NCBI GenBank assembly: GCA_900553815.1
Contig: USEY01000009.1
Coordinates: 8,933-72,932 of the forward strand
DNA length: 64,000 nucleotides
Origin: an uncultured Bacteroides sp.
GTDB lineage: Bacteria; Bacteroidota; Bacteroidia; Bacteroidales; Bacteroidaceae
Direction: 5' to 3'
Shown here: piece by piece, positions 1-64,000 of the stretch
Position numbering within the stretch: position 1 is the first letter of the stretch
Layout of the letters: each line of letters begins with the position of its first letter
Made by a program: the position numbers and the translations under genes
The notes under the pieces: model-generated
The model's input: the letters and a program-made list of their open reading frames with translations, nothing else
The model's database searches: none
Told to the model about the DNA's origin: nothing

Positions 1-837
1 TTCCGTGCCTATGGCCGGTGCCGCGGTGTGTTCTCCTTTTCTTACGGTCCAGGCATATCCGCTGTCCCACTTCTCGCGCGAGCCGTCGTGCGGTGAATAT
101 TCAAAGTCTCTGTTCTGCACCAGTTCGGCATACAGACCTCCGTCGGCTGCATAGTTGATGTCCTCAAAGAAAATGCCTATCAGGTGGTTACTGATGGCCT
201 TGGCCTGTGTGGTGTCTACCGTAAGGGTGGCTGTCAAGGGCTTCAGTCCGGCAAAGCGGGTGCCGTCTTGGGCAGTCTGCTCGTCGTGCAGCGATTGGCG
301 CAGCCGCTTGTGGTCGGCATAGCGGACGAGGTTCTCTATCAGACTATAGGGCACCCGCTGTGCCCATCCTTGGCATACTTTGCCTTCTACAGTGGCTTCC
401 AGCTGTCCTGTGCGGCAGGTATGGACGGGTAGGTAGGGTTTCTCGCCGCCGGGCTCAAAGTAACTTTGCGCTCCCCACGTCAGCAGGTCGTCCGAAGAAG
501 CATGTGCTATCACCTGTCCGCTGGCTGTAGCCCGCCAGATGCAATGCCACTTTCCACTGCCTTGCTCTTGCATCAGCCGGGGAGTAAACATTTTCTTTCC
601 TCGTCCCCATGGGCCGAAATCACTCTTCAGATACTCATATCCCTCGGCTACGCTGAACCATCGGGCGGAGTCCCGGCTCCAGGCCAGGCGCAGCCCGCTC
701 TCACCGTTGTCCTGCGCGTATGCCAGCAGGGTGACAGAGTCGGGCACGTTCAGGCATTCGCTGGTCCGCGCCTGCAGGGAGGTGCCTGCCGCCACCAATA
801 TAGTGGCCAGCAGGCTTGTTCTGATTCCTCTGTTCAT
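1..837 (-). CDS. GH51 alpha-L-arabinofuranosidase, 5' part (runs off left edge)
   Basis: The first 279 codons are in the window; the C-terminal catalytic part lies outside. ATG at 835-837, followed by a signal peptide (hydrophobic stretch ending near a Q-A-R site at about residue 23). Residues about 25-190 look like the non-catalytic sugar-binding or partial beta-propeller region that precedes many Bacteroides GH51 enzymes. From about residue 210 the motif GIFFEDINYAADGGLYAEL, followed by V-Q-N-R-D-F-E-Y, is the hallmark start of the GH51 barrel. Such enzymes remove alpha-L-arabinofuranosyl side chains from arabinan or arabinoxylan in the periplasm or at the cell surface. It starts 12 bp after the stop of the GH43-GH97 gene, so the two are almost certainly one operon. 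Catalytic glutamates cannot be checked here. Confidence 0.85.
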   Translation of the reverse strand, partial: MNRGIRTSLLATILVAAGTSLQARTSECLNVPDSVTLLAYAQDNGESGLRLAWSRDSARWFSVAEGYEYLKSDFGPWGRGKKMFTPRLMQEQGSGKWHCIWRATASGQVIAHASSDDLLTWGAQSYFEPGGEKPYLPVHTCRTGQLEATVEGKVCQGWAQRVPYSLIENLVRYADHKRLRQSLHDEQTAQDGTRFAGLKPLTATLTVDTTQAKAISNHLIGIFFEDINYAADGGLYAELVQNRDFEYSPHDGSREKWDSGYAWTVRKGEHTAAPAIGTE

Positions 838-849
838 CTTCGGGGATGT

Positions 850-3774
850 TTAGTCGTTAGGCATCACTACCACAGCCCCGCCCTGCGGCTGTACGGTCAG
901 GCGCAGTTTACCGTTTTTGGCCACGGCTTGTTTTTTTAGCATGGTTTCCAGCTTCTTGCCGTCGGTATAGACGGCTATGCGCGCGCCTGCTTTCAGCGGT
1001 TCGGCCACTTCCACTTGCAGGGGCTTGCCGGTGGCGTTGATGGCAGCTATGTACCAGGTATCGGCATGGCGGCGTGCCAGTACTACGTAGCGGCCCGGAT
1101 AGCCGTCGATGAAGCGCGTCTCGTCCCAGGTGGTGGGCAGCTGGCGCAGGAAGTCGAGGCACAGCTTGGGAGCGTCCTCCAGATTGTTGGGAGCCAAGGC
1201 GATGTTCTGTATCGGATTCTGGAACAGGATGCTCACTGCCAGCTGGAAGATGTTGGTCGTGCGGCGTATGTTGCCTCCGTCGTTGCCTTTGTTCATTCGC
1301 TTGTTCATAAATGTGCCGCCAAACTCCATGCAGCCCACGGCATTGCGTATGAAGGGATGCAGGCAGGCATTGAAGGCTTCGTTGTCGCAGAAGTGCTGGT
1401 TGAATATCAGGTTTTCCGAGGCCAGCACGGCTTCGCTGCCCACATAGTTGGGATACATGCGCTCCCAGCCGCGCGGCAGTGTGCAGCCGTGGAAGATGAC
1501 CATCAGCCCGTGGTCGTCGGCATCGCTCAGGATGCTCTCATACAGGCGCATGGTCTCCTGTTTGTCGCCCCCGAAGAAGTCCACCTTGATGCCCTTCACG
1601 CCGATGCTTTGCAGCCAGTCCATTTCCTGCTTGCGGGCTATGGGGTTGTCCATCCGGTCAGTGGGGCTCTGCGTGATGTCGTTCCAGTAGCCACTGGAAC
1701 TGTACCACAGCAGCACGTCCACCTGTTTGCTGTGGGCGTAGTCTACCAGCTGCTTCATGCGTTCGCGGCCTATGTTCACGTCCCAGCCGCAGTCTATCAA
1801 CACGTATTCATATCCCATGGCTGCTGCCAGGTCGATGAACTTCACCTGGTCGTCGTAGTTGATGCTGTTGTCCTGCCACAGAATCCAGCTCCAGGTGCCG
1901 CGTCCGGGTTGGTAAGTATGCTTGCTTTGGTAGCGCGGGCTTACGACATCCCACGTCACGGTGCTCTCTACAATGGGCCTCAGGGTTTGGCCCACGCTGA
2001 TGGTGCGCCAGGGGGTAGAGCCGGGCAGTGCAAAGGCTGGCTCCACGGTGCCGTTGCCGTTGTTCTCCTCAGCCATGGGGAATTCCAGTGTGTAGCAGCC
2101 GTCTTGCGCGTCGCTCAGGCGTGAGCCGCAGTAGCGACTGTCTACGCCCGTCTCGCTCACCAGCGCCCAGCCGTCGTCGCCTATGTGGAAGAGGCAGGGG
2201 AAGGTGTAGCCGTGGCCGTAGAGCGAGGCGGTGTCCATGGGTGCATCGGGGATATACTCCTCCTCATAGCTGGGCTTGGTCCGCTTCCAGCCTATCATGG
2301 CGTCGCTCTGCGGACAGAGGAAAGTGGTGGTCTGCTGCGGGAAGCGGAAGCCGGTGGCCTCCTTCATGACGCGCGCGCTGCCGGTTTCTCCCTGGCGGGG
2401 TAGGCTATAGCAGAAGGCCACGTCGTTGTTGCTCACCCGGAAGGTGATGCCCAGCTGCCGGCCGTCGGCATCGGTCAGGGTACATTGCAGCTCGTTGGCG
2501 CGGTAGTGTGTGCTGGATGCCTTGCTGTGTGCCAACGTATAGGTGGTGTCGATGCTGCGTGTCTGCTGCCCGGTGAGTCTCAGGCCGCGGCCCAGGTCGG
2601 CATAGTTGGTGGTCAGTCCCAAGGGTGAGTTAAGCAGCATCGGTTTGCCGGCGTAGGTCACGCTGTAGGAGGGTCTTCCCACGGAGTCGCACTGCAGGCT
2701 TACCTGCAACTTGCCGTCAGGACCGCTCACCGTCACGGGTTGAGCAATGGCATTGGTCGCCGTGCCCGGTATGGTCATGCCGCTGGGTGTGCCCCAGTAG
2801 GAGGTGAGGCGCAGCAGCTCGGTGCCCGTAATGGGGATGATCGTGCCATGGCGTGGGTGGAAATCCATCTTCACCGCGTGGTCTATGGCCTTGAAATGCT
2901 GCAGGTCGGTGGTTTCCGTAAACTGGTAACTGCCCTTCATGTAGACGTCGTACATCAGGATGTATTTGTCTTGTCCTATCAGCTTGAAGGTGCCTGCACC
3001 CTCCACGGCCTCGGTGGTCTGCTGCTTGTAGTCGGGCTCCTCGGTCCACTGGCCGGAGGTCAGCGAGCGGGTGGTGGCCACCTTGATGCCATTGCCGTGC
3101 CCCTCGGTCTTGTAGAACAGGTGGTAGGTGCCATCCTTCAGCACGATGTCGCCGTCAATGCACGACTTGCCGTTGGCAGGTAGGAAGAGGGGACGGGGTT
3201 CACCCTCCAGGTCGGTGAAGGAAGGGTTGGCATAGGCATAGTAGATGATGTCGGGCCCGTCGCCGTGTTGCATGGACCAGTAGACCATGTATTTTCCGGC
3301 CTCGGGGTCAAAGATGGTCTGCGGTGCCCACACCCGTTTCAGCTTCTCCTGCCCCGGGTAGCGCTTTTGCATGTTGATGACCGAGTGTGACCAGTGGATG
3401 AGGCCGGTAGACTTCAGCATGACTAGTGCTCGGTTGGAGTCCCAGCCGTTGTCCGACACCATGTCGGTCACTACCATGTAGAACGTCTTGCCGTCCTGAC
3501 AGCGCAATATGTGCGGGTCGCGCACACCACCGGTCGAGCTGATGACCTTCGAGTCGATGACCGGCCTGTTGCCGTTCAGTGCACGGTAAGTGTAGCCGTC
3601 GGTGCTGACGGCATAGCACACGGCTTCCTGGCTGATGTGGTTGCCTGTGAAGTAAGTGAACAGGTAGGCCGAACACTTGTCGCTGGCGTTGTCGGCCTGC
3701 TGAGGCTGTGCGGGGAGTGTCGTGGCTAGGCTGAGACCTATCACTGCCACCGCTTGTCTGATGATGTTTTTCAT
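850..3774 (-). CDS. GH43-GH97 bifunctional exported glycosidase
   Basis: 974 aa with a Sec signal peptide (cleavage near P-A-Q, residue 23). Residues about 33-335 are a five-bladed GH43 propeller: candidate catalytic residues are D86 (V-R-D-P-H), D209 (I-D-G-D-I) and E258 (E-A-V-E-G-A-G). Residues about 345-974 are a complete GH97: N-terminal beta-sandwich, TIM barrel from about 620, C-terminal beta domain. The barrel has D732 in K-V-D-F-F-G-G and E781 in G-S-E-A. This is the retaining-type GH97 arrangement (alpha-galactosidase or beta-L-arabinopyranosidase), not the inverting SusB type. With the adjacent GH51 enzyme, the likely targets are arabinose-containing side chains of pectin or arabinogalactan (inference). 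The fusion would place two exo-activities on one chain. Confidence 0.85.
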   Translation of the reverse strand: MKNIIRQAVAVIGLSLATTLPAQPQQADNASDKCSAYLFTYFTGNHISQEAVCYAVSTDGYTYRALNGNRPVIDSKVISSTGGVRDPHILRCQDGKTFYMVVTDMVSDNGWDSNRALVMLKSTGLIHWSHSVINMQKRYPGQEKLKRVWAPQTIFDPEAGKYMVYWSMQHGDGPDIIYYAYANPSFTDLEGEPRPLFLPANGKSCIDGDIVLKDGTYHLFYKTEGHGNGIKVATTRSLTSGQWTEEPDYKQQTTEAVEGAGTFKLIGQDKYILMYDVYMKGSYQFTETTDLQHFKAIDHAVKMDFHPRHGTIIPITGTELLRLTSYWGTPSGMTIPGTATNAIAQPVTVSGPDGKLQVSLQCDSVGRPSYSVTYAGKPMLLNSPLGLTTNYADLGRGLRLTGQQTRSIDTTYTLAHSKASSTHYRANELQCTLTDADGRQLGITFRVSNNDVAFCYSLPRQGETGSARVMKEATGFRFPQQTTTFLCPQSDAMIGWKRTKPSYEEEYIPDAPMDTASLYGHGYTFPCLFHIGDDGWALVSETGVDSRYCGSRLSDAQDGCYTLEFPMAEENNGNGTVEPAFALPGSTPWRTISVGQTLRPIVESTVTWDVVSPRYQSKHTYQPGRGTWSWILWQDNSINYDDQVKFIDLAAAMGYEYVLIDCGWDVNIGRERMKQLVDYAHSKQVDVLLWYSSSGYWNDITQSPTDRMDNPIARKQEMDWLQSIGVKGIKVDFFGGDKQETMRLYESILSDADDHGLMVIFHGCTLPRGWERMYPNYVGSEAVLASENLIFNQHFCDNEAFNACLHPFIRNAVGCMEFGGTFMNKRMNKGNDGGNIRRTTNIFQLAVSILFQNPIQNIALAPNNLEDAPKLCLDFLRQLPTTWDETRFIDGYPGRYVVLARRHADTWYIAAINATGKPLQVEVAEPLKAGARIAVYTDGKKLETMLKKQAVAKNGKLRLTVQPQGGAVVVMPND

Positions 3775-4053
3775 GGCGTATACTATTAATTATTAAGTGT
3801 TGAATTTACACGTTATCGCCCCGGGTATATCAAAACGCCTTGCCTGCCCGGGCAGGAAAAGCGTGGGTTACTGTCAGGCTCTTCTTACAAAGCCTTTGTG
3901 CCTAGGAGTGCAGGTGTGGCGTTGTCTGGCAGTCGGCCAGCAGCCTGCGCATTCCTGTAGCGAATATGTTGTTGCGGGTTGTTTCCATGGTTGTCACGTG
4001 TGTTTTTCTATGTTTCGGGTGTTGTTTGTGAGTAGCTCCTTCCCGTTACGTGG

Positions 4054-4061
4054 CAAATTTA
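4054..4061 (-). promoter_or_regulatory. Candidate -7 box for the GH43-GH97/GH51 operon
   Basis: Read on the minus strand this is TAAATTTG, matching the Bacteroides primary-sigma -7 consensus TAnnTTTG. No clear TTTG -33 element is seen 19-21 bp upstream. It would give a leader of roughly 270 nt, long enough for leader regulation. Confidence 0.35.
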
Positions 4062-4393
4062 AATAAAAAACAGTAAAAAAGAAAGCGTCCCGTAGCGATT
4101 GTTTTTCGTAGTACGGACATGGCTATGGGATGATAGGATGCTGGCAGGAATTTTGCATTGGTCGGGGCTGAGGTTTCGGTTCTGTTGGCCCGTCGGCAGC
4201 TCGCTTTTCTTCTTCATGTTTGCTTCCGGCTGACTTTTTCTCCCTCCCTTTGCTCCTCCTCTCTTTTTATATAGTCTTATAAGTATTGATTTATTACTGT
4301 TGATTCCTTCTCTTTTCATCCTCCTTCCCGGTTGTCAGTTTTCAGTAGTCTATCCCTCCTTTTCATCTCCCGACCCCCTCTCCCGAACCCTGT

Positions 4394-4497
4394 TTTGTTC
4401 GTTCCTCCTTCGTTCCTTGTTCGTTCTTTCTTCGCTTTTGGGTACCTTTGAACGAAGGAGGAACGAAGCAGATGCGTCAGAAAGGCGATTGGGGTAG
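4394..4497. repeat. Dispersed hairpin repeat, copy 1
   Basis: About 104 bp that recurs, inverted and with few mismatches, at 47584-47683. It contains a perfect 18-bp inverted repeat, 4398-4415 (TTCGTTCCTCCTTCGTTC) against 4450-4467, around a 34-bp loop, then a conserved tail with GCAGATGCGTC. No coding sequence. It could be a MITE-like or REP-like element or a transcribed hairpin. Confidence 0.75.
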
Positions 4498-4710
4498 GAT
4501 GGAATGCTGTTCTTTTGTCGTTCAAACGGGGTGCAGTCTGTGCGGGTAGACAAGGTGGAGTTTCTATCTATGAACCTCTTTGATGTAATGAAAAAATATC
4601 ACTCTCCTTTTTGCAGGAATTCATAGTACGGTTGCGGTGTACTGTATTTGTGGCATGGGTGCGTGGTCTATAGTTTTCGGCTTTTCTTTCGTTTTCTGCA
4701 ATATTTGGTT

Positions 4711-4718
4711 TATATTTG
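4711..4718 (+). promoter_or_regulatory. Candidate -7 box for the ECF sigma gene
   Basis: TATATTTG, a match to TAnnTTTG, lies 23 bp before the sigma start codon, so the leader would be short. A -33 TTTG at the right distance is not obvious. Confidence 0.45.
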
Positions 4719-4741
4719 CCCAAAACTAGCAAACGAATCCC

Positions 4742-5326
4742 ATGTCTCTTCAGGTAGAACAAATGTTGGCTTTCAACAAGCTTTACACGGAATATAGCCG
4801 TCGCTTTATCCGTTTCGCCCGCTCGTATGTGCAGACAGACGAGGAGGCTGAGGATATAGTGAACGACAGTTTCATGTATTACTGGGAAAACCGGGCCACG
4901 ATTGACAACAGCAACCTGTCGGCTTACCTGCTGACCGTGGTGAAGCACCGCTGTCTCAACTACCTGAAGCGTCAGGCGTTGGAAGAACAGGCCAAGTCCG
5001 ATTTTCATTCATTGGAGGAATGGGAGCTGCAACTGAAAATAACTACTCTGGAGGCGTGCAACCCCGACTTACTGATGTCGCACGAAATACAGGCGCTGGT
5101 ACAGCGTGCTTTGGCTGCCTTGCCGGCACAGACGCGCGAAGTATTGCTGCGGAGCCGCTATCACTCGCAGTCCAATAAGGAGATTGCTGCCGCACTGGGT
5201 ATTTCGGTCAAGGCCGTGGAGTATCATATATCAAAGGCTCTGCGTGTATTGCGTGTGGTACTGAAGGATTACTTCCCGCTTTGGCTATTGATGTGTAGCC
5301 ATTGGTTGGACGAAATGTCATGTTGA
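4742..5326 (+). CDS. ECF RNA polymerase sigma factor
   Basis: 194 aa. Region 2 spans about residues 10-80, with the -10 recognition and core-binding helices (A-E-D-I-V-N-D-S-F near 37-45 and Y-L-L-T-V-V-K-H-R-C near 63-72). Region 4 spans about 118-172: L-P-A-Q-T-R-E-V followed by a helix-turn-helix (N-K-E-I-A-A-A-L-G-I-S-V-K-A-V-E-Y-H). This is the Bacteroides family of ECF sigma factors paired with FecR anti-sigma factors. It is expected to recruit RNA polymerase to the downstream susC promoter. The anti-sigma gene follows after 128 bp. Base composition and codon use resemble the chromosome, unlike the A+T-rich susC next in line. Confidence 0.93.
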   Translation: MSLQVEQMLAFNKLYTEYSRRFIRFARSYVQTDEEAEDIVNDSFMYYWENRATIDNSNLSAYLLTVVKHRCLNYLKRQALEEQAKSDFHSLEEWELQLKITTLEACNPDLLMSHEIQALVQRALAALPAQTREVLLRSRYHSQSNKEIAAALGISVKAVEYHISKALRVLRVVLKDYFPLWLLMCSHWLDEMSC

Positions 5327-5454
5327 CGTTGATAGATGGGGCAGCCGTTTGGTTGCCTTATTTTGCATTTATGATTTGTTAACACAAAAAACTGCATTTT
5401 CGTTTAGGGTTCTTCTGTTTTCGCTTGCTTATAATAACAGACAACGGAAAGAAC

Positions 5455-6399
5455 ATGGAAAAAATAACCTTACATAGATTTTTTGCGGGCGAAGCCTCGG
5501 ATGCAGAGAAACGACAGATAAAGTCGTGGCTGGAAGAAGATGGCAAGCATCAGCAACAGTTACTCGACGAGCGTGCCTTTTTCGACGCCATGCTGCTGGC
5601 CGATGACCGGCAGGCTGCCCAGCCTCGTCGTAGCGTGATATACAGAACGCTGCGCTATGTGGGGTGTCATTCGGTGCAGTGGGCTGCTGTGTTTGCCATT
5701 GCTTTCTTTGCTGCCTACTTCTGGATGAACGGTCGCTATGAACAGCTGGAAGAGGCTGTGAATGTAGTAAGCGTTCCTCTGGGACAGCGTGCCAACCTGA
5801 CGCTGGCCGACGGAACCCGGGTGTGCTTGAATGCAGGCTCCACCTTGAGCTATCCGGCTGCATTTGCCGGCGATATCCGTAAGGTGGAACTGGATGGCGA
5901 GGCCTACTTTGAGGTTAGCAAAAGCAAGGAAAAACCGTTTGTGGTACATACGCAGATGTGCGATGTGGAAGTATTGGGAACCAAATTCAATGTAGATGCC
6001 TACTCGGACAAGAACACATTTTCGGCAGCCCTGATGGAGGGAAAGATAAAGGTAGACAACAATTACAGCCCTGCTGACGTAATTTATCTCTCGCCCAGCC
6101 AGCAGGTTAGCCTTAAGAACGGTAAGCTGGATGTGGCACCCATTGTTGACTATGATATCTATCGATGGAAAGAGGGCCTGATTTGCTTTACGGACGTAAA
6201 CTTTGTGGAACTGATGAAACGCATAGAGAAATACTATGGCGTGGATATGGAAGTGGAAAACACCGGACTGGCCAGACGCGTATTCAGTGGTAAATTCCGC
6301 ATATCGGATGGCATAGACAACCTGCTGCGTGTCTTGCAGAAAGATGTATATTTTGATTTCGAGCGTTCTGAGGACGGAAATACGATATATATACGTTGA
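5455..6399 (+). CDS. FecR-family anti-sigma factor
   Basis: 314 aa from ATG 5455; a TTG ten codons upstream is in frame, but M-E-K-I-T-L-H-R-F is the usual start. Residues 1-73 are the cytoplasmic sigma-binding part, 74-91 one membrane helix (Q-W-A-A-V-F-A-I-A-F-F-A-A-Y-F-W), about 105-205 the periplasmic FecR domain (V-P-L-G-Q-R-A-N-L-T-L-A-D-G-T), and about 240-314 a DUF4974-type C-terminal domain. It would hold the ECF sigma factor inactive until the STN domain of the adjacent SusC reports bound ligand across the envelope. Gene order sigma, FecR, susC, susD is the standard arrangement of such PULs. Confidence 0.93.
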   Translation: MEKITLHRFFAGEASDAEKRQIKSWLEEDGKHQQQLLDERAFFDAMLLADDRQAAQPRRSVIYRTLRYVGCHSVQWAAVFAIAFFAAYFWMNGRYEQLEEAVNVVSVPLGQRANLTLADGTRVCLNAGSTLSYPAAFAGDIRKVELDGEAYFEVSKSKEKPFVVHTQMCDVEVLGTKFNVDAYSDKNTFSAALMEGKIKVDNNYSPADVIYLSPSQQVSLKNGKLDVAPIVDYDIYRWKEGLICFTDVNFVELMKRIEKYYGVDMEVENTGLARRVFSGKFRISDGIDNLLRVLQKDVYFDFERSEDGNTIYIR

Positions 6400-6466
6400 A
6401 ATATTAACCCTTAAATTAAATTTTAATGCCTATGAATACAACTTGAAAAACATTTATTTCACTATG

Positions 6467-6491
6467 GCCAAACTGTTATATTGTGTTTGGC
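6467..6491. promoter_or_regulatory. Inverted repeat in the susC leader
   Basis: GCCAAAC (6467-6473) and GTTTGGC (6485-6491) form a 7-bp inverted repeat with an 11-bp spacer, 56 bp before susC. No TAnnTTTG box was found in 6400-6547, consistent with a promoter used by the ECF sigma factor rather than the primary sigma (inference). It could be part of that promoter or an RNA hairpin. Confidence 0.3.
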
Positions 6492-6547
6492 AGCACTTTG
6501 TTTAACTACTTTTTATTTGTAACCTTCTTTTAATAATACTTAATTGT

Positions 6548-9500
6548 ATGAGAGCACATTTGATGAAAAACAATTTTGTGTCCAAAGCTTTTCATGCCTC
6601 TGTCGTATTCAGGTCATTGGCTATGTTTTGTTTCTTGCTATTTGCATGTGTGTGCGATTTGTATGCTACAGGAGCTCAATCTTTAAATTCTTTGATAACT
6701 ATTAACCAGAATAATGCGGAGTTGCTTCACATTATGGGGGATATTGAAGAACAGTCAAATTATCTGTTCGTTTATAATAAGGATGTAGATGTACATCGCA
6801 ACGTTTCCCTCCATGTAGTAGATAAACCATTGAATACAGTATTGACGGACTTGTTTGGAAATTCTGATGTCCGTTTTGCCATAGAAGGCTCTTATATTGT
6901 TCTGTCTACAGCGAAAAACACAGAGCGTTCGCAAAACACAGACCAAAGTGATATTAGTGTATCAGGTCGCGTAGTGGACGCTTTTGGAGAACCGATTCCT
7001 GGTGTTACTGTACAGGTTGAAGGTACTACCGTTGGTGCTATTACAGATCTTAATGGTAACTATAAGTTAGCAGTTCCTTCAGAAGGCAGCGTGCTTGTCT
7101 TTTCATTTATAGGCTACCAGTCTGTAAAAGCTACAGTAGGTTCTCAACGGACTATCAATATTACCCTGAAAGAAGATACTCAAGCATTGGATGAAGTTGT
7201 GGTTATTGGTTATGGTACAGCGCGCAAAAGTGATTTAACTGGTTCTTTGTCTTCAGTTAGCGATGATTCATTTAAAGATCAGAAAGTAACTAGAGTCGAC
7301 CAGGCTTTGCAAGGAAGAGCAGCCGGTGTGCAAGTTTCAAGCACAGTGGGTGCTCCGGGTGGTGAAGTAAGAATTCGTGTCAGAGGAGCTAACTCTGTAT
7401 TAGGTGATAATAGCCCCTTGTTTGTTGTAGATGGTATTGTTGGAGTAGATTTTACCTCTATAAATCCTAATGATATTCAATCCATGGAAGTCTTAAAAGA
7501 TGCTTCCTCCACTGCCATATATGGTTCTCGTGGTGCAAATGGTGTAATTCTTATTACAACAAAATCTGGTTCAAAAGATGATAAGATTAATGTTTCTTAT
7601 TCTGGAAATTTTACAGTTTCAAGGATAATTAAGAACTATGATCTTCTTAGTGCAGGACAGTATGCAGAGGTTTATAATGCCCATCAGGCTGCTTACGGTC
7701 TTGGAGACTATTTTTCTGAAGATGAAATTCAGTCGTATTATGCTAATGGTGGATTTGATTATGTAGATGCAGTACTTCGTACGGCTATTTCACATGAACA
7801 TCAATTGAGTATTGATGGAGGTAATAAGAAAACTCAGTGGAGAGTTTCAGCCAACTATCTTGACCAACAAGGAATTGTAAGACAGTCAGATTACAATAGA
7901 TTTAATATTCGTGCCAATATTAATAGCCAAGTTAATGATAAATTGTCTTTCAGATTTAATTTGAATTCCAGCACATCTAGAGGTCTTAACAATAATGGAT
8001 ATTCTGGGGCAAATACAATTCTTAATCAAGCTTTGGCTTGGGCTCCTACCACAAACCCGTACGATGCTGATGGAGAATTAGTAAAATCTGACCCGACAGG
8101 CTCGCTTAAATCTAATCCGTTAGCTCTTCTTTATGATGCAGAAAACGTATCTAATAAGACATTTATAACAACTCTTGCAGGTGCTAATTATAAGATATTT
8201 CCAGAGTTATCTCTTGATTTTCAGGCTGCGTATGACCAGATTTTTGATAAAACAAGAGGTTGGAAAGGCAAAGATGCCGCAGGAGCATCTGGTTCTACGA
8301 GCGCAAATACAATGACAGCTGATGCTAGTACCATACAGACAACTACTCAACTTTCATATAACAAGACTTTTGGTAAACATACTATCAATGCTGTAGCAGC
8401 ATTTGAAACTCAATCATATAACTATAAATCAGTCACAGCTAGTGCTACTAATCTTACTTTTCCTGAATTGAAGTATGATAACCTGTCACAAGCAGAAACA
8501 TACAAGACCGAGAGTGGTTATTCGATGTGGTCTCTTGTGTCCTATTTGGCACGTGTTAATTATTCTTATGACAGCAGATATCTCGCATCTGTTTCTGTAA
8601 GAAGGGATGGTTCATCAAAGTTTGCTGAAGGTAATAAATTTAGTACTTTCCCGGCTGCTGCATTAGCATGGAATATCAGAAATGAATCTTTTATGGAAGA
8701 CGTAGACCTAATTAGTGCTTTGAAGTTAAGAGCCAGCTGGGGCTTGACTGGTAGTCAGGCGATTGAACCTTATGCAACAAAATCGGCATTTGGTAGTGCA
8801 ACTTATGCTTTTGCAATGGGCAATACGACCAGTGGTATTCAATTAAGCAACCCTGCAAACTCTAATCTGAAATGGGAGACTACTGAACAGATGAACGTGG
8901 GTATCGATCTTGGTCTGTTCAATAACAGACTTCTTATTGAGGCTGATTATTATTTAAAAACGACAAGAGACCTTCTTCTTAATAAGACGGTTGCATCCTA
9001 TCAGGGAGGTGGTTCTATTGTATCTAATATAGGTAGCATTAGAAACAGTGGATTTGATTTGAATGTAACAGGTAGGATCATTGAAACACAGGATCTCTCA
9101 TTGGAGTCTACTTTAAACTTCTCAACACTGAATAATGAGGTTTTGGATCTTGGGGATGACGAGGTCGTATATTTGGCATCCAATTTGACTGGTATTAATG
9201 ATGGTGCGTATGACTTTTTATATAAGGTAGGTGAACCGTTAGGAACATTGTACGGTTTGAAATATCTGGGACCCTGGCAGAAGAGTCAGGCAGAAGAGGC
9301 TGCTAAATACGGCTGTGTTCCAGGTGATGCACGTTATGCGGATTTGGATAATAACGGAATATATGATAGTTCAGATTATCAAATCATAGGACATAGTATG
9401 CCCAAATATACACTTGGCTGGAATACTAATTTTAGATATAAGAACTTGGCGGTAAATATGTTTTTCCAAGGAGTTTTTGGATTAGATAAACTTAATTATA

Positions 9501-9895
9501 ACCGTTGTGTCTATATGATGGCTTCAAGAGATGTTAGAGGCGCTACATTCACGGAGGTTCTTGATAGATATATGCCGGGCGTTAATGAAAGCGCGTTCCT
9601 TCCAGCGTGGAGTCCTACCAGTACATGGTATCCTGTGTCAAGTTTATGGCTGGAAGACGGTAGTTATTTGCGACTTAAAAATATAAGTGTATCTTATGAC
9701 TTTAGCATAAAGAAGTTTGCAGATATAACATTATCACTTAATGCGACTAACCTGTTTACATTGACAAAGTATAAAGGTATAGATCCAGAAGCAAGTAATG
9801 TTGGAGCTGGAACTTCTGACTTGATGCAGGGATTGGATTATGGAGCTTATCCTAACTCAAAATCTGTAACATTTGGTGTTAATCTCAGATTTTAA
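6548..9895 (+). CDS. SusC-like TonB-dependent transporter with STN signalling domain
   Basis: 1115 aa; ATG 6548, or M-K-N-N-F at 6563, precedes a signal peptide ending near residue 43. Residues about 52-120 are an STN domain, 136-208 a carboxypeptidase-regulatory-like domain (S-G-R-V-V-D-A-F-G-E-P-I-P-G-V), about 214-340 the plug (D-E-V-V-V-I-G-Y-G-T; V-R-I-R-V-R-G-A-N-S), and the rest the 22-strand barrel ending in an aromatic residue (L-R-F). It imports oligosaccharide across the outer membrane. The STN domain marks it as the sensor for the upstream sigma/FecR pair. Codon use is strikingly A+T-rich (many AGA, TTA, AAT) compared with 4.7-6.4 kb and 23-38 kb, suggesting acquisition of this part from another source. 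Confidence 0.95.
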   Translation: MRAHLMKNNFVSKAFHASVVFRSLAMFCFLLFACVCDLYATGAQSLNSLITINQNNAELLHIMGDIEEQSNYLFVYNKDVDVHRNVSLHVVDKPLNTVLTDLFGNSDVRFAIEGSYIVLSTAKNTERSQNTDQSDISVSGRVVDAFGEPIPGVTVQVEGTTVGAITDLNGNYKLAVPSEGSVLVFSFIGYQSVKATVGSQRTINITLKEDTQALDEVVVIGYGTARKSDLTGSLSSVSDDSFKDQKVTRVDQALQGRAAGVQVSSTVGAPGGEVRIRVRGANSVLGDNSPLFVVDGIVGVDFTSINPNDIQSMEVLKDASSTAIYGSRGANGVILITTKSGSKDDKINVSYSGNFTVSRIIKNYDLLSAGQYAEVYNAHQAAYGLGDYFSEDEIQSYYANGGFDYVDAVLRTAISHEHQLSIDGGNKKTQWRVSANYLDQQGIVRQSDYNRFNIRANINSQVNDKLSFRFNLNSSTSRGLNNNGYSGANTILNQALAWAPTTNPYDADGELVKSDPTGSLKSNPLALLYDAENVSNKTFITTLAGANYKIFPELSLDFQAAYDQIFDKTRGWKGKDAAGASGSTSANTMTADASTIQTTTQLSYNKTFGKHTINAVAAFETQSYNYKSVTASATNLTFPELKYDNLSQAETYKTESGYSMWSLVSYLARVNYSYDSRYLASVSVRRDGSSKFAEGNKFSTFPAAALAWNIRNESFMEDVDLISALKLRASWGLTGSQAIEPYATKSAFGSATYAFAMGNTTSGIQLSNPANSNLKWETTEQMNVGIDLGLFNNRLLIEADYYLKTTRDLLLNKTVASYQGGGSIVSNIGSIRNSGFDLNVTGRIIETQDLSLESTLNFSTLNNEVLDLGDDEVVYLASNLTGINDGAYDFLYKVGEPLGTLYGLKYLGPWQKSQAEEAAKYGCVPGDARYADLDNNGIYDSSDYQIIGHSMPKYTLGWNTNFRYKNLAVNMFFQGVFGLDKLNYNRCVYMMASRDVRGATFTEVLDRYMPGVNESAFLPAWSPTSTWYPVSSLWLEDGSYLRLKNISVSYDFSIKKFADITLSLNATNLFTLTKYKGIDPEASNVGAGTSDLMQGLDYGAYPNSKSVTFGVNLRF

Positions 9896-9907
9896 ATCTA
9901 AAAACAG

Positions 9908-9999
9908 GTCCACTTCAAAAAGAGTTTTTGATAGAATCCAATTCTCTACAGATACCTTTGAGAGAGGTAGAATTGAGAAATACATTTTTTTAAGTGGAC
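9908..9999. repeat. Nested inverted-repeat element between susC and susD
   Basis: 92 bp with terminal inverted repeats GTCCACTT (9908-9915) and AAGTGGAC (9992-9999), extended inward by A-run/T-run pairing, and an inner inverted repeat CAATTCT (9939-9945) against AGAATTG (9969-9975). The whole element can fold into one long hairpin. Either a MITE-like insertion or a structured element that sets the susC:susD transcript ratio. Confidence 0.6.
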
Positions 10000-10046
10000 T
10001 CAAAACTAACTCATACCAGTATATAACTTAGTATAAAATTTAGAAA

Positions 10047-11525
10047 ATGAAAAATACGATTATAAAAATAGCTTGTGTAATTGCAAGTATGGCAAGCTTT
10101 AATTCTTGTTCGGATTATCTTACGGAAAAAACGAATGGAAAGGTTTTTGATAATGTCTTGACAGAAGAAGCCGGTCTTGATGCTGCACTGACAGGTGCTT
10201 ATAATGGATTGAACTCTCCTTGGGCTTGGGGGCTCTGTAATGGGACATTTCATCAAATGTTAGCAGGTGGAGATGATTTATATTGTCCTACAACTGATGC
10301 AAATGGAACTCAATTTGATAGATGTAATGTGACAGATTCAAATGGTTCATTTGGTAGCACTTGGAATGGCCTTTATAAAACAGTAATAGGTGCAAATCTT
10401 GTTATCAACAATTATGAGAATTGTTCTGGTTCAGAAGAAAATATTACTCAAATGGCTGGTGAGGCTTATTTCCTTAGAGCCTATGCTTATTTTATGTTGG
10501 TAAGGACATGGGGAGAGATACCTCTTGTATTATCTGATAAGTATACGGAAGAGGAAGCATCAATGGAAGCTGCATCGGAAGAAAAGATTTATGAGCTGAT
10601 AGAATCTGATATTGATAATGCTGTGAATATGCTTGGAAGTACCAGACGTAATAATGAGATAGGAAGACCTAGTTCACTTGTTGCTCGTGCATTGAGAGCT
10701 GAAATATATCTTACTGAGGCTGGTTGGCCATTAAAAAAAGAAGGATATTATGAGAAAGCAGCGTTAGAAGCAAAAGCAGTGCTCGACGCAAGTTCTGCTG
10801 CGGGTTTTGCTCTTGAAGAAAATTTTGCAGATCTTTTCAAAAATAAGGAGGAAGAGGATTGCATCACCTCTGAAGACTTATTTGTCATAGCTGCTAGTAC
10901 AAATGAATATGTTGTTTATTATGGTGCATGGAGTGAGCCGAGTGAAATTGGAGGTTGGGATATTTTGTTTGCGGAAGTTGGTTTTATGGAAAGATTTCCT
11001 GAAGGAATACGTAAAGATTTAACTTTCTATACAAAATATACTAATTCAAATGGTGAAGAAATTAGTTGGGAAAATTGGAAATGCAAACATCCTGGAATCC
11101 TGAAATTGATGAAATATCCTCAAGGAGGTGCGAATAATTATGCAAATTGTAATTCTGTACTTCCTGTTCATTTGCTCAGACTTTCTCAGACTGCACTTAC
11201 ATATGCCGAAGCTGCAGCTCGCTCAACGGGAGCAGACTCAGATGCTTATTATTGGATTAATAAAATCAGAACAAGGGCAGGTCTTGATGAATTATCTGGA
11301 TTATCGAATGAGGATTTTATTGAAGCTTGTGTTAATGAAAGAGCTTGGGAATTTGCAGGTGAGTTTGTAAGATGGTATGATCTCCTTCGTTTAGAAAGGG
11401 TTGAAGATTCTTTTAACTACAAGAATTATGAATATGACCAGACTAATTTACATAATTCCGGTGATTCGAGATATACTTTCCCGATTCCTGCCTATGATTC
11501 ATTGATTAATCCCAATCTTAAGTGA
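10047..11525 (+). CDS. SusD/RagB-family outer-membrane glycan-binding lipoprotein
   Basis: 492 aa. Signal peptide with lipobox S-F-N-S-C, lipidated cysteine at residue 21. SusD-type N-terminal features (D-Y-L-T-E-K; L-T-G-A-Y-N-G-L) and TPR-like helices (A-Y-F-L-R-A-Y-A-Y-F, about residues 140-150) are followed by the C-terminal RagB/SusD region (K-I-R-T-R-A-G-L; N-E-R-A-W-E-F-A-G-E-F-V-R-W-Y-D-L-L-R; Y-T-F-P-I-P). It forms the lid over the SusC barrel and binds the PUL substrate at the surface. It follows susC by 151 bp containing the inverted-repeat element and abuts the GH5 gene. Confidence 0.94.
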   Translation: MKNTIIKIACVIASMASFNSCSDYLTEKTNGKVFDNVLTEEAGLDAALTGAYNGLNSPWAWGLCNGTFHQMLAGGDDLYCPTTDANGTQFDRCNVTDSNGSFGSTWNGLYKTVIGANLVINNYENCSGSEENITQMAGEAYFLRAYAYFMLVRTWGEIPLVLSDKYTEEEASMEAASEEKIYELIESDIDNAVNMLGSTRRNNEIGRPSSLVARALRAEIYLTEAGWPLKKEGYYEKAALEAKAVLDASSAAGFALEENFADLFKNKEEEDCITSEDLFVIAASTNEYVVYYGAWSEPSEIGGWDILFAEVGFMERFPEGIRKDLTFYTKYTNSNGEEISWENWKCKHPGILKLMKYPQGGANNYANCNSVLPVHLLRLSQTALTYAEAAARSTGADSDAYYWINKIRTRAGLDELSGLSNEDFIEACVNERAWEFAGEFVRWYDLLRLERVEDSFNYKNYEYDQTNLHNSGDSRYTFPIPAYDSLINPNLK

Positions 11526-11536
11526 TAATATCTTCT

Positions 11537-12766
11537 ATGAAAAAGTTATTCTTTTTTGTTCTTGTAGCAATATGTGTTTGTGCATGTTCCAAGAACAATA
11601 TATTAAAAAATAATTTTGTTCGTGTTGAAGGAGTTAATTTAATAGATTCTAATGGTAATAAATTATTTATTAAAGGTACAAATCTTGGCTGCTGGTTAAA
11701 TCCTGAAGGATATATGTTCGGATTTGGTGTAGCTAGTTCTGCAAGGCTGATTGATGAAATGTTTTGCGAATTAGTAGGCCCTGAAAGAACTGCTGAGTTT
11801 TGGAAAACCTTTAAGGATAATTATGTAACAAGAAGTGATATAGAATATATCTCTTCTTGTGGAGCCAATACAATACGTATTCCTTTTAATTATAGGCTAT
11901 TCACTGATGAAGATTATATGGGTTTAACATCTGCTCAAGATGGCTTTGCAAGAATAGATTCTGTAGTTAAGTGGTGTAGCGAATTTGGTTTATACGTAAT
12001 TCTTGATATGCATGCTGCTCCGGGAGGACAAACAGGTGACAATATTGACGACAGCTATGGATATCCTTGGCTTTTTGAGAGTAAAGCCTGTCAAGAGCTT
12101 TTTTATGATATTTGGACAAGAATAGCAGATCATTATAAGAATAATCCGGTCGTTTTAGGTTATGAACTTATGAATGAACCTATTGCACCATATTTTGATA
12201 ACCAGGATTTCCTTAATGAAAAATTCATACCAATATGTAAGGAAGCTGTAGCAAGAATACGTAAAGTTGATAGTAACCATATTATACTTCTTGGTGCTCC
12301 TCAATGGAATACAAATTTTAAACCGGTAACTGACTGGAATTTTGATTCCAATATGATGCTTACTTGTCATCGTTATGGAGGTGAAGCGAGTGTTGAGGGT
12401 ATCCGTGATTATATAGAGTTTCGAGATAAAACGGGATTGCCAATGTATATGGGTGAAATAGGGCATAATACAATGGAATGGCAGTCTACATATAGTAAGA
12501 TTTTGCAAGAGAATAATATTGGTTACACATATTGGCCTTACAAGAAGAGAGAGATTGAGTGTATGGTAGCTTTTGAAGTTCCAGAGATTTGGGATAAGAT
12601 TATTACACCATTTGCTAATAATAAGCGAGGCGATTTTAATGAGATACGCGTCGCTCGTCCTAATCAGGAGAATGCATATAAAGCGATGATGGAGTTGGCA
12701 GAAAATATCAGATTTGAACATTGCCATCCATTGACCGATTATATTAACTCAATGATGCTCAAATAG
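11537..12766 (+). CDS. GH5 family exported glycosidase (endo-beta-glucanase-like lipoprotein)
   Basis: 409 aa from ATG 11537; a GTG overlapping the susD stop at 11522 is an alternative, but the signal peptide starts at M-K-K-L-F-F-F. Lipobox V-C-A-C with Cys17. Clan GH-A barrel with GH5 landmarks: G-T-N-L-G-C-W-L-N near 47-55, I-R-I-P-F-N near 113-118, D-M-H-A-A-P-G near 157-163, acid/base E214 (L-M-N-E-P) and nucleophile E307 (M-G-E-I-G-H). Expected to cut a beta-linked glucan or related backbone at the cell surface. Subfamily cannot be set by eye. Translation is probably coupled to susD. A 16-bp stem hairpin follows it. Confidence 0.88.
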   Translation: MKKLFFFVLVAICVCACSKNNILKNNFVRVEGVNLIDSNGNKLFIKGTNLGCWLNPEGYMFGFGVASSARLIDEMFCELVGPERTAEFWKTFKDNYVTRSDIEYISSCGANTIRIPFNYRLFTDEDYMGLTSAQDGFARIDSVVKWCSEFGLYVILDMHAAPGGQTGDNIDDSYGYPWLFESKACQELFYDIWTRIADHYKNNPVVLGYELMNEPIAPYFDNQDFLNEKFIPICKEAVARIRKVDSNHIILLGAPQWNTNFKPVTDWNFDSNMMLTCHRYGGEASVEGIRDYIEFRDKTGLPMYMGEIGHNTMEWQSTYSKILQENNIGYTYWPYKKREIECMVAFEVPEIWDKIITPFANNKRGDFNEIRVARPNQENAYKAMMELAENIRFEHCHPLTDYINSMMLK

Positions 12767-12794
12767 TAATTTGTTAAAAGATTGCTTAATTTTC

Positions 12795-12835
12795 TTTTCT
12801 ACATCCTGATATTTTACAGATCAGGATGTAGAAAA
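12795..12835. terminator. Long hairpin after the GH5 gene
   Basis: Perfect 16-bp stem, TTTTCTACATCCTGAT (12795-12810) against 12820-12835, with a 9-nt loop, 29 bp after the GH5 stop. The T and A runs are part of the stem, so it may act on either strand; termination is probably partial, since related genes continue downstream. Confidence 0.55.
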
Positions 12836-13078
12836 TATTATGTTATGGAAATTGCCTAATATGAAGAATTTTATATAATAAGGCATTGAAGATTAGCTGT
12901 CGTACTGCTTTCCCCTAATAGAATTCATAGGATTTTGTTATACTAAAACTTTATTTATGCTCTGTAGACTCTTTAGTATATAAATGAATGGATAGTCTCC
13001 CCTCACTGTTCTAGGGTTTGATAGAATAAAAATGTATAGCAGAGTTAGCTGAAAATTGTAACTATAGAGGTTTCTCCT

Positions 13079-13155
13079 TAAACTCCTAAGCCCGCTGGCG
13101 GGCAATAACTCCCTCTAACTCCTTTTAACTCCTTAGAAGTTGGGTTTGTGAAACT
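13079..13155. repeat. AACTCC/GCCCGC palindromic repeat, copy 1
   Basis: A stretch with AACTCC units around the palindrome GCCCGCTGGCGGGC (13090-13103), then TAACTCC repeats and GTGAAACTTGAATC. Related copies lie at 52617-52697 and 53055-53145. Confidence 0.6.
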
Positions 13156-13236
13156 TGAATCATTGAATATTGGGATTTCTTTTTAAGACAAAAGTGTGTC
13201 GATAGCCATATTGTTTAATTAATAAAATCTAGAGAC

Positions 13237-15186
13237 ATGAAGAAGATAATCGGTAAAGTATTAATTATAATTGGTTTTGTATGTTTATGTGCTTGTGGAC
13301 AAACAAAGCCTGATTTTTGTGTTCAATTTGATAGCACAAAGGAAGTATCGGGACAAAAATTTGCTTTAAAGGATTTAAATTCTGAGCTTCCAGCAGATTG
13401 GGATGGATATAACTATGTAGTGGTAGAATTTAAGAGTAGTACGGCGCAACGTTTTCAGTTAGGTTTCACGACGAAAACAGGATATAATGAACTTCGTATA
13501 ATGTCTTATGTGCCAAATGCTTGGAATAAATTGGCAATCCCATTGAAGTTTTTTACAGATTTGCCAGATCCTAGAGTCGATTTAGCTGCTACAAATAATT
13601 ATGCTCGTTATACAGGTTGGATAAATTTGGGTGGTAAGCGTGGCCCTCTGCATCAGGTAGATTCAATAGGATTGCGCATGAGGAAACCTATAGGTAATCC
13701 TACGATAGAATTACGTTCTATTTCTTTATCAGTTGAAGATCCTGGCGATGTGTATATGGGTGAAAAACCTGCAGTGGATGAATTTGGGCAATCAAATCTT
13801 ATGGATTGGCCAGGGAAGATACATTCTTTGGAGGAATTGGAACGTGCTTGGAAAGAAGAAGAACGTAATATGAAAAGTGGATCGTATGATTACTCAACAT
13901 ACGGTGGATATATGTCTCAGCGTGTAAAAGGGACAGGATTTTTCCGTACTGAAAAGATAGATGATCGTTGGTGGTTGGTTGACCCTGAGGGTTATTTGTT
14001 TCTTTCTGTAGGTGTTGATTGTGTTGGTATTGGAAATGGTTTGCATGTTCGTGATTACAATAAGCGTTCTGACATGTATAAAGAATTACCTCCTGAAGAC
14101 CTTATGCGTAAAATGGGTAATGTTGATAGAAATGGAGAGGTGTCATATTCGTATGGCTTATGGAATTTATATCGCCGATATGGTGATGATTTTAAGGAAA
14201 AGGCTATTGATATGGTATTTAAGCGTATGGATAAATGGGGAATTAATACCATAGCGAATTGGTCAAGCCGTGATATTATGTTGAAAAACAGGAAGGCATT
14301 CCTGGTTCCATTATCAGGTGTTGGAATCGCAGATGATTTGATGGGCTTATGTGATATATATGATCCTTCCTATACAAAAACTTTAGATGAAAATCTGGAG
14401 AAATTTGTTAAACCTTTTGTTGGGAATCCTTGGTTGATAGGCTACTTTATTGGAAATGAACCTGCTTGGTTGGATGAGGAAAGTAGACTGTGTGAGATTA
14501 TTTTGCATGGAAAGGACAGACCTATTAAAAGAGAACTGGAGGCTTATTTGCAGAAGGTGGGCGATACAAAGGAAAATAGGACTGCTTTTATCATTGATAC
14601 ATTTAGTAAGTTTTTGAAGTTGACTGATGACTTTTTGAAGAAGCATGATCCGCAACATTTGAATCTGGGAATTCGTTTTGGTAATATAATGAAGTTGGAT
14701 GAGCGGATATTGAGAGCCTGTGGCGAGGTCTTTGACGTGTTTAGTTTCAATTGCTATGATCTTCGTCCTAATCCTGACATGTTAAATCGTGCTAGTACAT
14801 TAACTGGCCTTCCTTTGTTGATTGGAGAATATCATTTTGGTACAGTGGACAGAGGAATGGCTCAGTCTTTGTGGCAGGTAGATTCGCAGGAACAACGTGG
14901 AGTGGCTTATCGCTATTATACGGAGAATGCTTATGCACATCCGGCGTTGGTCGGCACTGGATATTTTCAGTGGTGTGATCAGGACTTGACGGGAAGAAGA
15001 GATGGTGAAAACTATAATTGTGGTTTAATAGATGTAACAGATCGCCCTTATGAGGAACAGGTTCAGGCTATGATGGAAACAGCCAAGCATTTGTATAAAA
15101 TACATAAAGGTGAAAGAATGCCTTTTGATAAGATACCTAATAATGCTCGAGGTCATGAGTTGATTCCTGATTTATGGAATGAATAA
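13237..15186 (+). CDS. GH50/agarase-like clan GH-A glycosidase, lipoprotein
   Basis: 649 aa. Lipobox L-C-A-C with Cys20. Residues about 25-170 form a beta-rich, CBM-like domain; then V-D-E-F-G-Q near 180 and W-P-G-K begin a (beta/alpha)8 barrel as in GH50 beta-agarases and their relatives. Landmarks: R-W-W-L-V-D-P-E-G near 244-252, N-T-I-A-N-W near 337-342, acid/base candidate E408 (I-G-N-E-P-A-W) and nucleophile candidate E531 (L-I-G-E-Y-H-F-G). GH50 members act on beta-linked galactose in agarose, but this branch is often only annotated agarase-like and the neighbours do not point to agarose. I call the fold with confidence and the substrate as unknown. Confidence 0.7.
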   Translation: MKKIIGKVLIIIGFVCLCACGQTKPDFCVQFDSTKEVSGQKFALKDLNSELPADWDGYNYVVVEFKSSTAQRFQLGFTTKTGYNELRIMSYVPNAWNKLAIPLKFFTDLPDPRVDLAATNNYARYTGWINLGGKRGPLHQVDSIGLRMRKPIGNPTIELRSISLSVEDPGDVYMGEKPAVDEFGQSNLMDWPGKIHSLEELERAWKEEERNMKSGSYDYSTYGGYMSQRVKGTGFFRTEKIDDRWWLVDPEGYLFLSVGVDCVGIGNGLHVRDYNKRSDMYKELPPEDLMRKMGNVDRNGEVSYSYGLWNLYRRYGDDFKEKAIDMVFKRMDKWGINTIANWSSRDIMLKNRKAFLVPLSGVGIADDLMGLCDIYDPSYTKTLDENLEKFVKPFVGNPWLIGYFIGNEPAWLDEESRLCEIILHGKDRPIKRELEAYLQKVGDTKENRTAFIIDTFSKFLKLTDDFLKKHDPQHLNLGIRFGNIMKLDERILRACGEVFDVFSFNCYDLRPNPDMLNRASTLTGLPLLIGEYHFGTVDRGMAQSLWQVDSQEQRGVAYRYYTENAYAHPALVGTGYFQWCDQDLTGRRDGENYNCGLIDVTDRPYEEQVQAMMETAKHLYKIHKGERMPFDKIPNNARGHELIPDLWNE

Positions 15187-15253
15187 ACTGGCAAACATGT
15201 CTACTATGTTTAATTGTATATGATATTATTTGTTTATTAAAAAGAAAAACGAT

Positions 15254-16537
15254 ATGAAAACATTGTTATATGGTATTATGTGTATGGCTGCATTAACGGC
15301 ATGCAGTGGAACGTCGGATAAAGATGGAGTTGCAGTGAAGGAATCTGCAACAGGTTGGAATGTATGTATAAATGGACGTACTACTTATATAAATGGTGTC
15401 GGTGGTACGAATCGATTAGATATTGCATCTGCAAGTGGCGCAAATGCGTTTCGGACATGGGGAGGAGATGTCGAGTCTATTCAAAAGGATTTGGAATTAG
15501 CACGTAAGAATCACATGTATGTTATGCAGGGTATTAGTTTACCCAAAGATTCAACTAAATATTCAGATCCGGATTTTAGGCAGAAGAAAATAGAGGAAGT
15601 GCGATTGCTGGCACAGACTTTTAAGAATGACACTAGTATTTTTGCATGGGGTATTGGTAATGAAATAGAACTGGATAATGCAGCTAATACTCCTACAGCA
15701 TGGGAATTTGTAGGTATCTTAGCCAATGAAATAAAATCTATAGATTCCAGACATTTGGTCTCAACGGTGATTTCTCATCATCCGGCGGCATTGGAGTTAA
15801 TAGCTCAATATGCTCCAAATCTGGATTTTGTTGGAATTAATAGTTATGGTGATATTTTGAATGTGAAGAAGGTGTTTGCCGAATCATCTTATAAAGGTCC
15901 TTATTTGATTACGGAATGGGGACCTACAGGATGGTGGGAGACAAAACTCACAGATTGGAAGGCTCCTATTGAACAGACAAGTGAGGAGAAAAGAATTGTG
16001 TATGAGGAACGGTATAAGAATGCGATAGCCAGTGATCCTCGTTGTATGGGCTCATTTGTGTTCTTGTGGGGACAGAAGGAGGAACGCACACCGACCTGGT
16101 TCTGTATGTTTGTAGAAGACGATGTGGAGGGGCTTCCTTTGAAAGGTGAGAAGACTCCTATGGTAGAGGCTATGGAAAGAGTATGGACAAAAGCAGAGCC
16201 GAAGCAAACTGCTCCTGTTGTTAAGAATATGACAATTAATGATATCTCATTTAATCCTTATGTAAAAGTGAATCAGTCTTTTGATGGAAGAGTGGATGTG
16301 TCGGATAGAGAAGGTGATAAGTTGACTTATGTATGGGAAGTATTGAAAGAGGCAACAATTACCGCTACGGGTGGTGCATACGAGCCTCGTCCTGACAGAG
16401 TTGGGGAAGTTAAAGTTACTGATACTAACTCATTGCAGTTGTCTATGTCAGAGAAAGGATATTATCGTTTATATGTATATGTATTGGATAATACTGGTTT
16501 TGTGGCAACCGCAAATGTTCCTTTTGCAGTTCAATAA
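15254..16537 (+). CDS. GH158-like endo-beta-1,3-glucanase candidate, lipoprotein
   Basis: 427 aa from ATG 15254. Lipobox L-T-A-C with Cys17. A compact clan GH-A barrel (about residues 33-315) with acid/base candidate E137 (W-G-I-G-N-E-I-E) and nucleophile candidate E221 (L-I-T-E-W-G-P), then a C-terminal Ig-like domain (about 330-427). Barrel plus Ig domain, length and spacing of the two glutamates match what I recall of the Bacteroides uniformis GH158 endo-beta-1,3-glucanase; this is recollection, not a search. A GH2-C-like or unclassified GH-A family is the alternative. It lies 67 bp after the agarase-like gene. Confidence 0.6.
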   Translation: MKTLLYGIMCMAALTACSGTSDKDGVAVKESATGWNVCINGRTTYINGVGGTNRLDIASASGANAFRTWGGDVESIQKDLELARKNHMYVMQGISLPKDSTKYSDPDFRQKKIEEVRLLAQTFKNDTSIFAWGIGNEIELDNAANTPTAWEFVGILANEIKSIDSRHLVSTVISHHPAALELIAQYAPNLDFVGINSYGDILNVKKVFAESSYKGPYLITEWGPTGWWETKLTDWKAPIEQTSEEKRIVYEERYKNAIASDPRCMGSFVFLWGQKEERTPTWFCMFVEDDVEGLPLKGEKTPMVEAMERVWTKAEPKQTAPVVKNMTINDISFNPYVKVNQSFDGRVDVSDREGDKLTYVWEVLKEATITATGGAYEPRPDRVGEVKVTDTNSLQLSMSEKGYYRLYVYVLDNTGFVATANVPFAVQ

Positions 16538-16634
16538 CTATATCAGATTGAGAGGATAACTATATATTTATCTGATGTATATCTTATATTCAAATTTAGC
16601 GGGTGTACGAGGATTAATATGTTGATTTTTCTAT

Positions 16635-16674
16635 GATGAATGGACTTTAAGCCTGCCTGGCAAGTCCATTCATC
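16635..16674. terminator. Hairpin before the twin beta-helix genes
   Basis: Perfect 13-bp stem GATGAATGGACTT (16635-16647) against 16662-16674, loop 14 nt, with CTAT/ATAG flanks that can extend it. No T-run follows on the plus strand, so it may be an RNA-processing or stability structure rather than a full terminator. It lies in the 305-bp gap (16538-16842) that is otherwise empty. Confidence 0.4.
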
Positions 16675-16842
16675 ACTCATATAGAAAGGCGCAGACACAA
16701 TTAATTATATATGACAGTTGATAGAGGTAGTTGATTGCCTTTTGGGCAATGCTTTGGGATGGCGTCAGGTATTGATATTGTTTCCTTCTGGTATTTTGTT
16801 AAATTAGTAAAATGCTTTGTTGTAAACAATGCACGGATAATT

Positions 16843-19800
16843 ATGAAAAAACTATTATTGAATGTTTGTATGTTGCTGGTAACTCTTGTGAAGGTTGCCG
16901 CTGTAGAAAGCAGGTCTGTTTATGAACTATGTCCAAAGGATCCGGAGGCTGTATATTTTACTCCTGATAATTATGCTATTAAAGCTGACGGAAGCATGGA
17001 TGTGAGTGATGCTCTGCAGAATGCTATAAATGAGGTGAAAAAGAAATATAATTTTGGAATAGTATTTCTTCCAGAGGGTAAGTATAAGATAACGAAGACG
17101 ATCTATATACCAAAGGCTGTTCACCTGATTGGGTATGGCAAAAAGCGACCTATTATTTTTTTGGCAAAGAATTCTCCTGGCTATCAGCAGGAAGTGACTG
17201 ATGATAAAGGAAAGGCTCGCTATATGTTTTGGTTTACAGATAATCTAGTCAATGAGAATGAAAAGCCCCGTGATGCCGGTGCTGGAACCTTCTATAGTGC
17301 TATATCTAATATAGATTTGCGTATAGAGGATGGAAATCCGCATGCGGTAGCTTTGCGTACTCATTTTGCCCAGCATAGCTTTGTTTCTCATGTCGATATA
17401 CATATTGGTAAGGGAAAGGCCGGCTTGTTTGATGTCGGTAATGAGATGGAGGATGTCCGATTCTTTGGAGGTGAATATGGTATTTATACAACAAAAACAT
17501 CGCCAAGCTGGCAGATGATGATATTGAATACCTGTTTTGAGGGACAGCGTAAGGCTGCTATTCGTACACAGGAAGGTGGTTTGACAATCGTACGTTTGCA
17601 AGCACGTAATGTACCTACCGTAATCGAGGTTAATCCTAATCGTTCTGATAAGATTTATATGGAGGATTGCATGTTTGAGAAGGTGAAGAAGGCTGCCATC
17701 GTGTTGGGTAATGAAGGGTTGAGTCCTAATCAGCTTAGCATGCGCAATATTGTGTGTGATAAAGTACCTGTATTTGTGTCTTACAGAGAGTCTGGTAACC
17801 AAGTCCTTGGTAAATCTGATATATATTGCGTAAAGGACTTCTCTTACGGTATTCATGTGGCTGATATGGCATCACTTCCTAAGTATGAGACAGTAGTTGA
17901 GATGGAGGCTTTGGCTGAAAAACCTGCTCCTTTTAAAGATGACATTAAATCAATGCCACCGATGAAAGAATGGGTGAATATCAGAGAACTGGGAGCTAAG
18001 GGCGATGGAGTGACTGATGATACGGATGTTTTCCGGAAGGCGATAGAACAATATCGGGTTATCTATGTACCTCAGGGCTGGTATATCGTATCAGAAAGTA
18101 TTGTGTTGAAGCCAAATACGGTATTGATAGGTTTAAATCCGGTATCAACTCAATTGAAATTGAAAGAGAGTACCCCTGCCTTTAGTGGATTTGGAACCCC
18201 TGTTCCTTTATTGGAGACTCCTCAAGGAGGGAACAATATTGTTTCGGGAATAGGTCTGAATACAGGAGCATATAATTATCGGGCAGTAGGTTGTAAGTGG
18301 ATGGCTGGCCAAGATTCGTATATGAATGATGTGAAGTTTCTTGGAGTACATGGCACGATGGAGAAAGGTGCCATCTCTTCTCAGAAAAAGCAACATTCAC
18401 AGCCACAGATTAGTACGCCTGAAGTACCGGTTGTCTATCCGGGAATGGACAAGGCTTGGGATAATCAGTATTGGAGTTTGTGGATAACAAATGAAGGTGG
18501 CGGCGTATTTAAGGATATATGGAGTGCTAGTACTTATGCTACCAATGGTTTGTATGTAAGTGATACACAGACCCCGGGACGTATTTATGCGATGTCTGTC
18601 GAACATCATGTGCGTAATGAAGTGCATTTTAAGAATGTTTCCAATTGGCAGGTTTATGCTCTGCAGTTGGAGGAAGAGTCTCGCGAAAGCTTGGATTGTC
18701 AGCAGATAGAGTTGCAGAATTGTTCTGATATCTTATTCGCTAATCTGTATCTTTTTCGGGTAATCCGAATCAATACTCCTTTCCCTTATGCCGTGCGTAC
18801 CTGGAACTGTAAAGATATTGAGTTTTATAATGTACACAACTTTACTCAGATGCGCTTTACGACGGATTTGCTATGTTATGATATAAACACAGGACAAGAT
18901 GTGCGTCCTTGGGAGCTTACACGGTTGACTATTACAGGTGATGAGCCTCGTCTGACTCCTTTGCATGCCCGTCAGGCTGAGGTAGAAAAACTGGCAACAG
19001 GATTTGAGTATGCCGAAGGTATGGCCCGTGACAGTAAAGGGAATATATATTTCAGCGAACAACGCATGAGGCGTATTTATAAGTGGGATGCAGAGACAGA
19101 ACGGCTTTCGTTGGTTGCAGACTTTCCATGGCAACCGTTGTCGCTGGCATGCGATACGCAGGATAATCTGCTGGTATTCTTTAAATATACCCCACAACCC
19201 GGCTATCTGATAAACGGGCAGCAGGAGACAGTAACAGAACTGCCAGATGCTGCCAATACAACCTTTAGTCATTGGGGAAACTCTGGTTTTGCTACTTGGG
19301 TTTACGCTATAGATACGCAGAAACCGGAAAAAACGATACACTTGTTGGAGCGGAAACCGATGAGTGAACTAAAGGAGGTGGCTAAAGCTATTTATCCGTC
19401 ACACAGGTGGCGCGATTTGCACGATTTTGACGAGATATCGTTGTGGAGACCTGCCTATTGCTTTGTGGCACCTGATGGAAAGACCATTATTCCGGAGTAT
19501 TATGACTTTGCACGCTCCTCATCGGTGCAGACTGCTATTCCCGGACAACCACTTTATGCAGCAGATGAATATAATCACAGGCTGGTGAGGATGGATGTAA
19601 ATGCTGATGGCAGCACCTCCAATCTGACGCATTTTGCCAATGTGGGCGAATTCGGTATTGCTGTTGATAAGAATGGGCGGGTATATGTGGCAGACGGATA
19701 TATCTATGTATATGCTAAAACCGGAGAGTTAGAAAAGATAATAAATGTTCCTGAGAGGCCTACTTCATTGGTCGTGGGTGGAAAAGATGGTGATATGCTG

Positions 19801-19845
19801 TTTATCGCGGCTCGTTCCTCTTTGTATAGGTATGTTATTCAATAA
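16843..19845 (+). CDS. GH55-like double beta-helix fused to SMP-30/NHL-like propeller (paralogue A)
   Basis: 1000 aa from ATG 16843, chosen because a signal peptide (M-K-K-L-L-L-N-V-C-M-L-L) starts there. Two pectate-lyase-3-type beta-helix entries are visible: near residues 38-110 (A-D-G-S-M-D-V-S-D-A-L; F-L-P-E-G-K-Y) and 380-440 (G-A-K-G-D-G-V-T-D-D-T; Y-V-P-Q-G-W-Y). Two tandem helices are the architecture of GH55 exo-beta-1,3-glucanases. A conserved Q-x-E at 608-610 lies where GH55 enzymes carry a Q-T-E with the catalytic acid (tentative). Residues about 720-1000 repeat propeller motifs (A-R-D-S-K-G-N-I-Y-F; V-D-K-N-G-R-V-Y-V-A-D-G) like SMP-30/gluconolactonase. Exported, and alignable end to end with the next gene. 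Confidence 0.65.
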   Translation: MKKLLLNVCMLLVTLVKVAAVESRSVYELCPKDPEAVYFTPDNYAIKADGSMDVSDALQNAINEVKKKYNFGIVFLPEGKYKITKTIYIPKAVHLIGYGKKRPIIFLAKNSPGYQQEVTDDKGKARYMFWFTDNLVNENEKPRDAGAGTFYSAISNIDLRIEDGNPHAVALRTHFAQHSFVSHVDIHIGKGKAGLFDVGNEMEDVRFFGGEYGIYTTKTSPSWQMMILNTCFEGQRKAAIRTQEGGLTIVRLQARNVPTVIEVNPNRSDKIYMEDCMFEKVKKAAIVLGNEGLSPNQLSMRNIVCDKVPVFVSYRESGNQVLGKSDIYCVKDFSYGIHVADMASLPKYETVVEMEALAEKPAPFKDDIKSMPPMKEWVNIRELGAKGDGVTDDTDVFRKAIEQYRVIYVPQGWYIVSESIVLKPNTVLIGLNPVSTQLKLKESTPAFSGFGTPVPLLETPQGGNNIVSGIGLNTGAYNYRAVGCKWMAGQDSYMNDVKFLGVHGTMEKGAISSQKKQHSQPQISTPEVPVVYPGMDKAWDNQYWSLWITNEGGGVFKDIWSASTYATNGLYVSDTQTPGRIYAMSVEHHVRNEVHFKNVSNWQVYALQLEEESRESLDCQQIELQNCSDILFANLYLFRVIRINTPFPYAVRTWNCKDIEFYNVHNFTQMRFTTDLLCYDINTGQDVRPWELTRLTITGDEPRLTPLHARQAEVEKLATGFEYAEGMARDSKGNIYFSEQRMRRIYKWDAETERLSLVADFPWQPLSLACDTQDNLLVFFKYTPQPGYLINGQQETVTELPDAANTTFSHWGNSGFATWVYAIDTQKPEKTIHLLERKPMSELKEVAKAIYPSHRWRDLHDFDEISLWRPAYCFVAPDGKTIIPEYYDFARSSSVQTAIPGQPLYAADEYNHRLVRMDVNADGSTSNLTHFANVGEFGIAVDKNGRVYVADGYIYVYAKTGELEKIINVPERPTSLVVGGKDGDMLFIAARSSLYRYVIQ

Positions 19846-19939
19846 CGAAGTTGCATGGTTATATTCTCATTGATATTTGAATTTACGATGTAATTTTGTG
19901 GAAGTTGAATTATTTATTATTAGTAAAAGTAAGAATATT

Positions 19940-22930
19940 ATGGTATTGAAAAATATTTCGTTTATAGCATGTCTGTTAATGTTTGTCAGTTCTACACTGG
20001 TACAGGCTGTCAATCGGCATTCTGTATATACACAGAAACCGATGGATTCGGAGGCTTACTATTTTACTCCTGAAAATTATGGCTTCAAGGCCGATGGAAA
20101 GTCGGATGTTACAGAGGCACTTCAACAAGCTATATTTCAGGTTAAGCGGGAAAAGAACTTTGGAATATTGTTTATACCCGAGGGTGAGTACCGAATTAGC
20201 AAAACTATTCAGGTCCCTTCATCAGTTCGTTTGATAGGTTATGGAAAAAAACGTCCGGTCATTTATTTGGGCAAGGAGACTGCCGGATTCCAGGAAGGGC
20301 AGAACTACATGTTGTGGTTTACAGGTGGAATAGCACCGGAAGGTAAAGAGCCTTCGGATGCAGGCGCCGGTACCTTTTACAGTGCGGTGTCAAATATAGA
20401 CTTTAAAATCGAAAAGAGAAATCCGGCTGCAATTGCTATCCGTTCCCATTTTGCACAGCATGGCTTTATCAGTCACTGCAATATCTACATTGGTGATGGT
20501 AAGGCAGGTATTTATGATGTGGGTAATGAACTGGAGGATGTCTGCTTTTGGGGTGGTGATTATGGAATAATTTCTTCCAGAACATCGCCAGGATGGCCGA
20601 TGATGATGGTTGATACTTACTTTGAGGGACAGCGTAAAGCTGCCGTATATACGAAAGAAGTAGGCTTTGCCGTTGTCGGGATGCATGTAAAGAAGGTGCC
20701 GGTAGTATTTGAAATGGCCGAGAATGTTCCCGACCGGTTGCATGTAGAGGCATCGCTGTGGGAACAAGTTTCGGAAGCGGCCGTTAAAATGAGTGTGGTA
20801 GGCAATACTTTCTCGCAGCTGAATATGGTAAATGTGAGTTGCAGGAATGTGCCTGTACTGGTTGATTTCCCTACTGATGGCAGACGGGTGGAAGTGAAGG
20901 ATAAGCAGTATAAGGTAGCAGACTATACGTATGGTTTGGTCTATGAGAATATGTCGGCAACGTCTTCTTTCCGGGAGATATGTGAAATAACACCGGTAAG
21001 TAAGGTTTCTGCTTCGCTTCAGAATGATTTGCCCCAGCTTCCGGCCATGGAGACGTGGGTAAATGTACGTGATTTTGGAGCAAAAGGAGACGGTGTGGCA
21101 GATGATACGGAAGCCTTTGAGAAAGCAATCAAAGCACATAAGCATATTTATGTGCCCCAAGGTTGGTATCGTATTACCCGTACCTTGAAGATGGAGCAGG
21201 GAACAAAACTGATAGGTTTGCATCCTTTTGGTACACAGCTTGTATTGTCAGAAAGTGAACCGGTTTTCAGTGGCTTTGGTGCTCCGGTACCTATGGTGGA
21301 GTCGTCGGAAGGTGGTGATGATATTCTGAACGGAATAGGAATCAATACCGGTGGCTACAATTATCGTGCCGTGGGTTGCAAATGGATGGCTGGTGCAGAC
21401 TCTTACTTGAATGATGTAAAGTTTGTAGGTGGCCATGGTACATTATGGAAACCAGCCGACCGTCCTGATTGGGCCAATAGGAGAAGAATACGGCAGATTA
21501 GTTCGCCCTCTGCTCCCGTAATGGAGCAAGGCAAAGACCTGGCATGGGACAATCAGTACTGGAGCTTGTGGATAACCAATAATGGTGGTGGAACCATCAA
21601 GGATGTCTGGACAGCCAATACTTATGCGGCAAGCGGTCTGTTTGTAAGCAATACAAATACTCCGGGACGTATTTATGCCATGTCGTTGGAACACCATGTG
21701 CGCACAGAGGCACGTTTCAATAATGTCTCTAATTGGAAAATCTATGCTTTCCAGTTCGAGGAAGAAGGACGTGAGGGACCTGACAGCTATATGGCCGAAG
21801 TGTCCGATTGTGAGAATATACAGTTTGTTAATGTATGGATGTATCGTGTAATACGTGCCTTTATGCCTAAGGAGATAGGCTTCAGAATGTGGAATAATAA
21901 GAATATCATTTTCAGGAACATGCACAACTATACGCAGGCGCTTCCTGTGATAGAGTTTCCTGTATATGACATGAATAAGGCTATCCCTGTTCATTCGTGG
22001 GACTTTGCCCGCCTGACGATTACGGGAGAGGAAGTCGGTAACAGAGAGCATTGTTCTGAAATGGATAAGCCGGTCAAGCTGGTTACCGGGTTTGAATTGG
22101 CCTCTGGTGCAACTTCGGATAGCCGTGGAAATGTGTATTTCTGTGAGAATCGTCTGAAGAAAATCTATAAATGGTCTGCTGAAACAGGACAGGTTACGTT
22201 GGTTGCCGATTATCCATGGAAACCTTTTACCCTGGCTACCGATACGAAAGATAATTTGTTGGTTATCTGCCGTTATGACCCGCAACCCGGATATATGGTA
22301 AACGGGCAGCAGGAATCTGTATCCCGACTTCCCGATGATAATCCGATGTATAGCAGTTGGGGTAATAGCGGATGGAGTGCCATAGCATATTCGATTGAGA
22401 TGTCGCAGGACGGCATGCCGATGAAACCGTTACAGCGTGTCAGAACCTCTTCTATCAGTAATGTTCAGAAAGTGATACACCCTTCCAGCCGTTGGCGTGG
22501 AGACTTTGAGAAAGTGCTGGTAAGCATGCCGGAATATAGTTTTGTTGCTCCTGATGGTGTGACTATAATTCCTGAAACCTACGATTTGGGTCGCTCCGCT
22601 GCGCTTACTTCTGTGACACCGGGTCAGACCGAACCTGTGTTTATTGTTAATGAGTCAACAAAATCTACAGTCAAAGTTGGTGTTAATGAGGAAGGACGTT
22701 TGGTTAATCCGGAAACGGTATGTCCTTATGGCCAATATAGCAACGTTGTAGATTCAGAAGGAAATCTCTATGTGGCTGATGGTGAGATTTTCGTTTACGG
22801 AAAAGATGGTAAGGAAAAGAAACGTATCAGAGTAGAAGAACGTCCTATATCCTTGGCTATAGGTGGTAAGCAGAAGAGTATTTTATTTGTTACAACTACT
22901 CGCTCTTTATATGCTATCCGAATTAAATGA
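19940..22930 (+). CDS. GH55-like double beta-helix fused to SMP-30/NHL-like propeller (paralogue B)
   Basis: 996 aa from ATG 19940 with a signal peptide (V-L-K-N-I-S-F-I-A-C-L-L-M-F). Same architecture as the preceding gene: helix entries near residues 40-110 and 380-440 (G-A-K-G-D-G-V-A-D-D-T), shared landmarks H-F-A-Q-H-x-F, D-A-G-A-G-T-F-Y-S-A, A-V-G-C-K-W-M-A-G and W-D-N-Q-Y-W-S-L-W-I-T-N, a Q-x-E at 605-607, and a propeller from about 715 (S-D-S-R-G-N-V-Y-F; V-D-S-E-G-N-L-Y-V-A-D-G). It probably arose by tandem duplication; composition is less A+T-rich than paralogue A. The pair suggests two related exo-activities or specificities on the PUL glycan. The propeller may be a lactonase-like enzyme or a binding platform. 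Last gene of the PUL; a strong terminator follows. Confidence 0.65.
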   Translation: MVLKNISFIACLLMFVSSTLVQAVNRHSVYTQKPMDSEAYYFTPENYGFKADGKSDVTEALQQAIFQVKREKNFGILFIPEGEYRISKTIQVPSSVRLIGYGKKRPVIYLGKETAGFQEGQNYMLWFTGGIAPEGKEPSDAGAGTFYSAVSNIDFKIEKRNPAAIAIRSHFAQHGFISHCNIYIGDGKAGIYDVGNELEDVCFWGGDYGIISSRTSPGWPMMMVDTYFEGQRKAAVYTKEVGFAVVGMHVKKVPVVFEMAENVPDRLHVEASLWEQVSEAAVKMSVVGNTFSQLNMVNVSCRNVPVLVDFPTDGRRVEVKDKQYKVADYTYGLVYENMSATSSFREICEITPVSKVSASLQNDLPQLPAMETWVNVRDFGAKGDGVADDTEAFEKAIKAHKHIYVPQGWYRITRTLKMEQGTKLIGLHPFGTQLVLSESEPVFSGFGAPVPMVESSEGGDDILNGIGINTGGYNYRAVGCKWMAGADSYLNDVKFVGGHGTLWKPADRPDWANRRRIRQISSPSAPVMEQGKDLAWDNQYWSLWITNNGGGTIKDVWTANTYAASGLFVSNTNTPGRIYAMSLEHHVRTEARFNNVSNWKIYAFQFEEEGREGPDSYMAEVSDCENIQFVNVWMYRVIRAFMPKEIGFRMWNNKNIIFRNMHNYTQALPVIEFPVYDMNKAIPVHSWDFARLTITGEEVGNREHCSEMDKPVKLVTGFELASGATSDSRGNVYFCENRLKKIYKWSAETGQVTLVADYPWKPFTLATDTKDNLLVICRYDPQPGYMVNGQQESVSRLPDDNPMYSSWGNSGWSAIAYSIEMSQDGMPMKPLQRVRTSSISNVQKVIHPSSRWRGDFEKVLVSMPEYSFVAPDGVTIIPETYDLGRSAALTSVTPGQTEPVFIVNESTKSTVKVGVNEEGRLVNPETVCPYGQYSNVVDSEGNLYVADGEIFVYGKDGKEKKRIRVEERPISLAIGGKQKSILFVTTTRSLYAIRIK

Positions 22931-23037
22931 TTTTAAAGAGATGTAATTCACTTGGGTACTTGTGACTCTTATTATGCCTTGGTTAATATGAGAATGTGAA
23001 TTTATTGAATAGTTAAAGTTAACGCTGTTTTTGTAGA

Positions 23038-23074
23038 AGTGGATATGCTTGGACAAGGCATATCCACTTTTTTT
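23038..23074 (+). terminator. Intrinsic terminator at the end of the PUL
   Basis: Perfect 11-bp stem AGTGGATATGC (23038-23048) against 23058-23068, followed directly by a T-run. It closes the operon. The rest of 22931-23256 holds no gene, only the next promoter. Confidence 0.85.
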
Positions 23075-23218
23075 AATACCCCGCAGCAACGATTTGCTCC
23101 ATTCTTGCAATTTTCTTTTCCACTTCCTGCCAGCAGGATAGTGTGCCTAGTCTTCAACGTAAAACCCCGGCTTTGAAATATTTCATACAGTAATGAGAAT
23201 AGTTTCAAATAAAACCAA

Positions 23219-23226
23219 TATATTTG
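23219..23226 (+). promoter_or_regulatory. Candidate -7 box for the acyl-CoA ligase gene
   Basis: TATATTTG 31 bp before the start codon matches TAnnTTTG. No clear -33 TTTG. Confidence 0.45.
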
Positions 23227-23256
23227 TGACAAATTAACATTCAACCGTTACTGATT

Positions 23257-25062
23257 ATGACTTATCATCATTTGTCTGTGCTGGTTCATCGCCAGGCAGA
23301 GAAGTATGGAGACAAGATTGCCTTGAAATACAGAGACTATGAGAAAGCGCAATGGATTCCTATCAGCTGGAATTCGTTTTCTGCCAATATTCGCCAGGCT
23401 GCCAATGCGTTGGTTGAGCTGGGTGTGGAAGTGCAAGAGAATATCGGTATCTTCTCGCAAAACAAGCCGGAGTGTCTGTATGTGGATTTTGCCGCCTTTG
23501 CCAACCGGGCTGTGACTATTCCGCTTTATGCCACCAGTTCGCCTGCCCAGGCTCAATATATTATCAATGATGCGCAGATACGTTATCTGTTTGTAGGCGA
23601 GCAATTCCAGTATGACGCAGCTTTCAGCGTATTCGGTTTCTGCCATTCCCTGCAACAGCTTATTATATTTGACCGTTCGGTAGTGCGCGACCCGCGTGAT
23701 ATGACTTCCATTTATTTCGATGAGTTCATGGCTATGGGCAAAGATTTGCCTCACAACGATGTGGTGGAAGCTCGTACGGCACAGGCTTCGCCCGATGATT
23801 TGGCCAACATACTTTACACTTCGGGTACGACCGGTGAGCCCAAGGGAGTTATGCTCCATCACTCCAATTACTTGGAGGCTTTCCGTACGCACCAGATTCG
23901 CTTGCCTTTCATCTCGGACAAGGATGTATCGCTTTGCTTCCTGCCATTGACACACGTATTTGAGCGTGGATGGACCTATGTGTGCATCCAACGTGGTGTG
24001 CAGGTGTGCATTAACCTGCGTCCGGCCGACATACAGACTACCATCAAGGAAGTAAGACCTACCATGATGTGCAGTGTGCCCCGTTTCTGGGAAAAGGTTT
24101 ACCAGGGAGTACAAGAACGCATCAACCAGGAAACGGGTATCAGGAAGTCCATGATGCTCAATGCTATCAAGGTCGGCAGGGAACATAACATAGACTACCT
24201 GCGACAGGGCAAGACGCCGCCCCTGATGCTGCACCTGAAATATAAATTCTATGAGAAGACCATCTATGCGTTGCTGAAGAAGACCATTGGCATTGAGAAC
24301 GGTACGTTCTTCCCCACAGCCGGAGCGGCTGTGTCCGATGAGGTGTGCGAGTTTGTACATTCGGTAGGCATCAACATGGTGGTAGGCTACGGGCTGACAG
24401 AGTCTACGGCTACGGTGTCCTGCTTCCCCTCGGTGAACTACGTCATCGGGTCGGTGGGCGAGGTGATGCCCGATCTGGAGGTGAAGATTGGCGAGAACGA
24501 CGAGATATTGCTTCGTGGCAAGACCATAACCAAAGGATATTACAAGAAGACGGAAGCCACCCGGGCAGCCATTGACGAGGACGGCTGGTTCCATACGGGC
24601 GATGCCGGCTATCTGAAAGGGCGTACACTCTTCCTAAAGGAGCGCATCAAGGACTTGTTCAAGACGTCGAATGGCAAGTATATCTCTCCGCAGGCTTTGG
24701 AGACGAAGCTGGCCATCGACCGCTTCATAGACCAGATAGCCATCATTGCCGACCAGCGCAAGTTTGTGTCGGCCCTTATCGTCCCGGCATACGGCGTACT
24801 GAAGGATTTTGCCAAAACCAAAGGCATTACCTACAGCAGCATGGCCGATTTGCTGAATCATCCGAAGATTCAGGACCTGTATCGTTCACGCATCGACACC
24901 TTGCAACAGCAGTTTGCCCACTACGAGCAAATAAAGCGGTTTACGCTGTTGCCCGAACCATTCAGCATGGAACGTGGTGAACTGACCAACACGCTGAAGC
25001 TGAGGCGTGCGGTAGTGTCGAAGAACTACAAGGAAGTGATAGACAAAATGTATGAAGAATAG
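23257..25062 (+). CDS. Long-chain fatty-acid--CoA ligase (AMP-binding family)
   Basis: 601 aa, full length for this family. It activates fatty acids through an acyl-adenylate to acyl-CoA in the cytoplasm or at the inner membrane. The AMP-binding signature I-L-Y-T-S-G-T-T-G-E-P-K-G-V-M lies near residues 186-200. Further motifs are G-Y-G-L-T-E-S near 371-377 and, in the C-terminal domain, D-G-W-F-H-T-G-D near 443-450 and the K-D-L-F-K-T-S-N-G-K-Y-I-S-P segment near 465-478 with the catalytic lysine. No signal peptide. The DUF6377 gene follows after about 40 bp and may share its transcript. Confidence 0.92.
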   Translation: MTYHHLSVLVHRQAEKYGDKIALKYRDYEKAQWIPISWNSFSANIRQAANALVELGVEVQENIGIFSQNKPECLYVDFAAFANRAVTIPLYATSSPAQAQYIINDAQIRYLFVGEQFQYDAAFSVFGFCHSLQQLIIFDRSVVRDPRDMTSIYFDEFMAMGKDLPHNDVVEARTAQASPDDLANILYTSGTTGEPKGVMLHHSNYLEAFRTHQIRLPFISDKDVSLCFLPLTHVFERGWTYVCIQRGVQVCINLRPADIQTTIKEVRPTMMCSVPRFWEKVYQGVQERINQETGIRKSMMLNAIKVGREHNIDYLRQGKTPPLMLHLKYKFYEKTIYALLKKTIGIENGTFFPTAGAAVSDEVCEFVHSVGINMVVGYGLTESTATVSCFPSVNYVIGSVGEVMPDLEVKIGENDEILLRGKTITKGYYKKTEATRAAIDEDGWFHTGDAGYLKGRTLFLKERIKDLFKTSNGKYISPQALETKLAIDRFIDQIAIIADQRKFVSALIVPAYGVLKDFAKTKGITYSSMADLLNHPKIQDLYRSRIDTLQQQFAHYEQIKRFTLLPEPFSMERGELTNTLKLRRAVVSKNYKEVIDKMYEE

Positions 25063-25102
25063 GCCCTGAACGGCTTGACTTCAAAAGAGAAACGACAATG
25101 TG

Positions 25103-26794
25103 ATGCGGAGAATGGCATTAGACATGAAACTGCGGTTGAAGACGCTCCTGTGCGGATGTTTGCTGGCCTGCTGGGTGGTTTGCCCTGAGGCGGTGGCTGC
25201 CGAGGCGCGGCTCGACTCGTTGTTGTCGGTGCTCGATGATGTCATTCTCCACAGCCGTCAGTTTGAGGTCGAAAAGGAACGCCACATTGCTTCCATCAGG
25301 CAATCGCTGTCGGCACGTGCGTTGTCGCCCGAGGAAGAGTATGCCGTCAACTTTCATTTGCACGACGAATACGAAACCTATATTTGTGATTCGGCCTTGC
25401 ACTATATTAACCGTAATATAGAGATTGCCGGCATGTTGGGACGGAATGACTGGCTGGTGGAGTCGAAACTGAAGAAGGCTCACCTGCTGGCCGTGTCGGG
25501 ACTTTATGCCGAGGGCATAGCCTTGTTGCAGACGATAGACAGGAAAGGCATTGTGGGCAGCCGGTTGCTGGATTATTATACGGCGTACGAGAATATCTAC
25601 CTGTATCATGCCGAGTATGCCCAGGACGATGAGTATCGTCCACACTACCTGAAACTGCGGGCCTGCTACCTTGATTCTATCCTGCATATAGTTCCGCCGG
25701 GAACGTATATGCACGTCGTCGTACAGGCCCCGTTGCTGATTGACCAGGGGCGTTATGAAGAGGCACGGTCTGTGTTGAGACATTTTCTGCCCCAACTGAA
25801 CAGGCAGACGCGCGACTATGCCGTGCTGACTTCCGTCCTGGCTTTTGCCTGTGAGCCCGACAGGCCTGTCAGTGAGCGGAAGTATTACCTGGCCGAGAGT
25901 GCCATAGCCGACATCAGGTGTGTGGTGAAGGAGAACAACTCGCTGCGGGTGCTGGCCGAGCTGCTTTATGAGGAAGGCGACCTGGAGCGTGCCAACCGCT
26001 ACATGAAGAAGAGCATGGCCGACGCCACCTTCTACAACGCCCGCCTGCGCAACATACAGGCCTCGCGCATGCTGCCGCTGATAGACAATGCCTACCAGCG
26101 CGAGAAGGAAGCCCAGCGGCAGAAACTCTACGTGTCGTTGTGGGTCATCAGCGCCTTGTCCCTGTTCCTGATAGCGGCGGTAATTTTTGTCATCGGCCAG
26201 ATGAAGAAGCTGGCCCGTGCGCGCCGGGAGGTGGTAGAGGCCAACCGGGAGTTGCAGAAGCTGAACGAGGACCTTACGGCTGCCAATCTCAGGCAGCAGG
26301 AAATGAACGGCTCGCTGACAGAAGCCAACTGTGTCAAGGAAGAATACATAGGCCGCTTCCTGGGACTTTGCTCGGCCTACATAGACAAGTGGGAGACCTA
26401 TCGCAAGATGCTGAACAAGCAGGCCGGCGCCGGCAAGCTGGACGAGCTGTACAAGCAGCTGAAGTCGTCGCGCTTCATCGACGAGGCCCTGAAGGATTTC
26501 TACCGCGAGTTCGACAACGCTTTCCTGAATATCTATCCTCATTTCGTGGAGAGCTTCAACCGCCTCTTCCCGCCCGAGGAGCAGGTAGAACCCAAGCAGG
26601 GCGAGCGCCTGTCCACCGAGCTACGCATCTATGCCCTCATACGGCTGGGCATATCAGACAGTTCGCGCATTGCCAGTTTCCTGCGTTGCTCCATAACCAC
26701 CATCTACACCTACCGGTCGAAGCTGAAGAACAAATCGCTATATCGTGGCAACTTCGAGGCCGAAGTGATGAAGATTGGCATTCCCAAAGGTTAG
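25103..26794 (+). CDS. DUF6377-type membrane-bound regulator
   Basis: 563 aa from ATG 25103; M-K-L-R-L-K-T-L at 25124 is equally plausible and starts the signal peptide proper. Residues about 35-320 are TPR-like helical repeats outside the membrane (periplasm). One membrane helix lies near 343-367 (L-W-V-I-S-A-L-S-L-F-L-I-A-A-V-I-F-V-I-G), then a coiled coil (about 370-410) and a conserved cytoplasmic domain ending in a helix-turn-helix-like segment (L-R-I-Y-A-L-I-R-L-G-I-S-D-S-S-R-I-A; T-I-Y-T-Y-R-S-K-L-K-N). This is the DUF6377 family of Bacteroidota, thought to be one-component membrane regulators. Ligand and target are unknown; the neighbouring acyl-CoA ligase or amylase operon are candidates by position only. 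Confidence 0.82.
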   Translation: MRRMALDMKLRLKTLLCGCLLACWVVCPEAVAAEARLDSLLSVLDDVILHSRQFEVEKERHIASIRQSLSARALSPEEEYAVNFHLHDEYETYICDSALHYINRNIEIAGMLGRNDWLVESKLKKAHLLAVSGLYAEGIALLQTIDRKGIVGSRLLDYYTAYENIYLYHAEYAQDDEYRPHYLKLRACYLDSILHIVPPGTYMHVVVQAPLLIDQGRYEEARSVLRHFLPQLNRQTRDYAVLTSVLAFACEPDRPVSERKYYLAESAIADIRCVVKENNSLRVLAELLYEEGDLERANRYMKKSMADATFYNARLRNIQASRMLPLIDNAYQREKEAQRQKLYVSLWVISALSLFLIAAVIFVIGQMKKLARARREVVEANRELQKLNEDLTAANLRQQEMNGSLTEANCVKEEYIGRFLGLCSAYIDKWETYRKMLNKQAGAGKLDELYKQLKSSRFIDEALKDFYREFDNAFLNIYPHFVESFNRLFPPEEQVEPKQGERLSTELRIYALIRLGISDSSRIASFLRCSITTIYTYRSKLKNKSLYRGNFEAEVMKIGIPKG

Positions 26795-26810
26795 CCGATG
26801 GCCGGCAAAG

Positions 26811-26896
26811 GTGTTAACTGCTATCGTGCTGGGAGTGGACTGCTACCGTGCTGGGAGTGGACTGCTACCATGCTGGGAGTTAACTGCTACCACGCC
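26811..26896 (+). repeat. 22-bp tandem repeat array, locus 1 (four units)
   Basis: Units at 26811-26832, 26833-26854, 26855-26876 and 26877-26896 (last slightly short), consensus GWGTKRACTGCTAYCRTGCT plus GG. It begins 17 bp after the DUF6377 stop. The same unit recurs in five copies at 60487-60595. Confidence 0.8.
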
Positions 26897-27334
26897 AAAT
26901 CTTGGTACTTCCCTTTTCCCTGTCAGGCTGCTGTTGCCAACGCATACGGCTGCATCGGCTTTCGCAGGCGGCTGTGTTTGCTTACACTTGCGGCTGCGTT
27001 GTCCGCTTGGTCTATTGTGCTGCTTGCCCGGTAGCTTTTTGTCCCCTTTCATCGAGCTTTCACACCTGTAAAAAGAGTTTCTTCCGTCAGAAGTTTCACG
27101 CTCTCACAGCAGGGGTTACCCTCCTGTCCGTCAGAGTTTAACGGTGAAACATCGTTCTTTCACGCAAGTTTCACGGCCGGTGAAATGGGTGCGCGGCTGT
27201 GCTCTCAATGCCTTTCGCCTGCTGGCGTTGGAAAGGTGGATTGGCGTGGGTGAAACAAGCCTTTGCAGCACTGAAAAAGCATCTCAGAACCTTGATTTTT
27301 CTATGTTTTCATTTAGTTTTTTGGGGTATGAAAA

Positions 27335-27352
27335 ATCAACTATATAGTTGAT
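27335..27352. promoter_or_regulatory. Perfect palindrome, possible operator
   Basis: ATCAACTATATAGTTGAT, 18 bp, fully self-complementary, in the leader region of the amylase/GH97 operon. It could bind a dimeric regulator. Only the symmetry supports this. Confidence 0.3.
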
Positions 27353-27502
27353 AATGTGTAGTTTAATTGTTATATTGATTTAGATTTTCTTTTGGCATTT
27401 TAGTTTTCCTAGATTAAGTTTTCGATATTTGCATTGTGTTTCCGGTTGAGGCCGGAGGCCCGGATAATTAATTTGTGGCTGTTAATGTAAAATCGAAGTA
27501 TT

Positions 27503-27643
27503 ATGAATGAAACAAGAATAGAGCCTTGTGTACCTTCCGATTCCGGCAGTCTCTCTCTTATCGGGTTATTCGTGTCTTTGTGCGCATCGGTGCAACAACT
27601 TTCCGTGAAAGGTTTGGTGCACTCGTTTAGTGGCGAAATCTGA
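27503..27643 (+). CDS. Possible 46-aa small protein upstream of the amylase
   Basis: ATG 27503 to TGA 27641-27643 encodes 46 aa with a hydrophobic middle (S-L-S-L-I-G-L-F-V-S-L-C-A-S-V). An A/T-rich start context (GTATTATG) and position 39 bp before the amylase start make a leader peptide or small membrane protein possible, but codon use does not prove it is translated. No family recognised. Confidence 0.2.
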   Translation: MNETRIEPCVPSDSGSLSLIGLFVSLCASVQQLSVKGLVHSFSGEI

Positions 27644-27682
27644 ATGTCGGGTCTTGTCCATAGTACGGAATTTTGTCAATAG

Positions 27683-29047
27683 ATGAGTTTTTTAGAAAAA
27701 ATGAAAATAGTTATGTGGAAACAAGTATTTTTTTCAGCCGCTTTGCTGGCGTTGGCGGTAGCTTGTGGCACGCCTGTCGGCAAGCAGGATAAGACAGCGG
27801 ACGGAGGCCGTCAGTTGCCCCTTCCCGAAGATGTGGTGATGTATCAGGTCAATCCGCGGGTATTTGCTCCCCGGCAGTCGTTCAATGCTGTGGCCGGTTA
27901 TGTTGATTCTATTCAGGCACTGGGAGCAAATGTAGTGTGGTTCATGCCGCTGAATGAGGTGGGGCAGGAGAAATCGGTCAATTCACCTTATTGTGTGAAG
28001 AACTACAAGACATTGAATCCTGAGTTTGGCACGATGGACGAGTTCAAGAGTCTGGTATCGCGCTTCCACAGCAAGGGAATCAGCGTGATTATAGACTGGG
28101 TAGCCAACCACACTTCGTGGGACAATGCCTGGCTGGCCAACAAGGACTGGTACACGCAGGACACCGAGGGTAACATTATTTCGCCTGCCAATACCGGCTG
28201 GTTGGATGTTGCCGACCTGAATTTTGACAACCAGGAGATGAGGCTGGCCATGATTGATGCCATGAAGTTTTGGGTGGATAGTGTGGGTGTTGACGGCTTC
28301 AGGTGCGACGCTGCCGACTTTGTGCCCTACGACTTCTGGAAGCAGGCCATTGACTCGCTGCGTGCTCCCGGCAGACGCCCGTTGCTGATGCTGGCCGAGG
28401 GTAAGCGGAAGAACCACTTCAAGGCAGGTTTTGACATGAACTATGCCTGGGACTTTCTGGAAAGCCTGCGTCAGGTTATGCGTCAGGACAGTTGTGCCTC
28501 ACAACTGTTTGCTACGGATGAAGCCGAGTATGACTCACTGGCCGTGGGCAAGGTGAAGCTGCGCTTTACCACCAACCACGACGAAATGACCAAGATGTCG
28601 CCCATCAAGGAGTTTCATGGCGAACGGGGTGCCATGGCTGCCTTTGTGCTGACCACCAGCTTGCATGGCGGCGCCCTGATATACAGTTCTCAGGAAGTAG
28701 GATATGAAGATACCATCAACTTCTTCCGCTACTGTCCGGTTGACTGGAAGGCAAACAACAGTCTGCGACAGGAATTCTGCCGGTTCATGAAGCTCTATAA
28801 CAGCCATGATGCCATTCGCAAGGGCAGTTTGAAGAAGTATCCTCTTTGTGATGTGTTGATGTATGAGAAGGCAAAAGCCGATGAACGCATCCTGTTTGTG
28901 GTCAACGTCAGGGGTGAAGCAAAGCAGGTGGCTCTGCCGCAGGAGTGGAAAGGCCATGTGGCTACCGACCTGATGCAGGATGCTTCCTTGCAGCTGGCCG
29001 ATACTCTGACTATGGAACCCTATCAATACAGAATACTAACTTATTAA
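27683..29047 (+). CDS. GH13 alpha-amylase-family lipoprotein
   Basis: 454 aa from ATG 27683; starts at 27701 or 27713 (M-W-K-Q-V-F-F) fit the signal peptide better. Lipobox A-V-A-C near residue 28. The GH13 catalytic set is complete: D-W-V-A-N-H near 138-143, nucleophile D209 (G-F-R-C-D-A-A-D), acid/base E239 (L-A-E-G) and transition-state D300 (T-N-H-D). It is short for the family, with a compact B domain and small C-terminal beta domain and no starch-binding modules. It should cut alpha-1,4-glucan to maltooligosaccharides. The SusB-like GH97 gene follows 12 bp downstream, so they form a two-gene starch/maltooligosaccharide operon with no SusCD pair in the window. Confidence 0.88.
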   Translation: MSFLEKMKIVMWKQVFFSAALLALAVACGTPVGKQDKTADGGRQLPLPEDVVMYQVNPRVFAPRQSFNAVAGYVDSIQALGANVVWFMPLNEVGQEKSVNSPYCVKNYKTLNPEFGTMDEFKSLVSRFHSKGISVIIDWVANHTSWDNAWLANKDWYTQDTEGNIISPANTGWLDVADLNFDNQEMRLAMIDAMKFWVDSVGVDGFRCDAADFVPYDFWKQAIDSLRAPGRRPLLMLAEGKRKNHFKAGFDMNYAWDFLESLRQVMRQDSCASQLFATDEAEYDSLAVGKVKLRFTTNHDEMTKMSPIKEFHGERGAMAAFVLTTSLHGGALIYSSQEVGYEDTINFFRYCPVDWKANNSLRQEFCRFMKLYNSHDAIRKGSLKKYPLCDVLMYEKAKADERILFVVNVRGEAKQVALPQEWKGHVATDLMQDASLQLADTLTMEPYQYRILTY

Positions 29048-29059
29048 CCATTGCGTACA

Positions 29060-31207
29060 ATGAGAACATGGAAGATTAAGCTTGCGGGCCTGCTGATGTG
29101 CTTGCCCGCAGCCTTGGCGGCACAAGAACTGCTGTCGCCCGATGGAAACCTGAAAATGCAGTTTGCCTTGGACAACGGAGTGCCCTCCTACCAACTGAGC
29201 TACAAGGGGCAGACCGTGATTGCCCCCAGCCGTCTGGGACTGGAGATGGAGGAAGCTTCGCTGGCCGGTGGCTTTGAACTGGCCGGACAGAAGACTGCCA
29301 CAGCCGACGAGACCTGGCAACCCGTGTGGGGCGAGTATGAGAACGTGCGCTGCCACTACAACGAACTGGAACTGACCCTGCGCCAGCCTGCCGCCGAGGG
29401 CCGCACGCTGCTGCTGCGTTTCCGCCTTTTTGATGATGGCCTGGGCTTCCGCTACGAGTTGCCCGAACAGCCCACCATGAACTACCTGACCGTGAAGGAT
29501 GAACTGACCGAGTTCAACCTGACGGGCGACCACAAGACCTTCTGCATCCCCGGCGACTACGACACCAACGAGTTTGCCTACACCACCGCCCCCCTGAGCG
29601 GCATACGCGAGGGTATGGAGAAGAACCTCCGCAAGAAGGGCTATGAGTCGCAGGCCACCTCATTCTCCGTGCAGACACCTCTCATGATGAAGACTGCCGA
29701 CGGACTTTACATCAACATACACGAGGCTGCCCTGGTGGACTTTGCCGCCATGCTGCTCAATGTGGACGACAAGAACTTCCGTCTCAGCGCCCACCTCGTG
29801 CCCGACAAGCTGGGCAAGAAGGGATACCTGCAACTGCCCTGCCACTCGCCCTGGCGCACGGTGACGGTGAGCGATGATGCCCGTCAGATACTGGCCTCGC
29901 AGCTCATCCTGAACCTGAACGAACCCTGTGCCTTCGACGATACTTCTTGGATTAAGCCCCAGAAGTTCATGGGCGTATGGTGGGAAATGTTTGTAGGCGA
30001 TGGCCGCACCTGGGCCTACAGCGACTACTACAAGGCCAAACCCGGCGTGACCGACTACACCAAGCTGACTCCCAACGGTCGTCACCCGGCCAATACGGCC
30101 AACGTGAAGCAATACATAGACTTTGCTGCCGAGCATGGTATAGACGGTGTATTGGTGGAAGGCTGGAATGAAGGTTGGGAAGACTGGTGCTCCTACAAGA
30201 AAGACCGCCAGTTCCTCTTCGACAAGCCCTATCCCGATTTCGACGTAGAGGAAATACAGCGCTATGCAGCTTCCAAGGGCGTGAAGATGATAATGCACCA
30301 CGAAACGGCTTCCAATGCCGCCGACTACGAACGCCAGCTGGACCGTGCCTTCCAGTATATGGTAGACCACGGCTACAACTCCGTGAAGACCGGCTACGTG
30401 GGCTACATCATTCCCCGCAGCGAATATCACTCCTCGCAATGGATGAACAACCACTACATACACGTGGTGAAGCGCGCTGCCGACTACCATATCATGGTAG
30501 ACAGCCACGAAGCTGTACGTCCCACCGGCCTTTGCCGTACCTACCCTAACTGGGTGGCACAGGAGTCTGCCCGCGGCGGTGAATTTGAGTCGATGGGTGG
30601 CAACGACCCCGACCACACCACCATCTTGCCCTTCACCCGCCTGAAGGGTGGCCCCATGGACTACACGCCCGGACTGTTCCAGACCAAGCTGGACTACTAT
30701 GGCGACGGCAAGAAGAACGAGCAGGCCGGCACCACGCTGGTGAAGCAGCTGGCCCTGTACGTCACCATGCCCAGCCCCTTGCAGATGGCCTGCGACCTGC
30801 CGGCCAACTACCGCCGCTTCATGGATGCCTTCCAGTTCATCAAGGACGTAGCCGTAGACTGGAGCGACAGCCGCTACCTGGAGGCCGAACCGGGCGACTA
30901 CATCACCGTGGCCCGCCGTGCCAAAGGCAAGGATACCTGGTTTGTGGGTGCCATCACCGACGAGAATGCCCGTACGGCGCAGATTGACTTCAGCTTCCTG
31001 CCCGCAGGCACCAAGTACATTGCCACCATTTACGAGGACGGCTCCGATGCCCACTGGAAAGACAATCCGCAGAGCTACCGCATACGCTGTGTGGTAGTCA
31101 CCTCGAAGAGCCGCCTGAAACAACAGCTGGCAGCGGGTGGCGGTGCGGCCATCAGCATCAAGCCGGCCACCAAAGAAGAAATGAAAGGACTGAAGACAAT
31201 CAGGTAA
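29060..31207 (+). CDS. GH97 SusB-like alpha-glucosidase
   Basis: 715 aa from ATG 29060 (a TTG three codons upstream is also in frame). Signal peptide cleaved after A-L-A-A-Q (about residue 22), so periplasmic. N-terminal beta-sandwich about 25-290, TIM barrel about 300-590, C-terminal beta domain to 715. The glutamates E415 (H-H-E-T), E484 (S-H-E-A-V-R-P) and E508 (R-G-G-E-F-E) keep the same spacing as the inverting catalytic and calcium-binding glutamates of SusB (E439, E508, E532 in that protein). It releases glucose from alpha-glucan oligosaccharides and complements the GH13 enzyme before it. It differs from the retaining-type GH97 at 850-3774. Very high G+C and CTG/GCC-rich codon use. Confidence 0.92.
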   Translation: MRTWKIKLAGLLMCLPAALAAQELLSPDGNLKMQFALDNGVPSYQLSYKGQTVIAPSRLGLEMEEASLAGGFELAGQKTATADETWQPVWGEYENVRCHYNELELTLRQPAAEGRTLLLRFRLFDDGLGFRYELPEQPTMNYLTVKDELTEFNLTGDHKTFCIPGDYDTNEFAYTTAPLSGIREGMEKNLRKKGYESQATSFSVQTPLMMKTADGLYINIHEAALVDFAAMLLNVDDKNFRLSAHLVPDKLGKKGYLQLPCHSPWRTVTVSDDARQILASQLILNLNEPCAFDDTSWIKPQKFMGVWWEMFVGDGRTWAYSDYYKAKPGVTDYTKLTPNGRHPANTANVKQYIDFAAEHGIDGVLVEGWNEGWEDWCSYKKDRQFLFDKPYPDFDVEEIQRYAASKGVKMIMHHETASNAADYERQLDRAFQYMVDHGYNSVKTGYVGYIIPRSEYHSSQWMNNHYIHVVKRAADYHIMVDSHEAVRPTGLCRTYPNWVAQESARGGEFESMGGNDPDHTTILPFTRLKGGPMDYTPGLFQTKLDYYGDGKKNEQAGTTLVKQLALYVTMPSPLQMACDLPANYRRFMDAFQFIKDVAVDWSDSRYLEAEPGDYITVARRAKGKDTWFVGAITDENARTAQIDFSFLPAGTKYIATIYEDGSDAHWKDNPQSYRIRCVVVTSKSRLKQQLAAGGGAAISIKPATKEEMKGLKTIR

Positions 31208-31247
31208 TTGCCAGATTGCTACAGATTAAAGTTAACAATAGGTAGGA

Positions 31248-31276
31248 AAGCGCGGACCGTGAGGTTCGCGCTTTTT
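31248..31276 (+). terminator. Terminator after the SusB-like gene
   Basis: Stem AAGCGCGGACC (31248-31258) against GGTTCGCGCTT (31263-31273) with one mismatch/wobble, 4-nt loop, followed by a T-run. Confidence 0.8.
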
Positions 31277-31360
31277 CAATAAGAAGGTTGAGCATGCCTT
31301 CTCTTGTGGATTGGGTCTATTAGCTGTTTTGTTTGTCTTCCCTTGAGTAACTTTTACACG

Positions 31361-31975
31361 TTACCGGATAAAGTTGGTAGGAGTCCACGGCTCACCGGAC
31401 GGTATCGTTTCTCCGCCCTGCTTCAGATTTTTCAGCATCCATGCCATGTTGCGTCCCAGGGTGCGCATGGTCTGCAGACCCTCAATGTCTTGGGTAGCCT
31501 CGCCAGGACGTGCTCCGTGTACGCTGTTCCAGTACTGCGAGGATACTACCGGCATGTTGTTGATGGTGAAGTACTTGTTCAGCCGGTCAAACGTGGCGCT
31601 GGCACCCCCACGGCGACATACCGCTACGGCAGCGGCAGGCTTGAAGGCCAGCAGAGAACCTGCCGAGTAGAATAGTCGGTCGAGCAATGCGCACAGCGAA
31701 CCGTTGGGTCCGGCATAGTAGACGGGTGAACCTATCACAATGCCGTCCGCTGTTTCCAGTTTTTCTCTGACTTTGTTGTACAGTTCATCATTAAACACAC
31801 ATCGTCCTATCTCCCGACACCGTCCACAGGCAATGCAACCCTGAACAGCCTTTGCCCCGATAGAAACGATTTCAGCCTCTATGCCGTTTTCTTCCAATGT
31901 TTTGGCTACTTCTGACAAGGCGATGAATGTATTCCCCTTTGGGTGGGGACTTCCGTTAATAAGCAAAACCTTCAT
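31361..31975 (-). CDS. Flavodoxin-fold NAD(P)H-dependent FMN reductase family protein
   Basis: 204 aa. The flavodoxin-like fold starts with M-K-V-L-L-I-N-G-S-P-H-P-K-G-N-T (phosphate-binding loop for FMN, residues 8-16). A cysteine pair C-I-A-C-G-R-C near 47-53 resembles iron-sulfur-flavoprotein-type sequences but has too few cysteines for a clear cluster site, and G-S-P-V-Y-Y-A-G near 82-89 is the usual isoalloxazine-contact loop. Predicted cytosolic FMN-dependent oxidoreductase of unknown electron acceptor. It stands alone, transcribed away from argS, with its own promoter box at 31998-32005. Confidence 0.85.
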   Translation of the reverse strand: MKVLLINGSPHPKGNTFIALSEVAKTLEENGIEAEIVSIGAKAVQGCIACGRCREIGRCVFNDELYNKVREKLETADGIVIGSPVYYAGPNGSLCALLDRLFYSAGSLLAFKPAAAVAVCRRGGASATFDRLNKYFTINNMPVVSSQYWNSVHGARPGEATQDIEGLQTMRTLGRNMAWMLKNLKQGGETIPSGEPWTPTNFIR

Positions 31976-31997
31976 GATTCTATATTTAATCTTCTTG

Positions 31998-32005
31998 CAA
32001 ATATA
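31998..32005 (-). promoter_or_regulatory. Candidate -7 box for the flavoprotein gene
   Basis: Reads TATATTTG on the minus strand, 23 bp before the start codon. It lies in the 353-bp divergent gap (31976-32328), which otherwise holds only the argS promoter. Confidence 0.45.
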
Positions 32006-32247
32006 TCAGAAATGAGCATTTTTCGCACTATCCTGATTACGGAAGTTGATACCCGAATTTCAGTACTTTGGTAGGCAGGATTCAGTCCGTTGATGTTGCA
32101 GTAGTTATAAGTCCGGCTACGGTTTGGTATGGCAAAACCTGAAAACTTTGTTTCCCTGTCCGTCTCTGCGCTTGCCTTTCACCCTCCATCCTCTAAAGAA
32201 AAACAGTTTCTTTATCCTGTCGGTATGAAAACCCCGTGATTTTTATG

Positions 32248-32255
32248 TACTTTTG
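32248..32255 (+). promoter_or_regulatory. Candidate -7 box for argS
   Basis: TACTTTTG matches TAnnTTTG; it would give a leader of about 65 nt before the argS ATG. Confidence 0.5.
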
Positions 32256-32328
32256 CATCTTGAAAGCGAGAAGGTTGATTATCTGTCGCCTCCCGCCTCC
32301 GGCTTGTGAAACTTAATTGACATAAATC

Positions 32329-34146
32329 ATGAACATAGAACAAAAACTGGTGTTGTCCGTGGTCAACGGACTGAAAGCGCTGTACGGACAGGATGTGCCT
32401 GCCGAACAGATACAGCTGCAAAAGACGAAGAAAGAGTTTGAAGGACACCTCACACTGGTGGTCTTCCCCTTCCTGCGCATGTCCAGGAAGAAGCCCGAGC
32501 AAACGGCACAGGAGATAGGCGAATATCTGGTGGCCAACGAGCCGTCGGTAGCCGGATTCAACGTCATCAAGGGATTCCTGAACCTGACAGTAGCTTCTTC
32601 TGCCTGGATTGAACTGCTGAACGGCATACACGCTGATGAGCGCTACGGCCTGGTGGCAGCCACGCCCGAGTCGCCGCTGGTGATGATAGAATACTCTTCG
32701 CCCAACACGAACAAGCCCCTTCACTTGGGCCACGTGCGCAACAACCTGCTGGGTAATGCCCTGGCCAACATCATTGCCGCCAACGGCAACCGGGTGGTGA
32801 AGACCAACATCGTCAACGACCGCGGTATCCACATCTGCAAGTCCATGCTGGCTTGGCTGAAGTACGGCAACGGCGAGACCCCCGAGTCGAGCGGCAAGAA
32901 AGGCGACCACCTTATCGGTGATTACTATGTAGCCTTCGACAAGCACTACAAGGCTGAGGTGAAGGAACTGATGGCCCAATACCAGGCCGAGGGCATGAGC
33001 GAGGAAGATGCCAAGGCAAAGGCCGAGGCCGAATCGCCCCTGATGAAGGAAGCACGTGCCATGCTGGTGAAGTGGGAGGCAGGCGACCCCGAAGTACGCG
33101 CCCTGTGGAAGAAGATGAACGACTGGGTATATGCCGGCTTCGACGAGACCTATCGCATGATGGGTGTCAGCTTCGACAAGATATATTATGAGTCTGAGAC
33201 CTACCTGGAAGGCAAGCAGAAAGTGCTCGAAGGACTGGAGAAAGGCCTGTTCTACCGCAAGGAAGACGGCTCCGTATGGGCCGACCTGACGGGCGAAGGT
33301 CTGGACCACAAGCTGCTGTTGCGTGCCGACGGTACATCGGTCTACATGACGCAGGACATCGGTACTGCCAAGCTGCGCTTTGCCGACTATCCTATCGACA
33401 AGATGGTCTACGTGGTAGGCAACGAGCAGAACTACCACTTCCAGGTGCTGTCCATCCTGCTCGACCGCCTCGGATTTGAGTGGGGCAAGAGCCTCGTTCA
33501 CTTCTCTTACGGCATGGTAGAGCTGCCCGAAGGCAAGATGAAGAGCCGCGAAGGTACAGTGGTGGATGCCGACGACCTGATGGAGGAGATGATTAATACT
33601 GCCCGTGAGACTTCAGGCGACCTGGGCAAGCTGGATGGCCTGACCAAGGAAGAGGCCGACAACATTGCCCGCATCGTGGGCCTGGGTGCTCTGAAGTATT
33701 TCATCCTCAAGGTAGATGCCCGCAAGAACATGACCTTCAACCCCAAGGAGTCCATCGACTTCAACGGCAATACGGGTCCCTTCATCCAATACACTTACGC
33801 CCGCATCCGCTCAGTGCTGCGCAAGGCACAGGAGGCTGGTCTTACCATCCCTGCACAGTTGCCCGTCGGTGTTGAACTGAGCGAGAAAGAGGAAGGCCTG
33901 ATTCAGATGATAGCCGACTTTGCTGCCGTTGTAAAACAGGCCGGCGAAGACTACAGCCCCTCGGTGATAGCCAACTACTGCTACGACCTGGTGAAGGAAT
34001 ACAACCAGTTCTACCACGACTTCAGCATCCTGCGCGAGCCTAACGAAGCCCTCAAGACCTTCCGTCTGGTGCTGTCGGCCAACGTGGCCAAGGTAGTACG
34101 TCTGGGCATGGGCATCCTGGGCATCGAAGTTCCCGAACGCATGTAA
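32329..34146 (+). CDS. argS: Arginyl-tRNA synthetase
   Basis: 605 aa, normal for the class I enzyme that charges tRNA-Arg. N-terminal Add-1-type domain about 1-115 contacts the tRNA elbow. Catalytic Rossmann fold: S-S-P-N-T-N-K-P-L-H-L-G-H near 119-131 contains the HIGH-equivalent H-L-G-H. The KMSK-equivalent is K-M-K-S-R-E-G near 403-409. The C-terminal DALR anticodon-binding domain (about 480-605) ends in the conserved G-M-x-x-L-G-I-E-V-P-E-R-M. ATG 32329 gives the conserved start. A bidirectional terminator separates it from topA. Confidence 0.97.
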   Translation: MNIEQKLVLSVVNGLKALYGQDVPAEQIQLQKTKKEFEGHLTLVVFPFLRMSRKKPEQTAQEIGEYLVANEPSVAGFNVIKGFLNLTVASSAWIELLNGIHADERYGLVAATPESPLVMIEYSSPNTNKPLHLGHVRNNLLGNALANIIAANGNRVVKTNIVNDRGIHICKSMLAWLKYGNGETPESSGKKGDHLIGDYYVAFDKHYKAEVKELMAQYQAEGMSEEDAKAKAEAESPLMKEARAMLVKWEAGDPEVRALWKKMNDWVYAGFDETYRMMGVSFDKIYYESETYLEGKQKVLEGLEKGLFYRKEDGSVWADLTGEGLDHKLLLRADGTSVYMTQDIGTAKLRFADYPIDKMVYVVGNEQNYHFQVLSILLDRLGFEWGKSLVHFSYGMVELPEGKMKSREGTVVDADDLMEEMINTARETSGDLGKLDGLTKEEADNIARIVGLGALKYFILKVDARKNMTFNPKESIDFNGNTGPFIQYTYARIRSVLRKAQEAGLTIPAQLPVGVELSEKEEGLIQMIADFAAVVKQAGEDYSPSVIANYCYDLVKEYNQFYHDFSILREPNEALKTFRLVLSANVAKVVRLGMGILGIEVPERM

Positions 34147-34171
34147 CCCATTGCGGTTGCCAACCCATAAA

Positions 34172-34217
34172 AAAGGGTGTCGGACATGGAGACTCATTCT
34201 CCGTTCCGACACCCTTT
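34172..34217. terminator. Bidirectional terminator between argS and topA
   Basis: Perfect 13-bp stem AAAGGGTGTCGGA (34172-34184) against 34205-34217, loop 20 nt, with A-run before and T-rich tract after. Serves the convergent argS and topA genes. Confidence 0.85.
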
Positions 34218-34245
34218 CTTTTATGCTGTCATAGGCTTGCGCCCC

Positions 34246-36594
34246 TTATTTCTTCTTGGCGTACCGCCCTTTCTTGGGCTTCGTAGTTTCCTTGTCGCTT
34301 TGCAGCTTCACCAGCTCCAGGCACGACTCAAGGCTCAGGTCCTCCGGCACAATGTCCTTCGGTATCTTGTAGTTGTTGCCCTTGTAGGCAATGTAGGGAC
34401 CGTAGCGTCCGTTCATGATTTCCAGTTCGGGTTCGGCCTCAAATTTCTTGATGTGCTTCTTGGCCTCTGCCTGTTCCTTTTCCTTGATGAGGTCGATGGC
34501 TTCCTCCAGCGTTACCGACATGGGGTCGTACGTCTTCGGCAGTGAAGTGTACTTGCCGTTGTTGTAGATGTAAGGGCCAAAGCGTCCGTTGCCGATGGTC
34601 ACGGTCTTGCCCTCAAACTCGCCCAGCGTACGGGGCAGCTTGAAGAGGTCCAGTGCTTCCTCCAGGGTGATGGTCTCGATGGACATGTCCTTCTTCAGCT
34701 GTGCGAAGCGCGGCTTTTCGTCGTCCTCCGACGTACCAATCTGTACCACGGGGCCGAAGCGTCCTATCTTCACCGACACCTGCTTACCAGTCTTGGGCTC
34801 ATTGCCCAGGATGCGTTCGCCTGCCTTGTGGGCACTCTTGGTGGCCAGTGTATTCTCTACCGAGGGATGGAACTGGGTGTAGAAGTGCTTCAATATGGTG
34901 GTCCACTGCTCTTCTCCTTCGGCTATCTCGTCAAACTGCTTCTCCACGTTGGCGGTGAAGTTGTAGTCCAATATGCCGGGGAAGTATTCCAGCAGGAAGT
35001 CGTTTACCACCGTACCGATGTCCGTAGGCAGCAGTTTCGATTTCTCTGCGCCCGTAATTTCGGTACTGTCAGTATCGCTTATCGCATTGTCTTTCAGTGT
35101 CAGGGTATTGAAGCTGCGCTCCTCTCCGGGCTTGTCGCCCTTCACCACGTATTCGCGCTGCTGTATGGTCGAGATGGTAGGCGCGTAAGTCGAAGGACGT
35201 CCGATGCCCAGCTCCTCCAGCTTGCGCACCAGGCTTGCTTCCGTATAGCGCGGCGGATGTTGTGTGAAGCGTTCCGTGGCGGTGATGTTCTGCCGTTGCA
35301 GGCTCTGTCCCTTCTTCAGGGGCGGCAGCATGCGTGCCTCGTCATCGCCCTGCTCGTTCTCGTCGTCGTACGATTCCTTATATACACGCAGGAAACCGTC
35401 AAATTTCACCACCTCGCCTGTAGCCGTAAACGTGTCGGCCGAATGGCTGATGCTGATGGTCACCGTTGTCTTCTCCAGTTCGGCATCTGCCATCTGCGAG
35501 GCAATGGTACGCTTCCAGATAAGGTCGTATAGTCTCTTCTCCTGTGCCGAGCCTTCTATCTTGCTGTTGCTCATGTCTGTCGGACGGATGGCCTCGTGTG
35601 CTTCCTGCGCTCCCTTGGTCTTGGTGGCAAAGTGGCGCGGATGCACGTAGCGTTCGCCCATCAGTTGTGCGATGGCTGCCTTGCTGCCGTTGATGGCCAG
35701 CTCCGACAGGTTCACCGAGTCGGTACGCATGTAGGTTATCTGTCCCGATTCATACAGGTGCTGTGCCACCATCATGGTCTGTGCCACGGTGAAGCCCAGC
35801 TTGCGGGCAGCCTCCTGTTGCAGGGTCGAAGTAGTGAAAGGTGCTGCGGGGCTCTTCTTCAGCGGACGCGTGCTGACATCGTTGATGGTAAAGGTAGCCT
35901 GCTTGCAAGCCTCCAGTAGCTTGCGTGCCTCCTCTTTCGTCTTGATGCGGCGTGCCAGCTCGGCGCGCAGTTCCACCATCTTGCCGTCGGTGTCGGGCAC
36001 CAGGAAGACGGCTGTTATGCGGTAGGCAGCCTCCGACTTGAAGGCCTGTATCTCGCGTTCGCGCTCCACTATTAGCCTGACGGCTACCGACTGCACACGT
36101 CCTGCCGACAGGGCCGGTTTCACCTTCTTCCACAACACGGGCGACAGCTCAAAACCCACAATACGGTCCAGCACACGGCGTGCCTGCTGTGCGTCCACCA
36201 GGTTGATATCAATGTTCCGTGGGTTCTCTATGGCTTTCAGGATGGCCCCTTTGGTGATTTCGTGGAATACGATGCGCTTCGTGTTTTCCGGTTTCAGTTG
36301 CAGTACCTCATACAGGTGCCAGGCTATGGCTTCTCCCTCGCGGTCCTCATCGGATGCCAGCCAGACCACGTCGGCCTTCTCCGCTTCTTCCTTCAGTTTC
36401 TTTACTAATTCTTTCTTTTCACCGGGTATTTCATAGTCGGGCTTAAAGTCGTGGGCAATGTCAATACTGAATTCCTTTTTCTTCAGGTCGCGTATATGTC
36501 CATAACTGGAGAGGACTTTATATCCCTTCCCCAGAAATTTTTCTATGGTCTTTGCTTTTGCCGGAGACTCTACAATGACAAGGTTTTTCTGCAT
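34246..36594 (-). CDS. topA: DNA topoisomerase I (type IA)
   Basis: 782 aa from ATG at 36592-36594 (M-Q-K-N-L-V-I-V-E-S-P-A-K-A-K-T-I); an in-frame upstream extension lies inside the promoter region and is rejected. Toprim domain about 1-130 with the metal motif D-E-D-R-E-G-E. The active-site tyrosine is in Q-I-T-Y-M-R-T-D-S near residue 290. The C-terminus lacks cysteine zinc fingers and has repeats of the G-R-F-G-P-Y-I type (near 640-770) ending in a lysine-rich tail. It relaxes negative supercoils. Housekeeping gene at a stable position, useful for defining island borders. Confidence 0.97.
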   Translation of the reverse strand: MQKNLVIVESPAKAKTIEKFLGKGYKVLSSYGHIRDLKKKEFSIDIAHDFKPDYEIPGEKKELVKKLKEEAEKADVVWLASDEDREGEAIAWHLYEVLQLKPENTKRIVFHEITKGAILKAIENPRNIDINLVDAQQARRVLDRIVGFELSPVLWKKVKPALSAGRVQSVAVRLIVEREREIQAFKSEAAYRITAVFLVPDTDGKMVELRAELARRIKTKEEARKLLEACKQATFTINDVSTRPLKKSPAAPFTTSTLQQEAARKLGFTVAQTMMVAQHLYESGQITYMRTDSVNLSELAINGSKAAIAQLMGERYVHPRHFATKTKGAQEAHEAIRPTDMSNSKIEGSAQEKRLYDLIWKRTIASQMADAELEKTTVTISISHSADTFTATGEVVKFDGFLRVYKESYDDENEQGDDEARMLPPLKKGQSLQRQNITATERFTQHPPRYTEASLVRKLEELGIGRPSTYAPTISTIQQREYVVKGDKPGEERSFNTLTLKDNAISDTDSTEITGAEKSKLLPTDIGTVVNDFLLEYFPGILDYNFTANVEKQFDEIAEGEEQWTTILKHFYTQFHPSVENTLATKSAHKAGERILGNEPKTGKQVSVKIGRFGPVVQIGTSEDDEKPRFAQLKKDMSIETITLEEALDLFKLPRTLGEFEGKTVTIGNGRFGPYIYNNGKYTSLPKTYDPMSVTLEEAIDLIKEKEQAEAKKHIKKFEAEPELEIMNGRYGPYIAYKGNNYKIPKDIVPEDLSLESCLELVKLQSDKETTKPKKGRYAKKK

Positions 36595-36638
36595 AGCTAT
36601 TCCGTTTATGTGTGACTTCTGTCGCTCAGGTTTGGCCG

Positions 36639-36646
36639 CAAAAGTA
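36639..36646 (-). promoter_or_regulatory. Candidate -7 box for topA
   Basis: Reads TACTTTTG on the minus strand, 45 bp before the chosen topA start, which supports M-Q-K-N as the true start. Confidence 0.5.
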
Positions 36647-36752
36647 GAAAAAATAAAACTACTCACCTTATATTATAAGAGAATTTAGTAAAAAAGGTGT
36701 TTTTTCCACCCTTTTACCCCCGGCTGCTGGCCCTCCGTGCGTGGCAGCCCTG

Positions 36753-38405
36753 TCAGAAGCGGAAGCTCACGCCACCCATCACGCTGAAGCCCTGTGCCGG
36801 GCAGCTTTCGTAGTACTGGTATTTTTTGTTCAGCAAGTTGTTCAGGCGTGCATATACCGTGATACCCTTGAACAGCTCATAGCTGCCGTGTACATACAGG
36901 TTGCTCACCGGGTCGGCCTGTTCGCCTTCCACCTTTGTGCGCGACGTATAGTTGTAGCCCACCGACAGGCGCAGTGCCTCCATCGGGCTGGCGTCTATGC
37001 GCAGGTCGCCCTCAAAGGCCGGCTTGAAGCCCAGTACCGTCTGCTTGCTGTACGGAGCGTCGGCGCTCTCGTCCGTATCCCAGTTGCGGTACACACCTGC
37101 TGCCCTGAAGCCAAACATGTCCTTGTAGCTGTAGCTTATCTCCGCTCCCGCATACATGTTCCAGGTGTCCTCCTGCAACAGCAGCAGCCGGGCCAGCATA
37201 TCTCCTCCTATCACCGGGTCGGTGAATCCGAACACATCATTCTTCAGGTTCTGGTAGCCGCCATACAGGTTGAACCACAACCCGTCCGTTGGGCTTGCCT
37301 TGAAGCCGATGGCCGCGTTCAGCTGCTCGTAGGTGGCATCCAGTTGTTCATACAGCTGTCCGTAGGGATTCAGGCTTTCCATGCGGCGGAAGTCATTTTG
37401 CAGCTTCCCGCCCGTGGCCTGTGCATAGAGCAGGTAGCTGTCCGAGAAGTTATATTGTGCCTTCACGTCGGGTGCCACGCGGAAACCCTTGCCAAAGCCG
37501 AAAGCCAGGTCCACCTGTGCCCCCAGGCGCAGCATCCAGCTCTCATCCTGCAGCAGGTAGTAGGGATGCAGTGTCACCGATGTAAAGTCCTTGAAAGCTA
37601 TTTCCTTGTAGAACGCATTGTCCATGCCCAGGGCGATGGCTATGCGCTGTTCGTCCGAGATTCGTCCGCTCACCTCTGCCTTCGTGCGCACCAGTCCTTC
37701 CTGTCCGTCATTGCCTGCCGGGTCGGTCTGACGCTGGTAAAGCAGCAGGTTCGTTTCTACCCGGTAGTCCAGCGGCAGGTCCTTGTTCCGGTTCTGTATG
37801 CCCACATGCAGCCCACCCGACAGGAATTTCTGCTTGCCGTCCGCTGCCAGAGGCGTAAAGTTGAAGTTGCTCAGTCCGAAGTCACCGCCCATCTTCAGGT
37901 CCAGGTTGCGGAAGTTGTGCAGGTAGTCCACCCCTGCCCGTGTGCGGTAGAAGAACGATTTCCATTTCTCCAGTCCCTCGCCCATGTCTATCTTTCCGTC
38001 CATGCCGTCCATGGCAAAGCCAATGTTGATGCGGTCATTTTCCGACGGCGTCAGCTGGTAGCTGGCCGCAGCATCCAGGTTGCCGAACATGCCATAGCCC
38101 AGTCGGGCATATCCCGGCTGCGCCTTCTGCTGTTCCTCCTTGCCGCTGAAGGGCTTCATCGTCCCTGCCGGAATCTGGCTGGCAGGCAGCACCCCTGCCG
38201 CATACTCCACCTCCTTCTTGCTCACCGTGGGCGGCTCTACCCGTGGCAATACGTTTATCTTGGGCGCATCCATGATGTCCGGCGTATATTCCTGTTCCAC
38301 CACCACCGTGCGGTTCATGGTCGTATCTTTCGCCTGTTCCTGTGCCCCCAAGGCCAGCGGAAGGCCCATCAGTGCCATTCCTAAGATGTATCTCGTCGCT
38401 TTCAT
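36753..38405 (-). CDS. TonB-dependent-receptor-type outer-membrane barrel without plug
   Basis: 550 aa. Signal peptide ends at A-L-G-A-Q (about residue 22). A periplasmic stretch of about 80 residues contains R-T-V-V-V-E-Q-E-Y-T-P-D-I, a TonB-box-like segment, but there is no plug domain. The rest is alternating amphipathic strands with the C-terminal barrel signature ending G-G-V-S-F-R-F. Annotated in related genomes as TonB-dependent receptor. It is about half the usual size, and cargo is unknown. It may form a unit with the large TPR protein at 49391-52453, on the same strand beyond the defence island. A well-spaced promoter lies upstream. Confidence 0.75.
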   Translation of the reverse strand: MKATRYILGMALMGLPLALGAQEQAKDTTMNRTVVVEQEYTPDIMDAPKINVLPRVEPPTVSKKEVEYAAGVLPASQIPAGTMKPFSGKEEQQKAQPGYARLGYGMFGNLDAAASYQLTPSENDRINIGFAMDGMDGKIDMGEGLEKWKSFFYRTRAGVDYLHNFRNLDLKMGGDFGLSNFNFTPLAADGKQKFLSGGLHVGIQNRNKDLPLDYRVETNLLLYQRQTDPAGNDGQEGLVRTKAEVSGRISDEQRIAIALGMDNAFYKEIAFKDFTSVTLHPYYLLQDESWMLRLGAQVDLAFGFGKGFRVAPDVKAQYNFSDSYLLYAQATGGKLQNDFRRMESLNPYGQLYEQLDATYEQLNAAIGFKASPTDGLWFNLYGGYQNLKNDVFGFTDPVIGGDMLARLLLLQEDTWNMYAGAEISYSYKDMFGFRAAGVYRNWDTDESADAPYSKQTVLGFKPAFEGDLRIDASPMEALRLSVGYNYTSRTKVEGEQADPVSNLYVHGSYELFKGITVYARLNNLLNKKYQYYESCPAQGFSVMGGVSFRF

Positions 38406-38462
38406 ATTCTTCTTTTTTGTTATGTTTCAATGCCAGTCTATTCTTTTAGCATCTGCACTCGG

Positions 38463-38494
38463 CAAAGATAGCGAAAGGCGAGCGCAGAGACAAA
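38463..38494 (-). promoter_or_regulatory. Promoter of the barrel-protein gene
   Basis: On the minus strand, TTTG (38491-38494), a 20-bp spacer and TATCTTTG (38463-38470) fit the Bacteroides consensus TTTG-N19-21-TAnnTTTG. This is the best-spaced promoter in the window. A second TATCTTTG box lies at 38552-38559, where the next upstream TTTG is at the wrong distance. The gap 38406-38755 holds nothing else recognisable. Confidence 0.65.
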
Positions 38495-38755
38495 CAGAAA
38501 ACGGAGTTTTCGGGTTTGACTATGCCGAGCCGCCTCCTATCTTCGCGTTAGCAAAGATATAAAAAGCCGTCGGCAAACGAAAATATACGGGTGTTTTCTT
38601 TGCTGACGATAGTATGGTATATTTTAAAAGTTCAAATTAATATTATCGTAATTATGTTGTGTGTGTTACTTTTAAAGGTGGGTTTAACTTATATTTCTGA
38701 ATAAGATCTCGCATAATTTAAAATGGCATTTAGTTTTTTACTATGATAGTCGGAT

Positions 38756-39553
38756 TTATTTATACTTCTCGGATAACTCAGCCAATAATTTATCTACAAA
38801 AGTATCTATCGTAATTATTAAGTCTTCTACATCTTGTTTTGATATAGTTGTAACACGCATTCTATCAATATTGGATAAAGAATATCTATGAACAATATTG
38901 TTTCGTTTATGAAGAAATTTCTGTAATTGACTGCAATTTGGTAGACTAACCCCTGCGACTCTGTAGTAAATGTCATTTACTTTATCAAACTTATGGTATA
39001 CTACTTCATTAAAGAAGAATTTATGGGTTTTATTTTCTAAATCAGTGATTGTATTTCCTTTTTCTTTTTTTAGTCTGTAAAACTCTTTGGCTTTTTCAAA
39101 TAATATTTTATTGGTGTATATTAAGCAGAGGATCGTATCAGATAAAAATAACTCCAAGATACTAAATAAATCTGTAAATAGTGATTTGTAAACTAAAGGT
39201 AGTATGTATTCAGGGAGTTTACTGGCAGCTTCTAATTGACTTATTATTGTTTGCATAAAATTGTCGTAGTTATAATAAGCAGCCATAAAACCAGAACATG
39301 CAGCTAACTCTCCGGTGGAACAAGCGTCTGTACCTTTTTCTGATACATATATGGCATAAGGTACCGCCCTTCTGTCCTTATTCAGAATCAGGTTACTTGT
39401 TACAGTATGAGTATGCTCATTGTAGGTATAATTAGAATTGTCTGAATCTGTTATGCCAACTTTACAGCTAACCCAATTTTGTGCATAGTGTATTTGGTCG
39501 TTCGCTATGACATTTCCTTCTACCTTGATGATGTATATATTACTATTATCCAT
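38756..39553 (-). CDS. HEPN-domain-like protein of unknown function
   Basis: 265 aa, A+T-rich. Residues about 1-85 are beta-rich with no recognised family. Residues about 105-262 are all-helical. Near residue 215 sits K-R-N-N-I-V-H-R, an R-x4-H pattern in a helix as in HEPN ribonucleases (R-x4-6-H), followed by a D-V-E-D-L-I-I-T-I-D-T-F-V helix typical of HEPN tails. HEPN proteins are common RNA-cutting effectors in defence and toxin systems, or non-catalytic partners. It lies 131 bp downstream of the restriction-like operon on the same strand, so association is plausible. No signal peptide. Confidence 0.5.
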   Translation of the reverse strand: MDNSNIYIIKVEGNVIANDQIHYAQNWVSCKVGITDSDNSNYTYNEHTHTVTSNLILNKDRRAVPYAIYVSEKGTDACSTGELAACSGFMAAYYNYDNFMQTIISQLEAASKLPEYILPLVYKSLFTDLFSILELFLSDTILCLIYTNKILFEKAKEFYRLKKEKGNTITDLENKTHKFFFNEVVYHKFDKVNDIYYRVAGVSLPNCSQLQKFLHKRNNIVHRYSLSNIDRMRVTTISKQDVEDLIITIDTFVDKLLAELSEKYK

Positions 39554-39684
39554 TCTGATCCTGAGTTATGATAAAATAGGTATTGTATTTGCACCGCTGA
39601 TTTCTGATAGTCTTTGATGCGTCAAGTCATTGGATTTTATTGTTGGTATTTAGAATGTCTATTTAATATTTCTCACGACAGCAT

Positions 39685-40905
39685 TCATATCTTTTCCAAC
39701 ACCTTTCCCAAATGATATTCCACCACGCCATTGTTATAAGTCGTATTAATAACCTCCAACAGTGCACTTTCCCTGTCTTTCCTATAGCCTACAAAAAGTC
39801 TTAGCGCATCATAACGACGCAAATATCGTTTCCCGTCTGCTTCATCTATATAAGTGTATTTGTTTAAGGTTGTCTGTTTCAACTCTCTATATTCAGTTTT
39901 CTTTTCACCCGATATTATTTGGTCAAAATAGACCTTTTTAATATTAAGGGTTAATATTTTCATACCTTTTGTATCATAGTTGGACACCCTCTTGGTAGCC
40001 CGTTTTTCCAGACATTCCATTTGTGGGTTATAAATATACTCCAGGATGGTGCCATCCATTATTTTTTCTATTACTGTGTCTATGATGTTTAGTGGAACAA
40101 CAAACCACTCCTTGGGTTTATGGACTTTTCCGTTGCTATCCGTAATAGTCACTTCAAATTTTACAGCATCAAACAACTGATGTAGTAACGATTCAAATAT
40201 ATGTGAGTTCATATTCACAATTTTGAATGTTTCTACAATTTCCACCGCTGCCATCAGGTAAGTAGGTTCATTCGCTGCGTTTGCAATACGTTCTTCGACG
40301 GCAATAGTAGAAAAACCTATTTTATACAGATTTTTCTGTGATTTTATATTTGGATTATCTGATAAAGAACGAAGAACGTATATAAATCCGGTTACCTTGT
40401 CATTGTCTTTAATATCGGCGTTCTTGAAAAAATTGTGTGCCGTCTCTTCCTGTGATTCAGTGACAATATAACCGCTTTCCATCACATTCTTGCGCAATGT
40501 CTGGAGCAATATATCTGATTCTGTGCCATTTTCGTAAATACATCTTGTACGCCCGTCATAGCGTTTATTCGTATCGTTCCATTGCTTTTTCTCCATTTTG
40601 TCCAGATATAGCATCTGTCCGTCAACAACATAATACTGCCCGGCTTCGATGTTTTCTGTCTTCGATAACTTTGCAAGATTGCGTATGCCTAGACTAAGTT
40701 CTTTATGTACCTTCTCAAACTGCGGCTTGAAAACAAAAAAGTCCGGGCAGGGTTTACGCTGTGCCACATAATCAGCTTTTGCTCTCTTCTCCATGACTTT
40801 CTTCATGTCATCGGGTATGTCAAACAGCGAACGCTCTTTTTCTGTCATATCCAACAAAGGATCGTTCAGCAAATCTTCCAGTTCCTTATTTACATCCATG
40901 CTCAT
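39685..40905 (-). CDS. GIY-YIG (T5orf172-type) nuclease with C-terminal ASCH domain
   Basis: 406 aa. N-terminal family-specific region about 1-165 (D-P-L-L-D-M near 15-20; Y-E-N-G-T-E-S-D near 125-132). The GIY-YIG domain is about 168-260: F-I-Y-V-L near 169-173, L-Y-K-I-G near 192-196, a catalytic-type arginine in V-E-E-R-I and glutamate in F-E-S-L-L. Residues about 315-406 resemble an ASCH domain (I-L-T-L-N-I-K-K-V-Y-F-D-Q-I-I-S-G-E-K-K-T-E-Y-R-E), a PUA-like fold that binds RNA or modified bases. Its ATG overlaps the stop of the 88-aa gene by 4 bases. Likely the DNA-cutting arm of the neighbouring helicase/methyltransferase system (inference). Confidence 0.78.
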   Translation of the reverse strand: MSMDVNKELEDLLNDPLLDMTEKERSLFDIPDDMKKVMEKRAKADYVAQRKPCPDFFVFKPQFEKVHKELSLGIRNLAKLSKTENIEAGQYYVVDGQMLYLDKMEKKQWNDTNKRYDGRTRCIYENGTESDILLQTLRKNVMESGYIVTESQEETAHNFFKNADIKDNDKVTGFIYVLRSLSDNPNIKSQKNLYKIGFSTIAVEERIANAANEPTYLMAAVEIVETFKIVNMNSHIFESLLHQLFDAVKFEVTITDSNGKVHKPKEWFVVPLNIIDTVIEKIMDGTILEYIYNPQMECLEKRATKRVSNYDTKGMKILTLNIKKVYFDQIISGEKKTEYRELKQTTLNKYTYIDEADGKRYLRRYDALRLFVGYRKDRESALLEVINTTYNNGVVEYHLGKVLEKI

Positions 40906-41168
40906 TCACTTAATAAATTAAGCCGGTCAAATATTTTTAATGCCGATTTATCAGGACGATTACGCATGCTTTTCAATGATGCAAAAAGCATCTTTTCAGC
41001 TAAGTCACCATCTTTTTGCGGCTCACGCCCGTGGGCTTCTACCCAGTCCGTTATTTCCACCAGTTTTAGTGCCAGCCGGTCGTTTGCCGTCGGCACCATG
41101 GCTTTAGGGCGCACGTCATCCAGCAATGGGTCTTCAAATATATCCAGCAGTTCTTTAGGCCATTCCAT
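40902..41168 (-). CDS. 88-aa protein, apparently the detached N-terminal domain of the GIY-YIG protein
   Basis: 88 aa, ATG at 41166-41168. It contains D-I-F-E-D-P-L-L-D near residues 9-17, then H-G-R-E-P (near 46-50), S-L-K-S-M-R and I-F-D-R-L-N-L-L at the end. I recall these as the N-terminal domain of single-chain GIY-YIG nucleases of this family in other bacteria. Here it ends in TGA that overlaps the nuclease ATG (ATGA, 40902-40905), so the two are translationally coupled. Either a natural gene split or an old frameshift. Confidence 0.65.
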   Translation of the reverse strand: MEWPKELLDIFEDPLLDDVRPKAMVPTANDRLALKLVEITDWVEAHGREPQKDGDLAEKMLFASLKSMRNRPDKSALKIFDRLNLLSE

Positions 41169-41248
41169 AAGTATTTTGTCCTTTAGTCTTTTAGCTTTTA
41201 AGCTATTATTTCGTATTGATGTATAAACTCAAAAACTCACTTACTTAA

Positions 41249-43507
41249 TTATTGTCTTTTAAAATCTTCAGGATTAAAGTCCAATCCCCTCATTTTCCTT
41301 TCTTTTAAATTCTTCATCATTTGCAGGGCTGCCGCCAATTCCCTAACTTTGGGATTCGGGTCGTCTGCTGCCGGTATCTTTCCGTTGTGTTCTCTGATAT
41401 AATCTTTCAAAGGCCCTTTGAATAAGGCTATAGCCTGTTCAATTGTCAGGTCAAACTTTTGCTCGGCTATCGTATTTTGAATGATTTTCAGGGTAGGTGC
41501 GTCAACCGACTTAGACAACACCTCGTATGCCCGCTGGAATGGATTAATGGTGTCAATCAAGTTTATGGACAGCTTGTCTATTTCTACAAAACGGTTGGCC
41601 AGTTTCAGCAGTCTGTTTCCTTCGCTTTCCTTCACTTGTCCATCAGGTTCAAAGGTTACCGGCTCTCCTTTTTCATTGACTATTTCCGAACTCTTGAACA
41701 AAGTGTCCAGCACAACGTGCTGTCTCACTTCCTCCACTTCCTCGTCGGTCAAGTCCGTATATCGTTCTCTTATGACTTTGGGTATCAAGTCCTTGTTCAG
41801 GTGCTCTGCCGTAGTTGAACCGCTGATGGCCCTTACCACCATTTCATCCTGCAAGATGGCTGCTTTCAAATCGTCCAACTGTTCCTGTACAATCATTTTG
41901 GTCTTTGCACTGGACAACGGCTTCAATCCTTCTACCACCACATTTCTCCAGTCGGTGTCCGGGGTTTCTACTGCTTCTTTCACTGTCTTAAAATTCCAGT
42001 TGGGAGCCATTACCTGCTCCATAAGCAGCGAGGCGGTTATGGCTTTTAGGAAATCATTTACAGCTACCTTTACGTCTGCCTGTTCGGCATCAGGCATGGC
42101 TATCATATTGATGAAACGTGCAGTTTCTTTCCCTTCACTGTCGCGTGTGCAACGTCCTATGATTTGGATTACTTCGGTAAGCGACCCACGCACGCCTATG
42201 GTCAGGCAGGTTTCACACCATTGCCAGTCAAATCCTTCCTTGGCTGTCCCCAGGGCTATGATGATATCCATATCATCCGCCTTTTTCATATTTTGCAGAT
42301 AGGCCTGCACCATGTTGCGCTCTTTCTGGTCGTCTTCTACCAAATCGGCCACTTTAAGCAGTCTATCATCCGGGGTACGTACATGGTAGATACCTGTATT
42401 ATAATCTTTGTATTCTATTGCACCTATCAGTTTAATGATTTCAGCCGTTTCGTCATACTTGGTTTTTCCTGTCGACGCACGCGAATTTACACTGGGTATA
42501 TGAATGATTGTTTTCTTATGTGTATCAAGAACCTCGACCAAGTGGTCCAGATAAATGCCGTGATAAAAGTGATAACCCAAGATAAGGTTCTTCAGGTATT
42601 TATATCCGTTCAGCTGCTGGTAATAATTGTAAGTTACCGGATAAAATCGTGCTTCGTCTTCCGAACGCAAAACCGGTACGCCATCTCCGCGGAAATAAGA
42701 GCCTGTCATGGCTATGATATGCCCGTTGGTATGATTCATCACCCGCCGCACAATATCACCCAGCCCTGAGTTTGCGTCTGCACTGGTATGGTGAAATTCA
42801 TCAATGGCCAGCAGGCAGTCGTTAAATGTTTCATCCGGCAATTCTGCCGAAGCATTTCTCAGTGTGGCATGGGCGCATACCAGAATTTTTGCTGTCGATT
42901 GGTTAAAAAACTCACAAAAACGTTCAGCTTTGTCTTTCTCATTGGTTGTATCGCACAGGTTGAAATAGGGTGCAACCTTCCAATCTTCAAAGAAACCGTA
43001 TTCCTTCAGATTCGTATTCCTGAAAGAACGCCCGATGCTTTTCTCAGGCACGGCTACCACCACTTTCTTGATGCCCTGATGAGCCAGTTTGTCCAATGCT
43101 ATAAACATCAGGGCGCGGCTTTTTCCAGAGGCTGGAGGAGCTTTTATAAGTAGGAATCGTTGGTGGCGTGCTTCGTATGCCTTGGCTTGCATCTCCCTCA
43201 TCCCCAACTCGTTTACGCTACTCGATGCGCCGGTCTGTTGGTACTTTATGTCTACTATATTCGTCTGCTTATTTCTTTTTCTATTTTCATTCAGGTGAAT
43301 GACATCTGTCATTTCATGTTTCAATATCTCATACACATATTGCGGACTCTGGAAATAAAGTCCGGAACGCTCGTCAAGCAGCTTTTCGTAGACTTTTGAG
43401 TTATAAACCTTATCCAATGCTGCTTGCATACTCATTCCGTCACGCTCCATCAGCAAATCGACCATATCCCTTGTGGTACACTCCACCATATACTGAAACT
43501 CGCTCAT
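41249..43507 (-). CDS. SF2 DEAD/DEAH-type helicase with extra N-terminal module
   Basis: 752 aa. Helicase core about 110-500: Walker A in A-P-P-A-S-G-K-S-R near 119-127, motif II D-E-F-H near 230-233, motif III-like M-T-G-S-Y near 262-266, and motif VI Q-I-I-G-R-C-T-R-D near 447-455. The C-terminal third has no recognised domain. Residues 1-65 (S-M-Q-A-A-L-D-K-V-Y-N-S; S-G-L-Y-F-Q-S-P-Q-Y-V-Y-E-I-L) resemble the small third protein that often follows DUF3791-DUF3990 pairs. Its ATG overlaps the DUF3990 stop (ATGA, 43504-43507). Predicted to be the ATP-driven translocase of the restriction-like system. Confidence 0.85.
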   Translation of the reverse strand: MSEFQYMVECTTRDMVDLLMERDGMSMQAALDKVYNSKVYEKLLDERSGLYFQSPQYVYEILKHEMTDVIHLNENRKRNKQTNIVDIKYQQTGASSSVNELGMREMQAKAYEARHQRFLLIKAPPASGKSRALMFIALDKLAHQGIKKVVVAVPEKSIGRSFRNTNLKEYGFFEDWKVAPYFNLCDTTNEKDKAERFCEFFNQSTAKILVCAHATLRNASAELPDETFNDCLLAIDEFHHTSADANSGLGDIVRRVMNHTNGHIIAMTGSYFRGDGVPVLRSEDEARFYPVTYNYYQQLNGYKYLKNLILGYHFYHGIYLDHLVEVLDTHKKTIIHIPSVNSRASTGKTKYDETAEIIKLIGAIEYKDYNTGIYHVRTPDDRLLKVADLVEDDQKERNMVQAYLQNMKKADDMDIIIALGTAKEGFDWQWCETCLTIGVRGSLTEVIQIIGRCTRDSEGKETARFINMIAMPDAEQADVKVAVNDFLKAITASLLMEQVMAPNWNFKTVKEAVETPDTDWRNVVVEGLKPLSSAKTKMIVQEQLDDLKAAILQDEMVVRAISGSTTAEHLNKDLIPKVIRERYTDLTDEEVEEVRQHVVLDTLFKSSEIVNEKGEPVTFEPDGQVKESEGNRLLKLANRFVEIDKLSINLIDTINPFQRAYEVLSKSVDAPTLKIIQNTIAEQKFDLTIEQAIALFKGPLKDYIREHNGKIPAADDPNPKVRELAAALQMMKNLKERKMRGLDFNPEDFKRQ

Positions 43508-43980
43508 AATTTTCTCAAATGTTTAATTGCCTGCTCCGTTCCAAAGAAGTATTGGATTGTCATTCCTTTCAAGTATTTCAATCTCTCCAAAAATACATCA
43601 AAAGAAATATTCTTTTCCAAATAATTTCGAATCTGAATACCCACCTTGTCATTGGCAATAGGCCCTATTACAATGTCATATTCATGTATGTTTTTATTCT
43701 CCAGATTGCTCCTGTTTGCAAAGATAAACTTTGCCCATTCCTCTGTATAGCCTTCAAACCTTTTCACAGAGAGGCTACCGCCATCAAGCAAAGCTTCATC
43801 GAAATTGAACTCATACACACGCGGCGGTTGCTCTAACTGTCTGGACTTAAATTCAGCCCAGCGTTCAGCCTGTTGTCTGTCAGAAGAAAGATAAAATCCC
43901 TTCCCGAAATCTTTGGCAGTATTCGACTTGGACAAGTCAATATCCTCTATATCATATACAGTTCCGTGATAGAGTTTCAT
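43504..43980 (-). CDS. DUF3990 protein, ADP-ribosyltransferase-like (candidate toxin)
   Basis: 158 aa from ATG 43978-43980, chosen because M-K-L-Y-H-G-T is the conserved start. L-Y-H-G-T near residues 3-7 and F-G-K-G-F-Y-L-S near 25-32 are the H and Y elements of ART-fold enzymes that transfer ADP-ribose from NAD; a downstream acidic residue (in E-Y-D-I-V-I-G near 114-120) would complete the triad. The family is usually encoded with DUF3791 and is thought to act as a toxin with it. The start overlaps the DUF3791 stop and the end overlaps the helicase start, both by 4 bases, so it is locked into the operon. Confidence 0.8.
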   Translation of the reverse strand: MKLYHGTVYDIEDIDLSKSNTAKDFGKGFYLSSDRQQAERWAEFKSRQLEQPPRVYEFNFDEALLDGGSLSVKRFEGYTEEWAKFIFANRSNLENKNIHEYDIVIGPIANDKVGIQIRNYLEKNISFDVFLERLKYLKGMTIQYFFGTEQAIKHLRKL

Positions 43981-44204
43981 TGTAACCTTCCTCCTTTCCT
44001 GTGGCAATAAGTCGTTACGTCCGTTACCATGTCACTGAAACTTTGCGTGTGCATCACGTCGTAGCATCTGTCAATCAATTCAATGGCTCCAAATTGTTTC
44101 AGGTACCGGTAAGCCTGCTGCTCCGACAAACGATGCTTCTTGCCAAACTCGGCAATAAAAATCACTATATATTCCACCTTATTTCTAATTAAGTCCTTAT
44201 TCAT
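43977..44204 (-). CDS. DUF3791 protein, candidate antitoxin partner
   Basis: 75 aa, helical, no signal peptide. V-E-Y-I-V-I-F-I-A-E-F, L-S-E-Q-Q-A-Y-R-Y-L-K-Q-F-G-A-I and Y-D-V-M-H-T-Q-S-F are the DUF3791 hallmarks. In many gut bacteria it directly precedes DUF3990. Here it lies 82 bp after the methyltransferase gene and overlaps DUF3990 by 4 bases. Likely binds or neutralises the ART-like protein (inference from pairing). Confidence 0.8.
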   Translation of the reverse strand: MNKDLIRNKVEYIVIFIAEFGKKHRLSEQQAYRYLKQFGAIELIDRCYDVMHTQSFSDMVTDVTTYCHRKGGRLQ

Positions 44205-44267
44205 TTGTCTTTCTTTTGATATTATTGCACAATTTTCGATAAAATGAATATATTTGCATGGTTGAAT

Positions 44268-44299
44268 CCCGGTAGCCTCTGGTTATTCAAGCTATCGGG
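44268..44299. promoter_or_regulatory. Hairpin across the methyltransferase stop codon
   Basis: CCCGGTAGC (44268-44276) pairs with GCTATCGGG (44291-44299) with one G-T wobble (an A-C mismatch in the minus-strand transcript). The methyltransferase stop (44287-44289) is in the loop edge. On the plus strand a T-rich run follows, so it also resembles an antisense terminator. It may lower read-through into the toxin-like genes. Confidence 0.35.
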
Positions 44300-47049
44300 T
44301 TTTGTTTTTTCGTCATCTTCTCATACAACTTAAATAGGCATTCCAATCGCATTTCGTCGTTCCTGAATGGATAACCTGGGTAGCAACTTTCCACTATATC
44401 GTCCAAAGTGGCATGTGCTTCGCGCAAGTCCTCAGGCATCTTGTCCGGGTCATACAGCTCTGCCAGAGTCTTTTCCGGGTAGTAAGCACGTGTCACCAAT
44501 ACATTTTCGGCGGCTTCCTCTATCTGCTTTTTCTTTCCTTCGCTGATAGTAGGGAAAGGAAAGGTATTATAACAAAGCTGTGCAGAATAGCGATAACGCG
44601 TTTCTAATCTACCTCCTACAGTTTTCACCCAAGTCATGTGCATTCGGCTGGTGAGAATGCCAAAAAGCCAAATGGGGGCATCATAAACAGCAAAGGCAGA
44701 ATCCGAAATTACAGTACCAGCTTTTAAATAACCCATTGGTATATATTCTCTACACTCAGACGATACACGAGGAATAATAATACATTCGCTTAAGGTAGGA
44801 TGTTCACGAAACTGATGGGGACGTGAAGCCAGTTTACGTGCCCCCTCATCAACGCTGTTTAGCCGCATTTGCCTTACTCTTTCTATTCTTTTCTTTACTT
44901 CATTAATTTGAAGAGCGGAATTGAGTTGTTCATCATCTATCCACAGGCAATATCGTTTTTTGTCATTTATATATTCATCTGAGCCTACAAATTCTTTTAT
45001 GAGAAAAGAATAATTTGGATTATCTTTTAAAAATGAATTCTTTTCATAAGTGCTCAAAATTAAATGCCCACCGTCAACAGCTTTTATACCGTAATCCATT
45101 GAAGGGAAGGCTGCTATAGGGTGGTTTTGAGGAGCGATGATGTTATTAGGAAAGTCGATTAAATATGGGCTTATGTTATGAACTTGTCGTTTAAGTTCGT
45201 TTTCTTGATAGATGTATTTTTTGTTTGCATTATCTGCCATTCCAATAATCGTTACAGTAACTCCCGCATTGCTTTTAGCATTATTTTTCCATTTAAATGA
45301 TTTATAGGCAAATGTAATAGATAAACCTTCTTGTAGTAATAAAGGCCATAATATAGAAACTTGTTGTCCTTGTGAGATGGAATTGGTTGTAACAAATGCA
45401 AAGGCTGCTTTTGTCTTTTTACAATATTGGGTTGCTTTATAAAACCATGTTGCTATATAGTCAAGCGATTTCCAGCCTTGACATATTTTATCAAAAACAA
45501 TTCCCATATCTTCCTTATGCATCTGTTCTTGCAGACTTTTTCCTAAATACGGCGGATTCCCAAAAACAAACACTTCCTCCTCTGCCGTATGCGGACATAC
45601 CGTATTCCAGTCCAACCGGCAAGCATTTCCACATACAATCTGTGTAATATTATGCAATGGCAAGGCACGTGTATTCACGCCAAAGCTGTCATGGAACTTG
45701 CGGTTCATCTGATGCTCAGCCAGCCAAAGCGAAAGCATGGCCACCTCATGCGGAAAGTCCAGCAACTCGATGCCGTAAAACTGGCCTAAACTGATGCAGG
45801 AGCCATCTATAAAATCCAATTTTTGGTTTAGGTTGCATTGACGAATTATCTTCAATATATCCATTTCCAATAATCGCAAGGATTTATAAGTGATAATCAG
45901 GAAATTGCCGCTGCCGCAAGCCGGGTCGAAGAATTTCATCTTTGAAATGCGCAGCAACAACTGTCGGCAACGTCTTTCTACTGGTACACAAGCCTTGTAA
46001 TAAGCTTGGGAGGTAATGGAGCCTAAATCCTTTTCCTGCTGAAGCTGCTTTAGCTGTTCTTCCAGTTTTCTGTATTCTTCGCGCAGCTCATCCAGGAAAA
46101 GCGGGTTGATGACCTTCATAATGTTGGGCACGCTGGTGTAGTGCATACCTTGGTTGGCGCGCTCCTCAGGGTTGACTACCGCCTGAATCATGGAACCGAA
46201 TATGTCGGGATTTATGTCCTTCCAATCCAGCTCGCCGCATTCAATGATGATCTGCCGTGCCTTGGCTCCCATGCGGGGTATTTGTATGTGTTTGGCAAAC
46301 AGGCCGCCGTTGACGTAGGGAAATTGCTTGATGACGGACAAGGTTTCGGTCGTGCGCAGATTGCAATCCATGATGTTGAACGCCGCATCGAGGTATTCCG
46401 ACAAATCGCTTCCATCAGGCTTGGTAAACCGGCGGATGGAATCCGAAAACAAGTTCTCCTCAAAAATACCTGTATCTTCGGCAAAAAAGCAGAACAGCAG
46501 GCGTGTAATAAAAATATTCAAGTCGTGCAGGTCGGCTTCGCTGTTGAATTCGTTGTAAGCGCGCAGTTCGTCGTGTAGCTTGGCCAGTTTCTCGGCTGCT
46601 TTTATATCAGCTGGACTTTCTTCTACATAATGTACACGTTCAACATCCATTAACGGGTAAAAAAAGGCAAAGTCACAATAAAGTCTATCTACTTTATTTT
46701 CGTATGTATCTTTTTCTCTAAGGTCGTATGCCAGTATTGTTTTACCATCACTTACAGCTATGATTTTAGGTGTGGCTTTCAAAACCTGTGTATCGTGTTT
46801 CAGGCGTTCTAGCTCATCCGACAGTCCAAGGCTTGAGGCGCTTTTGAAACAGAACAAACCCTTGATTAGCAATCCGTCGAATGTCTTCAAAATACCCTTC
46901 CCCTCCTTGTATCGGGCAATGTCTCTTTCTCCCTTTCCAAAAGAGTATAAAATTTGATAGCCTACCTCGTTGGCAGGTACCTGTGTCTCTTTAAGAGCTT
47001 TAAGTCGTTCTTCTATTTCCTTGTATCCTAATTGCTGCTTTTTAGCCAT
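44287..47049 (-). CDS. MmeI-like N6-adenine DNA methyltransferase with degenerate nuclease motif
   Basis: 920 aa. Order: nuclease-like N-terminal domain (about 1-130), helical spacer (about 135-330, with A-A-E-K-L-A-K-L-H-D-E-L), gamma-class methyltransferase core with SAM motif F-D-P-A-C-G-S-G-N-F near 379-388 and catalytic N-P-P-Y near 515-518, target-recognition region about 620-830, C-terminal helices. This is the type IIL (MmeI) architecture. At the nuclease site, where family members have D...E-x-K-S-A, this protein has D58 but C67-F68-K69-S70-A71, so the metal-binding glutamate is missing. It probably modifies host DNA at adenines while cleavage is left to the helicase/GIY-YIG genes downstream. 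First gene of the operon. Confidence 0.88.
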   Translation of the reverse strand: MAKKQQLGYKEIEERLKALKETQVPANEVGYQILYSFGKGERDIARYKEGKGILKTFDGLLIKGLFCFKSASSLGLSDELERLKHDTQVLKATPKIIAVSDGKTILAYDLREKDTYENKVDRLYCDFAFFYPLMDVERVHYVEESPADIKAAEKLAKLHDELRAYNEFNSEADLHDLNIFITRLLFCFFAEDTGIFEENLFSDSIRRFTKPDGSDLSEYLDAAFNIMDCNLRTTETLSVIKQFPYVNGGLFAKHIQIPRMGAKARQIIIECGELDWKDINPDIFGSMIQAVVNPEERANQGMHYTSVPNIMKVINPLFLDELREEYRKLEEQLKQLQQEKDLGSITSQAYYKACVPVERRCRQLLLRISKMKFFDPACGSGNFLIITYKSLRLLEMDILKIIRQCNLNQKLDFIDGSCISLGQFYGIELLDFPHEVAMLSLWLAEHQMNRKFHDSFGVNTRALPLHNITQIVCGNACRLDWNTVCPHTAEEEVFVFGNPPYLGKSLQEQMHKEDMGIVFDKICQGWKSLDYIATWFYKATQYCKKTKAAFAFVTTNSISQGQQVSILWPLLLQEGLSITFAYKSFKWKNNAKSNAGVTVTIIGMADNANKKYIYQENELKRQVHNISPYLIDFPNNIIAPQNHPIAAFPSMDYGIKAVDGGHLILSTYEKNSFLKDNPNYSFLIKEFVGSDEYINDKKRYCLWIDDEQLNSALQINEVKKRIERVRQMRLNSVDEGARKLASRPHQFREHPTLSECIIIPRVSSECREYIPMGYLKAGTVISDSAFAVYDAPIWLFGILTSRMHMTWVKTVGGRLETRYRYSAQLCYNTFPFPTISEGKKKQIEEAAENVLVTRAYYPEKTLAELYDPDKMPEDLREAHATLDDIVESCYPGYPFRNDEMRLECLFKLYEKMTKKQNPIA

Positions 47050-47583
47050 AATATGACTTGTTTACTTATTATAGGTGTATGTTGCTTTTCTCTGTTTTAA
47101 AGTGACTTATGGGAGGTTATATGGCGTTTGAGATATCAAACTTTTGCACTCTATAAACATTTGTTCCTTTCCCAGTGTCTAAAGTTACGGATATTTATTG
47201 TAGAACAAATAATTTAGAAAAAGAATTTGTCTAATACTGGATAAATACATGTCTAAATACAAAATTTTAGCTTAAATAGATAACTTCTTGTTTATTATGA
47301 TATCGGTATTTCTGTCTTCCCGGGTCAGTCTGATGTAAATCTATATTGTTCTGTTTATTACCTAACCGAATAAACCTTTTAGCCATCTATCTAAATATAG
47401 CTATCGGTTCCTTTGTTATTTTTATACCCCAATAAAAAGCATGACAGATAATTCCATTTTGTGTATCCCATGGATTATATCTTTTTACACTTTATCATTT
47501 AAAATATCTCCCTTTCCTTCCTCTTTTCTGTCCATTTTCCTAAATTTTCCCCTCCTCTCCATTTTCTGCTTCCCGACCTACCC

Positions 47584-47683
47584 GAATCGCTTCTCAGACG
47601 CATCTGCTTCGTTACTCCTTCGAATAAAGGTACCCAAAAGCGAAGAAAGAACGAAGAAGGAACGAAGGAGGAACGAACAAATG
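47584..47683. repeat. Dispersed hairpin repeat, copy 2 (inverted relative to copy 1)
   Basis: Reverse complement of the 4394-4497 element with few mismatches. Its own arms are TTCGTTACTCCTTCGA (47608-47623) and 47662-47677, imperfect where copy 1 is perfect. The conserved tail GACGCATCTGC is present (47598-47608). Confidence 0.75.
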
Positions 47684-47810
47684 GGGTGCAGAAGGGGGAT
47701 ATTGGGGGTGTAGGTGGGTGGAAGGGATTTTTGAAAACGAAGTGGAGGGAGGACGGGGCGGGGGAAGGGGCGACGGATGATGAAAAATAATTATAGATGA
47801 TGGTTGTTGG

Positions 47811-48066
47811 TTGGGCACGGATTTCGCGGATGGCGCGGATTAATTAAATTTCTTATCTGCCTGACCTGCCTGATTTGTGTCTGAAGAATCTTGGTGTGAG
47901 GTGTTGCTGGGGATGGGTAAATGGCTATCGGTTGGGCGCGGATTTCGCGGATAACGCGGATTAATTAAATATTCTATCCGCCTGACCCGCTTGATCCGCG
48001 TCTAAAGAATCGCGAAACTTAAACTAGACTAATCCGCGTCATCCGCGAAATCCGTGCCTGAAAAAT
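47811..48066. repeat. CGCGGATT-type repeats, three copies
   Basis: Two direct copies (about 47811-47890 and 47932-48010) share TTGGGCRCGGATTTCGCGGA, then CGCGGATTAATTAAAT and a CCTGACC-type tail ending in GAAGAATC or AAAGAATC. A third, inverted half-copy (ATCCGCGTCATCCGCGAAAT, about 48031-48053) follows. A fourth copy lies at 49265-49340, so the DUF6266 gene is bracketed. Confidence 0.7.
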
Positions 48067-48175
48067 CCTCCAGACCCCGATTTTCTAATGAAAAACGGGA
48101 ATGTGCGAAATGGAAATTTGCAACCGACTGATATAGAACAAAATGTAAATTTCTGAAATTTTTCTGCTGATTTTC

Positions 48176-48207
48176 TTGCGCAGTTTCGAATAAAATTCAT
48201 AGATTTG
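48176..48207 (+). promoter_or_regulatory. Candidate promoter of the DUF6266 gene
   Basis: TTG (48176-48178), a 21-bp spacer and TAGATTTG (48200-48207) fit the Bacteroides consensus. It would give a leader of about 110 nt. Confidence 0.5.
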
Positions 48208-48326
48208 CAAACGAAACGAAAACACAAAACAATAATTGGTGAACTGTAAGGGCGTGCTGCTGCAGAAGTATAACCGGGTGTTCACACAAGTAACTTAATT
48301 ATTCACTGACAAAACTATTAGCAATT

Positions 48327-49019
48327 ATGGGAACTATCAAGCAAGGCATCCTGGGCGGATTCTCAGGAAAAGTAGGTACAGTAGTAGGAAGTACATGGAA
48401 ATCGGTGCATTACATGCGTGCATTGGCTATCAATGTCAAAAATCCAAGAACCGATAAGCAGCTGTGTCAGCGCGGACGGTTCAGTGAGGTGGTTAACTTT
48501 TTGAAAATCATCACGCCGTTTATACGTATTGGCTATCAGAACTATGAGCATGGCAAGTCGGCCTACAACGCGGCTACATCGTACCTGCTGAAGTATGCCG
48601 TGACGGGTTGTGGCGAGGAGACTGCGCTCGATTTTGAGAAAGTAAGGGTGAGCCGCGGCAGTCTGACGCCGGCACTGGACGCTGCCGTGGCCGTGGAGGG
48701 CGGAAAGGCGTCGTTTACCTGGACCGACAACAGCGGCACGGGCGACGCACTGGCTACCGACCAGGCGATGGTGCTGGTCTATAACAAGGACCGTCAGGAG
48801 GTGGTGTATAACGTGGCAGCCGGGACGCGTGGCGATGTAACTGCCGAACTGACGCTGCCCACGGGCTGGGACAGCGAGGCACTGGCCGTCTACCTGGGCT
48901 TTTGCAGTGAGGACGGCGAGCGGGTGGCCAACAGCGTTTGCCTGAAGAACGATGCCGTAAGCACTGAACCGGGCGGCACGGATGAAGGCGAGGACGAAGG
49001 CGGTGGCTCGATGGGTTAA
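48327..49019 (+). CDS. DUF6266 family protein
   Basis: 230 aa, no signal peptide. The first 35 residues (G-T-I-K-Q-G-I-L-G-G-F-S-G-K-V-G-T-V-V-G; then S-T-W-K) are the highly conserved DUF6266 start. The middle is basic and helical; residues about 110-210 look like Ig-type beta domains with conserved tryptophans; the tail is acidic and glycine-rich (G-G-T-D-E-G-E-D-E-G-G-G). Many Bacteroides genomes carry several variable-tailed copies. Function is unknown. Flanked by repeats and a strong terminator, so it behaves as a single-gene unit. Confidence 0.8.
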   Translation: MGTIKQGILGGFSGKVGTVVGSTWKSVHYMRALAINVKNPRTDKQLCQRGRFSEVVNFLKIITPFIRIGYQNYEHGKSAYNAATSYLLKYAVTGCGEETALDFEKVRVSRGSLTPALDAAVAVEGGKASFTWTDNSGTGDALATDQAMVLVYNKDRQEVVYNVAAGTRGDVTAELTLPTGWDSEALAVYLGFCSEDGERVANSVCLKNDAVSTEPGGTDEGEDEGGGSMG

Positions 49020-49180
49020 GCCTGGCAGGTGGGGACTGTAACGGCCTGAAGGCGGCGGGCGGTGTACGGACGAACGGAGTGTTTTGTGTTTTCGTTTTGT
49101 TTCCATTGTTCGGAAGTACACGGCATGCGTGGCCGGAAGTGCGGGATGCAGTCCTCGGCAATGGCCGGTGGAATAAAAGA

Positions 49181-49226
49181 CAGGAGGTAAAGTCCGTGGA
49201 TACGGGGCTTTACCTCCTGTTGTTTT
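49181..49226 (+). terminator. Terminator after DUF6266
   Basis: Perfect 12-bp stem CAGGAGGTAAAG (49181-49192) against CTTTACCTCCTG (49208-49219), followed by TTGTTTTG. It lies in the 371-bp gap 49020-49390. Confidence 0.75.
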
Positions 49227-49264
49227 GTGGAGGAGTGTGTATCAAAATGAGTGTCCGTTTTCTT

Positions 49265-49340
49265 GGGGCACGGATTACACGGATTTCGCGGATAAATATC
49301 TATGCCTATTCCGCGTTTTTCCGCGTAATCCGCGCCTAAA
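49265..49340. repeat. CGCGGATT-type repeat, fourth copy
   Basis: GGCACGGATTACACGGATTT then CGCGGATAA, and after a short A+T-rich centre the inverted partner TTCCGCGTAATCCGCGCC. It can fold into a long imperfect hairpin. Confidence 0.65.
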
Positions 49341-49390
49341 ATAATAGGCTTATATATGGTTTTGATACATCCCCAAAGATGGCAGGGCGG

Positions 49391-52300
49391 TTATTCCGCC
49401 TTGCTTTCTTCGCCGGTTTTCAGCTTGGCCAACCGTTCTTCTATCATGCCGGCAATATCGTCGTCGGCGTGGTAGTTCTGTTGCAGGCTCAGCAGGTACT
49501 GGCGGGCGTCGAGCTTCTTGTCCATGGCCACGTAGACGTCGGACAGAAGGATGAAGCTGCGGGCCATCCAGTAGGCGTGAGGGGTGCTCTGCTCGATGAA
49601 GTTGAGCACAACCTTCTCGGCTTCGGCATACTGCCCTTCGTTGTAGAGCAGCTGTGCCACCAGATACTTGGCCTCGGCGCCGTAGAGGGTGCGGGTATCG
49701 GCAGCCAGCACACGCAGGTCGGCCATGGCTTTCTGGGTGGCCTTCTGGTTGAGGTAGGCCTTGGCACGGTAGTACAGCGCCTCGTTCTTCAGCTCAGGCG
49801 TAAGCTTGGACTCGCCCAACAGGGTGGTGGCGGCATGTATCACCTCAGTGTCGTCGCCCAGCAACACACCGCAGCGCATGACGCCCGTGGTGCCCAGCTG
49901 GCGGCGTTCGGCTGTCGATGCCTTGGCTTGCAGCTGGCGGTAGTCGGCCATGGCCTCGGCATACTGCTTGCGGTTGAACAGGATTTCGCCGCGCATCAGC
50001 AACGCCTCTTCCGTGTAGGGGCTGTCGGGGTATTCCAGCAGCTTGCCGGCATGCTCCAGCAGGGCGGCTTCGTCTTTCTGCTGCTTGGCTATGAGGCAGA
50101 GGTAGTAGTGGGCATTGAGGCTGAAGGCACCGCCGGGGAAGCTTTGCAGGTAGCGCGCGAAGCTGTCGTGAGCCTGCTGCGTCTCGCCCTTCATATATAC
50201 CTTTTCGGCGGCTATGTAGGTCAGCGAGTCCTGTTCGCTGGCTTCGAAGCGGATGGAGCCGGGCATCTGGGCGGCCAGGGCGGCAAACTCGTCTACGCGG
50301 TTGGCATCTACATAGATGGACTTCAGGTCGCGCATGGCCAGGCGGGCTTCTTCGCTGCCCGGATACTGGGTGATGACGTGCTTGTAGGCCTCGATGGCAC
50401 GGTTGTAGTCCTCGTTCTGGTAGTAGAGCAAGCCGATTTCGGCGGCAGCCTTACGGCTGACAGGGCTTTCGGGATACTTCTCGGTGAGCTGGCGGAAGGT
50501 GGCGATGGCCTGGTTGTTGTTGCCCGCCTGCACGTAGGAGCGTCCTTTCTCGTAGAGGGCATCGACCACGTAGGGCGACGAGGGGAATTTCTCGGCCAGC
50601 TGGTTGAGCAGGCTGACCTTGCCCGGGTAGTCTTTCTGCAGTCCGGCCACCAGTGCCAGCTGGTAGTAGGAGTAGTCGCCCGAGGGAGCCTGCATGCCCA
50701 GGGCACGGCGGTAGTACTGGCTGGCCTCGGCAAAGGCACGCTGGTGCAGGTAGCAGTCGGCTATGCGGTTGCAGGCATCGGCCAGCAGGGTATTGTTCTG
50801 TTCACGCTCGTTCTGCAGGAATTGCTGGAAGCGGGTGCGGGCGCCGTTGTAGTCCTTCTTGTGGAAGGCGATGTAGCCCGTGTTGTACTGCGCCAGCGCA
50901 TACATCTGCGTGCCCCGTTGGGGGGTGAGGTGCAGGTAGTCGTTGTAGTTGCGTGCGGCCTCCTCCAGACGGTTCAGGCGGTAGTAGGCCTCGCCGCGCC
51001 AGTAGAGGGCGTCGGCCTTGGTCTGCAGGTTGTACTGCCCCAGGGCGATGCTCTGGTCCAGGTAGCCGATGGCCTGCTGGAACTGGGTGTTGGTGAAGGC
51101 CTGCGTGCCCAGCTGGAACAGGATTTTCTGCTTGGCCTCCAGAATGGCCTTGCCGGGGTGGGAGATGCGCTCGATGGACTTCAGGGCGGCATCGTAGCTG
51201 CGGGTGTTCATGTAGACCTCTACCAGGTAGTCGCTGACACGGTCGGCGTATTGCGAGCCGGGGAAGTCGTTGAGGAACTTCTCGAATACGGTGACTGATT
51301 CGCCGAAGGCCGAGTAGGACGTCTCGTGTATGCAGAGGGCGTAGTTGTAGGCGGCCTGTTCCTTCACCTGCGGGTCGGCATTGGAGGCCGCAGCCTGTTC
51401 GAAGGCCATGCGTGCCTTGTTCTTCTCGGCCAGTTGCAGGTAGGCCAAGCCCACGTGCAGCCAGGCGTTCTGGCTCAGGGCATCGTTGCCGGTGGCCACC
51501 TGTCCCAACAGTTCGGGCACCTGGCTGTAGACACCGCAGTGGTAGCACGAAAGGCCTTCCATGTAGAGGGCGTCGCGGCGGGGCGTGCCCTGGCAGCCGC
51601 TGCGGTAGTCGACAAACTCTTTCATGGCCTGCTGGTACTTGCCGTAGTGGTAGTTGGCGCTACCCACAATGCGGTGCATCTCGGCACTGTGTTCCTGGTC
51701 GGGGTAGGCCGACAGGTAGTTCTGTGCCACGATTTCGGCCTTGTCGTATTTCTTCTGGGTCAGGTATATCTCGGCAATGTAGTAGGGCACCAGTGCCTCG
51801 TACTTCCGGTTGTCTTGCAGGGAGAGGAAGCCTTGCAGGGCCTCGTCGTAGCGCTGCTGGGTGTAGCGGATGTAGGAGAGGTGGTAGGTGCAGTCGGCAT
51901 CGTAGCGGCTGCTGACGGAGCGCAGGGTCTCGAACCAGGCGGCCGCCTCCTGCAGGTTGCCTATCTGGAGGTAGCAGGAAGCCAGGCGGTAGGTCATGTC
52001 GTCGCGCTCCTCGTTGCGCAGCAGGTCGAGGCGCGAGGAGTTGAACATGGCCAGTGCTTCGTCGTATTTCTGGTCGAAGAAGTAGGCCGAGGCCATGAGC
52101 GCATAGACGCGGTTGGCATGGGGCGTGTCGGGATATTCGTCGAGGAAGGCTTGCAGCACTTCCAGACATTGGGGATTGCGGGTCTCGTATTCGGCGCAGG
52201 CCAGCATATAGGCAGCTTCTTCGCGGTTGCCTTCGGCGGGCAGGGGATTGCCGTTGGCATCCTGGCGCACGATGTAGGCCCTGAGGGGTACGAGGGCGGC

Positions 52301-52453
52301 CGAGAAGGCTTTCTGTTCGAAAAGCGTTTTTCCTTCGTTGAAGAGTTGTTGCGGCGACGCGTCTTTTTCTACGCGGGTCTGTGCCGCAGCCAGTAATGGA
52401 GCGCAGCACAGGGCTGTGCATACGATTCGGGCAAATCTTCGTTTCATGGGCAT
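49391..52453 (-). CDS. Large periplasmic tetratricopeptide-repeat protein
   Basis: 1020 aa from the ATG at 52451-52453 (M-K-R-R-F two codons later is also possible). Signal peptide ends at L-L-A-A-A-Q (about residue 25). The rest is almost entirely TPR units of about 34-37 residues (repeated Y-x-x-A-L-x-x-Y, A-x-Y-x-L-A, Y-P-x-S/D-P patterns), probably more than 20 units, covering residues 30-1000. Such a solenoid is a protein-protein scaffold, here periplasmic or outer-membrane associated. Antisense frames of more than 600 codons are by-products of its GC-rich codon use. It may be the partner of the plug-less barrel protein at 36753-38405 on the same strand. Confidence 0.88.
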   Translation of the reverse strand: MPMKRRFARIVCTALCCAPLLAAAQTRVEKDASPQQLFNEGKTLFEQKAFSAALVPLRAYIVRQDANGNPLPAEGNREEAAYMLACAEYETRNPQCLEVLQAFLDEYPDTPHANRVYALMASAYFFDQKYDEALAMFNSSRLDLLRNEERDDMTYRLASCYLQIGNLQEAAAWFETLRSVSSRYDADCTYHLSYIRYTQQRYDEALQGFLSLQDNRKYEALVPYYIAEIYLTQKKYDKAEIVAQNYLSAYPDQEHSAEMHRIVGSANYHYGKYQQAMKEFVDYRSGCQGTPRRDALYMEGLSCYHCGVYSQVPELLGQVATGNDALSQNAWLHVGLAYLQLAEKNKARMAFEQAAASNADPQVKEQAAYNYALCIHETSYSAFGESVTVFEKFLNDFPGSQYADRVSDYLVEVYMNTRSYDAALKSIERISHPGKAILEAKQKILFQLGTQAFTNTQFQQAIGYLDQSIALGQYNLQTKADALYWRGEAYYRLNRLEEAARNYNDYLHLTPQRGTQMYALAQYNTGYIAFHKKDYNGARTRFQQFLQNEREQNNTLLADACNRIADCYLHQRAFAEASQYYRRALGMQAPSGDYSYYQLALVAGLQKDYPGKVSLLNQLAEKFPSSPYVVDALYEKGRSYVQAGNNNQAIATFRQLTEKYPESPVSRKAAAEIGLLYYQNEDYNRAIEAYKHVITQYPGSEEARLAMRDLKSIYVDANRVDEFAALAAQMPGSIRFEASEQDSLTYIAAEKVYMKGETQQAHDSFARYLQSFPGGAFSLNAHYYLCLIAKQQKDEAALLEHAGKLLEYPDSPYTEEALLMRGEILFNRKQYAEAMADYRQLQAKASTAERRQLGTTGVMRCGVLLGDDTEVIHAATTLLGESKLTPELKNEALYYRAKAYLNQKATQKAMADLRVLAADTRTLYGAEAKYLVAQLLYNEGQYAEAEKVVLNFIEQSTPHAYWMARSFILLSDVYVAMDKKLDARQYLLSLQQNYHADDDIAGMIEERLAKLKTGEESKAE

Positions 52454-52616
52454 TTGTTTTTTGTTTTTCCGGGGTTGTAGGGCCCGGAGCTTATTTTTTA
52501 TAACTATTTAAGTTTAGCTTCGTTGATTTTCAATTCGCAGGTTTATTAACGGGTTGTAGTTAAGGAGTTAAGAAGTTAAGTAGTTAAGCCGATACTTTGT
52601 AACCCATTTCCTTACT

Positions 52617-52697
52617 ATTGGCTTTTAACTCCTCAGCCCGCTTGGCGGGCGATAACTTCTTCTAACTTCTCTAACTCCTTCAAGTGAAACTTGAATT
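52617..52697. repeat. AACTCC palindromic repeat, copy 2
   Basis: TTTTAACTCCTCA, palindrome GCCCGCTTGGCGGGC (52636-52650), GATAACTTCTTCTAACTTC, then GTGAAACTTGAAT. Closely similar to copy 3. Confidence 0.75.
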
Positions 52698-53054
52698 TAT
52701 ATTCTACAAATGTACATGATAGTAAGTTAATAAACGTTGGTCGTTTACTTTTTTTAGTATTCGCGCTGTATTCTATTCAGGTTTCGGATTGAACATGAAT
52801 TGGGGAGTCAGGAAATTGCAGAAGTTATTACTTCGTTTTGCGCCTCCTTTTATGAGGTTGTCTCGAATAAGTATAATCAAAATGTAATGTCATCGTAGTG
52901 AAGGATATTAATTTCTAAATTATTGATTTTTAGATTCTTCACTTCGTTCAGAATGACAAAAAGTTAGTGCCTTTTCATTTTGATACCGCTTCAGCAACGT
53001 TAGAAGTTAAAGCCGATAGTGGTATAAAGAAGAAATTCCGGTAGTACAGTCTAT

Positions 53055-53145
53055 TGGCCTTTAACTCCTCAGCCTGCCTTGAGGCAGGCGATAACTTCTT
53101 CTAACTTCTTTAACTCCTTCAATTTTCGGCTTTACCGAAACTTGA
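53055..53145. repeat. AACTCC palindromic repeat, copy 3
   Basis: Same layout as copy 2, but the palindrome is GCCTGCCTTGAGGCAGGC (53072-53089). Both arms differ from copy 2 in ways that keep pairing. It ends just before the NUDIX stop codon. Confidence 0.75.
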
Positions 53146-53156
53146 TTAACCCCTTA

Positions 53157-53696
53157 TCACTTACTGTTGACCGCTGCTTCCTCTTCCAGAAAGCGCTGTA
53201 CACCTTGCCTGATGGAGTCCAGACCGAAGTCTTCGGGGCGGATGCGCGAGGGAGGCAGGAAGAAGAGTTCGGCGGCATCGTCGTGGGCCTCGTAGTGGCT
53301 GCTGTCGGCCACGGTGCAGCGGAAGAAGGAGTCGAGGGTATGGACGGTGAAGCCGGAGTAGACGTAGCGGTTGGGCAGGGAGAAGAGGTACCGGGTATGA
53401 GTGACCAGCAGGCCGGTCTCTTCCTTTACCTCGCGGGCTACGCCCTCTTCCAGGGTTTCGTTCATGTCGATGAAGCCGCCGGGCAGGTCGAGAGTACCCT
53501 TGGCTGGCTCTTTGGCACGGCGGCATACCAGCAGCTCGCCGGCGGAGTTGGTGATGAGGGCCACGGTGGCCGCAGCGCTGTTGAAGTAGTAGACAAAGCC
53601 GCAGTCGGCGCAGCGCTTTGACTTTTCATCGTTTATTTCGAAGTGTTCCGAACCGCACTTGGGGCAGTAGCGGAACTGGGATAGGGGGTGGGACAT
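53157..53696 (-). CDS. NUDIX hydrolase with zinc ribbon
   Basis: 179 aa from ATG 53694-53696. Longer in-frame starts run into simple repeats and are rejected. An N-terminal zinc ribbon, C-P-K-C near 11-14 and C-A-D-C near 29-32, precedes the Nudix domain. The Nudix box is G-G-F-I-D-M-N-E-T-L-E-E-G-V-A followed by R-E-V-K-E-E-T-G-L, a full match to GX5EX7REUXEEXGU. Zinc-ribbon NUDIX enzymes include NADH pyrophosphatase-like and ADP-ribose pyrophosphatase-like hydrolases; this one is shorter than NudC and its substrate is open. Cytosolic. Confidence 0.9.
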   Translation of the reverse strand: MSHPLSQFRYCPKCGSEHFEINDEKSKRCADCGFVYYFNSAAATVALITNSAGELLVCRRAKEPAKGTLDLPGGFIDMNETLEEGVAREVKEETGLLVTHTRYLFSLPNRYVYSGFTVHTLDSFFRCTVADSSHYEAHDDAAELFFLPPSRIRPEDFGLDSIRQGVQRFLEEEAAVNSK

Positions 53697-53700
53697 GGGA

Positions 53701-53915
53701 GGGGATTTTAGTTTTAAGTTATAAGTTTTGAGTTTTGAGTTGACGGGTGGACGAGGGGGGGATTTTAGTTTATGAGTTTTTAAGTTTATGAGTTTATTAG
53801 TTGGCGAGTGGACAAGATACGAGTTGACGAGGAGAAACTTACCACTCATCACTCATCACTCACCACTTACCACTTATCACTAACCGTTCACCACTCACCA
53901 CTTATCACTCACCGC
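53701..53915. repeat. Simple repeats: AGTTTT-type and CACTYAY-type units
   Basis: Upstream of the NUDIX start: AGTTTTGAGTTTTGAGTTGA-type units (53701-53820), then CACTCATCACTCAC / CACTTACCACTTATCACT units (about 53838-53912) that overlap the 3' end of the next gene. A related array lies at 55350-55384. Confidence 0.65.
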
Positions 53916-54857
53916 TGTTATCACCTCCTCATACTTGGCATCCTTCAGCAGCACCTTCTTCTGTCCGTCGAGCAGGTAGAGGGCAGGCATGGCCTTGAGG
54001 TCGTAGAGAGGGCCGGATTTGATGGCTTCGCGGTCGGTGGCGTTCAGCCAGGAGGAGGGAATGTAGGGCTGTTCGCGTTTCCAGGCTTCGGGGTTGGCCT
54101 CGGTGTAGACGGCCAGCACGGTCAGCTTGCCTTGCTGCAAAGCCTGAAGCAGGCGGATGTCAGAGGTCATCTGGCGCAGGGTTTGCTGGCAGCTTTCGCA
54201 TTCGGGGTCGTAGAACACCAGTAGCAGGCGGTTGCCTTTGACGGGGGTGTTGCGCAGGGTGTGGCGGCTGCCGTCGGGCAGGTAGTAGGTGAAGTCGGAG
54301 GCCGGGGTGCCGGGGCGGTTCAGGCTGATGAGCTTCAGGCGATAGGACAGGCTGCTCTTGCGGACATCGTCGAGGGCGGTGCTCTGCATCATGCGGCGCA
54401 GGTAGACGGCATAGAGCGATTCGCTGTAGAGGGGCGAGTTGGGGTCGAACAGGTAGTCGTCCATGAGTTGCATGAAGACGGCGCGTGCATGTGCTTCACG
54501 TTCCATGCCGCTGCACAGATGGTCTATGCTGGCTTCGGTAAGGGTTGCCGTTGTGGTGGTGTCGGCCAGCAAGGCCAGTTGGTTGACAAGGGCCTGTTCG
54601 GTGATGTGGCGGTCGATTACCAGAACGGTGTCGGCAAAGTTGAACTTGTCCCAGAAGTGGCGCAGCAGGTAGTCCTTGCGTGCCTCGGGTTCCGTCAGGG
54701 TGACGGGGATGTCGGGGTAGGGGAACTCGGTGGGGCGGGCCGACTGTGCAGTGCTTTCGCTGGCTTCGTTGGAGCGGCTGTTCTGTGCCTTTCCGGTGCA
54801 GGAGGCCAGGCAGAGCAGGGCGGTGGCGGCCAGTGCGATGACTCTTATTCTGTTCAT
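53895..54857 (-). CDS. DUF5106/thioredoxin-like lipoprotein
   Basis: 320 aa. Lipobox L-A-S-C with Cys20. Residues about 45-190 are the helical DUF5106 domain. Residues about 200-320 are a thioredoxin fold with C-E-S-C near 228-231 (F-Y-D-P-E-C-E-S-C), a plausible redox-active pair, and a cis-proline-like M-P-A-L-Y-L-L near 291-297. Predicted outer- or inner-membrane-anchored periplasmic thiol-disulfide protein of the TlpA/AhpC-TSA type; partner unknown. The last codons lie within the CACTYAY-type repeat, so the C-terminus may vary between strains. Confidence 0.82.
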   Translation of the reverse strand: MNRIRVIALAATALLCLASCTGKAQNSRSNEASESTAQSARPTEFPYPDIPVTLTEPEARKDYLLRHFWDKFNFADTVLVIDRHITEQALVNQLALLADTTTTATLTEASIDHLCSGMEREAHARAVFMQLMDDYLFDPNSPLYSESLYAVYLRRMMQSTALDDVRKSSLSYRLKLISLNRPGTPASDFTYYLPDGSRHTLRNTPVKGNRLLLVFYDPECESCQQTLRQMTSDIRLLQALQQGKLTVLAVYTEANPEAWKREQPYIPSSWLNATDREAIKSGPLYDLKAMPALYLLDGQKKVLLKDAKYEEVITAVSDKW

Positions 54858-55020
54858 GGTTCGTAAATCATTGGTTCGTATTCATGATGTTAGGGGCAAA
54901 TGTACGGGTTTATTTCCGATTTGTCAGGAGTTTATGACCTGATTTTTTGAGGGTAAGGAGGATGGACAAGGCCGACTGGCGTTGCTTATTTCGTTTTTTG
55001 CATGTATTTTTGGCCACGAA

Positions 55021-55311
55021 ATGGCAGACAAAATACGGAAAGAACAGAAAATAGTGGCACTGATGATTGACATCTATTGCCGCAAGCGGCTGGGATTGGC
55101 AGAAACTCCTCCTGAGTATGAGGAGCTGAAGGCCTATGCCTGCCGACGCCTGGAGCGTTGCCGCTGGCAGGAAGACAAGCCGGCGTGCAAGCGATGTCCC
55201 ACTCATTGCTACGCGCCCGCCATGCGGCAGAAGATACGCGAGGTGATGCGCTGGACGGGGCCGCGGATGTTGCTCTATGCGCCGGTGGCGGCTATTAGGC
55301 ATTGGCTTTGA
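55021..55311 (+). CDS. Nitrous-oxide-stimulated-promoter family small protein
   Basis: 96 aa from ATG 55021. Eight residues after the start K-Q-K/E-Q-K-I-V-A-L-M-I-D-I-Y-C, then cysteine motifs C-x-x-C near 59-62 (C-K-R-C-P-T-H-C-Y) and M-R-x-K-I-R-E-V-M-R-W-T-G-P-R-M define the family, found in many bacteria and named after N2O-responsive promoters. Four clustered cysteines suggest metal binding. Function is unproven. Followed by a CACTYAY repeat and the next small gene. Confidence 0.8.
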   Translation: MADKIRKEQKIVALMIDIYCRKRLGLAETPPEYEELKAYACRRLERCRWQEDKPACKRCPTHCYAPAMRQKIREVMRWTGPRMLLYAPVAAIRHWL

Positions 55312-55349
55312 GAGTTGAGAGTGGCTCCTTTACCTCCTTTAGTACTCAC

Positions 55350-55384
55350 CACTTACCACTCATCACTTACCACTTATCACTTAT
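55350..55384. repeat. CACTYAY-type simple repeat, second array
   Basis: ACTCACCACTTACCACTCAT continuing as CACTTACCACTTATCACTT, immediately before the ATG at 55389. Same units as at 53838-53912. Confidence 0.65.
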
Positions 55385-55388
55385 AATT

Positions 55389-55712
55389 ATGGCACAACCT
55401 AAATTTATCATTACGGACAAGGGTGTCTTCAGGCTGGGCATGGTGACCTGGCACCGCGACTTGCTGCTGCCGGGCGAGTATTGCTACGGCGGGGGATATT
55501 ATGAGTTTGACTTTGTTTCGAACAGGCTGATTCTGACGGGTGAGTCGACAGATTTCGGGCGGCCGCGCTGGGAGTGGATTGAGGTGCTCCGTGTGCCGGC
55601 GGTCTATCGGGGGCTGCGGATAATCTATGTGCCACGCAGCTCGTGGGAGGATGACTTCTGCGTGAGCGATGAGCTGAAGGTGGAATATACGGATGAGGCT
55701 ATTTCAGGTTAG
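55389..55712 (+). CDS. Hypothetical 107-aa protein
   Basis: 107 aa from ATG 55389 (M-A-Q-P-K-F-I-I-T-D-K-G); an upstream in-frame start would translate the simple repeat and is rejected. No signal peptide. Mostly beta (G-G-Y-Y-E-F-D-F; V-S-N-R-L-I-L-T-G-E-S), several tryptophans, acidic end. No family recognised. Ends overlapping tail to tail by 14 bp with the small lipoprotein gene on the other strand. Confidence 0.55.
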   Translation: MAQPKFIITDKGVFRLGMVTWHRDLLLPGEYCYGGGYYEFDFVSNRLILTGESTDFGRPRWEWIEVLRVPAVYRGLRIIYVPRSSWEDDFCVSDELKVEYTDEAISG

Positions 55713-55983
55713 GCCAGAGGGCCTGTACCGTGTTTGATATAAGGTCACTCCACAAAGCTTCTTTGGTGGGGTTTACTTCTTCTTGCAGGTGCTTCTGGTT
55801 TTGTAGTATGGTTTGCGTTGGGGTGGGATGTCCGGAGGTAGATGATGTGTTGGAGGTTGATGTAAGGTAGTGGTTTAAGTGAGGATTGTTTGCAGGAGAA
55901 TTAACAACCACTTCCCGAGAGGATTGGCACGACAGAAGGAGAGCACAGCAGGACATTAGGAAAGAACCTCTTATTCGTTTCAT
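55699..55983 (-). CDS. Small hypothetical lipoprotein
   Basis: 94 aa with a clear lipobox: M-S-C-C-A-L-L-L-S-C, lipidated cysteine at residue 19. The mature part is Ser/Thr/Asn-rich and low in complexity, ending in a short helical segment with two tryptophans. No family recognised. The signal peptide is the main evidence that it is real. Confidence 0.5.
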   Translation of the reverse strand: MKRIRGSFLMSCCALLLSCQSSREVVVNSPANNPHLNHYLTSTSNTSSTSGHPTPTQTILQNQKHLQEEVNPTKEALWSDLISNTVQALWPNLK

Positions 55984-56160
55984 GGCATGGATGATATTGG
56001 TTACTTTTACAAAAGTATTGAAATGAAAGGGTAAAGGAAAGCGTGCGGGGTTAAATAAAGCAAACCTGAGAGGAAACGATAAATTGCTTGCTGACAGTTT
56101 GTAGGGTAATTTGTCCCTTGAATGGTTTAAGAGTGAAATAGGCGGTCATTTATTATACGA

Positions 56161-56218
56161 AAAGAAGCAATGCTTTGCATCATATTCCAATGCAGAACAT
56201 TGCTTCTTTTTTTTAATG
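56161..56218. terminator. Terminator downstream of prfB (bidirectional)
   Basis: Perfect 13-bp stem AAAAGAAGCAATG (56161-56173) against 56199-56211 followed by T-run; on the minus strand the transcript of prfB meets it 40 bp after its stop. A nested TGCAT/ATGCA pair sits in the loop. Confidence 0.75.
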
Positions 56219-56252
56219 GCTCCGAGGCAGAGGCTGCGGAGCATCGTATGGC

Positions 56253-57371
56253 TTATGCTTCACCCGAACCGGCAAACTCCATCAGGTAGGCCTTGATGAA
56301 GCCGTCTATCTTGCCATCCATCACGCCGCCCACGTCGCTGGTCTGGAAGTTGGTGCGGTGGTCTTTCACACGGCGGTCGTCGAAAACGTAGCTGCGTATC
56401 TGTGAGCCCCACTCGATTTTCTTCTTTCCGGCTTCTACCTTGGCCTGTTCTTCCATGCGGTGCTTCATTTCCTTGTCGTAGAGCATGGAGCGGAGGAGGC
56501 GGAGGGCATTCTCGCGGTTCTTGGGCTGGTCGCGTGTTTCGGTGTTTTCAATCAGGATTTCTTCTTCCTCGCCCGTATAAGGGTCTTTGTACTGGTAGCG
56601 CAAGCGTACACCCGACTCTACCTTGTTGACGTTCTGTCCGCCGGCACCGCCGCTTCGGAAGGTATCCCACGACATGCGGGCAGGTTCGATGTTTACTTCA
56701 ATGGTGTCATCGACCAGCGGGGTGACAAACACGGAGGCAAAGGATGTCATGCGCTTGCCCTGGGCGTTGTAGGGAGAGACACGCACCAGGCGATGCACGC
56801 CGTTTTCGCCCTTGAGGTAGCCGTAGGCAAAGGGACCTGAGATTTCGATGGTACAGGTCTTGATGCCGGCTTCGTCGCCCTCCTGCAGGTTGGCGATGGT
56901 GGCTTTGTAGCCGTGTGTTTCGGCGTAGCGCAGGTACATGCGCATCAGCATGCTGGCCCAGTCCTGGCTTTCGGTGCCACCGGCACCCGAGTTTATCTTG
57001 AGCACGCAGTCCATCTGGTCGGCTTCTTCGCGCAGCATGTTCTTCAGCTCCAGGGCCTCTACGGCTGCCAGGGCTTTGCTGTAGGCTTCGTCCACTTCTT
57101 CTTCGGTGACCAGTTCATCCTTGTGAAAGTCGAAGGCCAGTTGCAGTTCCTCTGCCAGCGAGCTCACTTCGTTGTAGCCGGCAATCCACTGCTGCAGGTC
57201 CTTTACTTTCTTCATTTGTGCCTCGGCGGCTTTCTGGTCGTCCCAGAAGCCGGGAGCTTGTGTGCGTAGTTGTTCTTCTTCCACCTGAATCTTTTTGCCT
57301 TCAATGTTCAGGTAATGGTTCAGGGCTGCGGTCCGTTCTTTTATATCCTTCAGTTGTTCTGCGGTAATCAT
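56253..57371 (-). CDS. prfB: Peptide chain release factor 2
   Basis: 372 aa, ATG at 57369-57371. It releases finished peptides at UGA and UAA codons. G-G-Q at 244-246 (S-G-G-A-G-G-Q-N-V-N-K) is the peptidyl-transferase-centre motif. The codon-recognition tripeptide, S-P-F in standard RF2, here reads S-P-Y at 199-201 (R-V-S-P-Y-N-A-Q-G-K-R). The reading frame is continuous through N-H-Y-L-N-I-E-G-K-K (18-27), the region where many bacteria have an in-frame UGA and programmed frameshift, so that autoregulation is absent. Divergent from the M16 gene with overlapping promoter boxes. Confidence 0.95.
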   Translation of the reverse strand: MITAEQLKDIKERTAALNHYLNIEGKKIQVEEEQLRTQAPGFWDDQKAAEAQMKKVKDLQQWIAGYNEVSSLAEELQLAFDFHKDELVTEEEVDEAYSKALAAVEALELKNMLREEADQMDCVLKINSGAGGTESQDWASMLMRMYLRYAETHGYKATIANLQEGDEAGIKTCTIEISGPFAYGYLKGENGVHRLVRVSPYNAQGKRMTSFASVFVTPLVDDTIEVNIEPARMSWDTFRSGGAGGQNVNKVESGVRLRYQYKDPYTGEEEEILIENTETRDQPKNRENALRLLRSMLYDKEMKHRMEEQAKVEAGKKKIEWGSQIRSYVFDDRRVKDHRTNFQTSDVGGVMDGKIDGFIKAYLMEFAGSGEA

Positions 57372-57428
57372 GGGTCGTTTGCTTTACTTTTTTTATATCG
57401 TAATACCTTTTTTCTTTCGTTCGGATGG

Positions 57429-57436
57429 CAAAGGTA
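57429..57436 (-). promoter_or_regulatory. Candidate -7 box for prfB
   Basis: Reads TACCTTTG on the minus strand, 58 bp before the prfB start. Confidence 0.45.
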
Positions 57437-57449
57437 TGAAAAAAACGAA

Positions 57450-57457
57450 TATTTTTG
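57450..57457 (+). promoter_or_regulatory. Candidate -7 box for the M16 protease gene
   Basis: TATTTTTG, 30 bp before the ATG. It makes the upstream in-frame starts untranscribed and so supports 57487 as the start. Confidence 0.5.
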
Positions 57458-57486
57458 CAGTTGTCAACTTATTAAATAGTCTATTT

Positions 57487-60402
57487 ATGAACAATTTGTT
57501 AAAAAGTATTGGCTTGCCACTTTTAGGAGTGGTATTGTGCCTGAGCAGCTGTACGCAGAAGTACAGCTACGAAACTGTGCCCAACGACCCGTTGAAGGCA
57601 CGCATCTATACGCTGGACAACGGTCTGAAAGTCTACATGACCGTCAATAAGGATGAGCCCCGCATACAGACCTACATTGCCGTGCGCGTGGGCGGCAAGA
57701 ACGACCCTGCCGAGACGACAGGCCTGGCCCACTACTTTGAGCACCTGATGTTCAAGGGTACCACTCACTTCGGTACTCAGAACTACGAGGCCGAAAAGCC
57801 TTTGCTCGACCAGATTGAGCAGCAGTTTGAGGTTTACAGAAAGACAACGGATGAGGCCGAGCGTAAGGCCATCTATCACGTGATAGACAGCTTGAGCTAT
57901 GAGGCTTCCAAGCTTTCCATTCCCAACGAGTATGACAAGCTGATGGCCAGCATTGGTGCCAACGGTACAAATGCTTATACCAGCTACGACGTGACCTGCT
58001 ACACGGAAGACATTCCGAGCAACCAGGTGGACAACTGGGCCAAGATTCAGGCCGACCGTTTCAAGAACTGCGTCATCCGTGGTTTCCACACCGAGCTGGA
58101 GACGGTGTATGAGGAGAAGAACATGTCGCTGACACGCGACTCGCGCAAGGTGTACGAGGCTACGTTGTCGGCCCTCTTCCCCCATCATCCCTACGGCACA
58201 CAGACCGTGCTGGGTACGCAGGAAGACCTGAAGAACCCTTCCATCACCAACATCAAGAACTACTTTAAGACCTGGTACGTGCCCAACAACATGGCCATCT
58301 GCCTGAGCGGTGACTTTGACCCCGACCAGATGATTGCTACCATCGACAAGTACTTCGGTGACATGCAGCCCAATCCTGACCTGCCGAAGCTTGACCTGCC
58401 GAAGGAAACGGAAATCACCGCCCCCATCGTGCGCGACGTGTATGGTCTGGAAGCTGAGAACATCACCCTGGCATGGCGCTTCCCGGGAGCTGCCAGCAAA
58501 GAGCTGGAGACGCTGCAAATCGTTTCACAGATATTGTATAACGGGCAGGCCGGACTTATCGACCTTGACCTGATGCAGCAGCAGAAGGCCCTGAGCGCTT
58601 ATTGCTACCCCATGAGTATGAGCGACTACAGTGCTTTCCTGATGGCCGGAAGACCGAAGGCAGGACAGACGCTGGACGAGGTGAAAGACCTGCTGCTGGG
58701 TGAGCTGAAGAAGCTGCGCGACGGCGACTTTGATGAGAAAATGCTGGAGGCCAACATCAACAACTTCAAGCTTTACCAACTCTATCAGCTGGAAAGCAAC
58801 GATGCACGTGCCGACTGGTTTGTACAGTCGTTCATCAACGGAAGCAACTGGGCCGACGAGGTGACTGCCCTTGACCGCATGTCGAAGCTGACAAAGCAGG
58901 ACATCGTGGCTTTTGCCAACAAGTATCTGAAGGATGACAACTGCGCCATCATCTACAAGCGTCAGGGCAAAGACCCCAACGAAAAGAAGATTGAGAAACC
59001 GCAAATCACACCTATCGTGATGAACCGTGATACGGTCAGCGCCTTCCTGAAAGAGATTCAGGCCAGCCAGGTGCAGCCTATCGAACCGGTGTTCCTCGAC
59101 TTCTCCAAGGACTTGACGCAGCTGAAGGCACAGTCGGATATTCCGGTCATCTACCGCCAGAATACATCTAACGACCTCTTCCAGCTGATATACCTCTTCG
59201 ACATGGGCAGCCGCAACGACAAGGCGCTGGGTATGGCCGCACAATACCTGGAATACCTGGGTACGAGCGACATGACACCCGAACAGGTGAAACAGGAATT
59301 CTACCGCATGGCTTGCTCCTTCTCCGTATCGCCGGGCAGCGAGCGTACTTACATCGTGCTGACCGGTCTGAACGAAAACATGCCGCAGGCCGTAGCCCTC
59401 TTCGAGAAACTGCTGGCCGACGCACAAGTGAACAAGGAAGCCTACGCCAACCTGGTGAACGACCAGCTGAAAGCACGGGCAGATGCCAAGCTGAACCAGT
59501 CACAGAACTTTGCACGCCTTATGGCTTACACCGAGTGGGGTCCGCAAAACTATGCTACCTATACCCTGAGCGAGAAGGAACTGAAGAGCATGAATCCGCA
59601 GGAGCTGGTAGACCGCATTCATAATCTGGACAGCTACAAGCACCGCATTACTTACTATGGTCCCAGCACGAGTGATGAGTTGCTGGCCGTTCTGAAGAAG
59701 GAACACAAGGTGCCTGCCACTCTGCAGGAACTGCCCGCTGGCGTTGAGTTCAAACAGCAGCTTACCAACGATACCAAGATATACCTGGCACCTTATGATG
59801 CCAAGCAAATCTATATGGCTCAGGTGTCCAATCGGGGCGAGAAGTATGATGCCGCTGTTGAGTTGGGACGTCAGCTCTACAACGAATATTTTGGCGGAGG
59901 CATGAACTCCATCGTCTTCCAGGAAATGCGCGAGAGCCGCGGACTGGCTTACTCGGCTTGGGCAGGACTGGACAAACCCAGCTATCCGAAATATAACTAT
60001 ACCTTCAGCACTTATATTGCCACGCAGAACGACAAGATGATGGATGCCATCAAGACCTTCAACGACATCATCGAGAACATGCCGCAGTCTGAAGCTGCCT
60101 TCAAGCTGGCCAAGGAAGGCATGATAGCCCGTTTGCGCACAGAACGCATACTGAAGAGTTCCATCATTTGGGCTTACATCAATGCGCAGGATTTCGGCGA
60201 GGACACCGACAGCCGCCGGCGCCTGTATGACTATGTACAGAATGCTACCTTGCAAGAGGTTGTCAACTTCCAGCAGAAGTGGATTAAGGGACGTACTTAT
60301 AACTACTGCATCTTGGGCGACAAGAAAGAACTCGACATGGAAGCTCTGAAAAAGATGGGTCAGGTAGTGGAACTGAAGACAGAGGACATCTTCGGCTATT
60401 GA
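57487..60402 (+). CDS. M16-family zinc metallopeptidase lipoprotein
   Basis: 971 aa from ATG 57487. Lipobox L-S-S-C with Cys22. Two pitrilysin-type halves: the first has the inverted zinc motif H82-Y-F-E85-H86 and downstream glutamates in T-E-L-E-T-V-Y-E-E-K near 202-211 for the third ligand; the second half (from about 560) lacks HxxEH but keeps the R-Y-type substrate-binding pattern (G-G-G-M-N-S-I-V-F-Q-E-M-R-E-S-R-G-L-A-Y). One chain carrying both halves is usual for Bacteroidota M16 proteins. Periplasmic, membrane-anchored peptidase, probably clearing peptides or signal remnants (inference). Confidence 0.92.
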   Translation: MNNLLKSIGLPLLGVVLCLSSCTQKYSYETVPNDPLKARIYTLDNGLKVYMTVNKDEPRIQTYIAVRVGGKNDPAETTGLAHYFEHLMFKGTTHFGTQNYEAEKPLLDQIEQQFEVYRKTTDEAERKAIYHVIDSLSYEASKLSIPNEYDKLMASIGANGTNAYTSYDVTCYTEDIPSNQVDNWAKIQADRFKNCVIRGFHTELETVYEEKNMSLTRDSRKVYEATLSALFPHHPYGTQTVLGTQEDLKNPSITNIKNYFKTWYVPNNMAICLSGDFDPDQMIATIDKYFGDMQPNPDLPKLDLPKETEITAPIVRDVYGLEAENITLAWRFPGAASKELETLQIVSQILYNGQAGLIDLDLMQQQKALSAYCYPMSMSDYSAFLMAGRPKAGQTLDEVKDLLLGELKKLRDGDFDEKMLEANINNFKLYQLYQLESNDARADWFVQSFINGSNWADEVTALDRMSKLTKQDIVAFANKYLKDDNCAIIYKRQGKDPNEKKIEKPQITPIVMNRDTVSAFLKEIQASQVQPIEPVFLDFSKDLTQLKAQSDIPVIYRQNTSNDLFQLIYLFDMGSRNDKALGMAAQYLEYLGTSDMTPEQVKQEFYRMACSFSVSPGSERTYIVLTGLNENMPQAVALFEKLLADAQVNKEAYANLVNDQLKARADAKLNQSQNFARLMAYTEWGPQNYATYTLSEKELKSMNPQELVDRIHNLDSYKHRITYYGPSTSDELLAVLKKEHKVPATLQELPAGVEFKQQLTNDTKIYLAPYDAKQIYMAQVSNRGEKYDAAVELGRQLYNEYFGGGMNSIVFQEMRESRGLAYSAWAGLDKPSYPKYNYTFSTYIATQNDKMMDAIKTFNDIIENMPQSEAAFKLAKEGMIARLRTERILKSSIIWAYINAQDFGEDTDSRRRLYDYVQNATLQEVVNFQQKWIKGRTYNYCILGDKKELDMEALKKMGQVVELKTEDIFGY

Positions 60403-60431
60403 TGCTGAAGCCTGAATAAGGATATCGTTCA

Positions 60432-60482
60432 TCCCGGCACGGGGGCAGGAAGACTGCCACTGGCCGGGGTGAATTGTTTTTG
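60432..60482 (+). terminator. Probable terminator after the M16 gene
   Basis: Outer stem ATCCCGGC (60432-60439) against GCCGGGGT (60463-60470), inner GGCAG/CTGCC, followed by GAATTGTTTTTG. Confidence 0.55.
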
Positions 60483-60486
60483 CTGG

Positions 60487-60595
60487 GAGTTAACCGCCAC
60501 CGACCAAGCAGTGGACTACTATCGTCTGGGGAGTTAACTGCTATCGTGCTGCGAGCACACTGCTTGGTTGACAGGTGTTAACTGCTATCGTAGGC
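60487..60595 (+). repeat. 22-bp tandem repeat array, locus 2 (five units)
   Basis: Five units of 21-22 bp, the clearest being GAGTTAACTGCTATCGTGCT at 60531-60550 and GTGTTAACTGCTATCGTAGG at 60575-60594. Same unit as 26811-26896. It occupies the gap after the M16 terminator; the gap 60403-60759 has no gene. Confidence 0.75.
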
Positions 60596-60688
60596 TGTCT
60601 GTTGTGCGCTGTGAAAAGGTCGCTTTTAGTTAATATTACTTATACATGAAGGCCATTCCGGGTTATTCGGTTAATAAACGAAAAAGAC

Positions 60689-60725
60689 ATGCAGTCTTTG
60701 TGGGCGGCCTGCATTTTTCATGCAG
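60689..60725 (+). promoter_or_regulatory. Alternative hairpins in the NigD-like leader
   Basis: ATGCAG (60689-60694), CTGCAT (60709-60714) and ATGCAG (60720-60725): the middle segment can pair with either neighbour. The first pairing is followed by TTTTT, like a weak terminator; the second would prevent it. Short stems, so tentative. Confidence 0.25.
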
Positions 60726-60759
60726 AAAACAATGAAAAACAAATAAACTACACGGTATC

Positions 60760-61515
60760 ATGAAATTGAAATCATTATTTGGAAAACTGGGAATGGCGCT
60801 GGTGGCAATGACTTGCGCAATGGGCTTTCAGTCGTGTCTGGACGACGATGACAACAACTACTATTATCTGACCTACCCCAATGCACTGGTGACGGTAAAA
60901 ACTGCAACTGACAATACGTTCTTTCTGCAGCTGGATGACAGTACCACACTGTTGCCGGTTAACATTACGTCGTCGCCCTTTGGCGAAAAACAGGTGAGGG
61001 CATTGGTGAACTATGACAAGGTGGACGAACCCAGCGGTTTGTATGACGAGGCCATCCACATCAACTGGATTGACAGCATCCTGACCAAGCCTATGGCTGC
61101 CGACCTGGGTGAACAAAACGATGAAGTATATGGTACCGACCCGGTGGAGATTGTGAACGACTGGGTGACGATTGCCGAGGACGGATACCTGACGCTGTGC
61201 TTCAGAACCGTATGGGGTAATCCTAATCAGGCCCACTACGTCAACCTGTTGCCGGGCAACAACCCAGATGACCCTTATGAGGTGGTGTTCAGACACAACG
61301 CATACGGTGACGTTTACGGACATTATGGCGACGGACTGGTGGCTTTCGACCTGAGCTCTTTACCCGATACGGAAGGGAAAACAGTGAAACTGACTCTGAA
61401 GTGGCAGTCGTTTAGCGGTGAGAAGTCGGTACAGTTTGACTATTGCACGCACAAGGCCTCGTCGGCAGGTGGCGACAGTGCTCCCGATGTGCGCAGTACG
61501 CTGCTCATGAAGTAA
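60760..61515 (+). CDS. NigD-like lipoprotein
   Basis: 251 aa. Lipobox F-Q-S-C with Cys26, followed by an acidic D-D-D-D-N-N-Y-Y-Y stretch typical of NigD-like proteins of Bacteroides. An N-terminal OB-like part (about 40-125) and a C-terminal beta-sandwich (about 130-245; Y-L-T-L-C-F-R-T and K-L-T-L-K-W-Q-S) match the NigD N and C domain layout. The family is named from a bacteriocin-related locus, but most members have no known role. Surface or periplasmic. Ends before a good terminator. Confidence 0.85.
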   Translation: MKLKSLFGKLGMALVAMTCAMGFQSCLDDDDNNYYYLTYPNALVTVKTATDNTFFLQLDDSTTLLPVNITSSPFGEKQVRALVNYDKVDEPSGLYDEAIHINWIDSILTKPMAADLGEQNDEVYGTDPVEIVNDWVTIAEDGYLTLCFRTVWGNPNQAHYVNLLPGNNPDDPYEVVFRHNAYGDVYGHYGDGLVAFDLSSLPDTEGKTVKLTLKWQSFSGEKSVQFDYCTHKASSAGGDSAPDVRSTLLMK

Positions 61516-61561
61516 CGCACATGTTGATGCGGAATTAATAAGTTGACTCTTTATATTGCAG

Positions 61562-61604
61562 GCGGAAGGCTCGTTTCTTCAGGAGCGGGCTTTCCGCTTT
61601 TTTT
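61562..61604 (+). terminator. Terminator after the NigD-like gene
   Basis: GCGGAAGGCTCG (61562-61573) pairs, with wobbles, with GAGCGGGCTTTCCGC (61583-61597), then seven T. Confidence 0.8.
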
Positions 61605-61767
61605 GTAAAAGAGGACTGGGCAGTTAGGGGTTAGTGCTCGGCATTTTTGAGGCCGTGGCAGACAAGTAAACGCAAGGCGGCAGGTGCAGGAAGGGCTTAA
61701 TGGGGTTTTTCGGCTGTCAATGAGCATAAAAAGGTTATAAAAGCTTTAAAATCTTAATTTAATTAAC

Positions 61768-61775
61768 TATTTTTG
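61768..61775 (+). promoter_or_regulatory. Candidate -7 box for the DUF5020-permease operon
   Basis: TATTTTTG, 28 bp before the DUF5020 start. I looked for purine-riboswitch features in 61605-61767 and saw none. Confidence 0.45.
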
Positions 61776-61803
61776 CCGCTTCAATTTTAAAAACAAATAA
61801 GAT

Positions 61804-62538
61804 ATGAGAAGATTTGTAGCCGTTTTTGTGTTTAGTTTAGTGGCTTGTGTGGCAGCCGTTCAAGCTCAGAACATTCAGTTGCACTATGACTTTGGTCGTA
61901 ATCTGTACGATGACCTGGGTGAACGTCCGTTGTTCACTACTACTGTCGAGAAGTTTCAGCCTGACAGCTGGGGTAGCACTTATTTCTTTGTGGATATGGA
62001 CTATGCTTCCGAAGGTGTGGCATCGGCCTACTGGGAGATTGCTCGTGAACTGAAGTTCTGGAACAATCCTTTCTCCGTTCATGTGGAGTATAACGGTGGT
62101 CTGAACTATATTAACCACGCTTTCCTGGGTGGTGCTACTTATACTTGGAACAAGGAAGACTTTACAAGAGGATTCAGCCTGACTGCTGCTTATAAGTACA
62201 TTCACAAGAATGACAAACCCCATAACTTCCAGCTGACAGGAACATGGTATATCAATTTCTGCAAGGACAAATTCTCGTTTACCGGCTTTGCCGATTTCTG
62301 GCGCGAGAAGCACAATGTAGTTTTAGGCGTAGATGCTGAGGGCAATACCTTGAGCAAGGAGCGTAACTTCATCTTTATCAGCGAGCCCCAGTTCTGGGTA
62401 AACCTGAATAAGTTTAAGGGCGTGAACGAGAAATTCAACCTTAGCGTAGGTACGGAGTGGGAGTTGAGCCACAACTTTGCTACACGCGACGGTTTCTATT
62501 TCATCCCTACGCTGGCTTTGAAGTGGACGTTGAACTGA
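61804..62538 (+). CDS. DUF5020 outer-membrane protein, Tsx-like
   Basis: 244 aa. Signal peptide cleaved after A-V-Q-A-Q (about residue 22). The mature protein starts N-I-Q-L-H-Y-D-F-G and is built of amphipathic beta strands with aromatic girdles, ending in W-T-L-N. It resembles the Tsx/OmpK nucleoside channels in length and strand pattern, and DUF5020 is placed near that family. Co-transcribed with the purine permease 25 bp downstream, so it is probably the outer-membrane pore for nucleosides or nucleobases (inference from context). Confidence 0.8.
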   Translation: MRRFVAVFVFSLVACVAAVQAQNIQLHYDFGRNLYDDLGERPLFTTTVEKFQPDSWGSTYFFVDMDYASEGVASAYWEIARELKFWNNPFSVHVEYNGGLNYINHAFLGGATYTWNKEDFTRGFSLTAAYKYIHKNDKPHNFQLTGTWYINFCKDKFSFTGFADFWREKHNVVLGVDAEGNTLSKERNFIFISEPQFWVNLNKFKGVNEKFNLSVGTEWELSHNFATRDGFYFIPTLALKWTLN

Positions 62539-62563
62539 TGTATTTAAACAGATAGATATTCTC

Positions 62564-63901
62564 ATGGAAAATCAGAAACCTGCCGATTTGATTTATGGCA
62601 TCGAAGACCGTCCGTCGTTCAAGGACGCCCTCTTTGCCGCTGTGCAGCATTTGCTGGCCATCTTTGTGGCCATCATCACGCCGCCCCTTATCATAGCCGG
62701 GGCGCTGAAGCTCGATTTGGAGAAGACCAGTTTCCTGGTGTCGATGGCTCTGTTTGCTTCGGGTGTTTCCACCTTTATACAGTGCCGCCGCTTTGGCCCG
62801 ATAGGAGCCAAGCTGCTGTGCATACAGGGTACCAGCTTCTCGTTCATTGGCCCCATCATCTCTACCGGTCTGGTGGGTGGCCTGCCACTGATATTCGGTG
62901 CCTGTATTGCTGCGGCGCCGGTCGAAATGATTATCAGCCGTACCTTCAAGTATCTGCGCAATGTCATCACTCCGCTGGTTTCGGGCATCGTGGTGTTGCT
63001 CATCGGGCTTAGTCTGATTAAGGTAGGTATTGTGTCGTGTGGCGGTGGCTATGGTGCTATGGACAACGGCACGTTCGGTTCGTGGGAGAACCTGACTATT
63101 TCGGCCGTGGTGTTGCTCAGTGTGCTGTTCTTCAACCGTTGTGGCAACAAGTATTTGCGCATGAGTTCTATTGTACTGGGCATCCTGCTGGGCTATGGCT
63201 TGGCCTTCGCATTGGGCAAGGTGAACCTGGATGCGCTGAGCTCCAGTGCATTGGGCGGACTGAATGTGCCTATGCCCTTTAAGTACGGTCTCGATTTCAA
63301 CGTGTCGTCCATCATTGCCATAGGCCTGGTATATATGATTACAGCTATTGAGGCTACTGGCGATATTACGGCAAACTCCATGATTTCGGGTCTGAAGGTA
63401 GAAGGCGACAGCTACCTGAAGCGTGTGTCAGGTGGCGTTATGGCCGACGGTTTCAACTCGCTCCTGGCCGGTGTGTTCAATTCATTCCCCAACTCCATCT
63501 TTGCGCAGAACAACGGCATTATTCAGCTGACGGGTGTAGCCAGCCGTTATGTGGGCTATTACATTGCCGCCATGTTGGTATTGCTGGGTCTGTTCCCGGT
63601 TGTAGGTACCATCTTCTCGCTGATGCCCGACCCTGTACTGGGTGGTGCTACGCTGCTTATGTTTGGTACGGTGGCTGCTGCCGGTATCCGCATCATTGCT
63701 TCTTATCACATAGGCCGCAAGGAAACGCTGGTGCTGGGTGTCAGCTTGTCGCTGGGTCTGGGCGTTGAGCTGATGCCCGACGTGCTGACTCATGCCCCTG
63801 AAGCCGTACGCAGCATCTTCTCTTCGGGTATCACAACCGGTGGTGTGGCTGCTATCCTTTCCAACCTGCTGATTAGGGTGAAGGAAGAGAATAATGGATA
63901 A
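62564..63901 (+). CDS. NCS2 nucleobase:cation symporter (xanthine/uracil permease family)
   Basis: 445 aa, about 14 membrane segments. Q-G-T-S-F-S-F near residues 88-94 and I-T-A-I-E-A-T-G-D-I-T-A-N near 259-271 are the conserved NCS2 substrate-site motifs, the latter of the xanthine/uric-acid branch (E-x-x-G-D) rather than strict uracil carriers. A third motif, G-F-N-S-L-L-A-G-V-F-N-S-F-P-N-S near 291-306, is also present. It imports purine bases with protons or sodium across the inner membrane. Second gene of an operon with the DUF5020 pore candidate. Confidence 0.92.
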   Translation: MENQKPADLIYGIEDRPSFKDALFAAVQHLLAIFVAIITPPLIIAGALKLDLEKTSFLVSMALFASGVSTFIQCRRFGPIGAKLLCIQGTSFSFIGPIISTGLVGGLPLIFGACIAAAPVEMIISRTFKYLRNVITPLVSGIVVLLIGLSLIKVGIVSCGGGYGAMDNGTFGSWENLTISAVVLLSVLFFNRCGNKYLRMSSIVLGILLGYGLAFALGKVNLDALSSSALGGLNVPMPFKYGLDFNVSSIIAIGLVYMITAIEATGDITANSMISGLKVEGDSYLKRVSGGVMADGFNSLLAGVFNSFPNSIFAQNNGIIQLTGVASRYVGYYIAAMLVLLGLFPVVGTIFSLMPDPVLGGATLLMFGTVAAAGIRIIASYHIGRKETLVLGVSLSLGLGVELMPDVLTHAPEAVRSIFSSGITTGGVAAILSNLLIRVKEENNG

Positions 63902-63911
63902 TACGTGTTGT

Positions 63912-63952
63912 GAGGAGGGTGTGTCGTAATGCACGATGCACCTTCTTTTTTT
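63912..63952 (+). terminator. Terminator after the permease gene
   Basis: GAGGAGGGTGTGTCG pairs, with wobbles, with CGATGCACCTTC (63934-63945), followed by a run of T. 63953-64000 holds nothing recognisable. Confidence 0.75.
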
Positions 63953-64000
63953 GTTAGCCCTAAAAATCAGTTCATGTACTTTAAGCTGCGATATTTTGGG

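Follow-up and report, generated by a model that had tools for sequence, protein, structure and literature searches.

The locus considered here raises the question of whether two small genes for a putative toxin pair are casual passengers of the restriction-like operon in which they lie, or whether they have become tied to one of its proteins. In the window, i.e. the whole stretch of 64,000 nucleotides of Bacteroides DNA that was analysed, the minus strand carries, in this order, genes for an MmeI-like methyltransferase, DUF3791, DUF3990, an SF2 helicase frame, an 88-amino-acid (aa) protein and a GIY-YIG protein; all coordinates of these genes refer to this strand. A preliminary description had placed DUF3791 and DUF3990 between the methyltransferase and the helicase, had read them as an ADP-ribosyltransferase (ART)-type toxin pair within a restriction-like operon and had taken their tie to the helicase to be tighter than that of a casual insertion. 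The positions are confirmed, the ART-type reading is supported by the gene order and by a predicted ART-like model of DUF3990, and the tie to the helicase is borne out by the in-frame fusion of a third gene to the helicase.

The host operon and its nested hot spot

The methyltransferase (44287-47049, 920 aa) is assigned to the type IIG family of MmeI-like enzymes (Pfam MmeI_Mtase 1.2e-101, TRD 9.6e-82; PADLOC REase_MTase_IIG 5.5e-300), with its MmeI methyltransferase, TRD, spacer and C domains all matched in Pfam and its N-terminus matching MmeI_N (1.1e-14). MmeI itself has its nuclease at an N-terminal E-x-K, PD-(D/E)xK motif. No conserved E-x-K nuclease site is visible in the N-terminal domain of the 18 out of 23 printed methyltransferases that show this stretch, the other five displaying another stretch. 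In the GIY-YIG protein (T5orf172/MUG113; 39685-40905, 406 aa; T5orf172 6.2e-13), the second half of the GIY-YIG motif as well as a later Arg and Glu are alike in 16 loci selected by the first half of the motif, and this protein is therefore likely to be the nuclease of the operon. Between it and the helicase frame (41249-43507), with its SF2 core (41249-43267; ResIII 6e-10, DEAD 1.6e-8), lies the gene for the 88-aa protein (40902-41168), which belongs to no Pfam family and has a tblastn match in 41 of the 50 helicase loci that were read, window included. A literature search on the methyltransferase/helicase/GIY-YIG combination gave no work on this operon by title.

The methyltransferase and the helicase were found on one stretch in 48 of these 50 loci, with a gap of at least 400 bp between them in 29 of the 48; in some loci this slot holds nothing. 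Of the 30 proteins listed for gap slots, 20 were searched against Pfam, which gave Abi_2 (L001), Bro-N and RhuM (L041), a polyvalent kinase (L042), an AAA helicase (L044), RhuM (L129), Schlafen AlbA_2 (L134), PDDEXK_3 (L135), 23S_rRNA_IVP (L136) and KilA-N (L138), and for seven of the 20 no family or only one below the cut-off; several of these familyless occupants are candidate defence genes. At L048, SIR2, HerA and AlbA_2 lie upstream of the helicase on a stretch where no methyltransferase was seen. To judge by its occupants, the gap acts as a nested hot spot in which defence-type genes gather, and on its gene content the window operon defines a putative Bacteroidales restriction-type operon with such a hot spot inside.

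A three-gene cassette in the slot

By profile matches, DUF3791 (43977-44204, 75 aa; PF12668 1.8e-22, PDC-M13A PDLC04435 3.5e-20) and DUF3990 (43504-43980, 158 aa; PF13151 6.6e-47, PDC-M13B PDLC04438 2e-44) make up two of the three genes of a widespread cassette, the candidate phage-defence system PDC-M13 of PADLOC. The PDC class is described as having been found through embedding in known defence systems, or ‘guilt-by-embedding’ (PMC12988326), and 3324 detections of PDC-M13 are given for rumen genomes (PMC13356809). All three components are matched in the window by PADLOC profiles, the third directly downstream of DUF3990 but in the form of helicase residues 1-67. The same N-terminal piece also occurs alone, away from the helicase, in at least 126 rows among the matches listed for 399 Bacteroidaceae genomes.

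How this cassette looks on its own was read from 53 loci selected via the third gene and all run through one script (one of them, L124, yielded no third gene). The order DUF3791-DUF3990-third was found in all 35 loci, out of these 53, in which all three genes were picked up, with a four-base overlap between DUF3791 and DUF3990 in 32 and between DUF3990 and the third gene in 30 of these 35 stand-alone cassettes. The window thus shares all three components, their order and their overlaps with PDC-M13, but carries the third component, a separate protein in PDC-M13, as the N-terminal domain of the host helicase. Since stand-alone cassettes hold the third gene separately, the fusion appears unnecessary for cassette function. 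The preliminary description had also reported ATGA overlaps at 43977-43980 (DUF3791/DUF3990) and 43504-43507 and had seen in the latter a sign of helicase control. Both overlaps are real, but that at 43504-43507 is the cassette's own junction between DUF3990 and the third domain, inherited with the cassette, as most stand-alone cassettes overlap in the same way, and taken by itself it is thus silent on such control.

The third component as the N-terminal domain of the helicase

Helicase residues 1-67 match PDC-M13C (PDLC04444, E 8.4e-18), i.e. a non-helicase segment in frame ahead of the native helicase start. This domain (approx. residues 1-70, 43298-43507), predicted as four helices with an AlphaFold2 pLDDT of 91.0, is up to 55% identical to stand-alone third genes and is followed by a junction (43268-43297) placed by alignment with the unfused helicase of L001, from a Phocaeicola genome. 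The latter is 87% identical, with the alignment beginning at query residue 82, and has its own ATG start just ahead of the shared motif. The same fusion is seen in a protein from another source record (P0001, 752 aa), which differs at 3 of 752 amino acids, two of these within the first 80 residues, so that a sequencing error confined to the window record does not explain the fused frame. The fused frame has a Met at residue 66 and the native helicase Met is kept in the second fused locus, L002, so that an internal start could yield an unfused helicase as well.

Fusion is rare. Among the best 120 of 8000 scored helicase homologues, only P0001 has the N-terminal piece, the other 119 covering 82-89% of the query. 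With residues 1-80 as the query against helicase-size proteins, P0001 was again the one hit among 10 candidates, and the N-end of the L002 helicase gave six hits among 17 candidates (P0121-P0126), five of which are nearly the same protein. Cassette plus fusion is present in 2 of the 48 methyltransferase-helicase loci, the window and L002 (Bacteroides caecigallinarum), and the third gene alone in one (L052), where it overlaps the helicase start by approximately 14 bases and no DUF3791-DUF3990 pair lies upstream. When 68 helicase loci with flanks of up to 1.5 kb, some of them from genomes already read, were screened with profiles, cassette genes appeared only at two places, G002 and G293, which correspond to L002 and L052, respectively. 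When sampling of the G293 genus was extended to 398 genomes, helicase rows occurred in 39 of them, with two more as short fragments, and no row on the N-domain proper was found beyond G293; the G1311 helicase aligns from residue 55, and the profile screen found the third domain absent there. By the refuting condition that the preliminary description itself had set, the pair is only a rare occupant of the operon: 46 of the 48 loci are without it, and DUF3990 is common elsewhere, with a match in 170 of the 399 Bacteroidaceae genomes.

Some further observations concern helicase relatives. At L052, the place of the pair is taken by a 312-aa protein of no Pfam family (L052:5102-6374), with the third gene next to it. 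The L131 helicase has a long and different N-terminal open extension (823-aa frame), possibly another fused domain, and two distant relatives (L210 and L211, 47% and 44% identity) lie on contigs classed as viral.

Independent captures and exchange of the helicase N-end

In a tree of 101 DUF3990 rows, the window falls into a set of 16, the rest of which come from stand-alone cassettes (support 97/85), and L002 into another, of 13 rows (100/97). A tree constrained to unite the two is worse by 127 log-likelihood units (AU p 1.6e-53). With cassettes that are unrelated by this measure, the trees show that capture with fusion happened at least twice. In the helicase tree (39 rows), the window groups with L001 as its sister (100/100), an unfused helicase with Abi_2 in the slot, and L002, P0121, P0122, P0125 and L052 form one clade (95/92). 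Within this clade, the helicase cores of L052 and P0122 are 98% identical but their N-domains only 61%; for P0122 and P0125 the values are 95% for the cores and 99% for the N-domains. Since N-domains diverge on nearly identical cores, the N-end is, on sequence comparison, exchanged on its own and otherwise well kept, with 61-79% identity among the exchanged forms. The preliminary description had considered the arrangement as new. The embedding of small cassettes in defence systems is already on record (PMC12988326), but the in-frame fusion of the third gene to the helicase, made independently at least twice, is an overlooked feature and the part that remains new.

Does the fusion mean anything? 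An autonomous toxin-antitoxin cassette may just have landed in the accessory slot, where a lost stop codon let its last gene read through into the helicase, the extra domain being tolerated and the link between toxin and restriction consisting in shared transcription only. Such a tolerated accident would fit a slot that accepts so many unrelated genes and, with only 2 of 48 loci fused, also the rarity of the fused state; moreover, the third gene is the last in the cassette, so that any stop loss would fuse just this gene, and at L052 it merely overlaps the helicase, with the toxin pair absent. With so few fused loci, and with L052 keeping a third gene without the pair, this is a serious rival. 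It is nevertheless unlikely in our estimate, because both captured cassettes with visible context are fused although they come from unrelated cassettes, six more fused protein clusters of the L002 kind exist (albeit five nearly alike), and the N-domain is of full length and alignable, with no decay across the range of identities given above.

DUF3990 as a predicted ADP-ribosyltransferase

The AlphaFold2 model of DUF3990 (pLDDT 95.6) has an ART fold, its nearest solved structures being ParT, RES and MbcT at 8-15% identity. Thirteen residues are invariant in 64 DUF3990 sequences (alignment A1), and all of them are kept in the window: H5, G6, D24, G26, F29, Y30, A38, W82, F85, R90, D102, A109 and Q143. 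Of the ART residues named earlier, H6 and Y30, the tyrosine stands, but the histidine is H5, and Q143 joins these two as the third invariant polar residue. On this model DUF3990 is predicted to be an ADP-ribosyltransferase toxin and as such resembles the toxins of RES-Xre, ParT-ParS and MbcT-MbcA. It differs from them in its low sequence identity and in its partners, as sequence comparison of the DUF3791 and third-component profiles gave no match to a solved antitoxin. For RES toxins the R-E-S residues are given as characteristic (PMC12457610), whereas DUF3990 keeps H5, Y30 and Q143, a comparison made here at the sequence level.

Predicted toxin and partners appear to be lost unequally

If DUF3990 is a toxin, which of its neighbours might keep it silent? 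Among 70 loci chosen by DUF3990, DUF3791 lies upstream and the third gene downstream in 66, both form one upstream protein in two, and only the third gene is present in one; the third domain thus accompanies DUF3990 in 69 of 70 loci and is absent in one (L200). By contrast, when the third gene was used to choose Bacteroidaceae loci, DUF3990 was missing or not intact in 12 of 40: six have intact DUF3791 and third genes with the middle deleted or reduced, one has DUF3791 broken together with DUF3990 (L056), one a premature stop (L080), one is a lone third gene (L089), and three encode HTH, DUF3791 and the third domain as a single protein with no DUF3990 beside it. This asymmetry (1/70 versus 12/40; Fisher p 1.5e-5, P 4e-4 after gene-length scaling) has to be read as an indication, since the two samples overlap in some places and both consist of better-scoring rows taken by similarity score, and intactness was checked for only part of the 70 DUF3990 genes. 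Some of the 12 losses may also be plain decay, as DUF3791 is broken too at L056 and the third gene stands alone at L089. With these limits, there are indications of an antitoxin-like pattern, in which the toxin seldom occurs without its partners and the partners outlive the toxin, and DUF3791 together with the third domain is likely to be the protein antitoxin of DUF3990. The three single-protein forms (L082:1769-2437, L087:1358-2026 and L094:775-1443), with an HTH that looks Xre-type by eye, look like antitoxin-like regulators that were left alone or act on a distant toxin.

The same anatomy and the constant company of DUF3990 and the third domain would also be expected if the latter recruited the ADP-ribosyltransferase to the helicase as an adaptor or activator, with DUF3990 hitting DNA or phage proteins during translocation of the helicase along unmodified DNA; nucleic-acid-targeting ADP-ribosyltransferases such as DarT and CmdT are indeed described in phage defence. 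An activator, however, should seldom outlive its enzyme, as the third gene does in 12 of 40 cases, and HTH-DUF3791-third proteins without an adjoining DUF3990 resemble antitoxin regulators, which makes this reading improbable. Still less probable is that DUF3990, rather than being a cellular toxin, serves the restriction complex as a housekeeping or regulatory ADP-ribosyltransferase. The papers listed as naming DUF3990 or DUF3791 include no title on an activity of DUF3990, which would leave room for such a role, but the form of the operon, the toxin-like fold neighbours and the repeated loss of DUF3990 from loci that retain its neighbours speak against it, and most DUF3990 genes lie outside the methyltransferase-helicase operon.

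A proposed helicase-borne antitoxin as a possible dead-man switch

We are thus inclined towards the antitoxin reading, with chances that we regard as about even: the N-domain of the helicase is the third PDC-M13 component and likely belongs to the antitoxin, which means that the toxin would be set free once the helicase is lost or inactivated. DUF3990 would be toxic through NAD, DUF3791 and the third domain would jointly neutralize it, and the third domain would still do so when carried on the helicase. If a phage then destroyed, occupied or blocked the helicase, or if recombination put another in its place, DUF3990 would be freed and the cell would stop, a back-up defence of the kind described for PrrC/EcoprrI. 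In this way the fusion would keep the toxin silent only as long as a sound restriction motor is present. From the anatomy, the loss pattern and the structural model we infer binding, toxicity and release. Taken further, the restriction helicase itself would be the antitoxin, with the antidote welded at least twice onto the motor, i.e. a dead-man switch that lets the cell live only with an intact helicase and whose antidote end can be swapped together with the toxin cassette on an otherwise unchanged helicase; to this stronger version we assign somewhat less than even chances. As the third gene of L052 indicates, the domain seems able to persist without the toxin.

Known systems provide partial parallels. 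In PrrC/EcoprrI (type Ic restriction), a restriction-linked toxin gene is described as silenced by the restriction proteins and released upon phage inhibition (PMC2610378, PMC12409349). The window likewise has a toxin gene inside a restriction operon, but PrrC is an anticodon nuclease, whereas DUF3990 is ART-like and not of the PrrC family; moreover, DUF3990 has antitoxin-like partners of its own, one of them covalently joined to the helicase, and its silencing is proposed by analogy. For Ronin, with its short toxin RonA, modification subunits are proposed to sense anti-restriction proteins and to unleash the toxin (PMC12409349); its restriction component is said to be lost in the same source, unlike in the window, which has a helicase, a GIY-YIG protein and an ART-like toxin. 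If the proposed mechanism is true, a restriction system would gain an abortive back-up through a covalent fusion instead of the loose association found in PrrC/EcoprrI, and the helicase would be dispensable only with a dead DUF3990. It would also assign proposed roles to DUF3791, to DUF3990, present in 170 of 399 Bacteroidaceae genomes, and to the unnamed third family.

Finally, downstream of the GIY-YIG gene, at 38756-39553 on the minus strand, a 265-aa protein has a weak HEPN_RiboL-PSP match (E 2.8e-4, below the Pfam cut-off) and is possibly a further toxin-like gene product of the same island.
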